A DNA stretch of 64,000 bases from Pseudarthrobacter siccitolerans. GTDB lineage: Bacteria; Actinomycetota; Actinomycetes; Actinomycetales; Micrococcaceae. The stretch spans positions 992,001 through 1,056,000 of the forward strand of contig NZ_JAUSXB010000001.1 of the NCBI RefSeq assembly GCF_030823375.1, written 5' to 3'. A program made the position numbers and the translations under genes. Below, one piece after another: positions 1 through 64,000 of the stretch. The notes beneath the pieces were generated by a model that was not told the origin of the DNA, did no database searches, and saw only the letters and a program-made list of their open reading frames with translations. Position 1 is the stretch's first letter, and every line of letters begins with the position of its first letter.

Positions 1-851
1 ACCACTGCTAAACCAAGGTCCAGCAGCGGCAGGAAGAGGACGGCGAACGGAAGCAGGATGGGTATCACCGTGGAGATACCGTTGGCCCGGTCGTAGAGGC
101 CCGAGGTGATCTGGCCTGTGGACACCACGCCGGCTGAGGCCATGAGCAGGCCGATCAGCATTGCTCCGGAATCACCCATAAAGATCTTGGACGGAAACCA
201 GTTGTGGGGCAGGAAGCCAAGGCAGCTGCCCACCAGGACAGCGGTGATAAGGGTGGCGAGATCCGAGTAGTCCAGCAGCACCGCGTTGCGGTGGACCCAA
301 TACGCCGTGAAGAAGAAGGCCGTACCGCCGATGGTCGCCACTCCGGCCGCCAGCCCGTCCAGGCCATCAATGAAGTTAAAGGCGTTCATGGTGGTGACGA
401 TCAGACCGGCGGTCAGCACTACCCGGAGCGTCTCGTTTTCCAGGTAGATGGCCTCAGGAACCCACGGGACAATGGTCATCTGGACTCCCCAGATGGCCAC
501 TGTCAGTCCCGCCGCGCTTTGGCCAATCAGCTTCACCCACCAGCGGATGTCCAGCAGGTCATCCGCAACGCCCACCAGGACGATGACGGCCGCACCGGCG
601 AGCACGCCCCAGGGCGAGAAGTTGTTGCGGTAAATGTCCCTAACAAAGAAGGACTGGCTGGCCACAATGAGCGCCACCAGGATTCCAAGGAAGATGGCCA
701 CACCCCCCAGCCGGGACACAGGAATGGAATGCATGTCCCGGCTGCGGATGGGCAGGTGCAGCTCGAGCCGGTGGCCGACGATCCGCGCACCCCAGGTGGC
801 GAAATAGGACACGACAGCAGCGGTCAGCCCCATCAGCAGGTACATGATCAT
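1..851 (-). CDS. WecA/MraY-family undecaprenyl-phosphate glycosyl-1-phosphate transferase (partial, 3' end beyond window)
   Basis: This integral membrane enzyme should transfer a sugar-1-phosphate from a UDP-sugar to a polyprenyl phosphate, the first step of a cell-wall polymer. I translated it from ATG at 851; the reading frame is open to the window edge, so the C-terminus is missing. Hydrophobic segments alternate with the family's polar motifs: GVADDLLD around residues 94-101, NAFNFIDGLDG at 156-166 and FMGDSG at 224-229, which carry the Asp residues for Mg2+ and catalysis. It lies downstream of a WecG/TagA-type glycosyltransferase on the same strand, which fits a shared envelope-glycopolymer route. 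The sugar is not determined; WecA-like is more likely than MraY because the genes of the mur cluster are absent. Confidence 0.9.
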   Translation of the reverse strand, partial: MIMYLLMGLTAAVVSYFATWGARIVGHRLELHLPIRSRDMHSIPVSRLGGVAIFLGILVALIVASQSFFVRDIYRNNFSPWGVLAGAAVIVLVGVADDLLDIRWWVKLIGQSAAGLTVAIWGVQMTIVPWVPEAIYLENETLRVVLTAGLIVTTMNAFNFIDGLDGLAAGVATIGGTAFFFTAYWVHRNAVLLDYSDLATLITAVLVGSCLGFLPHNWFPSKIFMGDSGAMLIGLLMASAGVVSTGQITSGLYDRANGISTVIPILLPFAVLFLPLLDLGLAV

Positions 852-1137
852 GGGGCGACGGCCGTTTCAAGGGTGTTACTGAAGCCGGACAACCGTGTTG
901 GCGGATGGTCCGTGGTCGATGGGCTCAATGACTGGGAATCTGTTCTTCGATAAATGAAACTTCTCCGTCGCCGAGCACGCAGCAGGCAGTACGTTTTTTG
1001 TCGTACGCAGTGCCTTACAGGGCTGTATTACAGTGGACTCTAGTCAAAGATACTAGCGCCAACAGCATCATGGCTTCGCGCCACACTGGCGCATCGCGAG
1101 CGGGGAAATCCCTGTCAGCCATGCTGAAAGGACCCCC
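852..1137. promoter_or_regulatory. Divergent intergenic region between WecA-like and GT2 genes
   Basis: These 286 bases separate two divergent starts and hold no credible coding frame. A short inverted repeat with GTACG and CGTAC arms around a T-rich loop lies near 989-1006, and an A/T-richer stretch near 1020-1060 could carry promoter elements. The GT2 gene has a clear GAAAGGA ribosome site just upstream of its ATG. No operator is recognisable. Confidence 0.35.
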
Positions 1138-2034
1138 ATGACCCCCCGCATAGCAGTTGCCGCCGTGACATTCGACCGGCCGAAAGAACTGGCTGTCCTG
1201 CTGGATTCGATCAACAACCAGACGGCAGCGGTGGACACGATCTGCCTGGTGGACAGTGGCAAAACGCCGGCACTGGACGTGGCCGCGAAGCACCCGAACG
1301 TTGACTACGTCCGTTCCGAGGCAAACCTCGGCGGCGCGGGCGGCTTCTCCCTGGCTGCGCTGAAGGCGGTTGCCAGTGGCGCCAAATGGATCTGGATGAT
1401 GGACGACGACGCCGAGCCGGCCGATCCTGAATGCCTCGCCACGCTGCTGCGGGAGGCTGAGGCACGCGACCTGGAGGCGGTGGTCCCCTTGGTCACAGCG
1501 CCCGGCCAGCCGGATCGGCTTTCCTTCTTTTTCCGCCTGGATAGCAGGGTCACGCATAGCCGTGCCGAGGTGGAGAAGATCGGTTTCCTGCCGGACGACG
1601 GACACTTCTTCAATGGCGCCCTGATCCGCTCTGATGTCTTCTTCAAGGTGGGCCTGCCGGACATGCGCCTGTTCATCCGCGGCGACGAGGTGGATTTCAC
1701 CATCCGCCTCCGCAAGGCCGGCATCCGCTTCGGCACGGTGACCACAACCGCAATCACCCATCCGCACGCATTTTCTGAGACGCAGCACGTGTTCGGGGCC
1801 CGCTGGCACGTCATTGTTCCCGAGTCAGCCTTCAAGCGGTACTACTACTACCGGAACCGTGGGTACCTGATCCGACGCTATTTCCGCGTCCGGTCTTTTG
1901 TGGCCGACGTCGGCGGATACCTGGGCTATTTCGCGCAGCGCCGGGACCTGCCGGGATTCCTGGGCTGGGCCAGGTCTTTCACCACCGGCCTCCGCGGCAA
2001 AGGCTTCGCGCCGCTGGAGGACCAGAAGTTCTAG
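1138..2034 (+). CDS. Family 2 glycosyltransferase, galactofuranosyl/rhamnosyl-transferase type
   Basis: This is a cytoplasmic GT-A fold glycosyltransferase expected to add a sugar from a nucleotide donor to an envelope glycan. Its N-terminus (AVAAVTFDRP) is the usual GT2 opening; the metal-binding acidic motif is MMDDDAEP at 87-94 and a second acidic motif RGDEVDF lies at 181-187, followed by a His-containing segment ITHPHAF. The aromatic run KRYYYYRNRGYL is typical of GlfT-like enzymes. A GAAAGGA Shine-Dalgarno supports the ATG. It is 298 residues and stands alone on the plus strand inside a minus-strand operon, ending 25 bases from the convergent WecG-like gene. Donor and acceptor cannot be read from the sequence. 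Confidence 0.85.
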   Translation: MTPRIAVAAVTFDRPKELAVLLDSINNQTAAVDTICLVDSGKTPALDVAAKHPNVDYVRSEANLGGAGGFSLAALKAVASGAKWIWMMDDDAEPADPECLATLLREAEARDLEAVVPLVTAPGQPDRLSFFFRLDSRVTHSRAEVEKIGFLPDDGHFFNGALIRSDVFFKVGLPDMRLFIRGDEVDFTIRLRKAGIRFGTVTTTAITHPHAFSETQHVFGARWHVIVPESAFKRYYYYRNRGYLIRRYFRVRSFVADVGGYLGYFAQRRDLPGFLGWARSFTTGLRGKGFAPLEDQKF

Positions 2035-2059
2035 GCTGGAGGTTCCAGTTCCGGCGCTT

Positions 2060-2833
2060 CTACTTCTGGCTTTTGAGCATCTGCCGCTTCGACCCGCGCC
2101 TTGCCAGGAGCCACAACAGGACCCAAGGCTCGCCGAGCACCCGGTAGGCAACACGGCGCGGATGGAGCAGAAGGCGCCACGCCCACTCAAGTCCCATTCG
2201 GCCCAGCCACCGCGGTGCGAGTTTCTGGACGCCGGCCAACTGCTCGATAGCTCCTCCCACCGCGCAGTAAATGGCTGGCGGCATGTCACCAAGGCGCCGC
2301 TCCAGGACCTTCTCCTGGAGTGGCATGCCCAGTCCAAGCAGAACCAGTTGCGGCTGCTGCAGGTGAAGCCATGCCACTGCGTTGTCTTCGAGGCTCCCAT
2401 TCCAGCCCTCGCCTGGGAAGCCAGAGACACGGGCACCAGGAACGATGGATTGGAGTTTCCGGACAGCTTCCGCGTTCGCCTCAGCACCGGCACCGAGAAC
2501 GGCGATCCGCTCGAGTCCTTGCACCTGGCCCAGGGCGGGCAGCCAGTCAGTGGAGCCCAGCCGGTAGTCCATCACCGGTCCCTCGGCCTTGCCGGTCCTC
2601 CCCCACAGCCAGAGAACGGGGGCACCGTCCAGCAGGACCACGTCGCTGCGCTGGTATAGCTTGCGGAAACCCTCGTCAGCGAGGGTCAGCGTGACGCTGT
2701 GCAGGTTGTGACCCAATACGGTCCGCGTGGACCCTTCCTTTACAAAGCGGCTGAGTTCTTCCACCAGTTCGGGAACCCGCAGCGGGGTAGCATCAACCTC
2801 CAGGAGGGGGATTTGCTGGCGGTCCAGCGCCAT
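2060..2833 (-). CDS. WecG/TagA/CpsF-family glycosyltransferase
   Basis: Members of this family (GT26) transfer ManNAc-type sugars to a lipid-linked GlcNAc made by WecA-like enzymes. The protein has the family's GHNLHSVTL motif near residue 40, a catalytic-region Asp in LLDGAPVLW, the LGLGMPLQEK motif near 165, and a basic C-terminal tail (RRVAYR...ARRGSKRQ) that in this family docks on the membrane. I chose ATG at 2833, which overlaps the tsaC stop as TGATG; a TTG one codon upstream is possible. Translational coupling to tsaC and the WecA-like gene downstream suggest the two act in sequence on one lipid-linked glycan. Confidence 0.85.
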   Translation of the reverse strand: MALDRQQIPLLEVDATPLRVPELVEELSRFVKEGSTRTVLGHNLHSVTLTLADEGFRKLYQRSDVVLLDGAPVLWLWGRTGKAEGPVMDYRLGSTDWLPALGQVQGLERIAVLGAGAEANAEAVRKLQSIVPGARVSGFPGEGWNGSLEDNAVAWLHLQQPQLVLLGLGMPLQEKVLERRLGDMPPAIYCAVGGAIEQLAGVQKLAPRWLGRMGLEWAWRLLLHPRRVAYRVLGEPWVLLWLLARRGSKRQMLKSQK

Positions 2834-3633
2834 CAAGGCCTGGAGTCCCGGGCTGGTGCCTGCGCAGCAGGCATCTCGGCGACTTCGGAGTCTTTGGGCT
2901 CAACCACCGATGAACCCGAGTGTGTTTCTGCAACCGGCGCTGCTTCAACCGGTTCCTCTTCCGCCACGGGGATCTCGCCTAATCCCAGGACACCCGGAAC
3001 GTGTTCGCGGAGCTGGTCCAGGCTGACCGCGCCGTTGCGGACCACGCGCAGGAGGGGGCCGGTGGCGTCCACGATGGTGGAGGGCACTGCAGCCTCGCCT
3101 TCCCGGGGCCGGAAGCCGCCCTCCAGATAGACCTCGACGGACTCTGCAAGCTGCTCGCGGGCTGCGGCGGCGGTTTGTCCGGGTGCCTGGCCGGTGCGGT
3201 TGGCAGAGGAAACGGCGAGCGGGCCGGTGAGCGTCAGCAGTTCGAGGGCGATTTCGTCGGCGGGCATACGCAGCGCCACGGTCCCCTTGGTTTCGCCCAG
3301 GTCCCAATCCAGCGACGGCTGGGCGTGCAGGATCAGCGTCAGTCCGCCGGGCCAGAATGCCTCGGCAAGCTTGCGGGCGTCTGCCGAGACGTCGGTGGCG
3401 AGCCCGTCAAGGGCATTGACGCGCGGAATCAGCACGGGCGGAGGCATGGTGCGGCTGCGCCCTTTCGATACCAGCAGCATGGTGACGGCCTGCGGCGAAA
3501 AAGCGTCGGCCCCAATCCCGTACACCGTGTCGGTGGGGAGCACGACGCACTTCTTTTCGCTGATCGCACGCTGGGCGTGCTCCAGGCCCCGTGCCCGCTC
3601 GTCATCACTGGTGCAGTTATAGGTTGTGGTCAC
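2833..3633 (-). CDS. tsaC: L-threonylcarbamoyladenylate synthase (Sua5/YrdC/YwlC family)
   Basis: The enzyme makes threonylcarbamoyl-AMP from threonine, bicarbonate and ATP for the t6A modification of ANN-decoding tRNAs. The signature VLPTDTVYGIGADAF lies at about 31-45, KGRSRTMPPPVLI near 80-92, and SSANRTGQAP in the C-terminal half of the domain. The catalytic domain ends near residue 205, and the last 60 residues are a Glu/Pro/Ala-rich acidic tail that is not the Sua5 domain. GTG at 3633 is the start, 12 bases after the prmC stop. The prfA-prmC-tsaC order is widely conserved and unites translation functions. Confidence 0.93.
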   Translation of the reverse strand: MTTTYNCTSDDERARGLEHAQRAISEKKCVVLPTDTVYGIGADAFSPQAVTMLLVSKGRSRTMPPPVLIPRVNALDGLATDVSADARKLAEAFWPGGLTLILHAQPSLDWDLGETKGTVALRMPADEIALELLTLTGPLAVSSANRTGQAPGQTAAAAREQLAESVEVYLEGGFRPREGEAAVPSTIVDATGPLLRVVRNGAVSLDQLREHVPGVLGLGEIPVAEEEPVEAAPVAETHSGSSVVEPKDSEVAEMPAAQAPARDSRP

Positions 3634-3645
3634 TGGCCCATTCTT

Positions 3646-4518
3646 TCATTGCGTATGGTCTGGTCCCGGGAGCACGGCGCTGGTGGCGCGCTCCTTGCCG
3701 TTGAGGTCCAAGTGGGTGCTGATCCTGGTCCAGGATCCTGACCTGCCCAACATCGCAGCGATCCATTCTGCCTGGACTTCTGCATGTTCCATCACGAAGT
3801 AGCCGCCGGGAACCAGCAGCCGGGCAGCCGAGGCGGCTGCCGCCGTCGGAAGTTCCATGCCATCCTCTCCCCCGCCGTACAGTGCTTCCGGCGGGTCATG
3901 CAGGGCCACCTCGGGCTCGTTGGGGATGGCCTCCGCCGGGATGTACGGCGGGTTGGAAACCACGACGTCGAAGGTTCCGTTCAGCTCCTGGAGTGCGTTC
4001 CGCAGGTCCCCCAGCACGAGGTGGACGCCCAGGGGTGCGAGGTTTTTTGCCGCCCAGGCGTGGGCGAAGGGGCTGAATTCCACCGCGTGGACCTCGGCGC
4101 CGGGCACTTCGTGGGCAAGGGAGCCCGCGATGGCGCCGGACCCCGTGCCGAGGTCGACGATCCGCGGGTGCGCCATGTCCTTGACGTGGTCAATAACCAG
4201 CTGGACCACGGATTCGGTTTCGGGCCGGGGAATGAACACGCCGGGCCCCACGGCCAGCTCGAGGTAGCGGAAATGCGCCACGCCGGTGATGTGCTGCAGT
4301 GGAATCCTGCTGGCGCGCTCCGCTACGAGGGCTTCGTAGCCAACAGGTGCCGGCGTGTCACCGAGCATCATGGCGCGGAGCCGGCCCAGCCCCACGTTCA
4401 GCAGGTGGTCCGCAAGCAGCTCCGCGTCCACGCGCGGACTGGGTACACCGGCCTCCCGCAGGATGGCTGTGGCCTCGGTGACTGCGTCAGCGAGCGACTG
4501 GCCTGGCCCGAATGTCAT
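3646..4518 (-). CDS. prmC: Peptide chain release factor N5-glutamine methyltransferase
   Basis: PrmC methylates the glutamine of the GGQ motif in both release factors, using S-adenosylmethionine. In this 290-residue reading RPETE is at 98-102, the SAM-binding DLGTGSG at 122-128 and the catalytic NPPY at 189-192. The frame is open upstream to an ATG at 4599, but that start would run into prfA and add a sequence unlike the family; ATG at 4518 gives the normal N-terminal helical domain and leaves a 37-base gap after prfA. Its substrates are encoded at 4556 (RF1, the neighbouring gene) and at 59867 (RF2). Confidence 0.93.
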   Translation of the reverse strand: MTFGPGQSLADAVTEATAILREAGVPSPRVDAELLADHLLNVGLGRLRAMMLGDTPAPVGYEALVAERASRIPLQHITGVAHFRYLELAVGPGVFIPRPETESVVQLVIDHVKDMAHPRIVDLGTGSGAIAGSLAHEVPGAEVHAVEFSPFAHAWAAKNLAPLGVHLVLGDLRNALQELNGTFDVVVSNPPYIPAEAIPNEPEVALHDPPEALYGGGEDGMELPTAAAASAARLLVPGGYFVMEHAEVQAEWIAAMLGRSGSWTRISTHLDLNGKERATSAVLPGPDHTQ

Positions 4519-4555
4519 GTCCTGAATTCCGTAACCTGAATGTCCGCCGGACGGA

Positions 4556-5629
4556 CTAGTCGCCGATGGCGTCCAGGCGCGCCTGTTCGTCCATCTCAAT
4601 CGCGGACTGGATGACCGGTTCCAGGTCGCCGTTCATGACCTGGTCCAGGTTGTAGGCCTTGTAGCCGGTGCGGTGGTCCGCGATGCGGTTTTCCGGGTAG
4701 TTGTAGGTGCGGATGCGCTCCGAGCGGTCCATGGTGCGGATCTGCGACTTCCGCTGGGCCGAGTTTTCGGCGTCGATCTGCTCCTGCTGGTGCGCCAGGA
4801 TGCGCGCACGAAGCACGCGCATGCCGGCCTCGCGGTTCTGCAGCTGGGATTTCTCGTTCTGCATGGCCACCACGATGCCCGTGGGAAGGTGGGTAATGCG
4901 CACTGCAGAGTCCGTGGTGTTCACGGACTGGCCGCCGGGACCGGAGGAACGGTAGACGTCGATCTTGAGGTCGTTCTGGTTGATTTCAAGCTCTTCGGGC
5001 TCGTCAACTTCAGGGAGAACCAGCACGCCTGCAGCAGATGTGTGGATGCGCCCCTGGGATTCGGTCACGGGAACGCGCTGCACCCGGTGCACGCCGCCTT
5101 CGAACTTCAGCCGGGCGTAGACGCCCTCGGCGGGATCGTTGGAGCTGCCCTTGACGGCAACCTGGACATCCTTGTAGCCGCCAAGGTCCGACTCGGTGGC
5201 GGAGATGATTTCGGTCTTCCAGCCGCGCGATTCCGCGTACCGGGTGTACATGCGCAGGAGGTCGCCGGCGAACAGCGCAGCTTCGTCGCCGCCTTCGCCG
5301 CCTTTGACCTCAAGGATCACGTTGCGGGCGTCGTCAGGATCGCGCGGGATAAGCAGGCGGCGCAGTTTCGCCGCAGCAACCTCAAGCGCCTTTTCCAGTT
5401 CAGGAACCTCGGCAGCAAACTCGGGATCCTCGGCAGCCATTTCCCTGGCAGCAGCAAGGTCATCACGGATGCCTTCCCACTTGTGATAAGCCTCAACAAT
5501 GCCATTAAGCTGAGCCGACCGCCGCCCCAGCTTCCGGGCAAGCCGCTGATCAGCATAAACAGCAGGATCCCCCAGCTGCGCCTGGATAGCATCATGCTCA
5601 TCAAGCAGGCCCTGTACGGACTCAAACAT
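4556..5629 (-). CDS. prfA: Peptide chain release factor 1
   Basis: RF1 recognises UAA and UAG and triggers peptide release on the ribosome. The tripeptide anticodon appears as PVT at 187-189 in [10 protein letters not shown] (PAT in E. coli), and the catalytic GGQ is at 232-234 in [15 protein letters not shown]. At 357 residues it has the usual RF1 length. It follows rho after a 232-base gap filled by a large palindrome and is followed by prmC, which modifies its GGQ. The ATG at 5629 gives a standard N-terminus. Confidence 0.97.
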
Positions 5630-5708
5630 CTATAAACCTCTTTCGACTTGTACAAGTCTAGTAATGCCACAAGTTAGGCGAGACGCGCGAAGGCGACTTA
5701 ACGACGAA

Positions 5709-5822
5709 GCCGCACGGATTTTCCGCCCCGGGAGTGGCATCGGGCCTGCCGAAGCTGGGAGGCAAACGATCGAAGATCGTAAGCCTCCCAGCGTAGGGGC
5801 GGGGGCGGAAAATCCGTGCGGC
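5709..5822. repeat. Nested 114-base palindromic element between rho and prfA
   Basis: The outer arms, 5709-5729 and 5802-5822, are perfect 21-base inverted repeats centred on CGGATTTTCCG. Inside them 5754-5763 (GCTGGGAGGC) pairs with 5783-5792, and the core 5766-5771 (ACGATC) pairs with 5775-5780 around a GAA loop. The two flanks joining outer and inner arms are unequal (24 and 9 bases). It has no T-run on either side, so it does not look like a simple intrinsic terminator. It could be a dispersed palindromic repeat, a processing or attenuation hairpin between rho and prfA, or both. No second copy was noticed in this window. Confidence 0.8.
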
Positions 5823-5861
5823 GTCAGCGCGCGGGACCGCCATTACTAGCGGTGAACTCAG

Positions 5862-8036
<2,175 letters not shown>

Positions 8037-8334
8037 GAAGGATCCTTCCCCCTCGACGGCGTCCAGACTAGGAGCTGGGCGCGATGATTTGATCTGGGCT
8101 GCAGTTCAGATCTGCAGCCGGGATTGTTCGGCCTTGCCGGTTGGATATCGGCCAGCAGGGCCGGATACTGATTCACGCTGCGCTCCGCCCAGGGTGGAAC
8201 TTTGGACTGACGTTTCAGGGGCAGTTTCAATGCTGCAGATTCCTGCGACAGACCAAGCAGGTGGCACCGGAATAGATTGCGCAGTAGGAGACCAGGTTGC
8301 AACTAAGTGCATATGCAGATCAGATAGGCGTCAA
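8037..8334 (-). promoter_or_regulatory. Long rho leader between thrB and rho
   Basis: These 298 bases hold no gene. Reading toward rho, a TCAAAT and a TAGTCT about 16 bases apart end some 40 bases before the start and could be a weak promoter. The last 12 bases, 8037-8048, are the perfect palindrome GAAGGATCCTTC, which contains the GGAAGG ribosome site and touches the GTG start. Folded as a GAAG/CUUC stem with a GAUC loop it would hide the ribosome site. No strong terminator follows thrB, so readthrough from the threonine genes is possible. Confidence 0.4.
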
Positions 8335-9309
8335 TTACCGCCGGTGCAACTCCACCTTAGCACCTTCAACGTCCACTGCCAGCTTCAGTACGCGCCAACC
8401 TGTATCCGGCGTGTCCGCCGCGGTGAACTCCTCAATGAAAGTGACGACGGCGGCGGCTTCAGCCTGTCCGTCAGCCAGGACCAGCACGGTGGGCCCGGCA
8501 CCGGAAACGACTGCTGCATGTCCGGCCGCGCGGAGTGCCGAAATCAGTGCAGCGCTCGGACGCATGGCTTCTGCCCGGTAGCTCTGGTGGAGGTAGTCCT
8601 CGGTACCGGCGAGCAGGAATTCCGGTTTGCTGGTCAGGGCGTGGATCAACAGCGCCGCCCGCCCGGCGTTCATGGCAGCCGCGTGGTGTCCCACGGACGC
8701 CGGAAGCAGCGCCCGCGCGGTTTCCGTGGACAGCTCGAAGTCCGGAACCGCGACCACCGGAACCACCGTTCCGGACACCGTTGCACTGGTGCTGCTGTAC
8801 TGGTCACTGTCCTGCCACGACAGCGCCAGTCCGCCGAAAATGGCCGGTGCCACGTTGTCCGGGTGCCCCTCGAGCTCGCTGGTGAGCTGAAGGATCCAGT
8901 CCTTCCCGCGGCGGCTGCCCTCCGGCACCAGGGCGTTCGCTGCCGAAATCGCGGCCACCACGGCTGACGCGGAGGAGCCCAGGCCGCGCCCGTGGGGAAC
9001 AACGTTTTCCGCCGTCACTTTGAGGCCGCCGTGACGGAAGCCGAGCCGTTCGAAAGCCGCTTCCATCGCGCGGATGACCAGGTGGCTGGCGTCCCGGGGC
9101 AGCGTCTGCGCACCCTCGCCGGTGAGGTCGAACACGAGTTCCTCGGATTCGAGGCTCTCCACCGTTAGGGTGTCATGCAGCGCCAGGGCCAGGCCCAGGC
9201 TGTCGTAGCCTGGGCCCAGGTTGGCGGATGTGGCCGGAACACGGACGGTGACGCTTTGTCCGGCTTCAATAAGCTGCACGCCGACGGTGGCCTGCGAGGT
9301 GGTGTCCAA
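8335..9309 (-). CDS. thrB: Homoserine kinase
   Basis: ThrB phosphorylates homoserine with ATP to give O-phosphohomoserine, the substrate of the threonine synthase encoded just upstream. It is a GHMP kinase: the N-terminal VRVPATSANLGPGYDSLGLAL and the ATP loop HGRGLGSSASAVVA are clear, as is the C-terminal VVSGAGPTVLVLADG. The start is a TTG at 9309, two bases after the thrC stop, with GGAAG about nine bases upstream; a start inside the first 15 residues cannot be excluded. It closes the threonine operon. Confidence 0.94.
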   Translation of the reverse strand: MDTTSQATVGVQLIEAGQSVTVRVPATSANLGPGYDSLGLALALHDTLTVESLESEELVFDLTGEGAQTLPRDASHLVIRAMEAAFERLGFRHGGLKVTAENVVPHGRGLGSSASAVVAAISAANALVPEGSRRGKDWILQLTSELEGHPDNVAPAIFGGLALSWQDSDQYSSTSATVSGTVVPVVAVPDFELSTETARALLPASVGHHAAAMNAGRAALLIHALTSKPEFLLAGTEDYLHQSYRAEAMRPSAALISALRAAGHAAVVSGAGPTVLVLADGQAEAAAVVTFIEEFTAADTPDTGWRVLKLAVDVEGAKVELHRR

Positions 9310-9311
9310 GG

Positions 9312-10418
9312 TTATTTTTCTTCCAGTCCCAGTTCAGCAGCAACGGTGACCACGTCGTTGGAGACCTTGACCGGCTGGACGTCGCTGCCGTCCTCGGTGC
9401 GCAGGGCCCACTGGGGGTCCTTCAGTCCGTGTCCGGTGACGGTGATAACGATGGTCTTGCCGGCGGGCACCTCGCCTGCGGCGTGTTTCTTCAGCAGACC
9501 CGCCACGCCGGCGGCGGAACCGGGCTCCACAAAGACGCCTTCACGGGAGGACAGCCAGCGGTGGGCGTTAAGGATTTCCTCGTCGGTTACAGCGTCGATG
9601 AATCCTCCGGACTCATCGCGGGCAGCGATGGCGCCGTCCCACGAAGCGGGATTGCCAATCCGGATGGCGGTGGCAATGGTGTCCGGTTCAGTGATGGGGT
9701 GGCCGGCAACGAACGGTGCGGCCCCTGCTGCCTGGAAGCCCCACATCGCGGGTGTCCTGGTGGAGACGGCGGGCAGCGTGCCGGCGGTATCGGACTCGAA
9801 CGGAGCGGAGTACTCCTTGTAGCCCTTCCAGTACGCGGTGATGTTGCCTGCGTTGCCGACGGGCAGGACGTGGATGTCCGGGGCGTCACCCAGGGCGTCC
9901 ACGATCTCGAACGCGCCGGTTTTCTGGCCTTGGATGCGGGCGGGGTTGACCGAGTTGACCAGGAAGACCGGGTAGGACTCCCCCAGTTTCCGGGCGATGT
10001 CGAGGCAGTTGTCGAAGTTGCCGTCCACCTGGAGCAGCGTGGCGCCATGGGCGATGGCCTGGCTGAGCTTGCCCATGGAGATCTTGCCTTCGGGCACCAG
10101 GACGGCGCACTTCAGGCCTGCGGCCGTTGCGTAGGCGGCGGCGGAAGCAGAAGTGTTGCCCGTGGACGCGCAGACAACGGCCTTGGCACCGGAGGCTACT
10201 GCGGCAGTCATGGCCATGGTCATGCCGCGGTCCTTGAACGAGCCGGTGGGGTTCATGCCTTCCACCTTCAGGTACACCTCCGAGCCAGTGAGCTCGGAAA
10301 GCTTCTGCGCATGCACCAGCGGGGTGCCGCCCTCACCCAGGGTGATCACCCGGGTGGATTCCGTCACGGGCAGACGGTCAGCGTATTCGCGGATGACGCC
10401 GCGCCATTGGTGAGCCAC
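9312..10418 (-). CDS. thrC: Threonine synthase
   Basis: This PLP enzyme converts O-phosphohomoserine to threonine. The PLP lysine is K62 in [11 protein letters not shown], and the phosphate-binding glycine-rich loop is [18 protein letters not shown]. At 368 residues it is the short actinobacterial/Bacillus-type enzyme, without the long N-terminal domain of the E. coli form. The GTG start at 10418 touches the hom stop codon, so the two are probably translationally coupled. Confidence 0.95.
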
Positions 10419-11735
10419 TTAGACTCCTTCTACCCGCAGAACGGATGTAACTGAATTGATGACGTCCAGGCCCTTCACGGCCTCGACGGTGGCCGCGAGG
10501 GCAGCCTCTGACGCGCGGTGGGTGACGATCCGCAGTTCGGCCGACTCCACCTTGGACTCGGCGTCTCGGTGGATGGTCTGCCGCATGATTTCGATGGAAA
10601 CGCCGTGCTCGGCAAACAGCTGGGCGATCCTGGCGAGGACACCGGGCTGGTCCGCCACGTCGAGGCCGATGTAGTAGCTGGTGACGGCGGCGTCAATAGG
10701 CAGCGCCGGCACGTGGCCGGTGGTGGTTTCGGTGCGGCCGGGGCCACCGAGCACCAGGCGGCGGGCTGCCGAGACGAGGTCGCCCAGCACTGCGGATGCC
10801 GTGGGGGTGCCGCCGGCGCCCTGGCCGTAAAACATCAGCTCGCCGGCGTTCTCCGCCTCGATGAACACGGCGTTAAAGGCCCCCCGGACGGCAGCCAGCG
10901 GGTGCTCGCGCGGCAGGAGCGTGGGGTGTACGCGGACGGAAACACCCTCGCCGCCGTCGGCATTAGCGAGCTTTTCAGCGATCGCCAGCAGCTTGATAAC
11001 AAAACCGGCGTCCTTGGCAGCAGCGATGTCCGCGGCGCTGACGGATGTGATGCCTTCACAGTGCACGTTTTCGAGGGCAAACCGCGTGTGGAAGGACAGC
11101 GATGCGAGGATGGCTGCCTTCGCGGCGGCGTCGTGGCCTTCGATGTCGGCAGTGGGGTCTGCTTCTGCATAGCCGAGCCGCTGGGCTTCGGCCAGGGCGT
11201 CGGCAAACTGGGCCCCGGTGGAATCCATCTGGTCCAGGATGTAGTTGGTGGTGCCGTTGACGATGCCCAGCACGCGGGTGATCCGGTCGCCGGACAGGCT
11301 GTCGCGGATGGGGCGCAGGATGGGGATGGCCCCGGCCACGGCAGCTTCGTAGGACAGCTGGACGTGCGCCTTGTCAGCCTCCTCATAGAGGGTGGGACCG
11401 TCCTGGGCGAGGAGGGCCTTGTTGCCGGTGACCACGCAGGCGCCGTTGCGCAGGGCGGAAAGGATCAGCGTACGGGCAGGTTCGATGCCGCCCATCAGTT
11501 CGATCACCAAGTCCGCGTCCTTGACCAGGGTCTCGGCGTCGGTGGTGAACAGTTCCTGGGGCAGTTCCACGTCCCGGGGGGCGTTGACGTTGCGCACGGC
11601 AATACCGCTCAGCTGCAGGCGGGCACCGGTACGGGCGGCAAGGGCGTCGGCGTCCTCAATGAGAATCCGCGCAACCTGGGCCCCAACGTTGCCACAGCCC
11701 AGCAGGGCCACTTTCAGGGTTCGCATTTCAGTCAC
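10419..11735 (-). CDS. hom: Homoserine dehydrogenase (with ACT domain)
   Basis: Hom reduces aspartate semialdehyde to homoserine with NAD(P)H, the branch point from lysine toward threonine and methionine. The nucleotide-binding loop is LLGCGNVGAQVA near 11-22, catalytic-domain motifs include GIVNGTTNYILD and the Asp/Lys-containing segment around ADPTADIEGHDAAAKAAI, and an ACT regulatory domain (YYIGLDVADQPGVLARI) occupies the last 85 residues, consistent with threonine feedback. It is monofunctional, with no aspartokinase fused. The GTG at 11735 immediately follows the lysA stop; an ATG three codons further is an alternative. Confidence 0.95.
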   Translation of the reverse strand: MTEMRTLKVALLGCGNVGAQVARILIEDADALAARTGARLQLSGIAVRNVNAPRDVELPQELFTTDAETLVKDADLVIELMGGIEPARTLILSALRNGACVVTGNKALLAQDGPTLYEEADKAHVQLSYEAAVAGAIPILRPIRDSLSGDRITRVLGIVNGTTNYILDQMDSTGAQFADALAEAQRLGYAEADPTADIEGHDAAAKAAILASLSFHTRFALENVHCEGITSVSAADIAAAKDAGFVIKLLAIAEKLANADGGEGVSVRVHPTLLPREHPLAAVRGAFNAVFIEAENAGELMFYGQGAGGTPTASAVLGDLVSAARRLVLGGPGRTETTTGHVPALPIDAAVTSYYIGLDVADQPGVLARIAQLFAEHGVSIEIMRQTIHRDAESKVESAELRIVTHRASEAALAATVEAVKGLDVINSVTSVLRVEGV

Positions 11736-13226
11736 TCAGGCTCCCATGTCGCGGTTCAACAGATCTTCTTCGGTTTCCCCGCGGACAATCAGCCGGGCAG
11801 ATCCGTCGCGCACCGCGACAACGCCCGGCCGGGCCAGATAGTTGTAGTTGCTTGACAGGGCCCAGCAGTAGGCGCCGGTCCCCGGTACAGCAAGCAGATC
11901 ACCGGCTGCCACGTCCTCGGGCAGATATACATCTCTAACAACTATGTCGCCGCTCTCGCAATGTTTGCCCACCACGCGGGACAGCTGCGGCGCGGCGGAG
12001 GACGTGCGGGATGCCAGAACGGCCGAATAATCCGCGTCGTACAGCACCGGCCGGGCGTTGTCGCTCATGCCGCCGTCCACCGAAACATAGCGGCGCGGAT
12101 ACGTAACGTTGTTGCCGCCGTCACTGGCCGTTGAGGCGCCGGGAGCGTCCACGCGAACAGTCTTCAGCGTCCCTACCTCGTAGAGGGTGAAGGTGGTGCT
12201 GCCCACGATCGCGCGGCCCGGTTCAATCGATATGCGTGGGGAATCGATGCCCAGTTCCGCGCAGGTGGAACGCACGACGGCGGCCATCGCCTCCGCGATC
12301 TCGGCTGCGGGGCGGGGGGTATCCACGGGCGTGTACGCAATGCCGTAGCCGCCGCCCAGGTCCAGCTCCGGCATCACGATGGAGTACTTTTCCTGCATGG
12401 CTGCGAGGAAGCGGAGGAGCTTCTCCGCGGCCAGCGCGAAGCCGTCCGGTTCGAAGATCTGGGATCCGATGTGGCAGTGCAGACCCAGCAGTTCAATACC
12501 AGGGTTCGCGGCGGCAGCTGCAACAGCTTCCTCCGCGGCCGAGAGGCCGGCCTGCCCGGTGGTGTCCTCCGCCATGGAGAGGCCGAACTTCTGGTCCTCG
12601 TGGGCGGTGGCGATGAACTCGTGGGTGTGGGCGTGCACACCGGGCGTCAGCCGCAGCATGACCTTTGCCTGGTCACCACGGGTCTGGGCGATGGCCCCGA
12701 CGCGTTCCAGCTCGGCGAGGCTGTCCACCACAATGCGGCCCAGGTTCATGTCCAGAGCCCGGTTGATCTCGGCGTCGGACTTGTTGTTGCCGTGCAGAGC
12801 AACGCGCTCCCCCGGGATTCCGGCACGCGCGGCGACGGCCAGTTCGCCGCCGGAGGCGGTGTCCAGGCGCAGCCCTTCCTCCTCCACCCACTTCACCACT
12901 GCAGTGCAGAGGAACGACTTCCCGGCGTAGTAGACATCCACGCCGCCACAGATATCGGCAAAGGCGGCGTCGAAGGAGTCCTTGAACGCGCGTGCCCTGG
13001 CACGGAAATCTGCCTCGTCCATCACGAACAGCGGCGTGCCGAACTGTTCCTTCAGGGCAGCAACGGACAGGCCGCCGACGGCCAGGCCGCCGTCGTCGTT
13101 CCGGTCAACGCTCTTGGCCCACATCGGTGCCTGCAGGGCATTGAGGTCCCCCGGTACTGCGAGCCATCCGGGGGCCAGCGGCGACGCGTTGTTGGTGTCC
13201 TGGCTGGTGGATTCCTGTGCAGTCAC
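11736..13226 (-). CDS. lysA: Diaminopimelate decarboxylase
   Basis: LysA decarboxylates meso-diaminopimelate to lysine. It is an alanine-racemase-fold PLP enzyme: the PLP lysine is K103 in YYAGKSFL, the phosphate loop is LDLGGGYGIAY, the EPGRAIVG motif follows, and the C-terminal domain carries the substrate-binding HCESGDIV. At 496 residues it has a somewhat long N-terminus (about 45 residues before the barrel). It sits between argS and hom, a common actinobacterial order. Start GTG at 13226, four bases from the argS stop. Confidence 0.95.
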   Translation of the reverse strand: MTAQESTSQDTNNASPLAPGWLAVPGDLNALQAPMWAKSVDRNDDGGLAVGGLSVAALKEQFGTPLFVMDEADFRARARAFKDSFDAAFADICGGVDVYYAGKSFLCTAVVKWVEEEGLRLDTASGGELAVAARAGIPGERVALHGNNKSDAEINRALDMNLGRIVVDSLAELERVGAIAQTRGDQAKVMLRLTPGVHAHTHEFIATAHEDQKFGLSMAEDTTGQAGLSAAEEAVAAAAANPGIELLGLHCHIGSQIFEPDGFALAAEKLLRFLAAMQEKYSIVMPELDLGGGYGIAYTPVDTPRPAAEIAEAMAAVVRSTCAELGIDSPRISIEPGRAIVGSTTFTLYEVGTLKTVRVDAPGASTASDGGNNVTYPRRYVSVDGGMSDNARPVLYDADYSAVLASRTSSAAPQLSRVVGKHCESGDIVVRDVYLPEDVAAGDLLAVPGTGAYCWALSSNYNYLARPGVVAVRDGSARLIVRGETEEDLLNRDMGA

Positions 13227-13230
13227 GGGG

Positions 13231-14895
13231 CTACATCCGTTCCGGCGCGGACACGCCGAGCAGGTCCAGGCCGTTGGCCAGCACCTGGCTGGTGGCGTCG
13301 TTGAGCCAGAGCCGGGTACGGTTCACATCGGTTACCGCTTCATCGCCCATGGGGGCAATGCGGCAGGCGTCGTACCAGCGGTGGTAGGCGCCGGCGATGA
13401 TTTCGAGGTGGCGGGCCACCCGGTGCGGTTCGCGCAGCTCGGCAGCCTTGGCCACAACGGAGGGGTAGCTGCCCAGGTAGGAGAGCAGCTCGTTTTCCGT
13501 GGCGTGATCCAGGAGCGAGGCGTCGAAGCTGTCTTTGCCGTCCACCCGGCGTTCCACCCCGGCCGCGACCGCGTTGCGGGCTGCACCACGGGTGCGGGCA
13601 TGGGCGTACTGCACGTAAAACACCGGGTTCTCGTTGCTGTGTTTCTTCAGCAGCTCCGGGTCCAGCGTCAGCGGGGAATCCGCCGGGAAACGCGCCAGGG
13701 AGTAGCGGACAGCGTCCTTGCCGAGCCAGTCGATCAGGTCCTTGAGCTCGATGATGTTGCCGGCGCGCTTGGACAGCTTGGCGCCGTTCACCGAAACCAG
13801 CTGGCCGATGAGCACCTCGATATTCACCTCGGGATCGTCCCCGGCGCAGGCAGCAATGGCCTTGAGCCGGTTGATGTAGCCGTGGTGGTCGGCGCCAAGC
13901 AGGTAGATCTTCTCCGTGAAGCCGCGGTCCTTCTTGGAGAGGTAGTAGGCGGCGTCCGCGGCGAAGTAGGTGGGTTCACCGTTGGCCCGGATCATCACAC
14001 GGTCCTTGTCGTCGCCAAAGTCGGTGGTCCGCAGCCAAACCGCACCGCCGTCGTCGAACACGTGGCCCTGCTCACGAAGGCGCGCAACGGCACTTTCGAT
14101 GGCGCCGGCGTCGTGCAGTTCCTGCTCGGAGAAGAACACGTCAAACTCGACGCCGAAGTCCGCGAGGGTGGCCTTGATGTCCTTCATCTGGGCCTCATAG
14201 GCGGCCGCGCGGATCACCGGCAGTGCGGCAACTTCGGTCAGTTCGCGGATGTCCGGGTGGGCCGTGAGCACCTCGTGGCCAAGGTCCGCGATGTACTGTC
14301 CGGGGTAGCCGCCGTCGGGCACGGGCAGTCCGTGGAGGCGGGAGTACACAGAGTTGGCGAAGGTGTTCATCTGGGAACCGGCGTCGTTGATGTAGTACTC
14401 GGCCGTGACGTCGGCTCCGGAAGCACGGAGCACGCGGGCAATGGCGTCGCCCAGTGCGGCCCAGCGGGTGTGCCCGATGTGCAGGGGGCCGGTGGGGTTG
14501 GCAGACACAAACTCCATGTTCACGGTGTGACCTGCGAGCGCGGTGTTGGTTCCGTACTGTTTCCCGGCCTCGACAATCACCTTGGCAAGGGCGCCGGCCG
14601 TGGCAGCGTCCACGGTGATGTTCAGGAAGCCGGGACCGGCGATATCCACCGCGGAGACGCCGTCGATGGTTTTCAGGTGTGCGCTCAGGACGGTGGCGAA
14701 CTCGCGCGGGTTGGTGCCTGCCTGCTTCGCAAGCTGCAGGGCAATGTTGGTGGCCCAGTCTCCATGGTCGCGGTTCTTGGGCCGCTCCACGCGTACCTCG
14801 TCAGGCACTGCTGATGCTGAAAGGGCGATCTCGCCGGCGGCGACGGCGTCTTTCAGGCAGGCGGATATGGCGAGGGAGAGTTCTTCGGGAGTCAC
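13231..14895 (-). CDS. argS: Arginyl-tRNA synthetase
   Basis: This class I synthetase charges tRNA-Arg; one such tRNA (CCG) lies 3 kb away. The HIGH signature is at 139-142 in PTGPLHIGHTR, and the anticodon-binding DALR domain ends with NRTRLWLNDATSQVLANGLDLLGV. The KMSKS position reads as KLSKRAGN. At 554 residues it has normal length. The GTG start at 14895 lies six bases after a TAGGCT -10 element, suggesting a leaderless transcript. It heads the arginine-lysine-threonine block. Confidence 0.96.
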   Translation of the reverse strand: MTPEELSLAISACLKDAVAAGEIALSASAVPDEVRVERPKNRDHGDWATNIALQLAKQAGTNPREFATVLSAHLKTIDGVSAVDIAGPGFLNITVDAATAGALAKVIVEAGKQYGTNTALAGHTVNMEFVSANPTGPLHIGHTRWAALGDAIARVLRASGADVTAEYYINDAGSQMNTFANSVYSRLHGLPVPDGGYPGQYIADLGHEVLTAHPDIRELTEVAALPVIRAAAYEAQMKDIKATLADFGVEFDVFFSEQELHDAGAIESAVARLREQGHVFDDGGAVWLRTTDFGDDKDRVMIRANGEPTYFAADAAYYLSKKDRGFTEKIYLLGADHHGYINRLKAIAACAGDDPEVNIEVLIGQLVSVNGAKLSKRAGNIIELKDLIDWLGKDAVRYSLARFPADSPLTLDPELLKKHSNENPVFYVQYAHARTRGAARNAVAAGVERRVDGKDSFDASLLDHATENELLSYLGSYPSVVAKAAELREPHRVARHLEIIAGAYHRWYDACRIAPMGDEAVTDVNRTRLWLNDATSQVLANGLDLLGVSAPERM

Positions 14896-14930
14896 CCCTC
14901 TAGCCTACCGGGGGCCGGTGAAAGCAAAAG
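14895..14930 (-). promoter_or_regulatory. Probable leaderless promoter of argS
   Basis: Reading the minus strand, a TAGGCT -10 hexamer at 14907-14902 is followed by six bases and then the GTG start, so the expected transcription start coincides with the start codon. A TTTTGC at 14929-14924, 16 bases upstream of the -10, is a weak -35 candidate. The GAGGGG before the GTG is too close to act as a normal ribosome site. Confidence 0.5.
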
Positions 14931-15059
14931 AATTGGGCCGTTGTCCCCTGCGCCACAGGCAATCCACAGGAAATATCCAAGCCAGTTGCAAGGCTGAACC
15001 AATACGCTGGATTCATCGTTGACACCAGCGTAGGTACTGCCACCAGACACTTAACCGAA

Positions 15060-15548
15060 ATGAGAGCCTTGATGAGACAGTCAGTCCGCAAGAGTGTTTT
15101 CGCCGGAATCGCCGGCCTGTCCCTCGCTGGAACCGTGGCCGGCTGCGCGCCTTCCGCCGCCGACAGCGCCCCGGGTGCCCCGGCGAAAAGCGCAGCGGAA
15201 ACTGCTGCCGCCAACCCGACAGCAGCCACGTCGTCGCTGGCCGGCAGCGGTTCCACCTACAAGGACGGGACGTACAGTGCGGACGGAAGCTACGTTTCCC
15301 CCAACGGATCGGAGACGGTCGGGGTGGAACTTACGCTGGCCGGAGGCACGGTCACGGGCGTCAACATCACCCAGCATCCCTCCAGCCCGAACACCCGCAA
15401 GTTCCAGGGGGAATTCGCCGGCGGCATAGCGGCGCAGATCGTGGGCAAGAGCATCGACGAACTCAACGTCTCCAAAGTTGCCGGCTCCTCCCTGACCAGC
15501 GGCGGGTTCAACCAGGCCGTGGAAAAGATCAAGCAGGAGGCGCAGTAG
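15060..15548 (+). CDS. FMN-binding domain lipoprotein
   Basis: This is probably an exported lipoprotein carrying a covalently bound flavin. Residues 1-29 are a signal peptide with a lipobox AGTVAGC; a Ser/Ala/Thr linker follows to about 60, and the rest is an FMN-binding (FMN_bind) domain. Near the C-terminus the motif SSLTSGGFNQAV resembles the Ser/Thr site to which ApbE attaches FMN. It is first in a three-gene operon, three bases upstream of apbE, whose product is the flavin-attaching enzyme. A second ATG four codons in (15072) has a better ribosome site. No twin-arginine motif is present. Confidence 0.88.
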   Translation: MRALMRQSVRKSVFAGIAGLSLAGTVAGCAPSAADSAPGAPAKSAAETAAANPTAATSSLAGSGSTYKDGTYSADGSYVSPNGSETVGVELTLAGGTVTGVNITQHPSSPNTRKFQGEFAGGIAAQIVGKSIDELNVSKVAGSSLTSGGFNQAVEKIKQEAQ

Positions 15549-15551
15549 AAG

Positions 15552-16424
15552 GTGCCGGACGGGGACTGGGAGGACTTTGCGTTCGAGGGGATCGGAACGC
15601 AGTGGGAGATCTCCACGCCGGTTCCGCTGAGCGCGCCGGTCAGGACGCGCCTGCTGGAACGGGTGGAGCGTTTCGACGCCGAGTGGTCCCGTTTCCGCTC
15701 GGATTCCCGCGTCAGCGCTCTCGCCCGCAGGCCGGGACGTTATGAGTTTGCCGATGAGGCGCAGCAGCTTGGCGCTCTGTACCGAACGCTGTACGGCATG
15801 ACTGACGGCGCCATGACGCCACTGATCGGGGCTTCCCTGGAACGGCTGGGGTACGACCCCGGCTACTCCCTTAAGCCCTCCGGTTCCCCGCTGGCGGCGC
15901 CGGCCTGGGACGAGGTCCTGGACTGGTCCGGCACCACCATCACCACCACGGCTCCGGTGGTGCTCGATATAGGGGCGGCGGGCAAGGGCCTGCTGGTTGA
16001 CCTGCTCGCGGAGGAGCTGGGTGCCGGGGGCCTGGAAGCGTTTGTCATCGATGCCAGTGGCGACCTGCTGGTCCGCGGTCCGCTGCCCACCGAAGTGGCC
16101 TTGGAACATCCCTACAATCCCACCCAGGCCATTGGGATTGTTCCCCTGGACGGCCAGTCGCTGTGCGCCTCTGCTTCCAACCGCCGCGCCTGGGGTGACG
16201 GACTGCACCACGTGCTGGACGGAACTACCGGGCAACCGGTGGGGACCGCCGTCGCCACCTGGGCCCTGGCGGATACTGCGATGCTGGCCGACGCACTGGC
16301 CACCGCCCTTTTCTTTGTCCCCGGTGACCAGCTCCAGGAAGAATTCGACTTCTCCTGGCTGACCGTGTTTTCCGATGGCAGCGCGGCCCATTCTGCCGCC
16401 TTTGAAGGAACACTGTTCACATGA
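15552..16424 (+). CDS. apbE: FAD:protein FMN transferase (ApbE family)
   Basis: ApbE uses FAD to attach FMN through a phosphoester to Ser/Thr of partner proteins. Recognisable motifs are the N-terminal GTQWEI, FRSDSRVSAL, the conserved DIGAAGKG at 139-146, DASGDLLVRG, and the Mg-binding Asp segment WALADTAMLADALATALF near the C-terminus. The start is GTG at 15552, three bases after the lipoprotein gene. Unusually for an ApbE whose likely substrate is exported, no signal peptide or lipobox can be seen, so it may act in the cytoplasm. Its stop overlaps the next start by four bases (ATGA). Confidence 0.93.
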   Translation: MPDGDWEDFAFEGIGTQWEISTPVPLSAPVRTRLLERVERFDAEWSRFRSDSRVSALARRPGRYEFADEAQQLGALYRTLYGMTDGAMTPLIGASLERLGYDPGYSLKPSGSPLAAPAWDEVLDWSGTTITTTAPVVLDIGAAGKGLLVDLLAEELGAGGLEAFVIDASGDLLVRGPLPTEVALEHPYNPTQAIGIVPLDGQSLCASASNRRAWGDGLHHVLDGTTGQPVGTAVATWALADTAMLADALATALFFVPGDQLQEEFDFSWLTVFSDGSAAHSAAFEGTLFT

Positions 16425-17965
16425 GCCCTGTCGAAACGCCAAAAGCCGGCTCCGTCCCCTCCGTGGCCGGCCGGCTGGACACTCTCCTTGGCCGGTTCAC
16501 CATGTACCGGCTGATCCTCCTGGTCCTGGCGGCCCTTGCCGCCTACAGCCTGCTGCTCGACGCCCTTGGCTGGCTGACTTTCGGCATTCCCGAAATGCTC
16601 GGGCACCTGGCCCTGTGCCTTGGGCTGACGTACGCCTCGAACAGGGCACTGGCAGCGCTGTTCCACGTGCGGCCCCACTCGGAGTCCTCGCTGATCACCG
16701 GCCTGCTGCTGTATTTCCTGTTCTGGCCTTCCTTCGTGCCCATGGATGTGGCGGGCGTGGCGCTGGCCTGCGTGCTGGCGTCGGCGTCGAAGTACGCACT
16801 GGCGTGGCGGGGCCGCCATATCTTCAATCCCGCTGCTGCCGGCGCCTTCGCGGCCGGGCTCACGGGTCTCAACATTGCCACCTGGTGGGCGGCCACGCCT
16901 GCCATGCTGTGGCTGCTGGTTCCGGGTGTCCTCCTGGTCCTGTACCGCACCCGGAAGTTGCTGATGGCTGCGGTTTTCCTGGTGGTGGCGTGCGCGATCA
17001 TCAGCGCGGAGCTGCTCGAGGCCGGCATGTCCGCGGGAACGGCGTTGTGGCAGGCTCTTGCCCAGCGGCCGCTGCTGTTTTTTGTGGGGTTTATGCTCAC
17101 CGAGCCGCTGACGCTGCCGCCGCGCAGGTGGCAGCAACTGGGGTTGGCGGCTGTGGTGGGTGTGGTCTTTGCTGTCCCCTACAACTTCGGTTTCCTGGCG
17201 AATTCACCCGAGGCTGCGCTGCTGCTCGGCAATCTGCTCGCCTTTATGGCGGGCCAGAGGGGCAGCGTGCGGTTGAGGTTCACCGGGACGCGGCCGCTGA
17301 CACCCAGCACCACCGAGTTCTCCTTCGAGCCCTCCCGCCCTGTCCGTTTCCTGCCGGGGCAGTACATGGAGCTGGACCTTCCGCATGACAAGGCGGATGG
17401 CAAAGGACGACGGCGGGTGTTCAGTCTGACGGGCTCGCCTGGTGAAAGCCAGGTGAAGTTCGGTGTGCGGACCGCCGGGCCCGTTTCCGCCGCCAAAAGC
17501 GTCCTCCTCTCGTTGAAGCCCGGCGACGAGGTAACGGCCACCTCGGTGGGCGGTGACTTTGTCCTCCCCCGCGGCTCCCGCAAGCCAGTCCTGCTGATCG
17601 CCGCCGGGATCGGCATCACGCCTTTCCTCTCGCACATCTCCTCCGGAAGCCTCCGGGATCGCGACACTGTCCTCCTCCTGCTCGCCAGGAGTGCCGATGA
17701 GGTTGCCTACGCTGAGGAACTGAAGTCCGCCGGCATCCGTGTGGCGGCCCTGATCGCGGACGGATCGGAGCCGCCGCCGCACATCACGGCGTTCCCGGCG
17801 TACGGGTCCCGGCTGGACGGGGACGCCCTTAAGGCAGTGGTCCCCGACGTCGCTGACCGCGAGGTTTATGTTTCGGGTTCACCGGCCAGTGTCGCTTCTT
17901 TGCGGCGCGCGGCGAAGCAGGCCGGGGCACGGCACGTGCATGTCGATTCGTTCTCCGGCTACTGA
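16421..17965 (+). CDS. Membrane NqrB/RnfD-like domain fused to NAD(P)H:flavin (FNR-type) oxidoreductase
   Basis: The protein has a membrane half and a cytoplasmic reductase half. Residues 28-280 hold about eight hydrophobic segments with two motifs typical of the NqrB/RnfD family, HIFNPAAAG at 133-141 and MLTEPLTLPP at 225-234. Residues 282-514 form a ferredoxin-reductase fold: GQYMEL and RRVFSLTGSP (331-340) for FAD, AAGIGITPF (394-402) for NAD(P), and a C-terminal HVDSFSGY. There is no iron-sulfur domain. I infer that it takes electrons from NAD(P)H via FAD across the membrane to the flavinylated lipoprotein encoded two genes upstream. The electron acceptor is unknown. Confidence 0.88.
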   Translation: MSPVETPKAGSVPSVAGRLDTLLGRFTMYRLILLVLAALAAYSLLLDALGWLTFGIPEMLGHLALCLGLTYASNRALAALFHVRPHSESSLITGLLLYFLFWPSFVPMDVAGVALACVLASASKYALAWRGRHIFNPAAAGAFAAGLTGLNIATWWAATPAMLWLLVPGVLLVLYRTRKLLMAAVFLVVACAIISAELLEAGMSAGTALWQALAQRPLLFFVGFMLTEPLTLPPRRWQQLGLAAVVGVVFAVPYNFGFLANSPEAALLLGNLLAFMAGQRGSVRLRFTGTRPLTPSTTEFSFEPSRPVRFLPGQYMELDLPHDKADGKGRRRVFSLTGSPGESQVKFGVRTAGPVSAAKSVLLSLKPGDEVTATSVGGDFVLPRGSRKPVLLIAAGIGITPFLSHISSGSLRDRDTVLLLLARSADEVAYAEELKSAGIRVAALIADGSEPPPHITAFPAYGSRLDGDALKAVVPDVADREVYVSGSPASVASLRRAAKQAGARHVHVDSFSGY

Positions 17966-18002
17966 AGTTGGGGCCTCGCCAGCCCCGGTCGGCCTTGGCG
18001 GA

Positions 18003-18027
18003 CTCGCCGTGGAGCGGCGATTTTCCC
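18003..18027 (+). terminator. Possible intrinsic terminator after the flavin operon
   Basis: A six-base stem TCGCCG/CGGCGA (18004-18009 with 18015-18020) is followed by TTTTCCCTT. The stem is short, so the call is tentative. Confidence 0.4.
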
Positions 18028-18090
18028 TTGCGGGCCACCTTACTGCTAAGCTCTAGGACGTCCCGCCAGCAACGGCAGGAACCCCGGATT

Positions 18091-18163
18091 GCCCTCGTAG
18101 CTCAGGGGATAGAGCGTCTGCCTCCGGAGCAGAAGGTCGTAGGTTCGAATCCTATCGAGGGCA
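18091..18163 (+). tRNA. tRNA-Arg (anticodon CCG)
   Basis: The 73-base sequence folds as a cloverleaf: acceptor GCCCTCG pairs with CGAGGGC before discriminator A, the D arm contains AGCTCAGGGGATAGAGC, the anticodon stem TCTGC/GCAGA encloses the loop CTCCGGA with anticodon CCG, and the T arm is TAGGTTCGAATCCTA. It reads the Arg codon CGG. CCA is not encoded. A strong terminator follows at once; no integrase or duplicated 3' end suggests use as an attachment site. Confidence 0.97.
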
Positions 18164-18170
18164 CAGAGAA

Positions 18171-18208
18171 AAACCCGCCGTTTCATTTCCTTGAAACGGC
18201 GGGTTTTT
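18171..18208. terminator. Strong intrinsic terminator, probably bidirectional
   Basis: Perfect 15-base arms (18171-18185 with 18192-18206) form a GC-rich stem flanked by A on the left and five T on the right. It ends the tRNA transcript on the plus strand, and the A-run makes it serve the convergent cation transporter gene on the minus strand. Confidence 0.92.
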
Positions 18209-18233
18209 GCGTCTCCTGTCGCGTTTTCCGGTT

Positions 18234-19184
18234 TCAGAACTCCAGGCGGGCCTCATCCGGGGTGGCCAGGGTAAGCACGGCTTCCTCCACTGTTTCGTGG
18301 TCCTCCAGCTCGCGCTCTATCCGGCGCAAAGACACAGCCACTTCATGTTCAGGGTGGTCCCCCTGCAGGTCCACCGCCGCCACGACGTACAGCTTCCGGG
18401 GTCCGACATACTCCAGGTGCAGGTAGGTTAACCGGGCGATGTCCTGGTGCTCCAGCAGCCGCAGGGCCATGGACCGTTCGATGTCCGGCGTCACCCCCTG
18501 GCCCACCAGGAAGCGCCGGTTCCGGTCGATGAGAACCACAGCGACGACGGCGAGCAGCACGCCGACCACGATGGATCCCACGGCATCCGGCAGCGCCGAA
18601 CCCGTGATCTGGTGCAGCAGCACTCCTGCAAAGGCCACCACCAGGCCAATCAGCGCAGCGGCGTCCTCCGCAAAAACGGCCCGCAGCGTGGGGTCCGAGC
18701 TGATGAGCACCTGTTCCAGGGTGCGCCGTTCGAGCTCCCGTGCCGCCTTGCGGGTCTGCCGGAACGCCTGGATGAAGGAAATTCCTTCCAAAACGAAAGC
18801 CAGGGCCAGCACCACGTACGCCACCGCGAAGTCCGAGGCGGGCTCCGGCTCGATGATTTCCTGGATGCCGTGCATGATGGACACCACCGCGCCTGCGGTG
18901 AAGAGCCCGAACGCCGCGAACATCGACCAGACGTAGGCTTCCCGGCCGTAGCCCATGGGATGGCTCTCGTCCCGCGGCCGGGCCGACCGCCGCTCGGCGA
19001 GGAACAGGAACACCTGGTTTCCGGCATCCGCCCAGGAGTGCGCGGCCTCAGCGGTCATCGATGCCGATCCGGTGACCACGGCGGCCACCGACTTCGCTGC
19101 CGCTATGAGGGCATTCGCCGCGAAGGCGATGATCACCGTCAAGAGAGTGCCGTTGGATTTTGTCCGCTTCCTGGTGCGCGCCAT
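18234..19184 (-). CDS. Cation diffusion facilitator family transporter
   Basis: This inner-membrane protein should export divalent metal ions in exchange for protons. In the 316-residue reading from ATG at 19184 the family's metal site HSWADAGNQ (HxxxD) lies in the second membrane helix, a matching EDAAALIGL lies in helix 5, and about six hydrophobic segments precede a cytoplasmic ferredoxin-like C-terminal domain (LTYLHLEYVGPRKLYVVAAVDL). The open frame extends 29 codons upstream, but that part is not family-like and overlaps the promoter region. The metal (Zn, Co, Fe or Mn) cannot be told. Its start diverges from the M4 protease gene. Confidence 0.9.
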   Translation of the reverse strand: MARTRKRTKSNGTLLTVIIAFAANALIAAAKSVAAVVTGSASMTAEAAHSWADAGNQVFLFLAERRSARPRDESHPMGYGREAYVWSMFAAFGLFTAGAVVSIMHGIQEIIEPEPASDFAVAYVVLALAFVLEGISFIQAFRQTRKAARELERRTLEQVLISSDPTLRAVFAEDAAALIGLVVAFAGVLLHQITGSALPDAVGSIVVGVLLAVVAVVLIDRNRRFLVGQGVTPDIERSMALRLLEHQDIARLTYLHLEYVGPRKLYVVAAVDLQGDHPEHEVAVSLRRIERELEDHETVEEAVLTLATPDEARLEF

Positions 19185-19296
19185 GGGCCTACCGTACCCA
19201 CCCGGGCCGCATCCGACGCGCCAAGGGCAGTATCCGTGCCTGATGTCGGTGCCCCCTCGTAGGCTGTTCACACCAGCAGAAGCAAAGGGGTCTCAC

Positions 19297-20340
19297 ATGT
19301 ACTGCTCCATCATTCCGCCCTACCTGTTGCGGCGCCTGGCACGCCAGGACGCACCGGAGTTTTCCGCGGCAGCGAGGGCCGCCAGGGAAGCACTGGGGCA
19401 CGTGCGTTCAGTCCACGCGGCCCGCAGCCAGGCCGCTCCGGAAATTCCCGCAGGAGTGCGGCAGGCAAAACCGGGACCCTCGAACCGCTCCGTTTTCGAC
19501 GCCGCCGGTTCAGAAGTCCTTCCCGGCAAACTTGTCCGCAAGGAGGGTGAGCCCGCTACCGGAGATCCTGCCGCTGACGAGGCCTATGACGGGCTGGGCC
19601 ACACGCACCGGCTCTATGCGGACGTCTTCGGCAGGAACTCCATCGACGGCCGGGGTTTGCCCCTGAACGCCACCGTGCACTTCGGCAAGTTGTACGACAA
19701 CGCCTTCTGGGACGGCACCCAGATGGTCTTCGGTGATGGCGACGGCGAAGTCTTCCAGCGTTTCACCAGGTCCCTCAGCGTCATCGGCCACGAGCTGGCC
19801 CATGGGGTCACCCAGTATTCAGCCGGGCTGGCCTACCGGAACCAGGCCGGGGCCCTCAATGAGTCCATGTCGGACGTGTTCGGCGCCCTCGTTGAGCAGT
19901 ATGTCAAGAAGCAGTCCACCGCCGAAGCCAGCTGGCTGATCGGCGAGGATCTTTTCACGTCCCAGGTGGAGGGGCAGGCGTTGCGCTCCATGAAGGCCCC
20001 GGGAACCGCCTACGACGACGACGTGCTGGGCAAGGATCCACAGCCGGACTCCATGGACTCCTATGTCAAGACGAGCGCTGACAACGGCGGCGTCCACATT
20101 AATTCCGGCATCCCCAACCGGGCGTTTTGCCTGCTGGCCGAACAGCTGGGCGGAAACGCGTGGGACTCCCCTGGGCGGATCTGGTACCAGACGCTCACCG
20201 CGGGTTCACTGCCCACAGCCGCCACCTTCACGGTCTTCGCCCGCGCCACGGCCGCTGCTGCCACCGAGCTTTTCGGTTCCGGATCAAAAGAGCATGACGC
20301 CGTGCGCAACGCGTGGGAAACTGTGAAGGTCAAGCTTTAA
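19297..20340 (+). CDS. Protealysin-like M4 family zinc metalloprotease
   Basis: A thermolysin-family protease of the protealysin type. The short N-terminal propeptide opens with CSIIPPYLLRRLA, the hallmark of this subgroup, and no secretory signal is present, so it probably stays in the cell or leaves by a non-classical route. The zinc site is HELAH at 165-169 with the third ligand in NESMSDVFG (E189), and the catalytic His is H267 in GGVHINSG. ATG at 19297 has an AAAGGGG ribosome site; the longer upstream frame is not family-like. The next gene encodes an emfourin-like protein, the known inhibitor partner of such proteases. Confidence 0.93.
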   Translation: MYCSIIPPYLLRRLARQDAPEFSAAARAAREALGHVRSVHAARSQAAPEIPAGVRQAKPGPSNRSVFDAAGSEVLPGKLVRKEGEPATGDPAADEAYDGLGHTHRLYADVFGRNSIDGRGLPLNATVHFGKLYDNAFWDGTQMVFGDGDGEVFQRFTRSLSVIGHELAHGVTQYSAGLAYRNQAGALNESMSDVFGALVEQYVKKQSTAEASWLIGEDLFTSQVEGQALRSMKAPGTAYDDDVLGKDPQPDSMDSYVKTSADNGGVHINSGIPNRAFCLLAEQLGGNAWDSPGRIWYQTLTAGSLPTAATFTVFARATAAAATELFGSGSKEHDAVRNAWETVKVKL

Positions 20341-20402
20341 TGGGATGCCTGGCCGCCGTACTTCGGGCCGCCAGGCTTGAGGTACCACCCAGGAACCAGG
20401 CC

Positions 20403-20711
20403 ATGAAGATCAGTGTGGAACGCACCGGCGGTATCGCGGCGATCACCCGGGTTTGGACTGTAAACGCTGAGTCCGAGACGGCGCGGAACCAATGGCAGCC
20501 CATTGTGGAAGCATGCCCCTGGGATGCCGTGCCCAGGACGCCCAGGGCCGCCGCAGCGGAATTTTCAGGGGCCCAGCCGGACCGGTTCATCTACTCCATC
20601 CGCGCCGGCCAGCGGCGCGCAGCCCTTCCCGAGCAGGCCGTCACCGGTCCCTGGCGTGTCCTGGTGGACAGCACCAGGGCCGCTGCAGAGGAGTCCCGCA
20701 CAGCGCAGTGA
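20403..20711 (+). CDS. Emfourin-like protealysin inhibitor
   Basis: The 102-residue protein begins MKISVERTGGIAAITR and contains FIYSIRAGQRRAALPEQA near the C-terminus, which I recognise as the emfourin pattern: small cytoplasmic proteins encoded next to protealysin-like M4 proteases and able to block them. The gene starts 62 bases after the protease stop on the same strand. Start ATG at 20403; the longer open frame overlaps the protease and is rejected. The inhibitor role is inferred from family and position; no catalytic residues are expected. Confidence 0.82.
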   Translation: MKISVERTGGIAAITRVWTVNAESETARNQWQPIVEACPWDAVPRTPRAAAAEFSGAQPDRFIYSIRAGQRRAALPEQAVTGPWRVLVDSTRAAAEESRTAQ

Positions 20712-20729
20712 TACGTGAGCCGGGCGGGG

Positions 20730-21698
20730 TTAAACCACTTCCGCCAGCTGGCCCCGGAAAGCCCGGCGGTAGGACTGCGGGCTGGTGTCCAGGACTTTCC
20801 CGAAATGGTGCCGCAGCAGTACTGGATGACCGAAGCCGGACTCCCGTGCGATCTCGTCGATATTCAGGTCCGTGGACTCCAGAAGTTCCTGGGCCCGGAG
20901 CACCCGTTGGGAGTTGAGCCAGGCAGCCGGTGTTGCGCCGGTTTCGGACCTGAACTTCCGGGCGAACGTCCTGGCGGACATGTGCACGCGTGCCGCCAGC
21001 TCGCCCACGCTGTGCTCACGGTCCAGGTGCTGCACCATCCAGCGGAGCAGTTCCTCCATCGGGGCTGAACCGCACGTGGGCATGGGCCGCTCAATGAACT
21101 GGGCCTGGCCGCCGTCGCGATGCGGAGGGACAACCATGTCGCGGGCAATTGCGGCGGCCACGTGCGCGCCGAGTTCCACGCGCACCAAATGCAGGCAGGC
21201 GTCAATCCCCGCGGCCGTACCGGCAGAGGAAATGATATTCCCGTCCTGCACGTAGAGGACGTTTTCATCCACCTGTACGCGCAGGTACTCGGCCGCCAGC
21301 TGGCCCGAATAGTGCCAGTGGGTGGTGCAGCGCCGGCCGTCCAGGAGGCCCGCCCGCGCCAGGGCAAAGGCACCCGAGCAGATGGACATCACCCAGGCGC
21401 CCCTGGCATCGGCAGCGCGCAGCGCATCAAGGACCGCTTCGGGGAGTTGGTCGTCCCTGCCGTAGGGCGCCATGATGACCAGGTCGGCGTCGGCGGTGGC
21501 CTCCAGGCCAAGTTCTACATTCAGGGACAGGCCTGATTTGAGCCGGACGTTGCCGGGAGTGGGCGTACAAACGCGAAAGTCGAAAGCCGGGACGCCGCTC
21601 CCCCTGCCCGACCTGTCGATCCCGAACACCTCACAGGCGGTGCCGAATTCGAACATCGAGAAGTTGGGAACCACGATGACTGCCACTGATTTCAGCAT
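20730..21698 (-). CDS. GlxA-type AraC-family transcriptional regulator with DJ-1/PfpI domain
   Basis: Residues 1-175 form a DJ-1/PfpI-like sensor domain, with a Cys in the nucleophile-elbow position (VMSICSGAFALARAGLLDG) and a nearby TTHW. Residues 215-320 hold an AraC-type double helix-turn-helix (HMSARTFARKFRSETGATPAAWL and the second DIARESGFGHPVLLRHHFGK region). Such proteins sense small metabolites and activate neighbouring catabolic genes. It stands between the emfourin gene (convergent, 18 bases apart) and a divergent 55-residue membrane peptide gene; its target is not evident. Confidence 0.9.
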   Translation of the reverse strand: MLKSVAVIVVPNFSMFEFGTACEVFGIDRSGRGSGVPAFDFRVCTPTPGNVRLKSGLSLNVELGLEATADADLVIMAPYGRDDQLPEAVLDALRAADARGAWVMSICSGAFALARAGLLDGRRCTTHWHYSGQLAAEYLRVQVDENVLYVQDGNIISSAGTAAGIDACLHLVRVELGAHVAAAIARDMVVPPHRDGGQAQFIERPMPTCGSAPMEELLRWMVQHLDREHSVGELAARVHMSARTFARKFRSETGATPAAWLNSQRVLRAQELLESTDLNIDEIARESGFGHPVLLRHHFGKVLDTSPQSYRRAFRGQLAEVV

Positions 21699-21779
21699 GC
21701 TTCCATTGTGGCAGGAATTATAGCTTTTTGGTCATTTCTGCCACTTTTTCTTGGTCGCCCACAGGAGAAGCATGGAGGT

Positions 21780-21947
21780 ATGGAAATCCTCATCACCCTC
21801 CTCATCGTCCTCCTGCTCGTTATCCTCGCCGCCACCGTTTCAGCGCTCCTGCGTGACGGCCGCGGGCATACACCTCCCGTGGAATCCCACGAAGCCTGGT
21901 CCGCCCTGGACCTTCCCAGCAGCAACTACACGCTCCGCATTTTCTGA
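21780..21947 (+). CDS. 55-residue single-span membrane protein of unknown function
   Basis: From ATG at 21780 the frame encodes 55 residues: MEILITLLIVLLLVILAATV is one hydrophobic span, followed by a polar tail with the segment LLRDGRGHTPPVESHEAW. An AGGAGAAG ribosome site lies upstream at normal distance. I recall similar small proteins with a DGRGHTPP-like motif in Arthrobacter relatives, but no function. It starts 81 bases from the divergent GlxA-type regulator, which could control it. The frame extends upstream to 21708 without a ribosome site. Confidence 0.7.
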   Translation: MEILITLLIVLLLVILAATVSALLRDGRGHTPPVESHEAWSALDLPSSNYTLRIF

Positions 21948-22093
21948 GCACCGCCTTTCCATCCGCCGCCCTTCCAACCACTGCTTTTCCATCCGTTTTC
22001 CCGATTACCGCCCCAACCAGCCCCTAGCGGGCAGAACAGCCGCATGCTGTCGAAACGGGAAGCCCGGGCTCCCGCAGTAGACTTGCAGCAGCC

Positions 22094-25000
22094 ATGACAC
22101 TTCACATCTCCTATCCTGCCGAGCTGCCGGTTTCCGAGCGCCGCGAAGACCTGATGGCAGCCATCGCAGCGAACCAGGTCACCATCATCGCCGGCGAGAC
22201 CGGCTCCGGTAAGACCACCCAGATCCCCAAGATGTGCCTTGAACTGGGCCTGGGCGAAAACGGCCTGATCGGCCACACGCAGCCGCGCCGGCTGGCAGCC
22301 CGCACGGTTGCCGAGCGCATCGCCGAGGAACTGGGCGTCGATATCGGCCAGGAAGTCGGCTTTCAGGTCCGCTTCACCGGCGAAGTCAGCCGCGCCACCA
22401 AGGTGAAGCTGATGACCGACGGCATCCTGCTGGCGGAAATCCAGCGCGACAAGCTGCTGCGCAAGTACAACGCCATCATCATCGACGAGGCCCACGAGCG
22501 CAGCCTCAACATCGACTTCATCCTTGGGTACCTCAAGCGGATCCTCCCCCAGCGCCCGGACCTGAAGGTGATCATCACCTCCGCCACCATCGATCCTGAA
22601 CGGTTCGCCAACCACTTCGGCACACCGGAAAAGCCCGCCCCCGTCATCGAGGTCTCCGGCCGGACGTACCCGGTGGAAATCCGCTACCGGCCGCTGTCCC
22701 AGCCGCCTGCCGGCACGGACGAAGAGAACGCCTCGGATGACGAACTCGAGGAGGACCGGGACCCGCTCGACGCCGTCTGCGACGCCGTCGACGAACTCGC
22801 GGCAGAGGCTCCCGGCGACATCCTGGTGTTCTTTTCCGGCGAGCGTGAAATCCGCGACGCCGCCGACGCACTGCAGGCACGCATCCAGTCCAACCGGCGG
22901 CTCGCCGGGACCGAAGTGCTACCCCTGTTCGCGCGCCTGAGCCTGCAGGAACAGCACAAGGTGTTCCATCCCGGCAACAAACGGCGCATCGTGCTCGCCA
23001 CGAACGTGGCGGAGACGTCGCTGACCGTGCCGGGAATCAAGTACGTGATCGACACTGGCACGGCGCGCATCTCCCGCTACTCGCACCGCACCAAGGTCCA
23101 GCGGCTGCCCATTGAGCGCGTCTCGCAGGCATCCGCGAACCAGCGGTCCGGGCGGTGCGGCCGCGTCTCCGACGGCATCGCCATCCGGCTGTACTCGGAG
23201 GAAGACTTCGAGTCGCGGCCCCAGTTCACCGATCCGGAAATCCTGCGCACCAACCTGGCCGCGGTCATCCTGCAGATGACGGCAATGGGCGTGGCTCGCG
23301 GCCCCAAGGACGTGGAGAACTTCCCCTTCGTCGAGCCGCCGGAAACACGGGCAATCAACGACGGCGTCACGCTGCTCCGCGAGCTCGGCGCCTTGGCTCC
23401 GGCCACGCCGCAGAACGGCACGGGCGGCGCGAAAAGCGGGGGCGGCCTCACCGCCGTCGGGCAAAAACTCGCCCAGCTGCCCGTGGATCCCCGGCTTGGC
23501 CGCATGATCGTGGAAGCGGGCAAACGCGGCTGCGTCCGTGAGGTGATGGTCCTGGCGGCGGCCCTCACCATCCAGGACCCCCGCGAGCGCCCCACGGACA
23601 AACAGCAGCTCGCGGCGGAAAAACATAACCGGTTCAAGGACGAGAACTCGGATTTCACCGGCTTCCTGAACCTCTGGAACTACCTGCAGGAGAAGCAGCA
23701 GGAGTTGTCCTCCTCCGCGTTCAGGAGGCTGTGCCGGGCAGAGTTTATCAACTACCTGCGCGTTCGGGAATGGCAGGACCTGTTCGCACAACTGCGCCAG
23801 CTCGCCCGTCCGCTGGGCATCAGCCTGGACAACAAGCGGCTTGCCGATCCCGTGGGCAATCACGACGGCGTGCACATCAGCCTCCTCTCCGGATTGCTGA
23901 GCCACATCGGCATCCTGGACGAGCGCAAGCGCGAGTATGCCGGGGCCCGGGGCACGCGTTTCGCGATCTTCCCCGGCTCCGCACTGTTCAAAAAGTCACC
24001 CACGTTCGTCATGGCCGCCGAACTGGTGGAAACCAGCCGGCTGTGGGCCCGGGTGGCCGCTAAATTCGACCCGCTCTGGGCGGAGCAGGTGGCTCCGGAC
24101 CTAGTGAAGCGCAGCTACAGTGAACCGCACTGGTCCACCCGCCAGGGCGCAGTGATGGCGTACGAGAAAGTCACCCTGTACGGCGTTCCCATCATCGCCC
24201 AGCGGAGGATCAACTATGGCAGGGTGGATCCTGTCGTCGCGAGGGAACTGTTCATCCGGCATGCCCTGGTGGAAGGTGACTGGAAAACCCACCACAAATT
24301 CTTCCACCGCAACCGCGCCCTCCTGCAGGAGGTGGAGGAACTTGAAGCCAGGATGCGCCGCCGGGACCTCCTGGTGGACGACGAAACGCTCTTCGAGTTC
24401 TACGACTCGAGGATCGGCCCCGAGGTGGTGTCCGAGCGGCACTTTGACAAGTGGTGGAAGGATGCCCGGCAGGAAAAACCGGATCTCCTGGACTACGACA
24501 AAACGCTCCTCCTCAGCGATGACGCGGACAACCTCGATGTTTCCGCCTACCCGAAGACCTGGCTGCACAAGGGCTTTGAGCTTCCGTTGACCTATGAGTT
24601 CCATCCGGTGGCCCCCGGCTCACCGCCCAACCCGAACGACGGCGTCACGGCCGAAGTGCCCGTCCTGTTCCTGAACCAGCTGGACGACAAAGCCTTCCGC
24701 TGGCTCATTCCCGGGCAGCGTGTGGAACTGGTGACGGCCCTGATCAAGTCCCTGCCAAAGCAGCTCCGCAAGAACTTCGTGCCGGCCCCGGATGTGGCGC
24801 GGCAGGCGGTGGCGGTGCTGGAGTCCGATTTCGACCCGGCCTCCGATGAACTGGAACCATCCCTCGAACTTGCGCTCCGCCGGATCCGCGGACACGTGAT
24901 CCCGCCCGGTTCGTGGAACTGGGATGCTGTGCCCCCGCACCTCAGAGTGACTTTCAAGGTAGTGGACAGCAAGGGCAGGGTGCTCGGCGAAGGCAAAAAC

Positions 25001-26059
25001 CTTGCCGCCCTCCAAGAGGAGCTCGCTCCTGCCACCCGCCGCGCAATTGCCGAGTCACTGGGCGCCACGCCCGCCTCGACAGCCCCCCGCGGCAAGGCGG
25101 GGCGTGCTGCGGGGAAGGCCGACGACGGCGGGGCTTCGCCGGCGCAGGCCCCGGCCCAGGTGCCGGCAGGCTCAGCCCCTGCCGGCTTCCGGGAGCAGGA
25201 GGGCCTGACGGAGTGGAGCTTCGGGACCATCCAGCGCCAGGTCAGCAGCATGGTCAAAGGCCACACCGTCACCGGCTATCCGGCGCTGGTGGACCAGGGC
25301 AAGTCCGTGGCCCTCAGGGTTTTCCAGACTGCGGATGAACAGCAGGACGCCATGCGCGGCGGCGTGATCAGGCTGCTGGCGTTACGGGTTCCGGCTCCTG
25401 ACCGCTACGTGCTGGAGCACCTGAGCAATACGGAGAAGCTGACGTTCAGCCAGAACCCGCATGGTTCGGTGTCCGCCCTGATCACCGACTGCGCCCTCGC
25501 AGCCATCGACAAACTCACGCCGGCGGAGCTCCCGTGGGACCGGAAGTCCTTCGACGCGCTCTATGAAGTAGTCCGGGCCGAGTTGATCGATACCGTGTTC
25601 AGCGTAACGGCGGTGGTGGAACGCATCCTCGCCAGCACCCGGCGGATCGAAAAGCAGCTCAAGGGCACCACCAGCCTGGCTCTCATCACTGCGCTCAATG
25701 ACATCAAGAGCCAGCTGGAGCAGTTGGTGTACCCCGGCTTTGTGGCGCGCACCGGATACGCCCAGCTCAGCCAGCTCCCGAGATACCTTGCCGCCATTGA
25801 AAAGCGGCTGGAGCGCCTGCCGGGCAACGTCCAGCGCGACGCGTTGGGCATGGCGGTGGTGCAGCGGCTCGAGGATGACTACGACGACGCCGTGTCCGCA
25901 CTGCTTCCGGGCCGGCGGGCCGGAGGCGAACTGGCCCAGGTCCGGTGGATGATCGAGGAGCTCCGGGTGAGCCTTTTCGCCGTTGAACTGGGTACGGCCT
26001 ATTCAGTGTCCGAAAAGCGGATCCGCGCCGTGCTCAACAAGGCGCTTGCCCCGGCCTAG
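22094..26059 (+). CDS. hrpA: ATP-dependent RNA helicase HrpA (DEAH box)
   Basis: A DEAH-box helicase of 1321 residues. Motif I GETGSGKT is at 34-41, motif Ia QPRRLAARTVAERIAEE near 63-79, motif II DEAH at 131-134, motif III SATIDPERF, and motif VI QRSGRCGR. An HA2/OB region follows, and the C-terminal half is the large HrpA-specific domain (DUF3418). In E. coli HrpA rescues stalled ribosomes, acting on mRNA. An Ala/Pro linker lies near residues 995-1035. A TAGACT -10 element 11 bases before the ATG suggests a near-leaderless transcript. Confidence 0.95.
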   Translation: MTLHISYPAELPVSERREDLMAAIAANQVTIIAGETGSGKTTQIPKMCLELGLGENGLIGHTQPRRLAARTVAERIAEELGVDIGQEVGFQVRFTGEVSRATKVKLMTDGILLAEIQRDKLLRKYNAIIIDEAHERSLNIDFILGYLKRILPQRPDLKVIITSATIDPERFANHFGTPEKPAPVIEVSGRTYPVEIRYRPLSQPPAGTDEENASDDELEEDRDPLDAVCDAVDELAAEAPGDILVFFSGEREIRDAADALQARIQSNRRLAGTEVLPLFARLSLQEQHKVFHPGNKRRIVLATNVAETSLTVPGIKYVIDTGTARISRYSHRTKVQRLPIERVSQASANQRSGRCGRVSDGIAIRLYSEEDFESRPQFTDPEILRTNLAAVILQMTAMGVARGPKDVENFPFVEPPETRAINDGVTLLRELGALAPATPQNGTGGAKSGGGLTAVGQKLAQLPVDPRLGRMIVEAGKRGCVREVMVLAAALTIQDPRERPTDKQQLAAEKHNRFKDENSDFTGFLNLWNYLQEKQQELSSSAFRRLCRAEFINYLRVREWQDLFAQLRQLARPLGISLDNKRLADPVGNHDGVHISLLSGLLSHIGILDERKREYAGARGTRFAIFPGSALFKKSPTFVMAAELVETSRLWARVAAKFDPLWAEQVAPDLVKRSYSEPHWSTRQGAVMAYEKVTLYGVPIIAQRRINYGRVDPVVARELFIRHALVEGDWKTHHKFFHRNRALLQEVEELEARMRRRDLLVDDETLFEFYDSRIGPEVVSERHFDKWWKDARQEKPDLLDYDKTLLLSDDADNLDVSAYPKTWLHKGFELPLTYEFHPVAPGSPPNPNDGVTAEVPVLFLNQLDDKAFRWLIPGQRVELVTALIKSLPKQLRKNFVPAPDVARQAVAVLESDFDPASDELEPSLELALRRIRGHVIPPGSWNWDAVPPHLRVTFKVVDSKGRVLGEGKNLAALQEELAPATRRAIAESLGATPASTAPRGKAGRAAGKADDGGASPAQAPAQVPAGSAPAGFREQEGLTEWSFGTIQRQVSSMVKGHTVTGYPALVDQGKSVALRVFQTADEQQDAMRGGVIRLLALRVPAPDRYVLEHLSNTEKLTFSQNPHGSVSALITDCALAAIDKLTPAELPWDRKSFDALYEVVRAELIDTVFSVTAVVERILASTRRIEKQLKGTTSLALITALNDIKSQLEQLVYPGFVARTGYAQLSQLPRYLAAIEKRLERLPGNVQRDALGMAVVQRLEDDYDDAVSALLPGRRAGGELAQVRWMIEELRVSLFAVELGTAYSVSEKRIRAVLNKALAPA

Positions 26060-26078
26060 GCAGTGCACCTAGGCCGGG
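26050..26078. terminator. Hairpin shared by the 3' ends of hrpA and the HIT gene
   Basis: Eleven-base arms (26050-26060 with 26068-26078, CCCGGCCTAGG) flank a 7-base loop. Each arm contains the stop codon of one gene: hrpA TAG at 26057-26059 and the HIT-protein TAG at 26071-26069. The structure is symmetrical and may block readthrough in both directions, though no T-run follows. Confidence 0.6.
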
Positions 26079-26494
26079 ACGAACTGGCCGTACCCGGCAT
26101 CCCGGAGTCCCTGCCGCAGTTTTTCGGCGTTGGCGTCCAGCACCTCGGGATCGGGATTCTGGTCCGCGGTCGCGAAGTTGAACTCTGCCATGCTCCGCGA
26201 GGGCCACACGTGCACGTGGAGATGGTTGATCTCGTAGCCGGCCACGATCAGCCCGGCGCGCGCTGCCCCAAAGACATCCACCTGGACGGCCCCGATCCGC
26301 CGGGCCACCTCCATGACCCTCGCCAGCGTCTCCGGCGAAGCGTCCGTCCAGCGGTCCACTTCCTCGGTGGGGACTACCAGGGTGTGGCCGTCCGCCAGCG
26401 GACCCGTGGTGAGGAACGCGGACACGTCGTCTTCGCGCCACACAAACCGGCCGGGGATTTCGCCGTTCAGGATCCTGGTGAAAAGCGTGCTCAT
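26069..26494 (-). CDS. HIT family protein (histidine triad nucleotide-binding)
   Basis: A 141-residue HIT protein, likely a nucleoside phosphoramidase or dinucleotide hydrolase. The triad HLHVHVW is at 91-97, preceded by the HTLVVPTEEV strand. It is translationally coupled to the alcohol dehydrogenase gene upstream by a four-base overlap (ATGA). The substrate is not defined; it is longer than minimal HinT at the C-terminus. Confidence 0.92.
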   Translation of the reverse strand: MSTLFTRILNGEIPGRFVWREDDVSAFLTTGPLADGHTLVVPTEEVDRWTDASPETLARVMEVARRIGAVQVDVFGAARAGLIVAGYEINHLHVHVWPSRSMAEFNFATADQNPDPEVLDANAEKLRQGLRDAGYGQFVPA

Positions 26495-27681
26495 TCGTCT
26501 GCCTCCTCGGCGGGTGCCTGCAGTGTGCTGGTGTCCAGCACAAACCGGTATTTCACATCGCCTGCAACCATCCGGTCGTAGGCCTCGTTCAGCTGGTCAG
26601 CGCGGACCACTTCGATGTCCGCCGCTACCCCGTGCTCTGCGCAGAAGTCCAGCATTTCCTGCGTCTCCGCAATCCCGCCGATCAGCGAGCCGGCGTAGGC
26701 GATCCGGCGGCGGATCAGTGCCCGCGGGTTCACGGGCGGCATTGCCTCGGACGGCAGGCCCAGCTGGAAGAGCGCGCCGTCCACCCGCAGGGTGCGGAAC
26801 AGCGGGTTCAGGTCGTGGGGTGCTGCCACGGTGTCGATAATCAGGTCGATGGTGCGGTTTGCCGCGTCCATCGCCGCTTCGTCCCGGGAGAGGACAACCT
26901 CGTCGGCGCCAAGTTCCAGGGCGGCCGGCACCTTGGACTCGGACGTGGTGAAAACCACCACTTTCGCTCCCATGGCCTTGGCCAGCTTGACGGCCATGTG
27001 CCCAAGCCCGCCGAGCCCCACCACACCCACAACGTCGCCTTCTTCGACGTCGAAGTGCCGCAGCGGCGAGTAGGTGGTGACGCCGGCGCACAGCAGCGGG
27101 GCAACGGCGGCCGGGTCCAGGGAGTCCGGCACACGCAGGACATAGCGGCGGTCCACCACAACTGTGGAGGAATAGCCGCCCTGCGTGATCGAACCGCCGT
27201 TCCGGCGGTCAACGGCGCCGTATGTGCCGGTCATCCCGTTCTCGCAGTACTGTTCCAGGCCGTCCAGGCAGCTTTCACATTCGCGGCAGGAGTCCACAAT
27301 GCAGCCCACCCCCACCCGGTCCCCCGGGGCGAAGCCGGTGACGGCTGACCCCACGCGGCTTACGGTCCCGACGATCTCGTGGCCGGGTACCAGCGGATAG
27401 GCCTGGCCGCCCCACTCGCCACGCACCGCATGGACATCCGAGTGGCACAGCCCGCAAAACTCAATGGCAATTTCGACGTCGTCAGGCTGGGGTGTCCGGC
27501 GCGCAAGGGTGAGCGGAACCAGGCCGCTGTCGGGGGATGTGGCGCCGTACGCGGCGGCCAGGACGCCGCCGTCGGAAACGTTGGATCCGGCAGCAACGGA
27601 GCCGGGGGCGACGGTTGGCGCCGCCGGTTCGGGGGCAGCAGGTTTGGCAAGGGGCGGCGGCACGGGACGTCCAGGAGTCAT
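26491..27681 (-). CDS. Zinc-dependent NAD(P) alcohol dehydrogenase (MDR, YahK/CAD-like)
   Basis: A medium-chain dehydrogenase for aldehyde/alcohol interconversion. The catalytic zinc site is CGLCHSDVHAVRGEWG with GHEIVGTV, the structural zinc cysteines are in CRECESCLDGLEQYC, and the coenzyme loop is VGLGGLGHMAVKLAKAMG. The order and the loop match the YahK/cinnamyl-alcohol-dehydrogenase group. Its first 40 residues are Pro/Ala-rich and are not part of the fold; a shorter start near residue 38 is possible. It precedes the HIT gene with overlap. The physiological substrate is unknown. Confidence 0.9.
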   Translation of the reverse strand: MTPGRPVPPPLAKPAAPEPAAPTVAPGSVAAGSNVSDGGVLAAAYGATSPDSGLVPLTLARRTPQPDDVEIAIEFCGLCHSDVHAVRGEWGGQAYPLVPGHEIVGTVSRVGSAVTGFAPGDRVGVGCIVDSCRECESCLDGLEQYCENGMTGTYGAVDRRNGGSITQGGYSSTVVVDRRYVLRVPDSLDPAAVAPLLCAGVTTYSPLRHFDVEEGDVVGVVGLGGLGHMAVKLAKAMGAKVVVFTTSESKVPAALELGADEVVLSRDEAAMDAANRTIDLIIDTVAAPHDLNPLFRTLRVDGALFQLGLPSEAMPPVNPRALIRRRIAYAGSLIGGIAETQEMLDFCAEHGVAADIEVVRADQLNEAYDRMVAGDVKYRFVLDTSTLQAPAEEADE

Positions 27682-27690
27682 AGTGCGACG

Positions 27691-28605
27691 CTACCCTTGC
27701 GCCCCGTGATGTTTCCACTCAACGGGCCCATCGCCGCCGTGGGACCCGGGCCCGGTAGCCACCGGCAGCAGGGGGTTGCTGGACCACTCCGAGAAGGACC
27801 CGGGATACAGCGCGGCGCGGAATCCCGCCAGTTCAAGGGCCGCAACCTCGTGCGCGGCCGTGACGCCGGATCCGCAATAGACACCCACCTCGACGTCGTC
27901 GGTAATGCCCAGCGCTTCAAAGCGGCGGCGCAGCTCGTCGGGAGGCAGGAAGCGGCCATCTGTGCCCACGTTCTGTGCAGTGGGCGCGCTGACGGCGCCC
28001 GGGATGTGGCCTGCGCGCGGATCAACGGGCTCCACCTCGCCCCGGTACCTCTCCCCGGCCCGGGCATCAAGGAGGACCCTATCAGGTTGGGGACCCGCCG
28101 GAACGGGTCCATGTTCCACCCAGGCGGTCACGGCGGCCGCATCCAGGACCGGCATCTGCCCGTCCCCCAGCGTCACGTCGCCGGGACGGGGTAGAACCTC
28201 CCCTTGTTCGAGCGGCAGGCCTGCCTCGCGCCAAGCAGCCAGGCCGCCGTCGAGCAGGTAAACCCCGGTGAGGCCGGCGTTCCTCAGCATCCACCACACC
28301 CGTGCGGCAGCCATATTGGCACTGTCGTCATACGCCACCACGATGTCGCCGTTGTTGATACCCCAGCGCCTCGCGGCGTCCTGGAACTTCAGCGGCGAGG
28401 GCAGCGGGTGCCTGCCGCGCTCCGGCACGGCCGGATCCGCAAGTTCGGTGGCAAGGTCAACAAACACCGCGCCCGGCAGGTGCCCCTGCAGGTAGTGCTC
28501 GTGGCCGAGAGGATCGCCCAGTGCCCAGCGCACGTCCAGCAGCACCGTCCGCAGGCCGCCGGCACGGCGCTCTTCCAACGCGGCAACGTCCAGCAGTGGC
28601 TCCAT
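27691..28605 (-). CDS. sseA: Two-domain rhodanese sulfurtransferase (thiosulfate/3-mercaptopyruvate type)
   Basis: Two rhodanese domains, the first inactive and the second carrying the active-site Cys at 244 in CGSGVTA, a loop typical of thiosulfate/3-mercaptopyruvate sulfurtransferases. Interdomain markers LLDGGLAAWREAGLP and GHIPGAVSAP are clear. Start ATG at 28605; the longer frame upstream would overlap the divergent gene's promoter. It is divergent, with 73 bases between, from a Cds1-like cysteine desulfhydrase, so the two probably act together in sulfane sulfur and sulfide handling. Confidence 0.9.
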   Translation of the reverse strand: MEPLLDVAALEERRAGGLRTVLLDVRWALGDPLGHEHYLQGHLPGAVFVDLATELADPAVPERGRHPLPSPLKFQDAARRWGINNGDIVVAYDDSANMAAARVWWMLRNAGLTGVYLLDGGLAAWREAGLPLEQGEVLPRPGDVTLGDGQMPVLDAAAVTAWVEHGPVPAGPQPDRVLLDARAGERYRGEVEPVDPRAGHIPGAVSAPTAQNVGTDGRFLPPDELRRRFEALGITDDVEVGVYCGSGVTAAHEVAALELAGFRAALYPGSFSEWSSNPLLPVATGPGSHGGDGPVEWKHHGAQG

Positions 28606-28678
28606 GGTGCTCCATTCGTCAGGCGGCCAGCCCTCCCACTCTAGCGGCAGCCCCGGGAGGCGCGGGTAGGCTGGTGCG

Positions 28679-29770
28679 GTGAAGATTGAGCGCAGCGCGG
28701 GCCGGGCCTGGGCGGACGAAGCCATCCGGAAAATCACGGCAGAAAACAACCGCTCCGCCGACACCCACCTCTACTCGGTACCCCTGCCGGAGCACTGGGG
28801 CGTCGAGCTCTACCTGAAGGATGAATCGACCCACCGCACCGGCAGCCTCAAGCACCGGCTGGCGCGCTCGCTCTTCCTGTTCGGGCTGGTCAACGGCTGG
28901 ATCAGGGAGGACACCACCATCGTTGAGGCGTCCAGCGGCAGCACGGCCGTGTCTGAGGCGTATTTTGCCCAGCTCCTGGGGCTGCCGTTCATCGCGGTCA
29001 TGGCCCGCACCACCAGCCAGGAGAAGATTGACCTGATTGAGCAGTTCGGCGGCTCCTGCCTCCTGGTGGACCATGCCTCCGAGGTCTACGCGACGGCGGA
29101 AGAGGTCGCCGCAACCAGCGGCGGGCACTACATGGACCAGTTCACCTATGCCGAACGAGCCACGGACTGGCGCGGCAACAACAACATCGCGGAGTCCATC
29201 TTCGGCCAACTCGAACTGGAGGAGCATCCCGTACCGGATTGGATCGTGGTGGGCGCGGGAACGGGCGGCACCAGCGCCACGATCGGCAGGTACCTCCGCT
29301 ACCACAGCCACCCCACCCGTTTGCTGGTGGTCGATCCGGAGAACTCGGCCTTCTTCCCCAGCTGGCGGGGCAGCACCTCCGGCCCTGCCACTGGCCTGCC
29401 CTCAAGGATCGAGGGCATCGGCAGGCCCCGCATGGAGCCCAGCTTTGTGCCCTCCGTCATCGACCATATGGTCCAGGTTCCGGATGCCGCATCGGTCGCT
29501 GCCATGCGGCACCTCCGCACGCTTGCCGGCCTCCACGCCGGCCCCTCGACGGGAACCAACCTTTGGGGAGTGTGGCAGCTGATCGCCAGGATGATCGCCG
29601 AGGGCCGCAGGGGCAGCATCGTCTCGCTCATGTGCGACGGCGGGGAGCGCTACGCAGGCAACTACAACAGCCCCGTGTGGCTGGCATCCCAGGGCCTGGA
29701 CCCGGCACCTTATGAAGCGGTGATCCGGCGATTCTTTGAGACTGGTTCCTGGGGCGGGGAGCCGGTTTAG
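28679..29770 (+). CDS. cds1: PLP-dependent cysteine synthase-family protein, Cds1-like L-cysteine desulfhydrase
   Basis: A fold-type II PLP enzyme of 363 residues. The PLP lysine is K58 in HRTGSLKHR, the phosphate-binding loop is [13 protein letters not shown], and [14 protein letters not shown] lies in the substrate loop. It differs from CysK/CysM in having a long C-terminus and resembles the mycobacterial Cds1 (Rv3684) group, which releases sulfide from cysteine. The start is GTG at 28679. Its stop overlaps the convergent MBL gene's stop by four bases. The desulfhydrase call is from family memory; a synthase activity is the alternative. Confidence 0.8.
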
Positions 29771-30423
29771 ACCTCCAGTGACTCCCCCGCGGCCAGATGC
29801 CGGTACTCAGTGCCGTAGTTTGCCCCGAGCCGCTTGACATGGGCTTCCACGATTTTCAGCCCGTTGTCATTGAGCAGTCCGTCGTGGATCTGGAATGCCC
29901 GGGGTGCCCGGACGCCGATCACGAAATCCACCACCTCTTGGGCCTTGCTCCAGGGAGCATGAAGGGGAACCAGCAGCGTCTGCACGTTGACGCCGTGCGG
30001 AATCACGAAGGAATCACCGGGGTGGTAGACGTTCCCGTCCAGGAGATAGCCGATGTTGGCCACCACCGGGATCTGCGGATGGATCAGGGCGTGCTGGCCG
30101 CCGAAGCTGCGGACATCAAAGCCTGCCGCCTCGAAGGATGAGCCGGGGTCCACCGTGTTGATTTGGGATGCGGCGTCCGGGGCTTCCTTGCGCAGGTTGT
30201 CCGCGACGCCGGACGGGGCGAAGACCGCCAGGTTCCCGTCTTCCTTCAAAGCATTCACGACTGCCGGCACGTCGATGTGGTCGCCGTGTTCGTGGGTGAC
30301 CAGCACGGCGTCGGCGCCGGACAGGGCTTCTGCGGTTTCAGAGAATGTTCCAGGATCCAGCACCAGGACGCGGTTGTCCTTCTCGAGGCGGACGCAGGCG
30401 TGGGTGTATTTCGTCAGCTTCAT
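29767..30423 (-). CDS. MBL-fold metallo-hydrolase (UlaG-like)
   Basis: A 218-residue metallo-beta-lactamase fold protein. The metal motif THEHGDHID is at 43-51, and further ligands lie in [20 protein letters not shown] and the C-terminal IHDGLLND. The short form and the opening [14 protein letters not shown] match the UlaG-like/YtkL group of hydrolases of unknown substrate. It is convergent with cds1. Confidence 0.88.
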
Positions 30424-30517
30424 AGCGCCAGCCTAGGGTCCGTCCCGGGCCGTGTCCACGAAGCTCCGGCTGGTAATCTGGATCTTTGCCACCATCCTTA
30501 GGGAAGCGAGTCCATCC

Positions 30518-31024
30518 ATGCCGTTCGGCACCAAGGCTGAGTCCACCAAGCCTGCTTCGGCTCCCGCTTCCGGCGCCGCGGGGACTGCCGCGGGCGCAGC
30601 AGGCGCAGGTGCCGTCAAGGAGCAGCGGGTCACGAAACAGCGGCTTGCAGTCAGTGCGGCGCTGGACGAACTGGACGACTTCGTCAGCACGCAGGAGCTC
30701 TACCGCATCCTGCAGAACCAGGGCGTCTCGGTTTCCCTCGCCACCGCCTACCGGATCCTCCAGTCCCTTGCCGACGAAGGACTGGTTGACGTGCTGCGCA
30801 ACGGCGACGGCGAGGCGGTGTACCGCCGGTGCGCCGTCACGGGCCACCATCACCACCTGCTGTGCCGCAACTGTGGCAAAGCAGTGGAAGTGGAAGCCCC
30901 GGCCGTTGAAACGTGGGCAGCCCGGACCGCGGCCGAACACGGTTACACCGAGGTGGCGCACACGGTGGAGATCTTCGGGCTCTGTCCGGAGTGCACGGCA
31001 CGCAAGGCTGCCGGGACGCTCTAA
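30518..31024 (+). CDS. zur: Fur-family regulator, zinc uptake regulator Zur
   Basis: A 168-residue Fur-family repressor with a winged helix (SVSLATAYRILQSLADEGLV) and the family's metal sites: HHHH at 110-113 and two CxxC pairs, CRNC 116-119 and CPEC 156-159, which bind structural zinc. The first 30 residues are an Ala/Gly-rich tail. ATG at 30518 is chosen; the open frame upstream is not Fur-like. It is convergent with znuB, one base apart, and the znu promoter carries a large palindrome, so it is most likely Zur rather than a Fur or PerR. Confidence 0.92.
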   Translation: MPFGTKAESTKPASAPASGAAGTAAGAAGAGAVKEQRVTKQRLAVSAALDELDDFVSTQELYRILQNQGVSVSLATAYRILQSLADEGLVDVLRNGDGEAVYRRCAVTGHHHHLLCRNCGKAVEVEAPAVETWAARTAAEHGYTEVAHTVEIFGLCPECTARKAAGTL

Positions 31025-31025
31025 G

Positions 31026-31901
31026 TCAGCGGGCCTGCAGCACCCGTCCGTTGATCCCGCGGGAAGCACGGGCGGAGCCGATGATCCGGCACACCACATA
31101 GATCAGGAACGACAACGTGGTGACGTACGGACTGATGGGGATGCGGCCGCCGAGGGCCAGCAGGATTCCGCCCACGGTCGCCGTAATGGCAAAGGCCACG
31201 CTGAGCATCACCACAGCCACGGGCGACGACGTCACCCGAAGCGCAGCCGCAGCCGGTGTGATGAGCAGCGCGAGCACCAGGAGTGCGCCTACCACCTGGA
31301 TGGACAGGGCCACGCTGACACCCAGCAGGACCATAAAGACCACGCCCAGCGTCCGGACGGGAACGCCGCGCGCCTCGGCCAGTTCGGGATCCACGCTGGC
31401 GAAGTTCAGCGGTCGCCAGATGGCCGCCAGGACCACCATCACCACAACAGCCGCTCCGGCCAGCACCTGAAGCTGGACGGTATCGACTGAAACGATCTGC
31501 CCGGTCAGCAGGCCAAATTTATTGGCGGCACGGCCCTGATACAAGGACAGGAACAGGATTCCGAGGCCCAGCCCAAAGGGCATGATCACCCCGATGATCG
31601 AGTTCTTGTCCCTGGCCCTGACTCCCATCAGGGCCAGCAGGAGCGCAGCAGCCACCGAGCCGATCAGTGAACCGAAAACGATGTCTGCGCCAACCAGCAG
31701 GGCGAAGGCGGCACCGGCGAAGGACAGTTCCGAGATGCCGTGGACCGCGAACGCGAGGTCACGCTTCATGACGAACGTCCCCACCAGGCCGCCGAGCAGG
31801 CCCAGGACGGCACCTGCCCAGATGGAGTTCTGGACCAGGACCAGCAGCTCGCCGTAGTTCTCGAAACTGAAGATCGCACCAATAATGCTGTCGGCGTCCA
31901 T
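31026..31901 (-). CDS. znuB: Zinc ABC transporter permease
   Basis: A 291-residue ABC-3 family permease with eight or nine hydrophobic segments. Family markers include LSFAGAAFALLVGADIVFGS and LRVTSSPVAVVMLSVAFAITATVGG. It overlaps the ATPase stop as TGATG. It should pair with ZnuC and receive metal from ZnuA. Zinc is inferred from Zur and the palindrome; manganese permeases of the same family are otherwise alike. Confidence 0.92.
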   Translation of the reverse strand: MDADSIIGAIFSFENYGELLVLVQNSIWAGAVLGLLGGLVGTFVMKRDLAFAVHGISELSFAGAAFALLVGADIVFGSLIGSVAAALLLALMGVRARDKNSIIGVIMPFGLGLGILFLSLYQGRAANKFGLLTGQIVSVDTVQLQVLAGAAVVVMVVLAAIWRPLNFASVDPELAEARGVPVRTLGVVFMVLLGVSVALSIQVVGALLVLALLITPAAAALRVTSSPVAVVMLSVAFAITATVGGILLALGGRIPISPYVTTLSFLIYVVCRIIGSARASRGINGRVLQAR

Positions 31902-32716
31902 CAGGCCACCTCTTCGGCAAGGGCGTGGGCCTCAGAATGATGGTGGGTGGTGGCGTCCGGCAGGCCCACCACCACGATGCGTCCGTTGGCGTGGATGACC
32001 TCAACGTGGCTGCCGTACAGGTCGGAGAGGACCTCAGTGGTCATGACTTCCTGTGGGGTTCCCACCCTGAAACGCCCGCCCGCCAGGTACAGCACCCGGT
32101 CCACGTAGTCGATGATGGGGTTGATCTCGTGGGTGACAAAAACCACCGCGCTGTTTTGCTCATGGCATTGCTTGTTGATCAGCGCGCTGACGGCCTGCTG
32201 GTGGTGCAGGTCCAGGGAAAGCAGTGGCTCATCGCAGAGCAGGACTTTTGGATCCGTTGCCAGCGCCTGGGCTACCCGGAGACGCTGCTGCTCGCCGCCG
32301 GAGAGCTGGCCTACCGGAACCTTGGCGTAGTCAGCCGCCCCCACCAGCTCAAGGAGCTCATCAATCCTGCGGTTGGCCTTGGCCGACGACAGGCGGAGTC
32401 CCCACCGGTGGCCGTCCACCCCCAGGCCCACCAGGTCCCGGGCGCGCATGGGCGTGTCACGGGCGAACGATTTCTGCTGCGGGATGTAGCCGATCAGGCT
32501 GCTGCCGCGCTCAACGGGGTGTCCGCCGAGCGTGGCCTTGCCCCGGTGCAGGTCCTGAAGGCCCAACAGGACTTTGAGAAAACTTGTTTTGCCGCTTCCG
32601 TTGGGTCCAAGCACCGCGAAGAACTCGCCCGGCCTGATCTCCAGGTCCAGATCCTCCCACAGCGTCCGCTGACCGAATGCGAGGGACGCCCCGGCGAGGC
32701 TGACCACAGGTTTCAC
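31901..32716 (-). CDS. znuC: Zinc ABC transporter ATP-binding protein
   Basis: A 271-residue ABC ATPase. Walker A GPNGSGKT is at 37-44, the signature [15 protein letters not shown] near 139, Walker B VLLCDEPLLSLDL and the H-loop VTHEI follow. It overlaps znuA by four bases (ATGA) and znuB by one, so all three are coupled. The C-terminus has an extra His/Glu-rich tail (THHHSEAHALAEE) that could bind metal. Confidence 0.93.
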   Translation of the reverse strand: MKPVVSLAGASLAFGQRTLWEDLDLEIRPGEFFAVLGPNGSGKTSFLKVLLGLQDLHRGKATLGGHPVERGSSLIGYIPQQKSFARDTPMRARDLVGLGVDGHRWGLRLSSAKANRRIDELLELVGAADYAKVPVGQLSGGEQQRLRVAQALATDPKVLLCDEPLLSLDLHHQQAVSALINKQCHEQNSAVVFVTHEINPIIDYVDRVLYLAGGRFRVGTPQEVMTTEVLSDLYGSHVEVIHANGRIVVVGLPDATTHHHSEAHALAEEVA

Positions 32717-33702
32717 CTATTTGTCTCCAGAACTTTGCTGACGTTGTTCACATTGTCCGTCATCCACTGCAGGTAGGTCTTGCCCTCGGGCAGCGTTTCA
32801 CTGAAATCGACCACCGGGACACCTGCCGTCTCGGCCGCCTTCCGCAGCGCTTCGGTCTGCGGACCTTCCGTCTGCCCGTTGTAGGCAAGGAACCGGACGG
32901 ACTTTGAGGAAATCAGGTCTGTGGCGGCCTTGAGTACGGCGGGCGGAACGTCCGAGCCTTCCTCAACCGCAGCAATGTAGTCCTCAGGGGTGCTGTTCTC
33001 CAGGCCCGCATCGGCCAGCAGGTAGAGCGGCACCGGCTCAGTGACGGCCACCTTTCCCCCGGCCGCGGCAGTCTTCAGTGCACCCAGCTTCCCTGCCAGT
33101 TCGTCAAGTTCAGACTTGAAGGCACCGGCATTGGCTGTGAAGGTGGCGGCTGAGCCAGGCTCCAGTCCGCCCAGCCTGGCGGCAAGGTCATCGGCCAATT
33201 TGCCCATGGCGGCCAGGCTGTACCAGACGTGCTCGTTGAACTCACCGTGATCGTGGGCGTGGTCATCCGCCGCCGCCGACCCTGCGGGCGCTGCTTCGCC
33301 CGTGGCCTCGTCCTCCGGGTGTGCCAGCCCGGAAAGTTCGACGGCGTTCAGCACGTTGCGTGCCTCAATGCTGCTGTCTTCCACCAGGGTGTGGAGAAAG
33401 TCGTCGTAGCCCCCTCCGTTTTCCACCACGAGGTCCGCCTTGGAGACGGCCAGCCGGTCCTGGGCCGTGGCCTCGTACGAGTGCGGGTCCTGACTGGTCT
33501 TGTTGATGATGGCAGTGACGCTGACTTTGTCGCCGCCCACCATCTTTGCAATGTCGCCGTAGACGTTGGTGGAAGCCACCACGTTGATCCCCTCAGTTGG
33601 ATTCCCGGCAGGGCCCTCGGGCTGCGGGCTGCATGCGCTAAGCAGCAGGCCAAGGACGGCAAGGACGGCCAGGGACGTTCGGGCGGCGGCGGGACGGCGC
33701 AC
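32713..33702 (-). CDS. znuA: Zinc-binding lipoprotein ZnuA
   Basis: The periplasm-facing solute-binding lipoprotein of the zinc uptake system. The signal peptide ends at a lipobox LLSAC with Cys at 24; mature-domain markers are STNVYGDIAKMVGG and DPHSYEATAQDRL. A His/Asp-rich loop at 147-158 (DDHAHDHGEFNEH) is typical of zinc-binding members and argues against manganese. The start is GTG at 33702. The palindromic Zur-type operator lies 44 bases upstream. Confidence 0.93.
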   Translation of the reverse strand: MRRPAAARTSLAVLAVLGLLLSACSPQPEGPAGNPTEGINVVASTNVYGDIAKMVGGDKVSVTAIINKTSQDPHSYEATAQDRLAVSKADLVVENGGGYDDFLHTLVEDSSIEARNVLNAVELSGLAHPEDEATGEAAPAGSAAADDHAHDHGEFNEHVWYSLAAMGKLADDLAARLGGLEPGSAATFTANAGAFKSELDELAGKLGALKTAAAGGKVAVTEPVPLYLLADAGLENSTPEDYIAAVEEGSDVPPAVLKAATDLISSKSVRFLAYNGQTEGPQTEALRKAAETAGVPVVDFSETLPEGKTYLQWMTDNVNNVSKVLETNR

Positions 33703-33746
33703 GGAAACCTCGGTTCAGGGGTGTGGGAGCGGAAGGAACTACTCCA

Positions 33747-33787
33747 GCGTATACCTAAATAGGAATGATTCCTATTTAGGTATACGC
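33747..33787. promoter_or_regulatory. 41-base perfect palindrome, Zur-type operator of znuABC
   Basis: Twenty-base arms 33747-33766 and 33768-33787 are perfectly complementary around one central G at 33767. The centre GGAATGATTCC contains AATGATT, the core of actinobacterial Zur boxes. It lies between the stop of a CNNM gene and the znuA start, 44 bases from the GTG, exactly where a repressor site is expected. The unusual length could allow two Zur dimers or also act as a terminator hairpin. Confidence 0.82.
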
Positions 33788-33810
33788 GCCCAGCCGGGAG
33801 CTTAGGCCTG

Positions 33811-34881
33811 CTAAGCGCCGTTGGGCTGGCCCAGCCGCCGGACACCCCTGGCCTGGGTGGCGTCCCGGATTTCGCCCACCAGCTGCTCAATCACATCTTC
33901 CAGGAACAGGACACCCTTGGTGTTCCCGTCGGGCCCGATCACGCGCGCCAGGTGCGAACCTGTCCGCTGCATCACCGACATTGCCTTTTCAATCTCGTCG
34001 TCCAGGGCGAGGTTGGCCAGTGACCTGATCCGGCTCTCAGCGATGGGCCGCTCGTAGGCCTCCTCATGAATGGACAGCACGTCCTTCACATGAAGGTAGC
34101 CGTACAGCATGTCGTCATCGTCGAGCATGGGGAAGCGGGAGAATCCGGTGCGGCTCACGGCCTTCTCGAACTCCACCGGCGTGGTGGCTGCCTTCAGCAT
34201 CACCAGCTTTTCGAGCGGAACCATGATGTCCGCAGCGTTGTACTCGGAAAATTCGAGCGCACCGGTGATCAGCCCCGCCTCGTCATCCACCAGGCCGTGC
34301 CGGGTGGACTCCTGCACAATGGACTGCACTTCCTCCAGGGTGAAGGAGGAGTTCACCTCATCCTTGGGCTCGATGCGGAGCAGCTTGAGGATGTGGTTCG
34401 CCGACCAGTTGAGAACCGAGATCACGGGGTTCACCAGCCGGGCCACGAACATCAGCGGCGGGGCGAGGAAGAGCGCCGCCTTGTCCGCCACGGACACCGA
34501 GATGTTCTTCGGCACCATTTCACCGAAGGTCACGTGCAGGAACGTCACCAGCATCAGCGCCACGGCGAACGCCGCCACGTCAGCGATCTCCATGGGCAGG
34601 CCCAGTGTCTCCAGCGGCACAGCCAGCAGGTGATGGATGGCGGGCTCCGCCACCAGCAGGATCAGCAGCGAACAGACCGTGATGCCCAGCTGGGCACAAG
34701 CCAGCATGAGCGAAACATTCTCCATGGCGCGCAAGGTGGTCTGTGCCCGTTTGGAACCGGCCTCGGCCAGCGGCTCGATCTGGCTGCGGCGGGCCGACAT
34801 CACGGCGAACTCGGCGGCGACAAAAAACGCGTTGCCGAACAGGAGGACCACCAGCCACAGTATTCCGGCCCAGTCGCTCAT
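33811..34881 (-). CDS. CNNM/CorC-family membrane protein, short form (DUF21 + CBS)
   Basis: A 356-residue protein with an N-terminal CNNM/DUF21 transmembrane domain (about 1-190, with NAFFVAAEFAVMSARRSQ) and two CBS domains, ending EDVIEQLVGEIRDATQARG with no CorC_HlyC domain. Family members are linked to Mg2+/Co2+ export or sensing. It is coupled to the longer paralogue upstream by a four-base overlap (ATGA). The two may form a heteromer. Confidence 0.87.
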   Translation of the reverse strand: MSDWAGILWLVVLLFGNAFFVAAEFAVMSARRSQIEPLAEAGSKRAQTTLRAMENVSLMLACAQLGITVCSLLILLVAEPAIHHLLAVPLETLGLPMEIADVAAFAVALMLVTFLHVTFGEMVPKNISVSVADKAALFLAPPLMFVARLVNPVISVLNWSANHILKLLRIEPKDEVNSSFTLEEVQSIVQESTRHGLVDDEAGLITGALEFSEYNAADIMVPLEKLVMLKAATTPVEFEKAVSRTGFSRFPMLDDDDMLYGYLHVKDVLSIHEEAYERPIAESRIRSLANLALDDEIEKAMSVMQRTGSHLARVIGPDGNTKGVLFLEDVIEQLVGEIRDATQARGVRRLGQPNGA

Positions 34882-36245
34882 CGTTCCGTCCTGTCGTTGT
34901 TCGTCCTGCCGTTTTTCGTCCCGCCGGCATCGTCCCCGGTTTCGGGGCCGGATGTAGCCGGGCGGAAGCAGATCCGGTCGATCCGCCGGCCGTCCATCCT
35001 GGTGACGCTCAGCGTTCCGCCTTCCACAGGCACCGTGTCCCCTACCGCCGCAATCCGGCCGAGCTTGCTCATGACATAGCCGCCGACGGTTTCGTAGGCT
35101 GCCTCATCAGGGACAGTAAGGCCGGGAATCTGCTCGGAGAGTTCATCCGGGCGGAGCAGGCCGGGGAAGTACCAGTCGCCGGAAGCACTTTGCAGCAGGC
35201 CGGGGCGGACCTTGTCATGCTCGTCCGCCACCTCCCCCACGATTTCCTCCACGAGGTCCTCGAGGGTTGCGATCCCGGCAGTTCCGCCATATTCGTCCAG
35301 CACAACTGCCAGCTGCAGGTTGCCTTCGCGCAGCTCTGCCAGCAGGGCATCCAGGTGGATGGTTTCCGGGACACGGAGGACTTCGGTCATGATGGCGCCG
35401 GCTTCGAGGTTTTGCCGGCGGTCCCAGGGGACAGCCACTGCTTTCTTGACGTGGACGAGGCCCCTGATATCGTCTGCGGATTCGCCAATGATCGGGAACC
35501 GGGAGTACCCCGTGCGGCGTGCCGCAGCAAGGATGTCGGACACCGGCTGGTCCGCCTCGATCGTTTCCACGCGGATGCGGGGCGTCATAACGTCTGCCGC
35601 GGTACGGCTGGAGAAATTCAGCGTGCGGGATACGAAGTTTGCGGTACCGGCGTCAAGGGTGCCCATCGCCGCGGAGCGCCGCACCAGGGATGCGAGCTCA
35701 GCAGGGGTCCGGGCGCCGGAAATTTCTTCCTTGGCTTCCAGCCCAAAAACATGAAGGACCTTGTTGGAGAAGCCGTTCAGGACCACGATGGCGGGCTTGA
35801 ACACGGCAGTGAAGACCAGCTGCGGCCGGGCCAGCGCGCGGCCCATGCGGAAGGACAGCGCAATAGCCATGTTCTTGGGCACCAGTTCGCCCAGGAGCAT
35901 GGAGAGCAGGGTGGCCAGCACCATGGCCAGGACCAGGGAGACGGAGGCCACCGCAACGTCAGGAAGTCCGACGGCGGCCAGCGGGGCTGCCAGGAGCCGG
36001 CCCACCGATGGCTCCATCACGTAGCCGGTCAGCAAGGTGGTCAGCGTGATGCCCAACTGGCAGCTGGACAGCTGCGTTGAGAGGGACTTCAGGCAGTGGA
36101 GCAAGGGGATGGCGCGCTCGTCGCCGTCGTCAATTGCCCTTTGTACGGTGGCCTGGTCAATTGCAATAAGGGAAAATTCGACGGCGACAAAAAAGCCCGT
36201 GCCGGCGATCAGCAGCAGTCCCGCTGCAAGGAGGAGCCATTCCAT
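34878..36245 (-). CDS. CNNM/CorC-family membrane protein (DUF21 + CBS + CorC_HlyC)
   Basis: The 455-residue paralogue of the next gene. It has the DUF21 domain at the N-terminus (GTGFFVAVEFSLIAIDQATVQ), two CBS domains (VHVKKAVAVPWDRRQN; DEYGGTAGIATLEDLVEEIVGEVADEHD) and a CorC_HlyC domain near the C-terminus (PGLTVPDEAAYETVGGYVM). Such proteins, often annotated hemolysin, are believed to move magnesium or cobalt. Its ATG lies in a 539-base intergenic region shared with kgd. Confidence 0.88.
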   Translation of the reverse strand: MEWLLLAAGLLLIAGTGFFVAVEFSLIAIDQATVQRAIDDGDERAIPLLHCLKSLSTQLSSCQLGITLTTLLTGYVMEPSVGRLLAAPLAAVGLPDVAVASVSLVLAMVLATLLSMLLGELVPKNMAIALSFRMGRALARPQLVFTAVFKPAIVVLNGFSNKVLHVFGLEAKEEISGARTPAELASLVRRSAAMGTLDAGTANFVSRTLNFSSRTAADVMTPRIRVETIEADQPVSDILAAARRTGYSRFPIIGESADDIRGLVHVKKAVAVPWDRRQNLEAGAIMTEVLRVPETIHLDALLAELREGNLQLAVVLDEYGGTAGIATLEDLVEEIVGEVADEHDKVRPGLLQSASGDWYFPGLLRPDELSEQIPGLTVPDEAAYETVGGYVMSKLGRIAAVGDTVPVEGGTLSVTRMDGRRIDRICFRPATSGPETGDDAGGTKNGRTNNDRTER

Positions 36246-36784
36246 TCAGCATCCCGCCCGGACAGCGGTGGCAGTGGAGAAGGGCGGAACAGTTAAGGAG
36301 CGACGCCAGTAATATCGGTCCGGCGGAGGGTGGTCAGCCGAGGCCGACGCAGTTTCCTCTGCAGCTCCTGCCGGCAAGGCCAGCGAATGGTGATGGGCGC
36401 GTGTTCGGGGTTTGCCGGCTCTTCGGGTGGACTGTGCGGCGCTGCTTACGCCCCGCTGACAGCCCCCAGGCCGGCACCTAGATTTACTGTCCATAAGAAT
36501 TTCAGTCTACAGGAGCAGATCCGCACCGCCGCGCCCCGGCCGGGGGCCCCGGCACCGGCTGGTCCGCTCCCTGCAACCGGCAGATGGCAGCGGTACCGCG
36601 GCCGCCATATTCATCCTGTTTCGCGTCTCATCATGATTTGGGTCACCCTTATTGGCAGTTACCACAAGATGCTCACTAGACTGGCAATGGTCTGGGTTCA
36701 GAGGACGCAGAGACCGGTTGAAACGTAGTGCTGAGGCACCGTGGGCCGGAGAGAAATCAAACTCATGGAAGAGGCGTATTTCAA
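36246..36784. promoter_or_regulatory. Divergent regulatory region between CNNM gene and kgd
   Basis: These 539 bases contain no credible gene. A TTGGCA at 36652-36657 and TAGACT at 36677-36682 (19-base spacer) form a reasonable promoter for kgd, giving a leader of about 100 bases. An A/T-rich patch near 36480-36512 may hold the promoter of the minus-strand CNNM genes. GC-rich inverted repeats near 36530-36570 are visible but unassigned. Confidence 0.45.
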
Positions 36785-39700
36785 GTGCCAGAGCAGCCTA
36801 GCCACCGTCTACCAGAGGAATTTGGCGGAAACGAGTGGCTCGTTGACGAACTGTACGAGCAGTACCAAAAGGACAAGAACGCTGTCGACGCCAAATGGTG
36901 GCCGCTGTTTGAATCTTTCGGCTCGGGCAGCAGTTCTTCTTCCAACGGAAATTCGGCGCAAGCCACTGCCCACCCCGCAACCAGGGAAATGCCGGTTGTA
37001 AACGTTGCTCCTGCGGCACCGGCAGCGCAGCCGGCTGCAGCCCCGCCCGCTCCGCCGTCGGCCCCGCCTGCCTCTGCGGCACCTGCCGCGGCCCCGGCTC
37101 CCGTCAAGAAAGCCCCCGCCACCGTGGCGCGTGACGGCGCCAAGAAGACTGAAGCGGGCACGGGTTCGCAGCCCATCCCGGCGCAGCTGCCCAAGAACGT
37201 CAAGGCCCCCACGGCCCCGGAAGAGGACGTCGTGTCGGTCCTGCGCGGACCGGCCAAGGCCATTGCCACCAACATGGTCACCAGCCTGGAGGTGCCCACC
37301 GCCACCAGCGTCCGGGCCATCCCCGCCAAGCTGCTGATTGACAACCGGGTGGTCATCAACTCCAACCTCGCCCGCGCCCGCGGCGGCAAGGTCTCCTTCA
37401 CGCACCTGATCGGCTACGCCGTCATCCGCGCGCTGTCCCAGTTCCCTTCCATGAACGTGTACTACGACGAAGTGGACGGCAAGCCCGTTGCAGTCCAGCC
37501 GGCGCACGTCAACTTCGGCATCGCCATCGACATGCCCAAGCCCGATGGAACCCGCCTGCTGATGGTGCCGAACATCAAGAAGGCAGAAACCCTCAACTTC
37601 TCCGAGTTCTGGCACACTTACGAGGACCTCATCAAGCGCGCCCGCAACGGCAAGCTGACTGCTGACGACCACCAGGGCACCACCGTGTCCCTGACCAACC
37701 CGGGCGGCATCGGCACCGTGCACTCGGTGCCCCGTCTTTCCAAGGGCCAGGCGGCCATCATCGGCGTCGGTGCCCTGGACTACCCTGCCGAATTCCAGGG
37801 TGCCAGCGAGAAGATCATCGCCCAGAACGCCATCAGCAAGGTCCTGACCCTGACCTCCACCTACGATCACCGCGTGATCCAGGGTGCCGGCAGCGGCGAG
37901 TTCCTGAAGCTGGTCCATCAGCTGCTGCTCGGCGCGCAGAACTTCTACGACGATATCTTCGAGTCCCTGCGCATTCCGTACGAGCCCGTTCGCTGGAGCG
38001 CGGACAAGCAGGTCGACCCTGCCGACGAGATCAACAAGGTGGCCCGGATCCAGCAGCTGATCCACTCCTACCGGGTCCGGGGCCACCTGATGGCGGACAC
38101 CGATCCGCTCGAATACGTCCAGCGCAAGCACCCGGACCTTGACGTCCTGACGTACGGCCTGACTCTGTGGGACCTGGACCGCGAGTGGCCCACGGGCGGT
38201 TTCGGCGGTAAGCCGATGCTCAAATTCCGCGACATCCTGGGTGTCCTCCGCGACGCCTACTGCCGCACCACGGGCATCGAGTACATGCACATCCAGGACC
38301 CTGCCGAGCGCAAGTGGTTCCAGGACCAGCTCGAGCACCCGTACTCGAAGCCCAGCCGTGAAGAGCAGCTGCGCATCGTCTCCAAGCTGAACGCCGCCGA
38401 GGCCTTCGAGACCTTCCTGCAGACGAAGTTCGTGGGCCAGAAGCGCTTCTCCCTCGAAGGCGGCGAGTCCCTGATTCCGCTGCTGGACGCCATCCTGTCC
38501 GACGCCGCCGACGACGGCCTGGATGAAGTCGCCATCGGCATGGCCCACCGCGGCCGCCTGAACGTTCTGACCAACATCGCGGGCAAGACCTACGCACAGG
38601 TGTTCCGCGAGTTCGAGGGCACCCAGGATCCCCGCTCGGTCCAGGGTTCCGGCGACGTCAAGTACCACCTGGGCACCGAGGGCACGTTCACCTCGGACAA
38701 CGGCAAGGAGACCAAGGTCTACCTGGCTGCCAACCCGTCCCACCTGGAAGCAGTGGACCCGGTGCTCGAGGGCATCGTCCGCGCCAAGCAGGACCGCCTG
38801 GACCAGGGCGAGTCCTTCCCGGTCCTTCCCATCGTGGTCCACGGCGACGCCGCTTTCGCCGGCCAGGGCGTGGTGGCCGAAACCCTGAACCTCTCCCAGC
38901 TGCGGGGCTACCGTACCGGCGGAACCATCCACGTGGTGGTCAACAACCAGGTGGGCTTCACCACGGCTCCTTCCTCGTCCCGCTCGTCCACGTACTCCAC
39001 CGACGTTGCCAAGATGATCCAGGCACCGGTGTTCCACGTGAACGGCGACGACCCCGAGGCCGTGGTCCGCATCGGCCAGCTCGCCTACGAGTTCCGCCAG
39101 CGGTTCCACAAGGACGTTGTCATTGACATGGTCTGCTACCGCCGCCGCGGGCACAACGAGGGCGACGACCCCTCGATGACCCAGCCGCTGATGTACAACC
39201 TGATCGAAGCCAAGCGTTCGGTGCGCAAGCTCTACACCGAGTCGCTGATCGGCCGTGGGGACATCACCGAGGAAGAAGCCGAGCAGCTGCTCCGCGACTA
39301 CCAGGAACGGCTGGAGCGCGTCTTCGCTGAGACCCACGCAGCCCAGACCTCCCCGATTCCGATCATCACTGCGGATTCCGCAGCAGTATCGGACATCGAG
39401 CGGCCCATCGCCCAGCAGTCCGATTCCAGCATCAACGCGCCCGTGTCCACGGCCATCTCCGCGGACACGCTGGCCCGGATCGGCAAGGCGCATGTGGAGG
39501 TTCCCGAGGGCTTCACCGTCCACGCCAAGCTCAAGCAACTGCTCGAGAAGCGTGAGCAGATGTCCCGTGAAGGCGGCATCGACTGGGGCTTTGGCGAGAT
39601 CGCAGCCTTTGGCTCCCTCATCATGGAAGGGGTTCCTGTCCGCCTGGCCGGCCAGGACTCGCGCCGAGGAACGTTCGTGCAGCGCCACGCCGTCTTCCAT

Positions 39701-40597
39701 GACCGCGCCAACGGCAAGGAATGGCTGCCGCTGGGCAACCTCTCCGACGACCAGGCCAAGCTGTGGATCTACGATTCGCTGCTGTCCGAATACGCAGCCA
39801 TGGGCTTCGAATACGGCTACTCCGTGGAACGCCCCGACGCCCTCGTCCTCTGGGAGGCCCAGTTCGGCGACTTCGTCAACGGCGCCCAGACCATCATCGA
39901 CGAGTTCATCTCGTCGGCCGAGCAGAAGTGGGGCCAGCGCTCCTCGCTGGTGCTGATGCTTCCGCACGGCTACGAGGGCCAGGGCCCGGACCACTCGTCC
40001 GCAAGGATCGAGCGGTTCCTGCAGATGTGTGCCGAAGAAAACATGATCGTGGCCAACCCCACTACGGCGGCCTCGCACTTCCACCTGCTGCGCCGCCAGG
40101 CCTACAGCCGTCCGCGGAAGCCGCTGATCATCTTCACACCCAAGCAGCTGCTCCGCCTCAAGGGTGCTGCCTCCTCCGTGGAAGACTTCACCAACGGCAC
40201 CTTCCGCCCTGTCATCGCCGATCATGAGCAGCTGGCCGCAGACGCCGTCGAACGCGTCCTGCTGGTCTCCGGCCGCCTTTACTACGATCTCCTGTCCACG
40301 CGGCAGAAGACCGGCGACAAGACGACGGCAATCGTCCGGGTGGAGCAGCTTTACCCGCTGCCCCACGCGGAGATCGCTGCGGAACTGGCCAAGTACCCGA
40401 ACGCCGAGGTTGTGTGGGCGCAGGATGAGCCCGCCAACCAGGGGCCGTGGCCGTTCATCGGCCTGAACCTTCCGGACGCGCTTGACCGGAAGGTCCGCCT
40501 CGTGTCGCGTCCGGCGTCGGCCTCCACGGCTGCCGGCTCCATGAAGCGCCACGCCGCAGAGCAGGATGCCCTGCTGAAGCAGGCATTTGCACGGTAA
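36785..40597 (+). CDS. kgd: Multifunctional 2-oxoglutarate decarboxylase/dehydrogenase E1-E2 fusion
   Basis: A 1270-residue TCA-cycle enzyme unique in layout to Actinobacteria. Residues 1-40 are the E1 N-terminal helix (NEWLVDELYEQYQKDKNAVD), 50-140 an Ala/Pro linker, 140-370 an E2-type acyltransferase domain ending TYDHRVIQGAGSGEF, and the remainder a thiamine-diphosphate E1 domain with GDAAFAGQGVV and VVVNNQ for ThDP/Mg. The start is GTG at 36785, giving VPEQPSHRLPEEFGGNEW; the longer frame is not conserved-looking. The lipoyl-bearing E2 and E3 are elsewhere. A terminator follows at 40611. Confidence 0.95.
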   Translation: MPEQPSHRLPEEFGGNEWLVDELYEQYQKDKNAVDAKWWPLFESFGSGSSSSSNGNSAQATAHPATREMPVVNVAPAAPAAQPAAAPPAPPSAPPASAAPAAAPAPVKKAPATVARDGAKKTEAGTGSQPIPAQLPKNVKAPTAPEEDVVSVLRGPAKAIATNMVTSLEVPTATSVRAIPAKLLIDNRVVINSNLARARGGKVSFTHLIGYAVIRALSQFPSMNVYYDEVDGKPVAVQPAHVNFGIAIDMPKPDGTRLLMVPNIKKAETLNFSEFWHTYEDLIKRARNGKLTADDHQGTTVSLTNPGGIGTVHSVPRLSKGQAAIIGVGALDYPAEFQGASEKIIAQNAISKVLTLTSTYDHRVIQGAGSGEFLKLVHQLLLGAQNFYDDIFESLRIPYEPVRWSADKQVDPADEINKVARIQQLIHSYRVRGHLMADTDPLEYVQRKHPDLDVLTYGLTLWDLDREWPTGGFGGKPMLKFRDILGVLRDAYCRTTGIEYMHIQDPAERKWFQDQLEHPYSKPSREEQLRIVSKLNAAEAFETFLQTKFVGQKRFSLEGGESLIPLLDAILSDAADDGLDEVAIGMAHRGRLNVLTNIAGKTYAQVFREFEGTQDPRSVQGSGDVKYHLGTEGTFTSDNGKETKVYLAANPSHLEAVDPVLEGIVRAKQDRLDQGESFPVLPIVVHGDAAFAGQGVVAETLNLSQLRGYRTGGTIHVVVNNQVGFTTAPSSSRSSTYSTDVAKMIQAPVFHVNGDDPEAVVRIGQLAYEFRQRFHKDVVIDMVCYRRRGHNEGDDPSMTQPLMYNLIEAKRSVRKLYTESLIGRGDITEEEAEQLLRDYQERLERVFAETHAAQTSPIPIITADSAAVSDIERPIAQQSDSSINAPVSTAISADTLARIGKAHVEVPEGFTVHAKLKQLLEKREQMSREGGIDWGFGEIAAFGSLIMEGVPVRLAGQDSRRGTFVQRHAVFHDRANGKEWLPLGNLSDDQAKLWIYDSLLSEYAAMGFEYGYSVERPDALVLWEAQFGDFVNGAQTIIDEFISSAEQKWGQRSSLVLMLPHGYEGQGPDHSSARIERFLQMCAEENMIVANPTTAASHFHLLRRQAYSRPRKPLIIFTPKQLLRLKGAASSVEDFTNGTFRPVIADHEQLAADAVERVLLVSGRLYYDLLSTRQKTGDKTTAIVRVEQLYPLPHAEIAAELAKYPNAEVVWAQDEPANQGPWPFIGLNLPDALDRKVRLVSRPASASTAAGSMKRHAAEQDALLKQAFAR

Positions 40598-40610
40598 TAA
40601 CCAGTAAGGC

Positions 40611-40659
40611 TGCCCGGCCGGACGTCGAAATACCAGACTCCGGCCGGGCAGTTCTGTTT
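40611..40659 (+). terminator. Terminator after kgd
   Basis: Twelve-base arms TGCCCGGCCGGA (40611-40622) and 40639-40650 enclose a 16-base loop and are followed by GTTCTGTTT. It lies 13 bases after the kgd stop and isolates it from the SGNH hydrolase gene. Confidence 0.75.
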
Positions 40660-40744
40660 AATGGGATGGACAGCGCCCGCCCGGGCAGCCAGGACGAAGC
40701 CGCAGGTCGCGGCGGGCAGTCAGCACCGAAGTAAAGAGGAACGT

Positions 40745-41344
40745 GTGGAAGACAGGAAGCTGCGCATCGCAGCTGTAGGAGATGAACTGCTGGCCGGACT
40801 GGGTGACCCCCGCGCGCTCGGCTGGCTGGGCCGGGTACTGGCCCGCACTCCACAGGACGGAATGATCCTGGAAAGCTATCCACTCCCCTGCCCGCAGGAA
40901 GGAACGGAAGGCCTGGCCGCACGCTGGCTGGACGAAGCAGGCCGTCGGTTCAGCGACCAGTCCGAGAACCGCCTGGTGATCGGGCTCTCGGGCCGAGACA
41001 TCGAGTTTGGGCTTTCCACTGCACGCAGCCGGCTGAACCTGGCCAACATCCTCGACTCCGCCTCACAGAACCGGCTGGAGGTGTTTGTTGTCGGGCCGCC
41101 GCCCACCCTTGACCCGGGCCAGAACAGGCGGCTGGACGAGTTGAACACCGCCTTCGCGGACGTCACCACACGCCGCAAGCACCTCTACGTGGATACCTTC
41201 TCCCCGCTCCTGAACCACGAACAGTGGCGCCAGGACCTTGCCGCCAACGGAGGAACCCCGGGGCAGGCCGGCTATGGCCTGATGGCATGGCTGGTACTGC
41301 ACCGCGGCTGGTTCCAGTGGCTGGGCATGGCAGTTCCGGAGTAA
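40745..41344 (+). CDS. SGNH/GDSL-type hydrolase
   Basis: A 199-residue cytoplasmic esterase/lipase-like protein. Block I is AVGDELLAGLGD at about 8-19, with Asp in place of the usual Ser (GDEL for GDSL), while LVIGLSGRDIEFG resembles block III. Start GTG at 40745 with AAAGAGGA upstream; the longer frame has no ribosome site. Because the usual nucleophile position reads GDE, catalysis is uncertain. It follows the kgd terminator and is probably transcribed alone. Confidence 0.7.
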   Translation: MEDRKLRIAAVGDELLAGLGDPRALGWLGRVLARTPQDGMILESYPLPCPQEGTEGLAARWLDEAGRRFSDQSENRLVIGLSGRDIEFGLSTARSRLNLANILDSASQNRLEVFVVGPPPTLDPGQNRRLDELNTAFADVTTRRKHLYVDTFSPLLNHEQWRQDLAANGGTPGQAGYGLMAWLVLHRGWFQWLGMAVPE

Positions 41345-41355
41345 GCATAAATCGC

Positions 41356-41412
41356 GATATATCTTGAACTGCGGCCGCGCCGGGAGTAGGTTGGCCAGAC
41401 ACGATATATCGT
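41356..41412 (+). promoter_or_regulatory. Promoter of DUF4097-padR with two GATATATC operators
   Basis: A -35 TTGAAC (41364-41369) and -10 TAGGTT (41387-41392) with a 17-base spacer form a good promoter. The word CGATATATC occurs twice: at 41355-41363, touching the -35, and at 41402-41410, at the expected start site; the second is part of the perfect 12-base palindrome ACGATATATCGT (41401-41412). GATATATC-type words suit PadR-like repressors, and a PadR gene lies in this operon, so autoregulation is likely. Confidence 0.75.
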
Positions 41413-41425
41413 CTTCGGAGGAACC

Positions 41426-42277
41426 ATGGCTGATCAGAACTGGACTGTCACCGGCGCGCAGACCATCGACGTCGAGTCCGTCTCGGCACTGAAACTGGGA
41501 ATGGTCCGGGGCCGGTTCGACGTAATAGCCCATGAACAGCCCTATACCCGGATCGAGGTTTCCGAGGTGCAGGGCGATCCCGTTGCCGTTTCGCTGGAAA
41601 ACGGCCGGCTGGAGGTCCGCCACCAGCTTCACGGGCCGCAGGGCTGGTTCAAGAACCTCATGGGAACGGTCAACCACCACAGCGAGAACTACGCCGTCAT
41701 CAGCATTGCCCTTCCTGCCACAGTTGATGTTGAGGCAGGCACCGTCAGCGGTGACGGCCTGGTGTCGGGGATGGCCGCCCGTACCCGCCTGAACACCGTG
41801 TCCGGTTCCGTGATGGCGGACGGCACCGACGGCGAACTGTTCGTCACCACCGTCAGCGGCGAGGTCAGCGTTCGCCATCACAGCGGGGTCCTCACCGCCA
41901 AGACCGTCTCCGGCCAGGTCACGGCTTCCGGCCACTTCAGCCACATCCGTGCCAACACGGTCAGTGGCGACATGAATTTCGACCTGATGGGTTTCACCCA
42001 GGATTTCGGTGCAAATTCCGTCTCAGGGGACCTCACCATCCGGATCCCGCATGACGTCGGGGTGGATGTGGTGGCCAAGTCCGCCACGGGGGCTGTGGTT
42101 ATCGGCAACCAGCAGTACCACGTGGCTGGCGGCAAGGTGGAGACGATTGCCGGCCCTGACGCCGTGCTCATGCTGGTGAGGACCAACTCCGTGTCGGGCA
42201 AAACCTCCATCCTCCACAGCGCCCGGCCCGGCGAAGCGAACGGAAACATGCCGGGGCCCGCGGAAGAACGGCGCTGA
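41426..42277 (+). CDS. DUF4097 family beta-strand repeat protein
   Basis: A 283-residue protein built of repeated short beta strands with the recurring pattern NTVSGSV / TTVSGEVSV / KTVSGQV / NTVSGDM / NSVSGDL, a solenoid typical of DUF4097 (adhesin-like) proteins. No signal peptide or membrane span is visible, so it is probably cytoplasmic. It is followed directly by padR (TGATG overlap). In Firmicutes and Actinobacteria DUF4097 proteins often accompany PadR or PspC-type genes, but their biochemical job is unknown. Confidence 0.85.
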   Translation: MADQNWTVTGAQTIDVESVSALKLGMVRGRFDVIAHEQPYTRIEVSEVQGDPVAVSLENGRLEVRHQLHGPQGWFKNLMGTVNHHSENYAVISIALPATVDVEAGTVSGDGLVSGMAARTRLNTVSGSVMADGTDGELFVTTVSGEVSVRHHSGVLTAKTVSGQVTASGHFSHIRANTVSGDMNFDLMGFTQDFGANSVSGDLTIRIPHDVGVDVVAKSATGAVVIGNQQYHVAGGKVETIAGPDAVLMLVRTNSVSGKTSILHSARPGEANGNMPGPAEERR

Positions 42278-42891
42278 TGCCCGCTGTCTTCGCCCACGGC
42301 GCCCTGCGGCTTTACCTGCTTGCCCTGCTCGAGTCCGGTCCCAAGCACGGCTACGAACTCATCAAGGCCCTCAAGGAGCGGTTCGGCGGCACCTACTCCC
42401 CCAGCGCCGGCACCATCTACCCGCGGCTGGGGAAACTGGAGGAAGAAGGCCTGGTAGCCACCGAAGCCTCCGGCCGCCGCACCAACTACCGCATCACCCC
42501 AGCCGGTCTGGCGGAACTAAACCTTCGCCGTGAGGAACTGGCAGCTGTAGAAAAAGAGATCTCAGCCTCGGTGCGCCGGCTGGCAGACAACCTCCGGGAG
42601 GACATCCGCAGCAACATGCGCGGACTGCGGGCCGATCTTGCGGCCACGGCGGAGGCTGCCCGGGCCGGCGCAGCGTCCGCCGCTTTCACAGCGCTCAAAG
42701 GCAGTCCGGCCGCAGACGGCAAGGCGTCGCTCAGGGAAGCCGAGCTCATGCTCCAGGCGTTCAGGGACGACCTCCGTGCCGAACTCCGGCTGCAGGCAGG
42801 CAAGCAGCCTCTCAGCCCCGTGGTCCTGGAAACGGTCAGGACGGTGCTGGAGCAGGCCGGTATCGCTATCCGAAACTCGGTCCGGACCTAG
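42277..42891 (+). CDS. PadR-family transcriptional regulator
   Basis: A 204-residue PadR repressor. The winged helix occupies residues 8-85 (LRLYLLALLESGPKHGYELIKAL, SAGTIYPRLGKLEEEGLV) and a long helical C-terminal part (85-204) is Ala/Arg-rich and likely forms the dimer. It is translationally coupled to the DUF4097 gene. Operator copies around the promoter make it the likely repressor of its own operon; the signal it senses is unknown. Confidence 0.9.
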   Translation: MPAVFAHGALRLYLLALLESGPKHGYELIKALKERFGGTYSPSAGTIYPRLGKLEEEGLVATEASGRRTNYRITPAGLAELNLRREELAAVEKEISASVRRLADNLREDIRSNMRGLRADLAATAEAARAGAASAAFTALKGSPAADGKASLREAELMLQAFRDDLRAELRLQAGKQPLSPVVLETVRTVLEQAGIAIRNSVRT

Positions 42892-43047
42892 CTGCCAAGC
42901 CGGGTTCGTAGCCGGCCTCCCATGCTGGGTCCGCGTTCTTCGGTCACCGAACCGCAGGTCATGCGGCGGTTGCCGGTTCGCGGGGCGTCAGATCATGTGG
43001 GAGACTTGAGGGCAGCTCTTTTGAGTACAACAGTAAGGAGGCCAGCT

Positions 43048-43122
43048 ATGAGCAAGCGTGCACGCAAGCGTCGTGACCGTAAGCGTGGCGGCGCGAACCA
43101 CGGGAAGCGCCCCAACACCTAG
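43048..43122 (+). CDS. Ribosomal protein bL37
   Basis: A 24-residue basic protein starting MSKRARKRRDRKR and ending NHGKRPNT, matching the small actinobacterial 50S protein bL37 first seen in mycobacterial ribosome structures. AAGGAGG lies seven bases upstream of the ATG, and a strong terminator follows at 43149. Its length and high Arg/Lys content leave little else it could be. Confidence 0.9.
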   Translation: MSKRARKRRDRKRGGANHGKRPNT

Positions 43123-43148
43123 GCACATGCCAGGTACAGCGGTTACAG

Positions 43149-43195
43149 CAAAGGACCCCGGAAGCCACTCGGCTTCCGGGGTCCTTTGTTCTTGG
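43149..43195 (+). terminator. Strong terminator after bL37
   Basis: Eighteen-base perfect arms (43149-43166 with 43171-43188) enclose the loop ACTC and are followed by TTCTTGG. It ends the bL37 transcript and stands between it and the convergent rsrA. Confidence 0.9.
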
Positions 43196-43270
43196 CTTAT
43201 CTGCAGGCTCCCGCTGTCCCGGGTCCCGCTGCCCTGGGCTGGGGACGGTGCCCCGCGGGTCCGGTACTCC

Positions 43271-43531
43271 CTATGCGTCCACTGGACGGATCGAGTGGAT
43301 CCGGTCCAGGATGGCGTTCTTGAGGTTCGCCGGCGCCGCTTCAGTGCAGGAACGCTTCACCATGTTGCGGATCACGCACTCAAGGTCGTACTGCTCCGTA
43401 CATTCGGGGCACTCATCGAGGTGTGTCTTGATCTCCGTGATGTCCTCACGGGTCAACGCGCCGTCAAGGTACTCGTAGATGCGTTGCATCCTGGTATCGT
43501 CGCAGTCGCCCAATCCCTGGCAGTCGCTCAT
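43271..43531 (-). CDS. rsrA: Mycothiol-system zinc anti-sigma factor (RsrA family)
   Basis: An 86-residue zinc-binding anti-sigma factor that inhibits SigR until disulfide stress oxidises its cysteines. The zinc motif [16 protein letters not shown] contains the HxxxCxxC core at about 37-45. It is coupled to sigR by a four-base overlap (ATGA), the normal order. The family name RshA is used in mycobacteria. Confidence 0.94.
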
Positions 43532-44313
43532 TTCCTGTTCTCCTGTTGTTGGCTTTCTGCCGCGTCGGGTGCATCTGCGGCTGTTTTGAATCCGCGCTCG
43601 GCGGCGTATTCCCCGAGCATGTCCCGCAGCATTCTTCGGCCGCGGTGAAGCCTGGACATCACTGTGCCGATAGGGGTGTTCATGATGTCCGAAATTTCCT
43701 TGTAGGCAAACCCTTCAACATCCGCGAAGTACACCGCCAGGCGGAATTCCTCGGGGATGGCCTGAAGGGCGCGTTTGACGTCGGAATCCGGCAGGTGATC
43801 CAGCGCCTCTGCTTCAGCAGAACGCAGCCCGCTGGAGGTGTGCGACTCAGCACGCGCCAACTGCCAGTCCTCGATGGTGTCCGAGTTGGACTGAAGCGGT
43901 TCCCGCTGCCGTTTGCGGTACAGGTTGATATAGGTGTTCGTCAGAATCCGGTACAGCCACGCCTTGAGGTTGGTTCCCGGCTTGTACTGGTGGAACGCAG
44001 AAAAAGCCTTGGTGTAGGCCTCCTGGACAAGGTCCTCCGCGTCAGCCGGGTTCCGGGCCATCCGCATGGCCGCCGAATACAGCTGATCGACGTACTGCAT
44101 GGCGTCGCGTTCAAACCGGACCCGGCGTTCCTCGTCCGATTCCGTGGAAACGTCCACCGCTTCCTCAGCCGCTCCCGCGGGCGGCACAGAGCCTTCCGTT
44201 GGCACGGGGCCTTCCGTTGGCTCTGGCGGCTCGGGCCGGGTATCAGCGCTGCTCTTGGCTTCGTTCTGCGAAGCGTCATACATGGCCGAAACGGCCGGAT
44301 CCAGGGTGCTCAT
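43528..44313 (-). CDS. sigR: RNA polymerase sigma factor SigR/SigH (ECF)
   Basis: An ECF sigma factor for thiol-oxidative stress. Region 2 ([20 protein letters not shown], then [20 protein letters not shown]) and region 4 ([22 protein letters not shown]) are typical of SigR/SigH. I chose ATG at 44313 (261 residues): a TAGACT -10 lies 9-14 bases before it, suggesting a near-leaderless short form. The frame continues upstream, and an in-frame ATG at 44388 downstream of a SigR-type promoter could give a 25-residue longer isoform. Confidence 0.94.
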
Positions 44314-44500
44314 TGCCTTCAAGTCTACTGTCAGGCTCTGCGCACGCGCTGACCCATACGCGGGGGGTTCGGCCCCCAACGAGTCCATGGCCACCGGGCC
44401 TGCTGCATCGATTCCGTCCAACACCCGCCTCAAAGGCCAACTCCGCTCTGTTGTCCGGTTCTTTGTCTTGCGGGCCCGGCTTTCCAGGCCCAGTTTCCAT

Positions 44501-44526
44501 AACCTGCGGCTTCGGGCAAATATTCC
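44501..44526 (-). promoter_or_regulatory. SigR-type promoter (GGAAT-N18-GTT) upstream of sigR
   Basis: Reading the minus strand, GGAAT at 44526-44522 is followed by exactly 18 bases and GTT at 44503-44501, the consensus for SigR/SigH-dependent promoters. It would start about 180 bases before the sigR ATG and supports autoregulation. It lies within the region shared with the divergent DoxX gene. Confidence 0.8.
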
Positions 44527-44593
44527 CCAAAAGTGCAAGACTAGAACGGACTCCGCCGCACCCGACGCGGTTCGTCCACCCAGGAGGAAATCC

Positions 44594-45142
44594 ATGTCCT
44601 TTGTCCGCACACTCGCACGGCCCATGCTGGCTTCCAGTTTTGTTCTCGCCGGAATGGATAAGCTCAAAAACGCCGACGACACCGCGCAACAGCTCTCGCC
44701 CCTGCTGAGCAAAGCAACGGCCGCGTTGCCATTCCAGACGGACGAGAAGACACTGGCGCGGATTATCGGCGGGACACAGGTGGGCGCCGGTGTCCTGTTC
44801 GGGCTGGGGAAGTTCTCCCGTCTCTCAGCGACCGTACTGACCGTGGTTTCGCTGCTCAACACGTTCGTCGAGTGGCGCAGCGCGGATATCAGCAGCAAGG
44901 AAGGCCGCGGAAACCGCCGCAACCAGCTGCTGAAAAACCTGTCCCTGAGCGGCGGAGCATTGCTTGCTTCCGTGGACACGGCAGGTAAGCCGGGGCTCGC
45001 CTGGCGTGCCGAGCACCTGGCGGCCGACGCGAGGAAGGGGGCGGCGCACCTGGCCGCCGATGCCCGGAAGACCACGAACAAGAAGCTGCACAAAGCCGAC
45101 AAAGCCGTGCGCCGCGCCGTCGAACAGGCCACGGGGGCATAA
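44594..45142 (+). CDS. DoxX family membrane protein with helical C-terminal tail
   Basis: A 182-residue DoxX-type protein: helical membrane segments in the first 125 residues ([53 protein letters not shown]), then an Ala/Lys-rich amphipathic tail with the tandem repeat [27 protein letters not shown] precedes the ATG. In mycobacteria DoxX helps keep thiol balance with superoxide dismutase; the adjacent SigR locus fits this but does not prove it. It runs toward aroA, eight bases away. Confidence 0.82.
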
Positions 45143-45149
45143 GCAGGAC

Positions 45150-46541
45150 ATGACCGCACCAGCCGCCGCCACCCGGGACAACTCCGGAGCGCTCCTCCCC
45201 CACTGGCCCGCCCCCTTCGCCGCCCGCCCGGTGGATGCCACCGTCACGGTGCCGGGCTCGAAGTCGTTGACCAACCGGTATCTGGTGCTGGCCGCACTCG
45301 CCGACGGCCCGTCGCGGTTGCGCGCACCGCTGCATTCCCGGGACTCCGCACTGATGATCGAGGCGCTCCGGCAGCTCGGCGCCACTATCACCGAGGTACC
45401 GGGGGACGGGGCTTTCGGGCCGGATCTGGAGATCCTCCCGATCGCGGCGGACGGGGCACCGTCAGCCGCGACGATCGACTGCGGCCTCGCCGGCACGGTG
45501 ATGCGGTTCGTGCCGCCGCTGGCCGCGCTGCGAAACGGCGCCAGCCTGTTCGACGGCGACCCGCACGCCCGCAACCGGCCCATGGGAACCATCATCGAAG
45601 CGCTGAAGGCGCTGGGAGTGGCCGTATCCGCGGAGGATGGCGGCACGCCGTCGTCCTTGCCGTTCGTGGTGGAAGGCTTAGGCGAAGTCCGTGGCGGCCA
45701 CCTGGTCATCGACGCAAGCGCCTCATCGCAGTTTGTCTCCGCCCTGTTGTTGGTGGGCGCACGGTTCACCGAGGGGCTGCACCTGGAGCACGTCGGCAAA
45801 CCCGTGCCCAGCCTGGACCACATCAACATGACAGTTGCCGTCCTGCGGGGCGCGGGGGTTGTGGTTGACGATTCAATGCCGAACCACTGGGTGGTTGCTC
45901 CCGGGCCCATCCGCGCCTTCGACCAGCAGATCGAGCAGGACCTCTCCAACGCCGGACCATTCCTTGCTGCGGCCCTGGCTTCCGGCGGAACCGTCCGGGT
46001 TCCGGGCTGGCCTGAGCAGACGCAGCAGGTAGGCGATCTCTGGCGCACCATCCTGGCCGAGATGGGCGCCGAGGTCAGCCTGCGCGACGGCGTCCTCACG
46101 GTCACGGGCGGGCAGGAAATCAAGGGTGCCGATTTCGCGGACACCAGCGAACTGGCCCCTACAGTCGCCGCCCTCTGCGCCCTGGCCACTGGCCCCTCCC
46201 GACTCACTGGAATCGCGCACCTGCGCGGGCATGAGACGGACCGGCTGGCAGCCCTGGTCACGGAGATCAACCGCCTGGGCGGCGATGCCGAGGAGACCAG
46301 CGACGGCCTGGTGATCCGGCCTGCGAAGCTGCACGCCGGCGTCGTACACAGTTACGCCGACCACCGCATGGCCACTGCCGGAGCCATCCTCGGCCTGGCA
46401 GTGGACGGGGTCCAGGTAGAGGACATCGCCACCACCGCGAAGACCATGCCGGACTTTCCGGCGCTGTGGGCAGACATGCTGGCCCAATCGGGCCCCACGG
46501 GCGCCGCGGCGGAAGGTTCCACCGGTGGCCCGGAGCACTGA
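45150..46541 (+). CDS. aroA: 3-phosphoshikimate 1-carboxyvinyltransferase (EPSP synthase)
   Basis: AroA joins phosphoenolpyruvate to shikimate-3-phosphate in the aromatic pathway. Motifs are [20 protein letters not shown] near 30-50, [17 protein letters not shown], the RNRPMGT segment and the active-site LRGHETDR. At 463 residues it is somewhat longer than E. coli (427), with an N-terminal extension. Its end overlaps rsgA by 17 bases, indicating coupling. The sequence looks like class I, normally glyphosate-sensitive. Confidence 0.95.
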
Positions 46542-47640
46542 CTCCTGGGACGAGTCGGATGTCCGCATCCGGCCCAGCAAAAAAGGTTCCAGGCCCCGCA
46601 CCAAGGACCGGCCGAGCCACGACGACGCCGTCACCGGCCGCATCGTCACTGTTGACCGCGGCCGGTACACGGCAGTGGTGGGTGAAGACTCCGGCAACGA
46701 GCGCGTTGTCATCGCCGCCAGGGCACGCGAGCTGCGCCGGAACCCCGTGGTGGCCGGCGATTTTGTGTCGCTCGTGGGTGACGTTTCCGGCGACCCCAAC
46801 ACGCTGGCCCGGCTGGTAAAAATCCAGGACCGCAGGACCCTCCTTCGGCGCAGCGCCGACGATACCGATCCTGTGGAGCGGGCAGTGGTGGCCAACGCCG
46901 ACCAGCTGGTGATCGTAGTGGCTGCCGCGAACCCGGAGCCGCGCACCGGCTTCATCGACCGTGCCCTGGTGGCTGCGTATGACGCCGGGATCGAGCCGAT
47001 CCTGCTGGTCACCAAGGCGGACGTCAAGGATCCGGCGGAGCTGTTGGCAAACTACACGCACCTGGACTTCCCCGTAATCATCAGCCGGACGGCGGATTCC
47101 AGCGCTTCGGGCATCGACGCCCGCTCCGATGACGGATTGTCGGCCCGCCTTGACAGCAAAGCGGTGGCAGAACTGCGGGACTTCCTGGACGGCAAGGTCA
47201 CCGTGATGCTCGGCCATTCCGGCGTGGGCAAGTCCACCATGGTCAACGCCCTCACCGGGGCCGAGCGTGCCACCGGCGGGGTCAACGCCGTGACTGGACG
47301 CGGGCGCCACACGTCATCGTCCGCCCTGGCGCTGAGGCTTGCGGATGCACCGCCGGGCAGCTGGATCATCGACACCCCGGGCATCCGCTCCTTCGGCCTG
47401 GCCCACGTGGACCCGGACCGGATCCTGCGCTCCTTCCCGGACCTCTCCCCCGGCACCGAAGACTGCGAACGGGGCTGCAAGCACACCGCCCATGCCGTGA
47501 ACTGCGGCCTGGATGCCTGGGTGGCCGGCGGGCATGCCGGCGCCACCGGGGAAGCCCGGCTGGCCTCCCTGCGGCGGCTCCTCGGCACCGATCCCCGCAT
47601 GGAGGCCCAGGAGGCCAAGGAGCTTGGCAGCGTCAACTGA
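46525..47640 (+). CDS. rsgA: Ribosome small-subunit-dependent GTPase RsgA
   Basis: A circularly permuted GTPase that helps 30S maturation. The order is an OB-fold ([15 protein letters not shown]), then TKAD for G4, [14 protein letters not shown] for G1, [10 protein letters not shown] for G3, and a C-terminal zinc knuckle [17 protein letters not shown] at 46525 starts inside aroA (17-base overlap). A 35-residue basic N-terminal tail precedes the OB-fold. Confidence 0.94.
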
Positions 47641-47688
47641 CAACGCCGATCTCCCAGCAGAACCGCGCGCAGACGGTAGTTTGGAACC

Positions 47689-48501
47689 ATGATCCAACCC
47701 GCTTCAAGCTACAACGATGACCTGCGCCTGGCCCATGTCCTGGCCGACTCCGTGGATGACCAGACCATGAGCCGCTTCAAGGCCCTGGACCTGCAGGTGG
47801 AGACCAAGCCTGACCTGACGCCGGTTACGGACGCGGACAAGGCCGCCGAAGAAGCCATCCGTGGCCAGCTGTCCCGTTCCCGCCCGCGCGACGCCGTGCT
47901 CGGCGAGGAGTTCGGCAGTACCGGCCACGGCTCGCGGCGCTGGATCATCGACCCCATCGACGGCACCAAGAACTTTGTCCGCGGTGTCCCGGTCTGGGCC
48001 ACCCTGATTGCACTGGTGGACGAGGGCGAGCCCGTGGTCGGCGTGGTCAGTGCACCGGCCCTGGGCAAGCGCTGGTGGGCTGCCAAGGACATGGGCGCCT
48101 ACATGGGCCGTTCCCTCGCCGCGGCCACGCGGCTGCGGGTATCCAACGTCTCCAAGCTCTCCGATGCTTCCCTGTCCTACTCCAGCCTGGGCGGCTGGAA
48201 GGAGCGCGGCAGCCTTGACAACTTTCTGGGCCTCACCGAGGACGTGTGGCGGACCCGGGCGTACGGCGACTTCTGGTCCTACTGCATGGTGGCCGAAGGC
48301 TCAGTGGACATCGCCTGCGAACCTGAACTGAACCTTTACGACATGGCCGCTCTAGTGCCGATCGTGGTGGAAGCCGGGGGGCGTTTCACGTCCCTGGAAG
48401 GCGAAGACGGTCCCTTCGGCGGCAACGCGCTGGCCACCAATTCCATCCTGCACTCCGAGGTGCTGCGCAGGTTGAACCCGGACCTGGACGACCTCCTGTA
48501 A
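47689..48501 (+). CDS. hisN: Histidinol-phosphatase (inositol-monophosphatase family)
   Basis: HisN removes phosphate from L-histidinol phosphate in histidine synthesis. The family metal site is GEEFG plus [12 protein letters not shown], with [17 protein letters not shown] for the third Asp. At 270 residues it matches the actinobacterial HisN form. aroA-rsgA-hisN is a frequent order in the group. A terminator follows at 48511. Confidence 0.92.
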
Positions 48502-48510
48502 GGCAGGTTA

Positions 48511-48566
48511 CCGAAGAATCAGCGGCGGGCGCCTCCACGAGGAGGCGCCCGCCGTCGTTTCTTCGG
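48511..48566 (+). terminator. Terminator after hisN
   Basis: Fourteen-base arms (48523-48536 with 48541-48554) around ACGA form the stem; outer arms CCGAAGAA (48511-48518) and TTCTTCGG (48559-48566) extend it. It ends the aroA-rsgA-hisN operon ahead of the SAM-IV riboswitch. Confidence 0.85.
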
Positions 48567-48621
48567 CAAAAGAAGCCCTTCTCCGCCGGCGCGTAACAAA
48601 GCGCTTAACATTTATCCCGGC

Positions 48622-48651
48622 TTCAAACCTTCCCGCCCCATGTTCTACGCT
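48622..48651 (+). promoter_or_regulatory. Candidate promoter of the SAM-IV transcript
   Basis: TTCAAA (48622-48627) and TACGCT (48646-48651), 18 bases apart, place a transcription start close to 48658, where the riboswitch begins. Confidence 0.45.
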
Positions 48652-48659
48652 CTTAAGCA

Positions 48660-48770
48660 GGTCACGAGTGCCAGCGCGAAACCCCGGTTTGCTGGCCGGC
48701 AACCCTCCAACCGCGGTGGGGTGCCCCGGGTGACGACCAGGCCGGTCCGGAGCGGATGCGGCAAGCGCGG
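48660..48770 (+). ncRNA. SAM-IV riboswitch
   Basis: The stretch GGTCACGAGTGCCAGCG, then GCTGGCCGGCAACCCTCC, GGTGGGGTGCCCCGGGTGA, GACCAG and GCGGCAAGCGCGG follows, almost base for base, the SAM-IV class known from actinomycetes, which binds S-adenosylmethionine. It lies 38 bases upstream of a desulfurase-like gene with a GAGG ribosome site. Control is probably at translation, switching the gene off when SAM is plentiful; no clear terminator is seen inside. Confidence 0.9.
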
Positions 48771-48808
48771 ATTCCCGGCTGTGGGAGTCCTTTTGAAGTG
48801 AGGTCTCT

Positions 48809-50242
48809 GTGACAACTGCCACCGTCTCCCCCAATGCCACTGCCGGTTCCGTTATTCTCCAGCCTGGAACCACCTTTGATGCCCGCCGCGCCGCCGCCGG
48901 CCGGCCGCTTGCTGCCGTCACCGGCGCCGAGATCCAAGCGCCGCTGATCCATGGCGGCCATGTCCGCTACGCAAACCTTGACTACGGTGCCTCCGCTCCT
49001 GCGCTCTCGGTGGTCTCGGCGTACCTCAACGAGATCCTGCCGTTCTACGCGAGCGTCCACCGCGGCGCGGGTTACGCGTCCCAGATCAGCACCTCGGTCT
49101 ACGAAAACGCACGCGACATCGTCCGCGGGTTCGTGGGCGGCCGTCCGGGCGACTCCGTGATCTTCACCCGGAACACCACCGATTCGCTCAACCTGCTGGC
49201 CGGCTGCCTGCCCGCAACAGACGGGCACCCCGACGGTGACGTCCTCTACCTGGACATCGAGCACCACGCCAACCTGCTGCCGTGGCAGGGCGTCCCGCAC
49301 CGCAGCATCGTTGCAGCCGACACCATCGCCGGCACCATCGAGGCCGTCCGGGCGGAACTGGAGCAGGGCGGCGTGAGCCTGCTCGCCGTCACCGGCGCGT
49401 CCAACGTCACCGGTGAGATCCTTCCCATCCGCGCCCTGGCCGCGCTCGCCCACGAACACGGCGCGCGGATCGTGGTGGACGCCGCCCAGCTGGCCCCGCA
49501 CCGCCGCGTGGACATCGCCGCGGACGACGTCGACTACCTCGCCTTCTCCGGCCACAAGCTCTACGCACCGTTCGGTTCCGGCGTGCTCGTGGGGCGGGCG
49601 GACTGGCTCGACGCCGGAACGCCGCACCTCGCCGGCGGCGGCGCCGTCAAGGAGGCAAGGCTCGACGGCGTCAGCTGGGCCACCGGCCCGGCACGCCATG
49701 AGGGCGGCTCACCGAACGTCCTGGGCGCGGCCACGCTGGCCCGCGCCACCCAGGTGATCGCCGGGCTGGACCAGGAACAGTGGCACGCCCACGAATCCGC
49801 CATCCGGTCCTTCCTGGTGGAAGGCCTGCAGGACATCGACGGTGTGACCGTCCACCAGATCTTCAAGGACACCAATCCGGATACGGACACCATTGGCGTG
49901 GTCAACTTTTCTGTGGAAGGCTACGACGCCGGGCTGGTGGCGGCCTACCTGTCCGCCGAGCACGGCGTGGGCCTGCGCGACGGCCGCTTCTGCGCCCACC
50001 CGCTACTGAAGCGCCTGGGCCTGCCCTCCGGTTCCCTCCGCGCCAGCTTCGGCGTCGGCTCCCGCCTCGAGGACGCCGAACGGCTCCTTGCCGGCATTGC
50101 AGCGCTGCGCAGCAACGGGCTGGGCTGGGACTACGTGGTGGACGCCGGGCGCTGGGTTCCTGCGAACGACACCCGGACCTACCCGCACTGGGCGCCCAAC
50201 ACCCCGGGCACCGCCGGCGCCGCTCCCTGCATCGACGACTAA
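48809..50242 (+). CDS. Class V aminotransferase-fold PLP enzyme, cysteine-desulfurase-like
   Basis: A 477-residue PLP enzyme of the class V (SufS/NifS-like) fold. The PLP lysine is in AFSGHKLYAPFGSGV, IVVDAAQLAPH provides the ring-stacking Asp, and DGRFCAHPLLKR carries a Cys where SufS has its persulfide Cys. The first 45 residues and the last 30 extend beyond the core. GTG at 48809 with GAGG upstream. SAM-IV control argues for a role in sulfur amino-acid supply. SufS-type desulfurase and a kynureninase-like lyase are alternatives. Confidence 0.82.
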   Translation: MTTATVSPNATAGSVILQPGTTFDARRAAAGRPLAAVTGAEIQAPLIHGGHVRYANLDYGASAPALSVVSAYLNEILPFYASVHRGAGYASQISTSVYENARDIVRGFVGGRPGDSVIFTRNTTDSLNLLAGCLPATDGHPDGDVLYLDIEHHANLLPWQGVPHRSIVAADTIAGTIEAVRAELEQGGVSLLAVTGASNVTGEILPIRALAALAHEHGARIVVDAAQLAPHRRVDIAADDVDYLAFSGHKLYAPFGSGVLVGRADWLDAGTPHLAGGGAVKEARLDGVSWATGPARHEGGSPNVLGAATLARATQVIAGLDQEQWHAHESAIRSFLVEGLQDIDGVTVHQIFKDTNPDTDTIGVVNFSVEGYDAGLVAAYLSAEHGVGLRDGRFCAHPLLKRLGLPSGSLRASFGVGSRLEDAERLLAGIAALRSNGLGWDYVVDAGRWVPANDTRTYPHWAPNTPGTAGAAPCIDD

Positions 50243-50297
50243 GCACGTGCGGTAAATTCGGAGGATAGCCAAAGGCATCAATCGAAGGAGGCCACAC

Positions 50298-51056
50298 GTG
50301 GTACGGGGTGGCCCCAAATTGGATCACGGGCGGCGCCGGGAGCTCGGCCAGAGCTTCCAGGACGGCGGGGAGCATTACCAGCAGGTCCGGCCGGGCTACC
50401 CGGAAGAATCAGCGCAATGGCTGGTCCCCGCCGGAGCCCGCGATGCACTCGACGCCGGTGCCGGCACCGGCAAGTTCACGGAGCTCCTGCTCGGGATGGG
50501 ATTGTCCGTCACGGCCGTGGACCCGTCCGGGGACATGCTCGAACAGTTGCGCGCCCACTACCCCGCGGCCGCGGCTGTCCAGGCCACCGCGGAGGCGACG
50601 GGCCTGCCCGCGGCGGCCTTCGACGTCGTCAGCGTTGCCCAGGCCTGGCACTGGTGTGACGCCCTGGCTGCCAGCACCGAACTGGCGCGCGTCCTGCGTC
50701 CGCAGGGAACGCTGGGCCTGATCTGGAACCAGCTGGACACCTCGGTGCCCTGGGTTCACCGGCTTTCCCGGATCATGCATGCCGGAGACGTGTACAAGCC
50801 AGGCTTCCGGCCGCAGGTGGGGCCGGAGTTCCGGGACCTTGAGGGCCACGTAACGCATTGGCAGGACCGCGTCACCACCACCGGCCTCGTAGAGCTGACG
50901 AAGTCCCGGAGCTATTACCTGCGGGCCGGCGAAACCACGCGCGCAAAGGTGCTGGCCAACCTTGACTGGTACCTGCACGAGCACCTGGGCCACAGCGTGG
51001 ATGAGGAGCTTGAGCTGCCTTATCTCACGCTGACCTGGCGGGCCATCAAAGCATAA
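50298..51056 (+). CDS. SAM-dependent methyltransferase (class I)
   Basis: A 252-residue Rossmann methyltransferase. The SAM-binding loop is DAGAGTGKFTELLL near 52-65, the acidic loop VDPSGDMLEQL follows, and AQAWHWCD is typical of the UbiE/Coq5-like group. GTG at 50298 has AAGGAGG upstream. It follows the SAM-controlled enzyme by 55 bases on the same strand and may share its transcript. Substrate unknown. Confidence 0.85.
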   Translation: MVRGGPKLDHGRRRELGQSFQDGGEHYQQVRPGYPEESAQWLVPAGARDALDAGAGTGKFTELLLGMGLSVTAVDPSGDMLEQLRAHYPAAAAVQATAEATGLPAAAFDVVSVAQAWHWCDALAASTELARVLRPQGTLGLIWNQLDTSVPWVHRLSRIMHAGDVYKPGFRPQVGPEFRDLEGHVTHWQDRVTTTGLVELTKSRSYYLRAGETTRAKVLANLDWYLHEHLGHSVDEELELPYLTLTWRAIKA

Positions 51057-51085
51057 CGGGGACGGTCAACGGGTAGGCTGGAGCT

Positions 51086-51799
51086 GTGAAGACCAGCGCG
51101 CCCTCCTCCTCCATCGAGGATTACGTCAAGGTCATCTACTCGTTCACCGAATGGCAGGACAAGCCCATCACGTCCTCCCAGCTCGCCCAGCGCCTCGGGG
51201 TGGCCAATTCCTCGGTGTCCGAAATGGTCCGGAAGTTGAAGGACCAGGGCCTGGTGGACCATAAACCCTACAGCGCCATTACGCTCACGGACCAGGGTGT
51301 CCGGCTGGCCCTTTCCATGGTGCGCCGCCACCGCCTGATCGAGACCTATCTCGTCCAACAGCTGGGCTACCGCTGGGACGAGGTCCACGACGAGGCCGAA
51401 CTGCTGGAGCACGCCGTCTCCGACACGTTCATTGAACGCGTTGCAGCGAAACTCGGAGACCCGCAGCGTGACCCCCACGGCGATCCGATTCCCACGGCCG
51501 ACGGGAAAGTCCTGATGCCCCGGGCGCACCTGATGGGCGAACTGGACCAGGGGCACACCGGCAGGATCACCCGTATCAGCGACGAAAACCCGGACCTGCT
51601 CCGCTACCTTTCCGCGGAGGAGATAGACCTCGACGCCGAAGTGGAGATCGTGGGCCGCAAGCCGTTCGGCGGGGCCCTGGTGGTCCGGATCAGGAACTCG
51701 GGCAGGACCAGGGACTACGATCTGGCCGATGAAATCACCTCTGCCCTGTGGGTGCACAGCGATCACCCACACCCTGGCTGCCTGCTCGGAGACAGCTGA
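51086..51799 (+). CDS. DtxR-family metal-dependent regulator (MntR/IdeR type)
   Basis: A 237-residue metalloregulator. The helix-turn-helix is SSQLAQRLGVANSSVSEMVRKLK, metal-ligand positions appear in MVRRHRLIETYL and WDEVHDEAELLEH, and a C-terminal FeoA/SH3-like domain follows (QGHTGRITRISDENPDLLRYL). The opening and spacing suggest an MntR-like manganese regulator over IdeR, but this cannot be settled. Its stop is directly followed by the crcB start, so they are cotranscribed. Confidence 0.88.
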   Translation: MKTSAPSSSIEDYVKVIYSFTEWQDKPITSSQLAQRLGVANSSVSEMVRKLKDQGLVDHKPYSAITLTDQGVRLALSMVRRHRLIETYLVQQLGYRWDEVHDEAELLEHAVSDTFIERVAAKLGDPQRDPHGDPIPTADGKVLMPRAHLMGELDQGHTGRITRISDENPDLLRYLSAEEIDLDAEVEIVGRKPFGGALVVRIRNSGRTRDYDLADEITSALWVHSDHPHPGCLLGDS

Positions 51800-52243
51800 A
51801 TGACGCCTGCGGGCATACCGCCGGCGCGTGCCTGGTGTGCTGTTGCTGTTGGTGGCCTGATAGGGACTGAGCTGCGGTACGGACTGGGACTGGCGTTTCC
51901 GGATTTTCCGGGGTCCGTGCCCTGGGCCACGCTGGGGATCAACGTGGGTGGAAGCTTTGTCCTGGCGTTGCTGACCACGGTGTGGATGGCACGGCCGCAC
52001 ACCGCGTTCTGGCTTCGCGCGGGCCTCGGCCCCGGATTCCTGGGATCCTTCACGACATTCTCGGCCGTGGTGTTCGCGGTGGACCAGCTGGCGCGGGCGG
52101 GCTCGCACTTCATCTGGATCACCTACCTGGCCCTGTCGTTGCTGCTGGGGCTGGCCGCGGCCGGTGCGGGGTGGCGGGCCGGGAAGGTTGTGGCGGGCTG
52201 GGTGGACGGGCGCAGTGGCAGCCGGTTTGGGGGGCGGCCATGA
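51800..52243 (+). CDS. crcB: Fluoride channel CrcB (Fluc), first subunit
   Basis: A 147-residue, four-helix membrane protein that exports fluoride. The Fluc markers are GGLIGTELRYGLG, NVGGSFVLALL, GLGPGFLGSFTTFSAVVF and the central phenylalanine motif. Actinobacteria usually carry two genes giving a heterodimer; the second overlaps it by four bases (ATGA). Confidence 0.92.
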   Translation: MTPAGIPPARAWCAVAVGGLIGTELRYGLGLAFPDFPGSVPWATLGINVGGSFVLALLTTVWMARPHTAFWLRAGLGPGFLGSFTTFSAVVFAVDQLARAGSHFIWITYLALSLLLGLAAAGAGWRAGKVVAGWVDGRSGSRFGGRP

Positions 52244-52671
52244 CGGCGGCTGCGCTGGTGGGAGTGTTCGGAGTTGCCGGTGCACTGCTCCGTTTTGCCG
52301 TGGACAGCTGGTTCGCGCATCACACATCGATCCTTTCTGCCCGCGGCGTTGAGAACCGTCACTCTGGAATCCATGGCAGCAGAAACAGGAAACGGTTGCA
52401 CTGGCCTTGGGCCACGCTGTTCGTGAACGTCACAGGGTGCTTCATTATCGGCGCTGCCCACGCCATGACCCTCAAACTCGGGGTGGCCCCGGAATGGCAG
52501 GCTGCACTAGCCACCGGTCTGGCCGGCGGCCTCACAACTTTTAGTTCCTGGACCACGGCAACCGTGCGGCTGCTCAGTGAAGCACGGTTCGGATCCGCGG
52601 CATTGAATGTTGCCGCCAATCTGGTCCTTGGTTTTGGCGCGGCCGCGGCAGGACTTGCATTGGCCGGTTAA
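52240..52671 (+). CDS. crcB: Fluoride channel CrcB (Fluc), second subunit
   Basis: A 143-residue paralogue. Markers are GVAGALLRFAVD, TLFVNVTGCFIIGA and GLAGGLTTFSSWTTATVRL. Between helices 1 and 2 it carries a His/Arg/Ser-rich insert of about 25 residues (RGVENRHSGIHGSRNRKRL) not usual in the family. It should pair with the preceding CrcB. No fluoride riboswitch is visible upstream. Confidence 0.9.
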   Translation: MTAAALVGVFGVAGALLRFAVDSWFAHHTSILSARGVENRHSGIHGSRNRKRLHWPWATLFVNVTGCFIIGAAHAMTLKLGVAPEWQAALATGLAGGLTTFSSWTTATVRLLSEARFGSAALNVAANLVLGFGAAAAGLALAG

Positions 52672-52716
52672 GGGTTGCGGCGGGCGATTTGGCGGGCTCC
52701 CGTATCGTGGATGGTG

Positions 52717-53085
52717 ATGATTAGCAGACGTGACGCGGCCATTGCCCTGGATGTACCGATGGAAATGGCACAGCGCCATGGCCTTCCAAAGTGGATGACC
52801 GAGGCGGAACTCGGGGAGATCCTGGACAACCCGCCGCCGTGGCTGGTCCAGTCCCGCGCCAACCGGACAGGGAAGCGCCCGGTCTGGGTGCATTTGGAGT
52901 GCGCTGTCTGCGGTTATGAGGAAGCGGCGCGCCCCAAGAAATGGTGGCCGGAGTTTACGTATGTGGTGTGTGAGCACCACAGCCCCGCGGACGTTCCGCC
53001 ACTGCGCCCGGGGTACGTCCGCGGCGAGTTCGACGGCGTCGGTACACGTTTTGTGGGCATCGCGGACGTGCCAGCCCCGGACTGA
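52717..53085 (+). CDS. Small protein with Cys/His zinc-knuckle, DUF5997-like N-terminus, function unknown
   Basis: A 122-residue protein. The N-terminal half (AIALDVPMEMAQRHGLPKWM, TEAELGEILDNPPPWL) resembles the DUF5997 pattern of short actinobacterial proteins. The second half has ECAVCGY and, about 25 residues on, VVCEHH, four ligands suitable for one zinc. ATG at 52717 is preferred over 52711 because a TATCGT -10 lies nine bases upstream, which would give a nearly leaderless mRNA. I do not recognise a function. Confidence 0.65.
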   Translation: MISRRDAAIALDVPMEMAQRHGLPKWMTEAELGEILDNPPPWLVQSRANRTGKRPVWVHLECAVCGYEEAARPKKWWPEFTYVVCEHHSPADVPPLRPGYVRGEFDGVGTRFVGIADVPAPD

Positions 53086-53165
53086 TTCAGGCATTACATT
53101 CAGCGCGGAACAGGCGTAATTTACGAAGTGGGACACAGCCGTCCCCGTGTCGCAAGGAGTACGCC

Positions 53166-53303
53166 ATGCCGGACAAGTCACCACATCAGCAGCTGAACAA
53201 GAAGCCCGTTAAATCCATCAAGGAAAAACGCGCCGAGAAGAAGGCGAAAGCCCCGCTCGAAGGCGCCCAGGATCCGGTAGCGCACCTGAAGAAGCGCCGG
53301 TAA
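53166..53303 (+). CDS. 45-residue basic protein, function unknown
   Basis: From ATG at 53166 the frame encodes 45 residues with a Lys/Arg-rich body (KKPVKSIKEKRAEKKAKAP) and the tail DPVAHLKKRR. AAGGAG lies six bases upstream. It looks like a small nucleic-acid- or ribosome-associated protein; similar short basic proteins are common in Actinobacteria without known role. It ends three bases from the convergent protease gene. Confidence 0.72.
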   Translation: MPDKSPHQQLNKKPVKSIKEKRAEKKAKAPLEGAQDPVAHLKKRR

Positions 53304-53306
53304 CGG

Positions 53307-54293
53307 TCACCCGTTTCCGTTTGCAGGCATTTCTTCCGGCACGGCCACAAGGTCCATTTCCTGGCCGTCCCTCAGCACGCGGACCCGCAGCGGCTGGCCA
53401 ATCGCATCGGCGAACAGCAGCTTCTGCAGGCTTTCAGCGTTGCTGACGGGACGGCTTCCGGCTGTCAGGATGATATCGCCCGCCAGCAGGCCGGAGCGGC
53501 CGGCAGGTGATCCCGCCAGCACTTCCACCACCCTGAGTCCCTCGCGTTGCCCCGTCCTGATCACCGCGCTCGCACTGAGCCTGATCGGTGTGCTGACAAC
53601 GCCGAGGTAAGCCCTCCTGACGCGGCCGTCCTTCAGCAGTGCCGAGATGATCCGGCGCGTGGTGGAGTTGATGGGTACTGCCAGTCCCAGCCCGGCGCCG
53701 GCCACGGCGGTATTAATTCCCACGATCCGCCCACGGAAATCGGCCAGGGCGCCGCCGGAGCTGCCGGCATTGAGCGCCGCATCGGTCTGGATGACGTCCT
53801 CGATCACCCGCCGGTTGCCGCCTGACCACACCGGGATGGCCCGGCCCAGGCCGCTGACCACCCCTGCGGTCACCGACCCAGCCAAGCCGAGCGGATTCCC
53901 GACGGCGATGACCAGCTGGCCAACCCGCAGCGTCTCGGCGTCGCCGAACTGTGCCGGGGCCACCTTGGGTGCCCTGCCGCGGACCACCGCAAGGTCGGAC
54001 AACGGGTCTACGCCCACCAGTTCAAGGTCGGTCCGGCTGCCGTCGGCAAAGGCCGCATGGCCCTTGTGCGTGCCGGCCACCACATGCGAATTCGTCAGGA
54101 GATAGCCGTCTTCGGTGAAAAGCACGGCGGAGCCTGCCCCCACACGGAAACGGCCGTTCCTCCGGTTGCTGGTCATCTCAATGGCCGCCACGTGCGGCGT
54201 GACTGCCTCAGCCACGCGCATGACTGTCTCTGAATACGAGTCCAGGGCGTCGTCGTCGGGCGCCTGCGAAACTGGCTCGCTCCCCTGGTTCAT
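53307..54293 (-). CDS. HtrA/DegP-type S1C serine protease with PDZ domain
   Basis: A 328-residue trypsin-fold protease. The triad is seen as His in LLTNSHVVAG, Asp in DPLSDLAVV and Ser in DAALNAGSSGGAL; a PDZ domain occupies about 225-315 (SPAGRSGLLAGDIILTAG). No signal peptide or transmembrane helix is present, unlike most actinobacterial HtrA proteins, so it is probably cytoplasmic. Its function is likely protein quality control. Confidence 0.88.
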   Translation of the reverse strand: MNQGSEPVSQAPDDDALDSYSETVMRVAEAVTPHVAAIEMTSNRRNGRFRVGAGSAVLFTEDGYLLTNSHVVAGTHKGHAAFADGSRTDLELVGVDPLSDLAVVRGRAPKVAPAQFGDAETLRVGQLVIAVGNPLGLAGSVTAGVVSGLGRAIPVWSGGNRRVIEDVIQTDAALNAGSSGGALADFRGRIVGINTAVAGAGLGLAVPINSTTRRIISALLKDGRVRRAYLGVVSTPIRLSASAVIRTGQREGLRVVEVLAGSPAGRSGLLAGDIILTAGSRPVSNAESLQKLLFADAIGQPLRVRVLRDGQEMDLVAVPEEMPANGNG

Positions 54294-54454
54294 TGGGGCA
54301 CCTCCTCGGTATACGGCTCCCCGGCGGCGTTGCTTGTCCGGGTCCTAACCGTGACAACGATCGGGCGCGGGTTCATAGTCCCGGCGGGGCTACGCCGTCG
54401 GTGAACGGGCGCCTGGGTGCCCTGGGCCAGGGACCGGGACTACCAAGCCAGGGC

Positions 54455-54487
54455 AAAGAAAAACACCCCGGTCCGAAGACCGGGGTG
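54455..54487 (-). terminator. Terminator of the tmRNA gene
   Basis: On the minus strand CACCCCGGTC (54487-54478) and its complement (54473-54464) around TTCG are followed by TTTTTCTTT (54463-54455). It lies 43 bases after the tmRNA 3' end. Confidence 0.9.
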
Positions 54488-54530
54488 CTTTTCGATGAAT
54501 CCAACCTAAAGGATCGACTCATCACAAATG

Positions 54531-54896
54531 TGGAGATGGGGGGAATTGAACCCCCGTCCGATGTCGTGTTGTCAGGGCTTCTCCGGGCGCAGTTTGCGTC
54601 GGACTTTCTCGGCCCCAGCCATGCCGCAAACAGCTGGCTGATCCGGGCCCAGTCATCTAAGAGTCCCGTTCACCCCGATGACGGAGGTGAACAGCAGTGG
54701 CTATCTAAATGACGCCAGGATCCGGGGCGATAGCAACCTCGGGCTGACGGACTGTCTTACTGCTTAGGCAGCAAGAGCGAAGTCAGTGCGCTTAGATTCG
54801 GCACTTATTGGTTTGCAGAAAGCGTTTACGAGATAATTCTGCATCCTCGGCCCGCTTCACCTGTCGCGACTAACATCGTCGAAACCGATCATCCCC
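54531..54896 (-). ncRNA. ssrA: Transfer-messenger RNA (tmRNA)
   Basis: On the minus strand the 5' end GGGGATG pairs with CATCTCC at the 3' end, before a discriminator A, and the 5' segment continues with GATCGGTTTCGAC, the usual start of tmRNA. The T-arm GGGGGTTCAATTCCCCCC is near 54534-54553. The tag frame at 54802-54764 encodes AESKRTDFALAA and a TAA stop. CCA is not encoded. smpB lies 77 bases upstream on the same strand. Confidence 0.95.
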
Positions 54897-54973
54897 ATAT
54901 TCTTTTACCAAACCGGCAGGCAAGCCCACCGGACTACCCATCATAACGCATCATTCAGGGAATTCATTCCCGC

Positions 54974-55447
54974 CTAGCGGCGGCGGTTGCGCTCCCGCAT
55001 TTCCCGCTGCGCTTCTCGGTTGTCCTGCTGTTCGCGGAGGGTCTGCCGCTTGTCGTACTCGCGCTTACCGCGAGCCACACCGATCTCCACCTTGGCTTTG
55101 CCATCGACGAAGTACAGCTGCAGCGGAACGATCGTATAGCCCGATTCCCGCACCTTGTGCGAAATCTTGATGAGTTCCTCGCGGTGGAGCAGCAGCTTCC
55201 GGCGGCGGCGTGCCGCGTGGTTGGTCCAGCTGCCCTGGTTGTACTCCGGGATATGGATGGCTTCCATCCACAGTTCGTCGTTGTAAAAGGTGCAGAACCC
55301 GTCCACCATGGAGGCGTGGCCCTCGCGCAAGGACTTCACTTCGGTTCCCATCAGCGCGATTCCAGCCTCGTAGGTGTCCAGCACATGGTAGTCGTGCCGG
55401 GCCTTGCGGTTGGTGGCCACCACTTTACGGCCACTTTCTTTAGGCAA
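54974..55447 (-). CDS. smpB: SsrA-binding protein SmpB
   Basis: SmpB brings tmRNA to stalled ribosomes. The 157-residue protein has the family body NRKARHDYHVLDTYEAGIAL, GTEVKSLREG and a basic C-terminus (GKREYDKRQTLREQQ). The start is TTG at 55447, supported by a GAGGAG ribosome site seven bases upstream. It is placed just before its RNA partner ssrA. Confidence 0.96.
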   Translation of the reverse strand: MPKESGRKVVATNRKARHDYHVLDTYEAGIALMGTEVKSLREGHASMVDGFCTFYNDELWMEAIHIPEYNQGSWTNHAARRRRKLLLHREELIKISHKVRESGYTIVPLQLYFVDGKAKVEIGVARGKREYDKRQTLREQQDNREAQREMRERNRRR

Positions 55448-55531
55448 GGGAAAGCTCCTCAGTTCAAGAATCGGAAGTCCTCCGGGCCAGCCGGCGCGGA
55501 GTCATACCAGTGTACGGCAGGCTAATGGGCG

Positions 55532-56959
55532 CTACAGCAGCCCCATCGGGTCCACAGCGTTGCCGTTCAACCACGTTTCAAAGTGGGCGTGGCAGCCGGT
55601 GGAGTTTCCGGTGTTGCCGGAGTACGCGATCAGCTGCCCCTGCGATACCCGCTGGCCGTTCGACACCACGATGCTTGAGTTGTGGTAGTAGATGGTATTC
55701 AGCGTGTTGCCCTGCACCAGGCCGTGGGAAATCTTCACCCGCCAGCCTCCGCCGTCGGCTGAGTTCCAGCCGGAGCTGAAGACCTCGCCTGCTGCCGCAG
55801 CGTAGACGGGCGTGCCGCAGGCCGCGCCGAAGTCGATTCCGGTGTGCAGGTAGCCGCCCTGGCCGTAGAAGTCGATGGTTCCGGGCGGCGTTGCGCGCCA
55901 GCCGAAGCCGGACGTGATGGGGACGCTGCCATCAAATGGATGCCGGAGTCCAAAGGCCGACGGCGATCCAACGGGCGGCACAAAAGGCTGCACCGGGGGC
56001 GGCGGCTGGTTCCTCGCTGCTGCTGCAGCGGCCGCCGCGGCTGCGGCTTCCGCCGCCAGCCGGCGCTGCTCGGCTTCCCAGGCCTCGCGCAGCTTCCGGT
56101 CGCGTTCTTCGATTTCGGCTGCCACGGCGTTCTGGCTGGCCTGCACACCGGCAAGCTGGGACTGGATGCCGGGCTTGGCGGCCTGCAGTTCCGCGTCAAG
56201 GCGGGTGGTGTCGGCAATGAGCCGGTCCACTTCGTCTTTCCTGGCGGCTGCTTCGTCCCGGGCTGCCTTCTCCCGTTCAAGGGCTGCGTCGGCCTTGGCC
56301 TTCAGGTCCTTGATTTCGGCTTCAACGGCTTGGAGGCGTGCCTCGGAGTTGACGTTGGTGGCGTTCTGCTGGGACAGCTTGTCCATGGCGGCGTTCTGGC
56401 TGCGCATGGCCTGGTCTGCCAAGTCCATCGTCTCGGTCAGGCTTCCGCCGTTGTTTGAGCCGAAGAACAGGGACAGGTTGGAGGGCACTCCCCCGGATTT
56501 ATAGGCTTGGGTGGCGATCTGGCCAATCAGCTTCTTCGTGTCCGCGATTTTTTGCTTGTCCGTTTCAAGCTGCTGCGTGATTTTGGCCTTGTTCTGCTGG
56601 GCCATGTCCACGCGGGCGGAAAGTGCCTCAACTTCCTTGACGGCTCCGGCAACACGGCCCTGGGCCTCAAGGAGCGCCTGCTGGGCACCGGGCAGCTGGC
56701 CCTGGTAAATGATCAGGTCGCCGGCGGCCTTGGCGATGCGCGAATCAACGAATTCCAATGACTGCTGGACCCTGGCTGCTTCGGCTTCGAGTGCTTTCTG
56801 CTTGTCCTCAAGCTCGTCGGCGAAGGCTGCCGGGGAGGATGATGCCAGTCCTGCGCTGAGGACGACGGCGAGCACAGCGCTGATAATGCCGGCGCGGCGG
56901 GGCCACTTCCGCCCCCTGGTGCGCTGGCGCCGCGGGGACGTTTGATCCGTTATGTTCAT
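55532..56959 (-). CDS. Secreted M23 peptidoglycan endopeptidase with coiled coil (FtsEX-associated)
   Basis: A 475-residue exported hydrolase. A signal peptide (residues 1-47, ending AAFA) is followed by a long coiled coil (about 50-330), then an Ala/Pro linker and an M23 lysostaphin-type domain (365-475) with the zinc ligands in HTGIDF and HAHFE. It follows ftsX directly; in Firmicutes and Actinobacteria such coiled-coil M23/NlpC proteins (PcsB, RipC) are activated by FtsEX. I choose ATG at 56959 because AGGA lies six bases upstream; ATGs at 56965 and 56983 are also in frame. Confidence 0.9.
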   Translation of the reverse strand: MNITDQTSPRRQRTRGRKWPRRAGIISAVLAVVLSAGLASSSPAAFADELEDKQKALEAEAARVQQSLEFVDSRIAKAAGDLIIYQGQLPGAQQALLEAQGRVAGAVKEVEALSARVDMAQQNKAKITQQLETDKQKIADTKKLIGQIATQAYKSGGVPSNLSLFFGSNNGGSLTETMDLADQAMRSQNAAMDKLSQQNATNVNSEARLQAVEAEIKDLKAKADAALEREKAARDEAAARKDEVDRLIADTTRLDAELQAAKPGIQSQLAGVQASQNAVAAEIEERDRKLREAWEAEQRRLAAEAAAAAAAAAAARNQPPPPVQPFVPPVGSPSAFGLRHPFDGSVPITSGFGWRATPPGTIDFYGQGGYLHTGIDFGAACGTPVYAAAAGEVFSSGWNSADGGGWRVKISHGLVQGNTLNTIYYHNSSIVVSNGQRVSQGQLIAYSGNTGNSTGCHAHFETWLNGNAVDPMGLL

Positions 56960-56985
56960 GGGCATTCCTAGTTCGGTTTGCATAC

Positions 56986-57900
56986 CTAGACGCGAAGGTA
57001 TCGGCGCAAGGTCAAGAGAGACGAAATTCCCGCCAAGGATCCGCCAAGGATTATCAAAGCCGGTACCAGGATCAGCGTCTGGCCTGAGGAGATGAAGGCC
57101 GTGTCCGGGTACTGCCGGGACATGTATTCGCCGAGGAAAAAGTGCGCAACGGCCCACAGCGTGGCCGAGGCAAGTGCCGCGCCGATGACCGCCGCGATAA
57201 CCCCCTCCAGGATGAACGGCAGCTGGATCACCGTCTTCGAGGCGCCCACCAGGCGCATGATTCCCGTTTCGCGGCGGCGGCTGAAGGCGGAGAGCCGGAT
57301 GGTGGTGGCGATCAGCAGGATGGCGCAGACGATCATCACGCCGGCGATGCTGACGGCAACAAGGGAGGCCCCGTTCATCACCGAGAACAGCCGCTCGAGG
57401 AGCTGGCGCTGGTCAATGACGGTTTCCACTCCCGGCTGGGAGGCGAAGGTCTCACTGATGATCTGGTACTTTTCCGGGTCCTTCATGTTGATGCGGAAGG
57501 ATGCAGGCAGCTGGTCCGGTGTCACGGAGTCCACGATGGGCGAATTGGAGAACTGGTCCTTGAAGTGCTTGTAGGCCTCTTCCTTGGACTCGTACTGGAA
57601 GTCGTTGGTGTACTGGGCCACTGCCGGGGACTCAAGGAGGGAATTGAGACTCTCCTGCTGCTCCGCGGTGACAGGCCCGGTGGCGCAACCGGCCGCCGTC
57701 GAACCTTCACTGCACAGGAAGATGGCCACCTGGACTTTGTCGTACCAGTAGCCCTTCATCTGGTTGATCTGCATCTGCAGCATTCCGGCCGCACCCACGA
57801 AGGTGAGCGAGACGAAGGTGACCAGGATGACTGACACAACCATTGAGAGGTTGCGGCGGAGACCGCTGCCAATCTCGCTGAGGATGAATGCAAGCCTCAT
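56986..57900 (-). CDS. ftsX: Cell division protein FtsX
   Basis: The membrane partner of FtsE. The 304-residue protein has a first helix after RRNLSM, a large extracellular domain (about 45-170), then three helices in the order typical of FtsX ([28 protein letters not shown] read in parts). It overlaps ftsE by four bases (ATGA). The extracellular domain should contact the M23 hydrolase encoded next. Confidence 0.94.
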
Positions 57901-58676
57901 CGCTGTCCCTCGCCTTCGCCCGGCTGTCCCGCTTCGGGCGTCTCCCGGCCGCTCGCATCCTTGAGCCTGCGCGATTGACCGACTACCGGAATCATGGACG
58001 TGTACAGCGCCTTTGCCTCGTCGCGGATGACCACGCCGTTCTTGAGCTCCACCACGCGCTTGCGCATCTCGTTGACGATGTCGTCGTCGTGCGTCGCCAT
58101 CACCACGGTGGTGCCGTTCTGGTTGATTTTGTCCAGGATGCCCATGATGCCCATCGACGTGGTGGGGTCCAGGTTTCCCGTCGGCTCGTCGGCGAGGAGG
58201 ATCCCGGGCCTGTTGACCACGGCGCGGGCGATGGCCACGCGCTGCTGCTCGCCGCCGGAGAGTTCGTGCGGCATGCGGTGCTCTTTGCCTTCCAGGCCCA
58301 CGGTCTTCAGTACCTCGGGAACAGTGTCCCGGATGACGCTGCGGCTCTTGCCGATGACCTGCATGGCGAAGGCTACGTTGGCGAAGACGTTCTTCTGGGG
58401 CAGGAGCCGGAAGTCCTGGAAGACGACACCGATCCCCCGGCGGAGCCGCGGCACGCGCCAGCTGGAGATCTTGGCGACGTTCTGGCCGGCGACGTAGACG
58501 GCGCCGGACGTTGCCCGGTCTTCCTTCAGGACGAGCCGCAGGAAGGTGGACTTGCCGGAGCCTGATGCACCGACGAGGAAGGCGAATTCGCCGCGGTCAA
58601 TCTCAAGGTTGACGGTGTCCAGCGCAGGCCGGGTTGTCTGGTCGTAGACCTTGGTGACATTTTCGAATCGGATCAT
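57897..58676 (-). CDS. ftsE: Cell division ATP-binding protein FtsE
   Basis: An ABC ATPase driving FtsX. Walker A GASGSGKS is at 36-43, the signature [14 protein letters not shown] near 140, and Walker [13 protein letters not shown] follows. ATG at 58676 starts [13 protein letters not shown]; the longer frame is rejected. The C-terminus has a 40-residue hydrophilic extension ([20 protein letters not shown]) beyond the usual ATPase. Confidence 0.95.
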
Positions 58677-59034
58677 GGCCCTAAGTACCCTGCAGGGCAT
58701 AGCTGATTCTCATGCAGCCCAGTTCTGCAGCCGGTGCGCGGGTTTTCGTTTGGGGGAAGTAGGGCCCCGGCCCCTCGACTATACGCAGGGGAACCTGTGA
58801 ATCAGGCCGGTTTCAAGGGGCGTGTCGCCGGATGCTGCTCCCAATCGGATTGGTCACCACGTACTCCCTTGGCTGGCTTATGGTTCGTTTCGCGCGCAGC
58901 TCCGCGCTTGAATACGAACGGCAAAGTCCGATTCTCCAGCCTGCGGCTACTGGCGGTCCCTATAATGGGTAGCTGCGCCCGCCGGCCGTTTTAGCCTGCG
59001 TGTGCACCGACTGCTCCCACCAGGAAGGCTCTCT
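58677..59034. promoter_or_regulatory. Divergent regulatory region between ftsE and ppm1
   Basis: These 358 bases contain no credible gene. On the plus strand a perfect TATAAT at 58961-58966 is the best -10 for ppm1, without a clear -35. The CAGGAAGG site at 59021-59028 serves as ribosome site for the GTG at 59035. A G-rich patch (58750-58790) faces ftsE. No operator is recognised. Confidence 0.45.
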
Positions 59035-59778
59035 GTGCGCGTCCTTACGATCATCCCTACCTACAACGAGCTGGAATCGCTGCCGATCACGCTGCAGCGG
59101 CTCCGCGCAGCAGTGCCAGCCTCGGACGTGCTGGTAGTGGATGACAACAGCCCCGACGGCACGGGCAAGCTCGCTGACGGAATCGCCGCCGAGGACTCCC
59201 AGGTCCACGTCCTGCACCGCAAAGGCAAGGAAGGCTTGGGCGCCGCCTACATCGCCGGCTTCAAGTGGGGCCTGGACGCCGGATACGACGTGCTGGTGGA
59301 GATGGACGCCGACGGTTCGCACCAGCCTGAACAGCTTCCCCAGCTCCTCGAGGCCATTGACCAAGGCGCCGACCTTGCCATGGGTTCACGCTGGGTCCCC
59401 GGCGGCAGCGTGGTGAACTGGCCGCTGTACCGGCAGGCCATTTCACGGGTGGGCAGCACCTATGCCCGGCTGATGCTGGGCCTGAAGATCAAGGACGTCA
59501 CCGGCGGCTACCGTGCCTTCCGCAGGACCACCCTGGAGAAGCTGAACCTGGACCAGGTGGACTCCGTGGGCTACGGCTTCCAGGTGGACCTCGCCTGGCG
59601 GGTGTCCCGGATGGGGCTGCGGATCGAGGAACGCCCCATCACCTTCGTGGAGCGCGAACTCGGCGCCTCAAAAATGAGCGGCAACATTGTGGTGGAGGCT
59701 ATGGTCAACGTCACGAAATGGGGCCTGCAGGCGCGCTGGAACACCCTCACCCGCAAAAAGGCGCCAGCCCGGCAGTAG
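59035..59778 (+). CDS. ppm1: Polyprenol monophosphomannose synthase
   Basis: A 247-residue GT2 enzyme that makes mannosyl-phosphopolyprenol, the donor for extracytoplasmic mannosylation. It opens with [11 protein letters not shown], has DDNSPDGTG near 37, [10 protein letters not shown] as the catalytic acidic motif, and [14 protein letters not shown] for the acceptor region. It is the catalytic domain only, without the N-acyltransferase domain of the mycobacterial fused form. GTG at 59035 is supported by AGGAAGG; an upstream GTG at 59002 has no ribosome site. Confidence 0.92.
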
Positions 59779-59798
59779 TTTCTTCAGTACTTAAACAG

Positions 59799-59840
59799 AT
59801 GGGCCGTCCCGCACGCTGTGCGGGACGGCCCATTGCTTTA
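59799..59840. terminator. Bidirectional terminator between ppm1 and prfB
   Basis: Perfect 16-base arms (59799-59814 with 59818-59833) around GCT are followed by TGCTTTA on the plus strand. It separates the convergent ppm1 and prfB. Confidence 0.88.
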
Positions 59841-59866
59841 TTCAGGCACCTGAACCTGGGTCTTAG

Positions 59867-60985
59867 CTATTTGCTTTCCGCGTTGCGGTTGTCCGTGCGC
59901 CACCGGATGCCGGCGTCGATGAAGTCATCGATTTCACCGTCGAAAACTGCCGAGGTGTTGCCAACTTCGTGCTCGGTCCGCAGGTCCTTGACCATCTGGT
60001 AGGGATTGAGCACGTAGGACCGCATCTGGTCGCCCCAGGACGCTTTGACGTCGCCGGCGAACGCCTTCTTTTCGGCGTCTTCCTGCTCTTTCTTTAGGAG
60101 CAGGAGCCGGGACTGCAGCACGCGCATGGCGGCGGCACGGTTCTGCAGCTGCGACTTTTCGTTCTGCATGGAAACCACGGTCCCGGTGGGAATGTGGGTC
60201 AGGCGGACGGCGGAGTCAGTGGTGTTGACGGACTGACCGCCCGGCCCCGAGGAGCGAAACACGTCCACGCGGATTTCGTTGTCCGGGATCTCGATGGAGT
60301 CCGTCTGCTCAATGAGCGGGATGACTTCGACGGCGGCGAACGACGTCTGGCGCCGGCCCTGGTTGTCGAAGGGGCTGATCCTGACGAGCCGGTGCGTTCC
60401 GGCCTCAACGCTGAGCGTTCCAAAGGCGTAGGGGGCCTTGACCTCGAAGGTCGCCGATTTGAGGCCGGCTTCCTCGGCGTAGGAAGTATCCATCACGGTG
60501 GTGGGGTACCCGTGGCGTTCAGCCCAGCGGAGGTACATCCGGAGCAGCATTTCGGCGAAGTCGGCCGCGTCAACGCCGCCGGCTCCTGCCCGGATCGAGA
60601 CCACGGCCTCGCGTTCGTCATACTCGCCGGACAGCAGGGTGACGACTTCCAGTTCCTTCAGGGCCTTCTTGACCGACTCCAGTTCGGCGGCCGCCTCCCC
60701 CATGGAATCGGCGTCGTCCTCATCCTGGCCAAGCTCCACCAGAACTTCGAGGTCGTCGATCCTGGCCGCGAGCCTGGTGAGGCGCTCCAGTTCCGACTGG
60801 CGGTGTGAAAGGCGGGAGGTGATTTTTTGTGCCGCTGCGGGGTCGTCCCAGAGGTCCGGTTCGCCGGCTCGCTCGCTCAGTTCGGCGATGTCTTCCTTCA
60901 GTGCCTCTACGTCGGAGACTCTTTCAATGGAGTCGTAGGTGGCGCGAAGGGCGCGGATTTCAGCGGAAAAATCAATATTGGCCAT
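59867..60985 (-). CDS. prfB: Peptide chain release factor 2
   Basis: RF2 reads UAA and UGA. The recognition tripeptide SPF is at 204-206 ([11 protein letters not shown]) and GGQ at 249-251. At 372 residues it is full length in one frame from ATG at 60985, so no programmed +1 frameshift is needed, unlike E. coli prfB. It lies downstream of the Tad pilus genes on the same strand. Confidence 0.97.
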
Positions 60986-61079
60986 GGTTGTTTAACCCTA
61001 CGCCATCCGCGTGAAGGGCCTTACCCTGGAGACTGTCCAGGCGACGGCGGGTCTCGCTGGGCTTCGCTCGGGCGTTCCA

Positions 61080-61526
61080 TCAACGGGTGAGCCGGGAGCG
61101 CGCCGTGGAGGTCGCCTCGATTCTTATCCCGTCGGGCATCAGGAAGTTCACCACCGGCGGGTGCACGGCAGCCGTGAGGACCACGACGGCGGTGGAACCG
61201 TCAGGCGTGCCGGTGGCCCCTGCAATGGCGAGCCCGTCGAAGCGCTGTGACGCCGGGCTCCTGGACACGAAGTCAGCCGCTACGTTCCTGACCCGGGCAG
61301 GGTTCAGGACCGCTGAGGGGCTGCCGCCCTGCGTGTCCACTTCGCCCAAGGTGTAGCTGTCAGCGGCAGCGAGGGAGGCGCCGTCGGCCAGGGACAGCAG
61401 GCGCTTATGTTCGAGGTACACCGAGGAAATGCCGATGACGACCGTGGTGACCAGCAACGCCAGCACAACGTAGCCCAGGATCATCACCATGATCTGGCCG
61501 TCTTCATCACTTGAATGCCTTCTCAC
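61080..61526 (-). CDS. TadG-related pilus assembly protein
   Basis: A 148-residue protein with an N-terminal type IV-like helix (GQIMVMILGYVVLALLVTTV, about 10-34) followed by LADGASLAAADSY, typical of the Tad (pilus assembly TadG-like) domain. GTG at 61526 overlaps the preceding TadE-like stop by four bases (GTGA); the longer frame is not family-like. It is the last of the visible Tad cluster genes and shorter than most TadG proteins, lacking a von Willebrand-type domain. Confidence 0.82.
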   Translation of the reverse strand: MRRHSSDEDGQIMVMILGYVVLALLVTTVVIGISSVYLEHKRLLSLADGASLAAADSYTLGEVDTQGGSPSAVLNPARVRNVAADFVSRSPASQRFDGLAIAGATGTPDGSTAVVVLTAAVHPPVVNFLMPDGIRIEATSTARSRLTR

Positions 61527-62023
61527 CGGAACCTGCCTACGAGCTGAGTGGACGATGCCTCCACCTCGCTGGCGCTGAGCCGGAAGTCGTTGCTGAAAGG
61601 CAGGAACGGCAGAGGCACTGTCAGGCTCACAGTCACCGTGACGGCGCTTCCGGCAGCCTGGCAATCTCCCGGACTGCAGGTTGTGGCCACACGCGCCCCG
61701 TCGGCGGGATGTCCGAAGTCCGCCAGTGCGATCGCCACCGCCTGTTCAGCAGCTGCCTGCGCCGTGGCTCCATCGGCCTGGGCTACGTAGACCTTGGCCG
61801 CCTGGTCCGCTGCGCCAACCACGGCAAAGGAGCCGCCCTGAATCTGGCTCATGGTAATGATGAAATACACCAGCGGAACCATCAGCAGCAGCGCCAGGAA
61901 GGTGAACTCAACCACGGCACTCCCCCGTTCGTGGTGGTGGCCGTCCGGCTGCCGGCAGAGTGGTTCGCGGCCGAGTGGCCCGCGGCCCAGGGTTTCGATG
62001 AGCCGGGCGCGAAAGCGAGCCAT
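61523..62023 (-). CDS. TadE-like pilus assembly protein
   Basis: A 166-residue TadE-type pseudopilin. The processing-type motif ERGSAVVEF at 32-40 precedes a hydrophobic helix (LALLLMVPLVYFIITM), and the rest is a small extracellular domain with two cysteines (CSPGDC). I choose ATG at 62023, with GAGG five bases upstream, over 62050, which would overlap the preceding gene. Confidence 0.85.
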   Translation of the reverse strand: MARFRARLIETLGRGPLGREPLCRQPDGHHHERGSAVVEFTFLALLLMVPLVYFIITMSQIQGGSFAVVGAADQAAKVYVAQADGATAQAAAEQAVAIALADFGHPADGARVATTCSPGDCQAAGSAVTVTVSLTVPLPFLPFSNDFRLSASEVEASSTQLVGRFR

Positions 62024-62030
62024 TACTGCC

Positions 62031-62495
62031 TCATGGCTGCATCGCTGCATGGCCCTTCACCTCCAGCATGTCGCGGGGACCGATGAGTCCGATCACGGGC
62101 ATGGGCGCCCTGACAGTTACCTCCAGAGTCCGCAGGCCCTGGTATGTCACCTCGCTGGTGCTGACCTGTTCAGCGAAGCCCGCGTTCAAGGCGGTTTGGA
62201 TCAGGCTGCGGGTACGATCCCGGGCGTCGGCTGCATCACGGTCGGCGAGTGTTCCGTAACGTGCACCGGATGCTGCCGCATCAATCAACGTATTCCTTAC
62301 ATGCAGCACCAGTGTCAGCTGGATGATCGCGAGGAAAAACACGGTCAGCAGGCTGCCTACGAGGACAAAGTCCACTACAGCCGAGCCCCTTTCATGGTGC
62401 CGGGCTTCTGGGACTGCGTCTTCGCCCCGGGCCGGCCTTTTCTCTCCCCTGTCCAGAACGCGGTCAGTGTTCGCTCCGCGGGTGCACCGCGCCAC
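62031..62495 (-). CDS. TadE-like pilus assembly protein
   Basis: A second TadE-type pseudopilin of 154 residues. ERGSAVVDF at 35-43 and a helix (VGSLLTVFFLAIIQLTLVLHV) are followed by an extracellular domain. GTG at 62495 is the only good start. It is three bases downstream of the 98-residue gene. Two TadE-like genes in tandem are usual in actinobacterial Tad clusters. Confidence 0.85.
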   Translation of the reverse strand: MARCTRGANTDRVLDRGEKRPARGEDAVPEARHHERGSAVVDFVLVGSLLTVFFLAIIQLTLVLHVRNTLIDAAASGARYGTLADRDAADARDRTRSLIQTALNAGFAEQVSTSEVTYQGLRTLEVTVRAPMPVIGLIGPRDMLEVKGHAAMQP

Positions 62496-62498
62496 CGG

Positions 62499-62795
62499 CT
62501 AACTTCCGACCTTGTCCATCGCTTGGTTGAACATGGCTTCCAGCGCAGGACCGGCCAGTGCCAGCAGCGCTGCAACCAGAACTGCCGACATCAGCGTGAT
62601 CATCACCCAGCCAGGAACGTCGCCCCGCTCAGGATCATCGACCGCTCTGGCCCTGAAACCTGCGCCGACGAGGCGCCGGTCCTGGCTCCTTTCCCGCCCA
62701 GCTCTCCTACTGTTGCCGACACCCACTCCTGGAAGCAGCACTGCCACGAGTGACAGGAACAGCACCATGCAGCGAATCCCCATTTTCTCCATCAT
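62499..62795 (-). CDS. Small Tad-cluster membrane protein (pilin-like, unassigned)
   Basis: A 98-residue protein with two hydrophobic stretches: an N-terminal one (VLFLSLVAVLLPGVGVG) and a C-terminal one after ERGDVPGWV (MITLMSAVLVAALLALAG). The C-terminal half has the look of a Flp-type or DUF4244-type prepilin. It could be the major pilin, but the family is not certain, and the start may be internal. Its position between TadC and TadE fits. Confidence 0.65.
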   Translation of the reverse strand: MMEKMGIRCMVLFLSLVAVLLPGVGVGNSRRAGRERSQDRRLVGAGFRARAVDDPERGDVPGWVMITLMSAVLVAALLALAGPALEAMFNQAMDKVGS

Positions 62796-62856
62796 TTCCG
62801 TCCTATTCCTGCTTCTGTTTCCACCGTTGGTTGTGCGTCCATGCTTATCTCTGCCC

Positions 62857-63798
62857 TCAGAAACCGAGGTTTATCGCGGCGATACCGGGAAAAACGGCAA
62901 AGACCACGGTCAAGGGCAGCACTCCAAATACGAGCGGGATCATCATGGCAATTTCTTTCTTTCCCGCTGACTCCATCAGGTCGCGCTTTGCGGCATCCCG
63001 GACGTCCTGGGCCTGCGCACGGAGCACGTCAGCTAACGGTGTGCCTCGCTCAACGGCCACCACGATGCCGTCCACGAACCGAACGAGAGGTGCGAGCTCT
63101 GTCCGCGCAGAGAACTCCTGGAGGGCCTGGACCAGGGGTTTGCCCGCCCTCGTTTCTGCAAGGATCGTCGAGAACTCCTTCGTGAGTTCACCCTTGGCGC
63201 TGCGGCAGACCCGGCCCAGAGCACCAGTAGCGCTCTCCCCTGCACTCACTGCAAGCGCCATAAGTTCGGCAAGGCCGGGGAACTCCGCCATCATCCTCGA
63301 TTCCCTGCGCCGGATCTGAGCGCCGAGCCAGTAGTCGCGGAACATAAAGCCACCGATGGCGCTGCCCAGGACGGCCGCTACTGATAGCAACGGGTTGAAC
63401 CTGCCGAAGGCGGCACCAAGAATAATGAAGGCGATCGAGACTCCGATCCCAACAGCCGCCCATAAGAGTTGTTCTGCCCTGAAATCGACCGGAGATTTGT
63501 TGATGCCCGCCTGCGCGAGTCTTCTGTGCGTAGCTTTGGACACGGGGTTTAGTCTGCCCAAGGCTGCCAGCCCGTCTCGTAAAAAGGGGCGAAGAATCCG
63601 TTCCAAGGAACCGAATGGCGTTACGTTTTGCTCCCCGGCGCGCAGCAACCTTGATTCAAGGTTCTGCGCTTTCAGCTGCGGCTCGATGCGTTGGGAAAGC
63701 GTGACGGCACGAATAAAGGGAGAGTGGAAAATGATGAGCCACAGTCCGATGCCCATCAGCAGCCCGCACACAACAGCGGATGGTGGAATCTCCGTCAC
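62857..63798 (-). CDS. tadC: Type II secretion F-family protein TadC
   Basis: A 313-residue inner-membrane protein of the Tad pilus machine. The F domain has ESRMMAEFPGLAELMALAVSAG and RTELAPLVRFVDG, with helices near the N-terminus and at the end (MMIPLVFGVLPLTVVFAV). GTG at 63798 overlaps the tadB stop (GTGA). It should work with TadB and the TadA ATPase, which lie outside the window. Confidence 0.9.
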   Translation of the reverse strand: MTEIPPSAVVCGLLMGIGLWLIIFHSPFIRAVTLSQRIEPQLKAQNLESRLLRAGEQNVTPFGSLERILRPFLRDGLAALGRLNPVSKATHRRLAQAGINKSPVDFRAEQLLWAAVGIGVSIAFIILGAAFGRFNPLLSVAAVLGSAIGGFMFRDYWLGAQIRRRESRMMAEFPGLAELMALAVSAGESATGALGRVCRSAKGELTKEFSTILAETRAGKPLVQALQEFSARTELAPLVRFVDGIVVAVERGTPLADVLRAQAQDVRDAAKRDLMESAGKKEIAMMIPLVFGVLPLTVVFAVFPGIAAINLGF

Positions 63799-64000
63799 CT
63801 GAGCACCCTTTCGTCCTGCGGAAGTGCACCTATCCGGAGCATGATGGAGTAGCAGACCAGGGAAACGATCAGGCCGCCAAGCAGAACGCCGGCCCCCACT
63901 GGCGTGTTGTAGGCCTGCACGGCTTCCGGTCTCGTGGCCAACAGCATCATCACGATCCACGGCGCAGCCACGGCGAGCCTTGCAGCATTGATGGTCCAGG
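63795..64000 (-). CDS. tadB: Tad pilus assembly protein TadB (C-terminal part only)
   Basis: The frame is open at the window edge and ends TGA at 63797-63795. The 67 visible residues read from AARLAVAAPWIV through NTPVGAGVLLGGL to MLRIGALPQDERVLR, the usual C-terminus of TadB. The N-terminal part is beyond the window. Confidence 0.85.
   Translation of the reverse strand, partial: WTINAARLAVAAPWIVMMLLATRPEAVQAYNTPVGAGVLLGGLIVSLVCYSIMLRIGALPQDERVLR

Follow-up and report, generated by a model that had tools for sequence, protein, structure and literature searches.

A predicted three-gene flavin relay in Pseudarthrobacter siccitolerans with a divergent attachment motif, an ApbE without a visible export signal and a putative SigL-like promoter

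The window analysed here is a stretch of 64,000 nucleotides from Pseudarthrobacter siccitolerans (contig NZ_JAUSXB010000001.1, positions 992,001 to 1,056,000), in which three closely packed genes on the forward strand occupy positions 15072-17965 (Table 1). Domain searches confirmed the gene set named in an earlier note on this DNA, namely genes for an FMN_bind lipoprotein, for an ApbE and for a fusion of an NqrB/RnfD-like membrane domain with an FAD/NAD(P)H reductase. The set is retained across actinobacterial families, and among the near loci the lipoprotein gene goes with the fusion in 79 of 80, the sole miss being a contig end. A recent gain of the cassette within the genus was rejected, because it sits between argS and tRNA-Arg in all 68 fully flanked near relatives. 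The same species may occur twice among the loci of both relative sets (L008-L036 and L037-L116), which share descent, and such fractions are therefore counts of non-independent events. Exact peptide patterns, WWAATPAM among them, served to collect the near set (L037-L116), and the homologue lists hold the best 120 only. An extra gene between the lipoprotein and ApbE genes was considered as the acceptor and rejected, as it was present only in L135 and L189 (2/133), all other loci being spaced within 71 nt. The insert of L135, read by eye without a family search, resembles a long WXG100-like protein and a small membrane protein.

Table 1 Features of the predicted flavin relay cassette, in positions of the window
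Feature	Position	Strand	Evidence
Predicted ECF (SigL-like) promoter: TGAACC 14995-15000, 16-nt spacer, CGTTG 15017-15021	14995..15021	+	Window sequence aligned with 18 relatives
FMN_bind lipoprotein, 158 aa (162 aa from 15060)	15072..15548	+	PF04205 2.1e-5; lipobox pattern; conservation
Ser140 within V-A-G-S-S-L-T-S, predicted to carry the FMN; opposite the Thr of SGAT in the alignment	15489..15491	+	Comparison with this genome's canonical FMN_bind protein; codon checked
ApbE-family FAD:protein FMN transferase (290 aa) without a visible signal peptide	15552..16424	+	Pfam PF02424 4.4e-34; PDB ApbE matches
NqrB/RnfD-like membrane domain, part of the 514-aa fusion protein	16421..17260	+	hhalign to RnfD; AF2 model
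Thr159 of the fusion, opposite the Thr of ATPL, the attachment site in RnfD	16895..16897	+	hhalign
FAD/NAD(P)H reductase domain of the fusion	17261..17965	+	RRRVFSLT, GIGITPF and C-terminal GY, which we take to be FAD/NAD(P)H reductase motifs

Profile comparison placed the membrane half of the fusion with RnfD (hhalign, probability 91.4, E 9.3e-7); its own Pfam score of 20 is below the cut-off of 27.7, and PF03116 was precomputed for 2 of the best 120 close homologues and for many of the best 120 wider homologues. The AF2 model has helices between residues 28 and 279. No PDB sequence matched this half at E 10, and the only fold comparison made was filled by matches to the reductase half, which has an NqrF-like fold, and was uninformative on the membrane half. 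The same protein carries a C-terminal NAD-binding domain (PF00175), and the Pfam search found no Ferric_reduct domain in it. Because no Fe-S or heme domain that could bridge the membrane was found, a flavin in the membrane domain is assumed from NqrB/RnfD. Thr159 is invariant in 37 genus rows, an invariance that is biased because the search peptide WWAATPAM covers this residue. Of the best 120 wider homologues, 68 have Thr at this position, 37 Asn, 13 Ser, one Val and one Gly, and distant cassettes have T, S, A, N or K there. Apart from this Thr, the RnfD site motif is lost. In view of the variation in the wider family, the idea that Thr159 is a second covalent site under conservation was rejected, and it may be a genus feature only.

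Upstream of the cassette, TGAACC-N16-CGT is found in 76 of the 80 near loci whose upstream sequence spans 200 nt or more, compared with 0/2279 control windows. The form ending in CGT[CT]G is present in 60/105 loci (4/1934 control windows) and a loose form in 85/105 (34/1934). Conservation extends to the spacer of the cassette site (TACGCTGA), which carries 1.05 bits where the flanks carry 0.26-0.37; in the alignment behind these values the -35 and CGT columns are conserved by the choice of rows, and only spacer and flanks are informative. The extended motif occurs four times in the genome, at the cassette, at the sigma-side lipoprotein and twice inside other genes, while the reversed control gave none. 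Among 25 distant cassettes, the full site ending in CGT[CT]G was found in none and TGAACC-N16-CGT in one (L190); thus, the promoter in this exact form is, at the widest, a trait of the genus. A loose form is present in nine of these 25, eight of which belong to one family (f24), where six sites read GGAAC[CT]-N-CGT 69-109 nt upstream and two lie at the gene start, so that ECF promoters may precede distant cassettes too.

The genome encodes an ECF sigma factor, for which M. tuberculosis SigL is the best match among solved structures (5.4e-31), and a zinc-finger anti-sigma factor with a GTG start and the HxxxCxxC pattern (HLRECAQC); the search pattern for anti-sigma factors required an ATG start and matched at 6/30 loci. 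The same TGAACC-N16-CGT site recurs at the SigL-like locus: its divergent side has the site in 30/30 loci (this genome and 29 relatives), and before the sigma gene it stands in 23/30 under a strict and 30/30 under a relaxed definition (strict control, 27/702 windows). The features of a SigL-type ECF regulon, that is, a SigL-like sigma factor, a zinc-finger anti-sigma factor and TGAACC/CGT promoters, are thus present, TGAACC being presumably part of the SigL consensus. For the -10 element, the relevant part of PMC6372665 gives CGT with a preference for G at -11; the cassette site (CGTT) is without this G. Genomes of the same genus that lack the cassette still carry the SigL-like sigma factor.

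It is conceivable, although we doubt it, that the site serves some other regulator or another ECF sigma factor. The genome has eight PF04542 matches, and promoter sites were sought at five of them (L225-L229); one further ECF sigma gene (L229) has TGAACC-N16-CGT 171 nt upstream of its ORF, and the spacer conserved at the cassette differs from the spacers of the sigma-locus sites. Against this stands the recurrence of the same hexamer, spacing and CGT on both sides of the SigL-like locus. The RskA-type locus L226 was rejected as the source of the regulator, as it is without TGAACC-N16-CGT and has a loose GGAACT form about 240 nt before the sigma ORF. Control of the cassette by the SigL-like ECF sigma factor is the likely reading of these sequences, and a conserved promoter tied to such a factor offers a concrete condition under which to seek the acceptor.

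The lipoprotein has a lipobox, VAGC, with Cys25 encoded at 15144-15146 (a pattern reading, not SignalP), and the same simple pattern finds a lipobox in 77/79 relatives. Export through the Tat pathway was considered and rejected: an R-K pair is present, but by eye the distant members have no consistent twin arginine. The site D-x-x-[S/T]-G-A-[S/T], the canonical ApbE attachment motif as given in the parts of a review concerned with it (PMC12052999), does not occur in the lipoprotein, which reads S-K-V-A-G-S-S instead and so departs from it, the Asp of the motif being missing. In place of canonical [S/T]GA[S/T], [AS]GSSLT[SA] is found in 132 of 133 cassette loci, and G-S-S-L-T is invariant across 31 aligned lipoproteins. 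The ApbE of the window matches ApbEs in the PDB (down to 4.8e-16), and its His220 and Asp247, aligned with those of PDB ApbEs, are invariant in 14 aligned rows; the third triad residue, Ser, has no sure placement in the alignment. In a tree of 59 rows chosen from a larger set, with 32 cassette ApbEs from 134 loci, the 31 ApbEs from GSS-type cassettes form one clade (support 100/99); the only SGAT cassette (L137) entered this tree as a 30-residue piece, and the "other" ApbEs were cut by approximate coordinates. The same genome has a second ApbE, with an SGAT FMN_bind partner, in the cluster L006:4550-7336.

These observations could also mean that the lipoprotein is no longer flavinylated, holding FMN non-covalently or merely docking on the membrane protein, while ApbE targets Thr159 or a protein elsewhere. 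The AGSS sequence, the lost Asp, the alignment of Thr159 with the RnfD attachment-site Thr and the second ApbE with its SGAT partner would all fit. We nevertheless consider this unlikely, since G-S-S-L-T is invariant and the ApbE clade tracks the motif, while Thr159 varies in the wider family. Furthermore, section 8 of PMC12052999 reports that, in the model from K. pneumoniae, flavinylation is usually weakened but not lost when one motif position is changed, except when the acceptor residue is the one removed. A GSS motif served by its own ApbE clade would widen the recognition rule for flavinylated proteins, because GSS proteins escape a search for [S/T]GA[S/T].

The second departure concerns the place of flavinylation. 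No export signal was found in the window ApbE, whose hydrophobicity reaches a maximum of 0.32 within the first 60 residues, and in 133 cassette loci no signal-like hydrophobic stretch precedes the ApbE homology. Visual inspection of the printed residues at 15 other ApbE loci from actinomycetes likewise showed none. These 15 were taken by coordinates, in place of a pattern that caught 12 of 45 loci, nine of which looked to have a hydrophobic stretch at the N-terminus. The sections of PMC12052999 on this subject describe most studied ApbEs as exported, although cytosolic ones are also known, and Listeria uses FmnB, an ApbE-like enzyme outside the cytosol, and a flavin-trafficking transporter (PMC9973259). 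An ApbE that reaches the exterior by some route not yet recognised, and acts there, would agree with these exported enzymes, but seems improbable to us given the missing segment at all these actinomycete loci. Because the enzyme is without an export signal and its putative substrate is a lipoprotein, flavinylation may instead precede lipoprotein export, which raises the question of where Gram-positive bacteria carry out this modification.

We propose that NAD(P)H would reduce FAD in the cytoplasmic reductase domain and that electrons would then pass, one way, to a flavin in the fused membrane domain, to the FMN of the lipoprotein outside and to a further acceptor. The dedicated ApbE would place this FMN on Ser140, most likely in the cytoplasm before export, as its missing signal suggests. 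Transcription would start from the promoter read by the SigL-like sigma factor, and its zinc-finger anti-sigma partner suggests that the relay is probably made under envelope redox or metal stress. As a whole, we give this NQR/RNF-like model slightly better than an even chance. A relay from NAD(P)H through the membrane to an external flavin was also the claim of the earlier note; the parts that it needs are present and the path agrees with literature proposals, whereas the canonical attachment site and the ApbE export signal are absent, and for these two reasons covalent FMN on the exported lipoprotein is something we infer. The least probable alternative, a NOX-like complex that reduces oxygen or quinone directly at the membrane with the lipoprotein as an accessory, conflicts with the RnfD match of the membrane domain, the presence of Ferric_reduct in the genome's other cluster and not, by the Pfam search, in the fusion, and the near-constant pairing of lipoprotein gene and fusion.

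More speculatively, and with clearly less confidence than in the relay itself, two flavinylation codes may coexist in one actinobacterial cytoplasm, one ApbE serving SGAT/Ferric_reduct partners and a diverged one the GSS/NqrB-like relay. With FMN attached before export, no FAD exporter would be needed and a flavin-bearing chain would cross the export channel; an envelope redox or metal switch of the SigL/anti-sigma type would give the relay a part in repair or in the acquisition of metals, not in respiration.

Among known systems, SigL-RslA of M. tuberculosis resembles the predicted regulator in its sigma factor, the best solved match, in the HxxxCxxC anti-sigma factor and in the CGT of the -10 element, but here the predicted regulon member is a flavin relay and the sites lack the G preference at -11. 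SpNOX, the S. pneumoniae NADPH oxidase (PDB 8qt6 and others), differs in that the membrane domain here matches RnfD, and we know of no flavinylated partner for it. MsrQ-like (Ferric_reduct) clusters, such as L006:4550-7336 in this genome, likewise combine FMN_bind, ApbE and a membrane reductase with an NAD domain, and the ApbE of that cluster is also without a visible signal; its Ferric_reduct membrane domain and SGAT motif set it apart. The cassette has in common with Na+-NQR and RNF a membrane part of the NqrB/RnfD type, an FMN_bind subunit (their NqrC/RnfG) and a reductase with an NqrF-like fold; unlike them, it has no ferredoxin domain found by Pfam, and its flow would be one-way. RnfD is absent from the genome by a TIGR01946 search, which covers that subunit alone.

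The closest match, which the earlier note missed together with the likely sigma-factor control, is the already described "NQR/RNF-like" flavinylation system (Meheust 2021, PMC8238504; Huang 2024, PMC11334425), whose function is uncharacterised: the relevant sections of both papers list such relays bioinformatically, without experimental function, and propose for this gene set a path from NAD(P)H through FAD and the membrane domain to external FMN. That system and the cassette share an extracytosolic FMN-bind subunit, an ApbE, and the fusion of an NqrB/RnfD-type membrane domain with a cytosolic domain that binds NAD. Clusters of the system are recognised in part by a signal peptide or lipidation site on an FMN-bind or ApbE protein, which here is the lipobox VAGC, and it occurs in Actinobacteria and CPR; the names of the best 120 wider homologues include Saccharibacteria. 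According to the relevant part of Huang 2024 (PMC11334425) its membrane domain has lost the flavinylation site, with whose Thr the Thr159 of the cassette aligns. What the present cassette appears to add to the known system is an attachment motif of GSS in place of GA[S/T], an ApbE without a visible export signal and, within the genus, predicted SigL-like ECF control.

The cassette is the 'NQR/RNF-like' gene set of Meheust 2021 (PMC8238504) and Huang 2024 (PMC11334425), and the earlier note's observation of the three-gene set proved right. Its core interpretation, in which electrons would pass from NAD(P)H to a flavin outside the membrane, is already in print, because the available parts of both papers propose the same one-way flow from NAD(P)H to an extracytosolic FMN-bind protein, there as models and not as experiment. 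The accessible text of Meheust 2021 (PMC8238504) counts 127 'NQR/RNF-like' clusters, mainly in Actinobacteria and CPR. Among the best 120 homologues listed, Saccharibacteria and Actinobacteria occur among the names; these homologues carry PF00175, and many of them PF03116 as well. In open-licence PMC papers, we found none on 'NQR RNF-like' flavinylation by that name, none linking ApbE flavinylation to a sigma factor regulon, none joining TGAACC with an ECF sigma factor, and none joining SigL, TGAACC, and anti-sigma; Arthrobacter ApbE with FMN-binding was covered by the ApbE review alone. What goes beyond the published system is a changed attachment code paired with a separate clade of ApbEs, an ApbE that lacks a signal, and a link to a sigma factor that can be tested.

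As far as the available part of the ApbE review goes, the enzyme's site is D-x-x-[S/T]-G-A-[S/T], with Thr favoured over Ser and single changes partly tolerated (PMC12052999). The lipoprotein in the window, which carries a lipobox, reads S-K-V-A-G-S-S-L-T-S. When it is aligned with the other FMN_bind protein of the same genome, the final Ser of its GSS (Ser140) falls opposite the Thr of that protein's SGAT. Among the 79 readable lipoproteins of 80 near loci, AGSS occurs in 72 and SGSS in 7; over 133 of 134 loci (108 near and 25 far), the motif is AGSSLTS in 114, SGSSLTS in 16, AGSSLTA in 2, and SGATNTS in 1. Of 15 further actinomycete ApbE loci read by eye, nine, which all belong to a single family with large genomes, have VSGAT or VTGAT next to ApbE, and the remaining six showed no clear motif. 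The ApbE tree was built from 59 chosen sequences. The 31 that belong to GSS cassettes form one group in it (support 100/99), whose branch measures 1.21 changes per column, and the ApbE of the SGAT cassette, of which only 30 residues were used, falls outside this group. From the motif spread and this group, we infer that enzyme and substrate would have changed together.

The distance between the lipoprotein stop and the start of ApbE homology has a median of 3 nt (-23 to +71 nt in 131/133 loci, 2625 nt in L135 and L189). At these 133 loci, no stretch before the ApbE homology averaged above 1.6 in hydropathy across 14 residues; the test covered loci with at least 14 in-frame residues upstream, and elsewhere there is no room. 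The peak in the first 60 residues of the window ApbE is 0.32. A hydrophobic N-terminus was seen by eye in 9 of 12 deeper-phylum ApbEs (the 12 caught by pattern among 45 loci). Cytosolic ApbEs exist, and the example in the available text of the review has a soluble target (PMC12052999). Because ApbE here is signal-less while its target is a lipoprotein, the lipoprotein probably receives FMN before export, or ApbE exits by an unrecognised route.

According to the accessible part of Huang 2024 (PMC11334425), the NqrB/RnfD flavinylation site is lost in the NQR/RNF-like membrane domain. Thr159 of the window fusion (WWAATP) aligns with ATPL of RnfD and does not vary among the genus rows, which were found using a peptide over this site; a second covalent flavin at Thr159 is thus possible in genus cassettes. 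It is no family rule, because the position is T, S, A, N, or K in distant cassettes and T in 68, N in 37, S in 13, V in 1, and G in 1 of 120 wider homologues.

The fusion is full-length or nearly so in 30 of 36 same-genus genomes, a count that includes two split alignments (G016, G011) and one two-frame fusion (G030); a full-length copy is missing in G003, G009, G014, G018, G024, and G027. It was found in 0/22 genomes drawn from other families of the order, where there were reductase-domain matches or nothing. With the own genome counted, the membrane-domain profile matched 15/296 phylum and 33/393 class genomes. These matches yielded 34 distant stretches, of which 25 hold all three genes and nine are other NqrB/RnfD relatives without lipoprotein or ApbE. 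Since argS lies upstream and tRNA-Arg downstream in all 68 fully flanked loci of the 80 near ones, the cassette is old at this place. Decayed or split cassettes were seen in L138 (G309; in-frame stop within the fusion), L036 (G030; fusion in two frames), and L064 (ApbE frame shortened).

Of the 108 near loci with the lipoprotein, 80 have 200 nt or more of upstream sequence; TGAACC-N16-CGT precedes the cassette in 76 of these 80 (L079, L084, L105, and L114 lack it) and is present in 0/2279 control windows from the same loci. Among the 25 distant loci it occurs once (L190), the full CGT[CT]G-ended site in none, and a looser form in nine, eight of them in one family (loose control 34/1934). In six loci of family f24 (L175, L176, L177, L179, L180, L186), GGAAC[CT]-N-CGT lies 69-109 nt upstream of the lipoprotein gene, perhaps as ECF promoters of another type. 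The spacer is itself conserved (1.05 bits vs 0.37 and 0.26 in the flanks) and is perhaps a second operator.

Coordinates of features in the window, fetched loci (L) and genomes (G; G000, own genome)
Feature	Location	Strand	Remark
TGAACC-N16-CGT[T/C]G, predicted promoter	window 14995-15021	+	sole conserved intergenic island, window and 18 relatives aligned
Promoter spacer	window 15001-15016		consensus AtTACGCTGAaTTCAA; conservation absent from sigma-locus sites; similar in L190 (distant cassette), GCCACGCTGA
ECF sigma gene	L225:2334-2924	minus	closest solved chain M. tuberculosis SigL
Sigma locus	L225:1675-3552		SigL-like sigma, zf-HC2 anti-sigma, divergent SCO0930-family (Lipoprotein_15) lipoprotein
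TGAACC-N16-CGT	L229:1557-1581 (G000:C1, about 362056)		171 nt before another own-genome ECF sigma ORF
Sigma70_r2 match	window 43903-44097 (G000:C1:1035903-1036097)	minus	69 bits, in 571-aa open frame
Second flavinylation cluster	L006:4550-7336 (G000:C1, about 2478549-2481335)		Ferric_reduct-type reductase, FMN_bind protein with VSGATIT, second ApbE without visible signal
Insert between lipoprotein and ApbE genes	L135:2830-5435; also L189		about 2.6 kb; in L135, WXG100-like long protein and small membrane protein (by eye)
Fusion remnant	G009:C5:113328-113594		85 residues
tmRNA	window 54530-54896	minus	tag AESKRTDFALAA

Across the own genome, there are 23 matches to the loose pattern vs 10 for the reversed control, and four to the extended TGAACCNWT-N13-CGT vs 0; these four lie at the cassette, at the start of an SCO0930-family lipoprotein, and at two places inside other genes. 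Divergent to this second lipoprotein lies an ECF sigma gene. Among solved chains, its product is closest to M. tuberculosis SigL (5.4e-31), followed by a 92-aa sigma chain that carries no fuller name (3e-14) and then by SigH (1.3e-11); the gene after the sigma gene encodes a zf-HC2 domain with HLRECAQC. TGAACC-N16-CGT lies on both sides here: in the own genome and 29 relatives, the divergent-side site is present in 30/30 sigma loci, while the site belonging to the sigma gene itself is present in 23/30 under the strict and 30/30 under the relaxed form (strict control 27/702). Of 36 same-genus genomes, 35 have a highly similar sigma (G024 is the exception), including genomes without the cassette. 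This locus may be linked to the flavin relay. The SigL consensus includes TGAACC. In the available parts of the respective papers, RslA, the partner of SigL, releases zinc upon oxidation (PMC2877774), and growth when iron or zinc is scarce depends on the Rip1-SigL pathway (PMC10449499). The cassette -10 reads CGTT, whereas SigL favours CGTG according to the accessible text of PMC6372665; therefore, the base preferences would differ.
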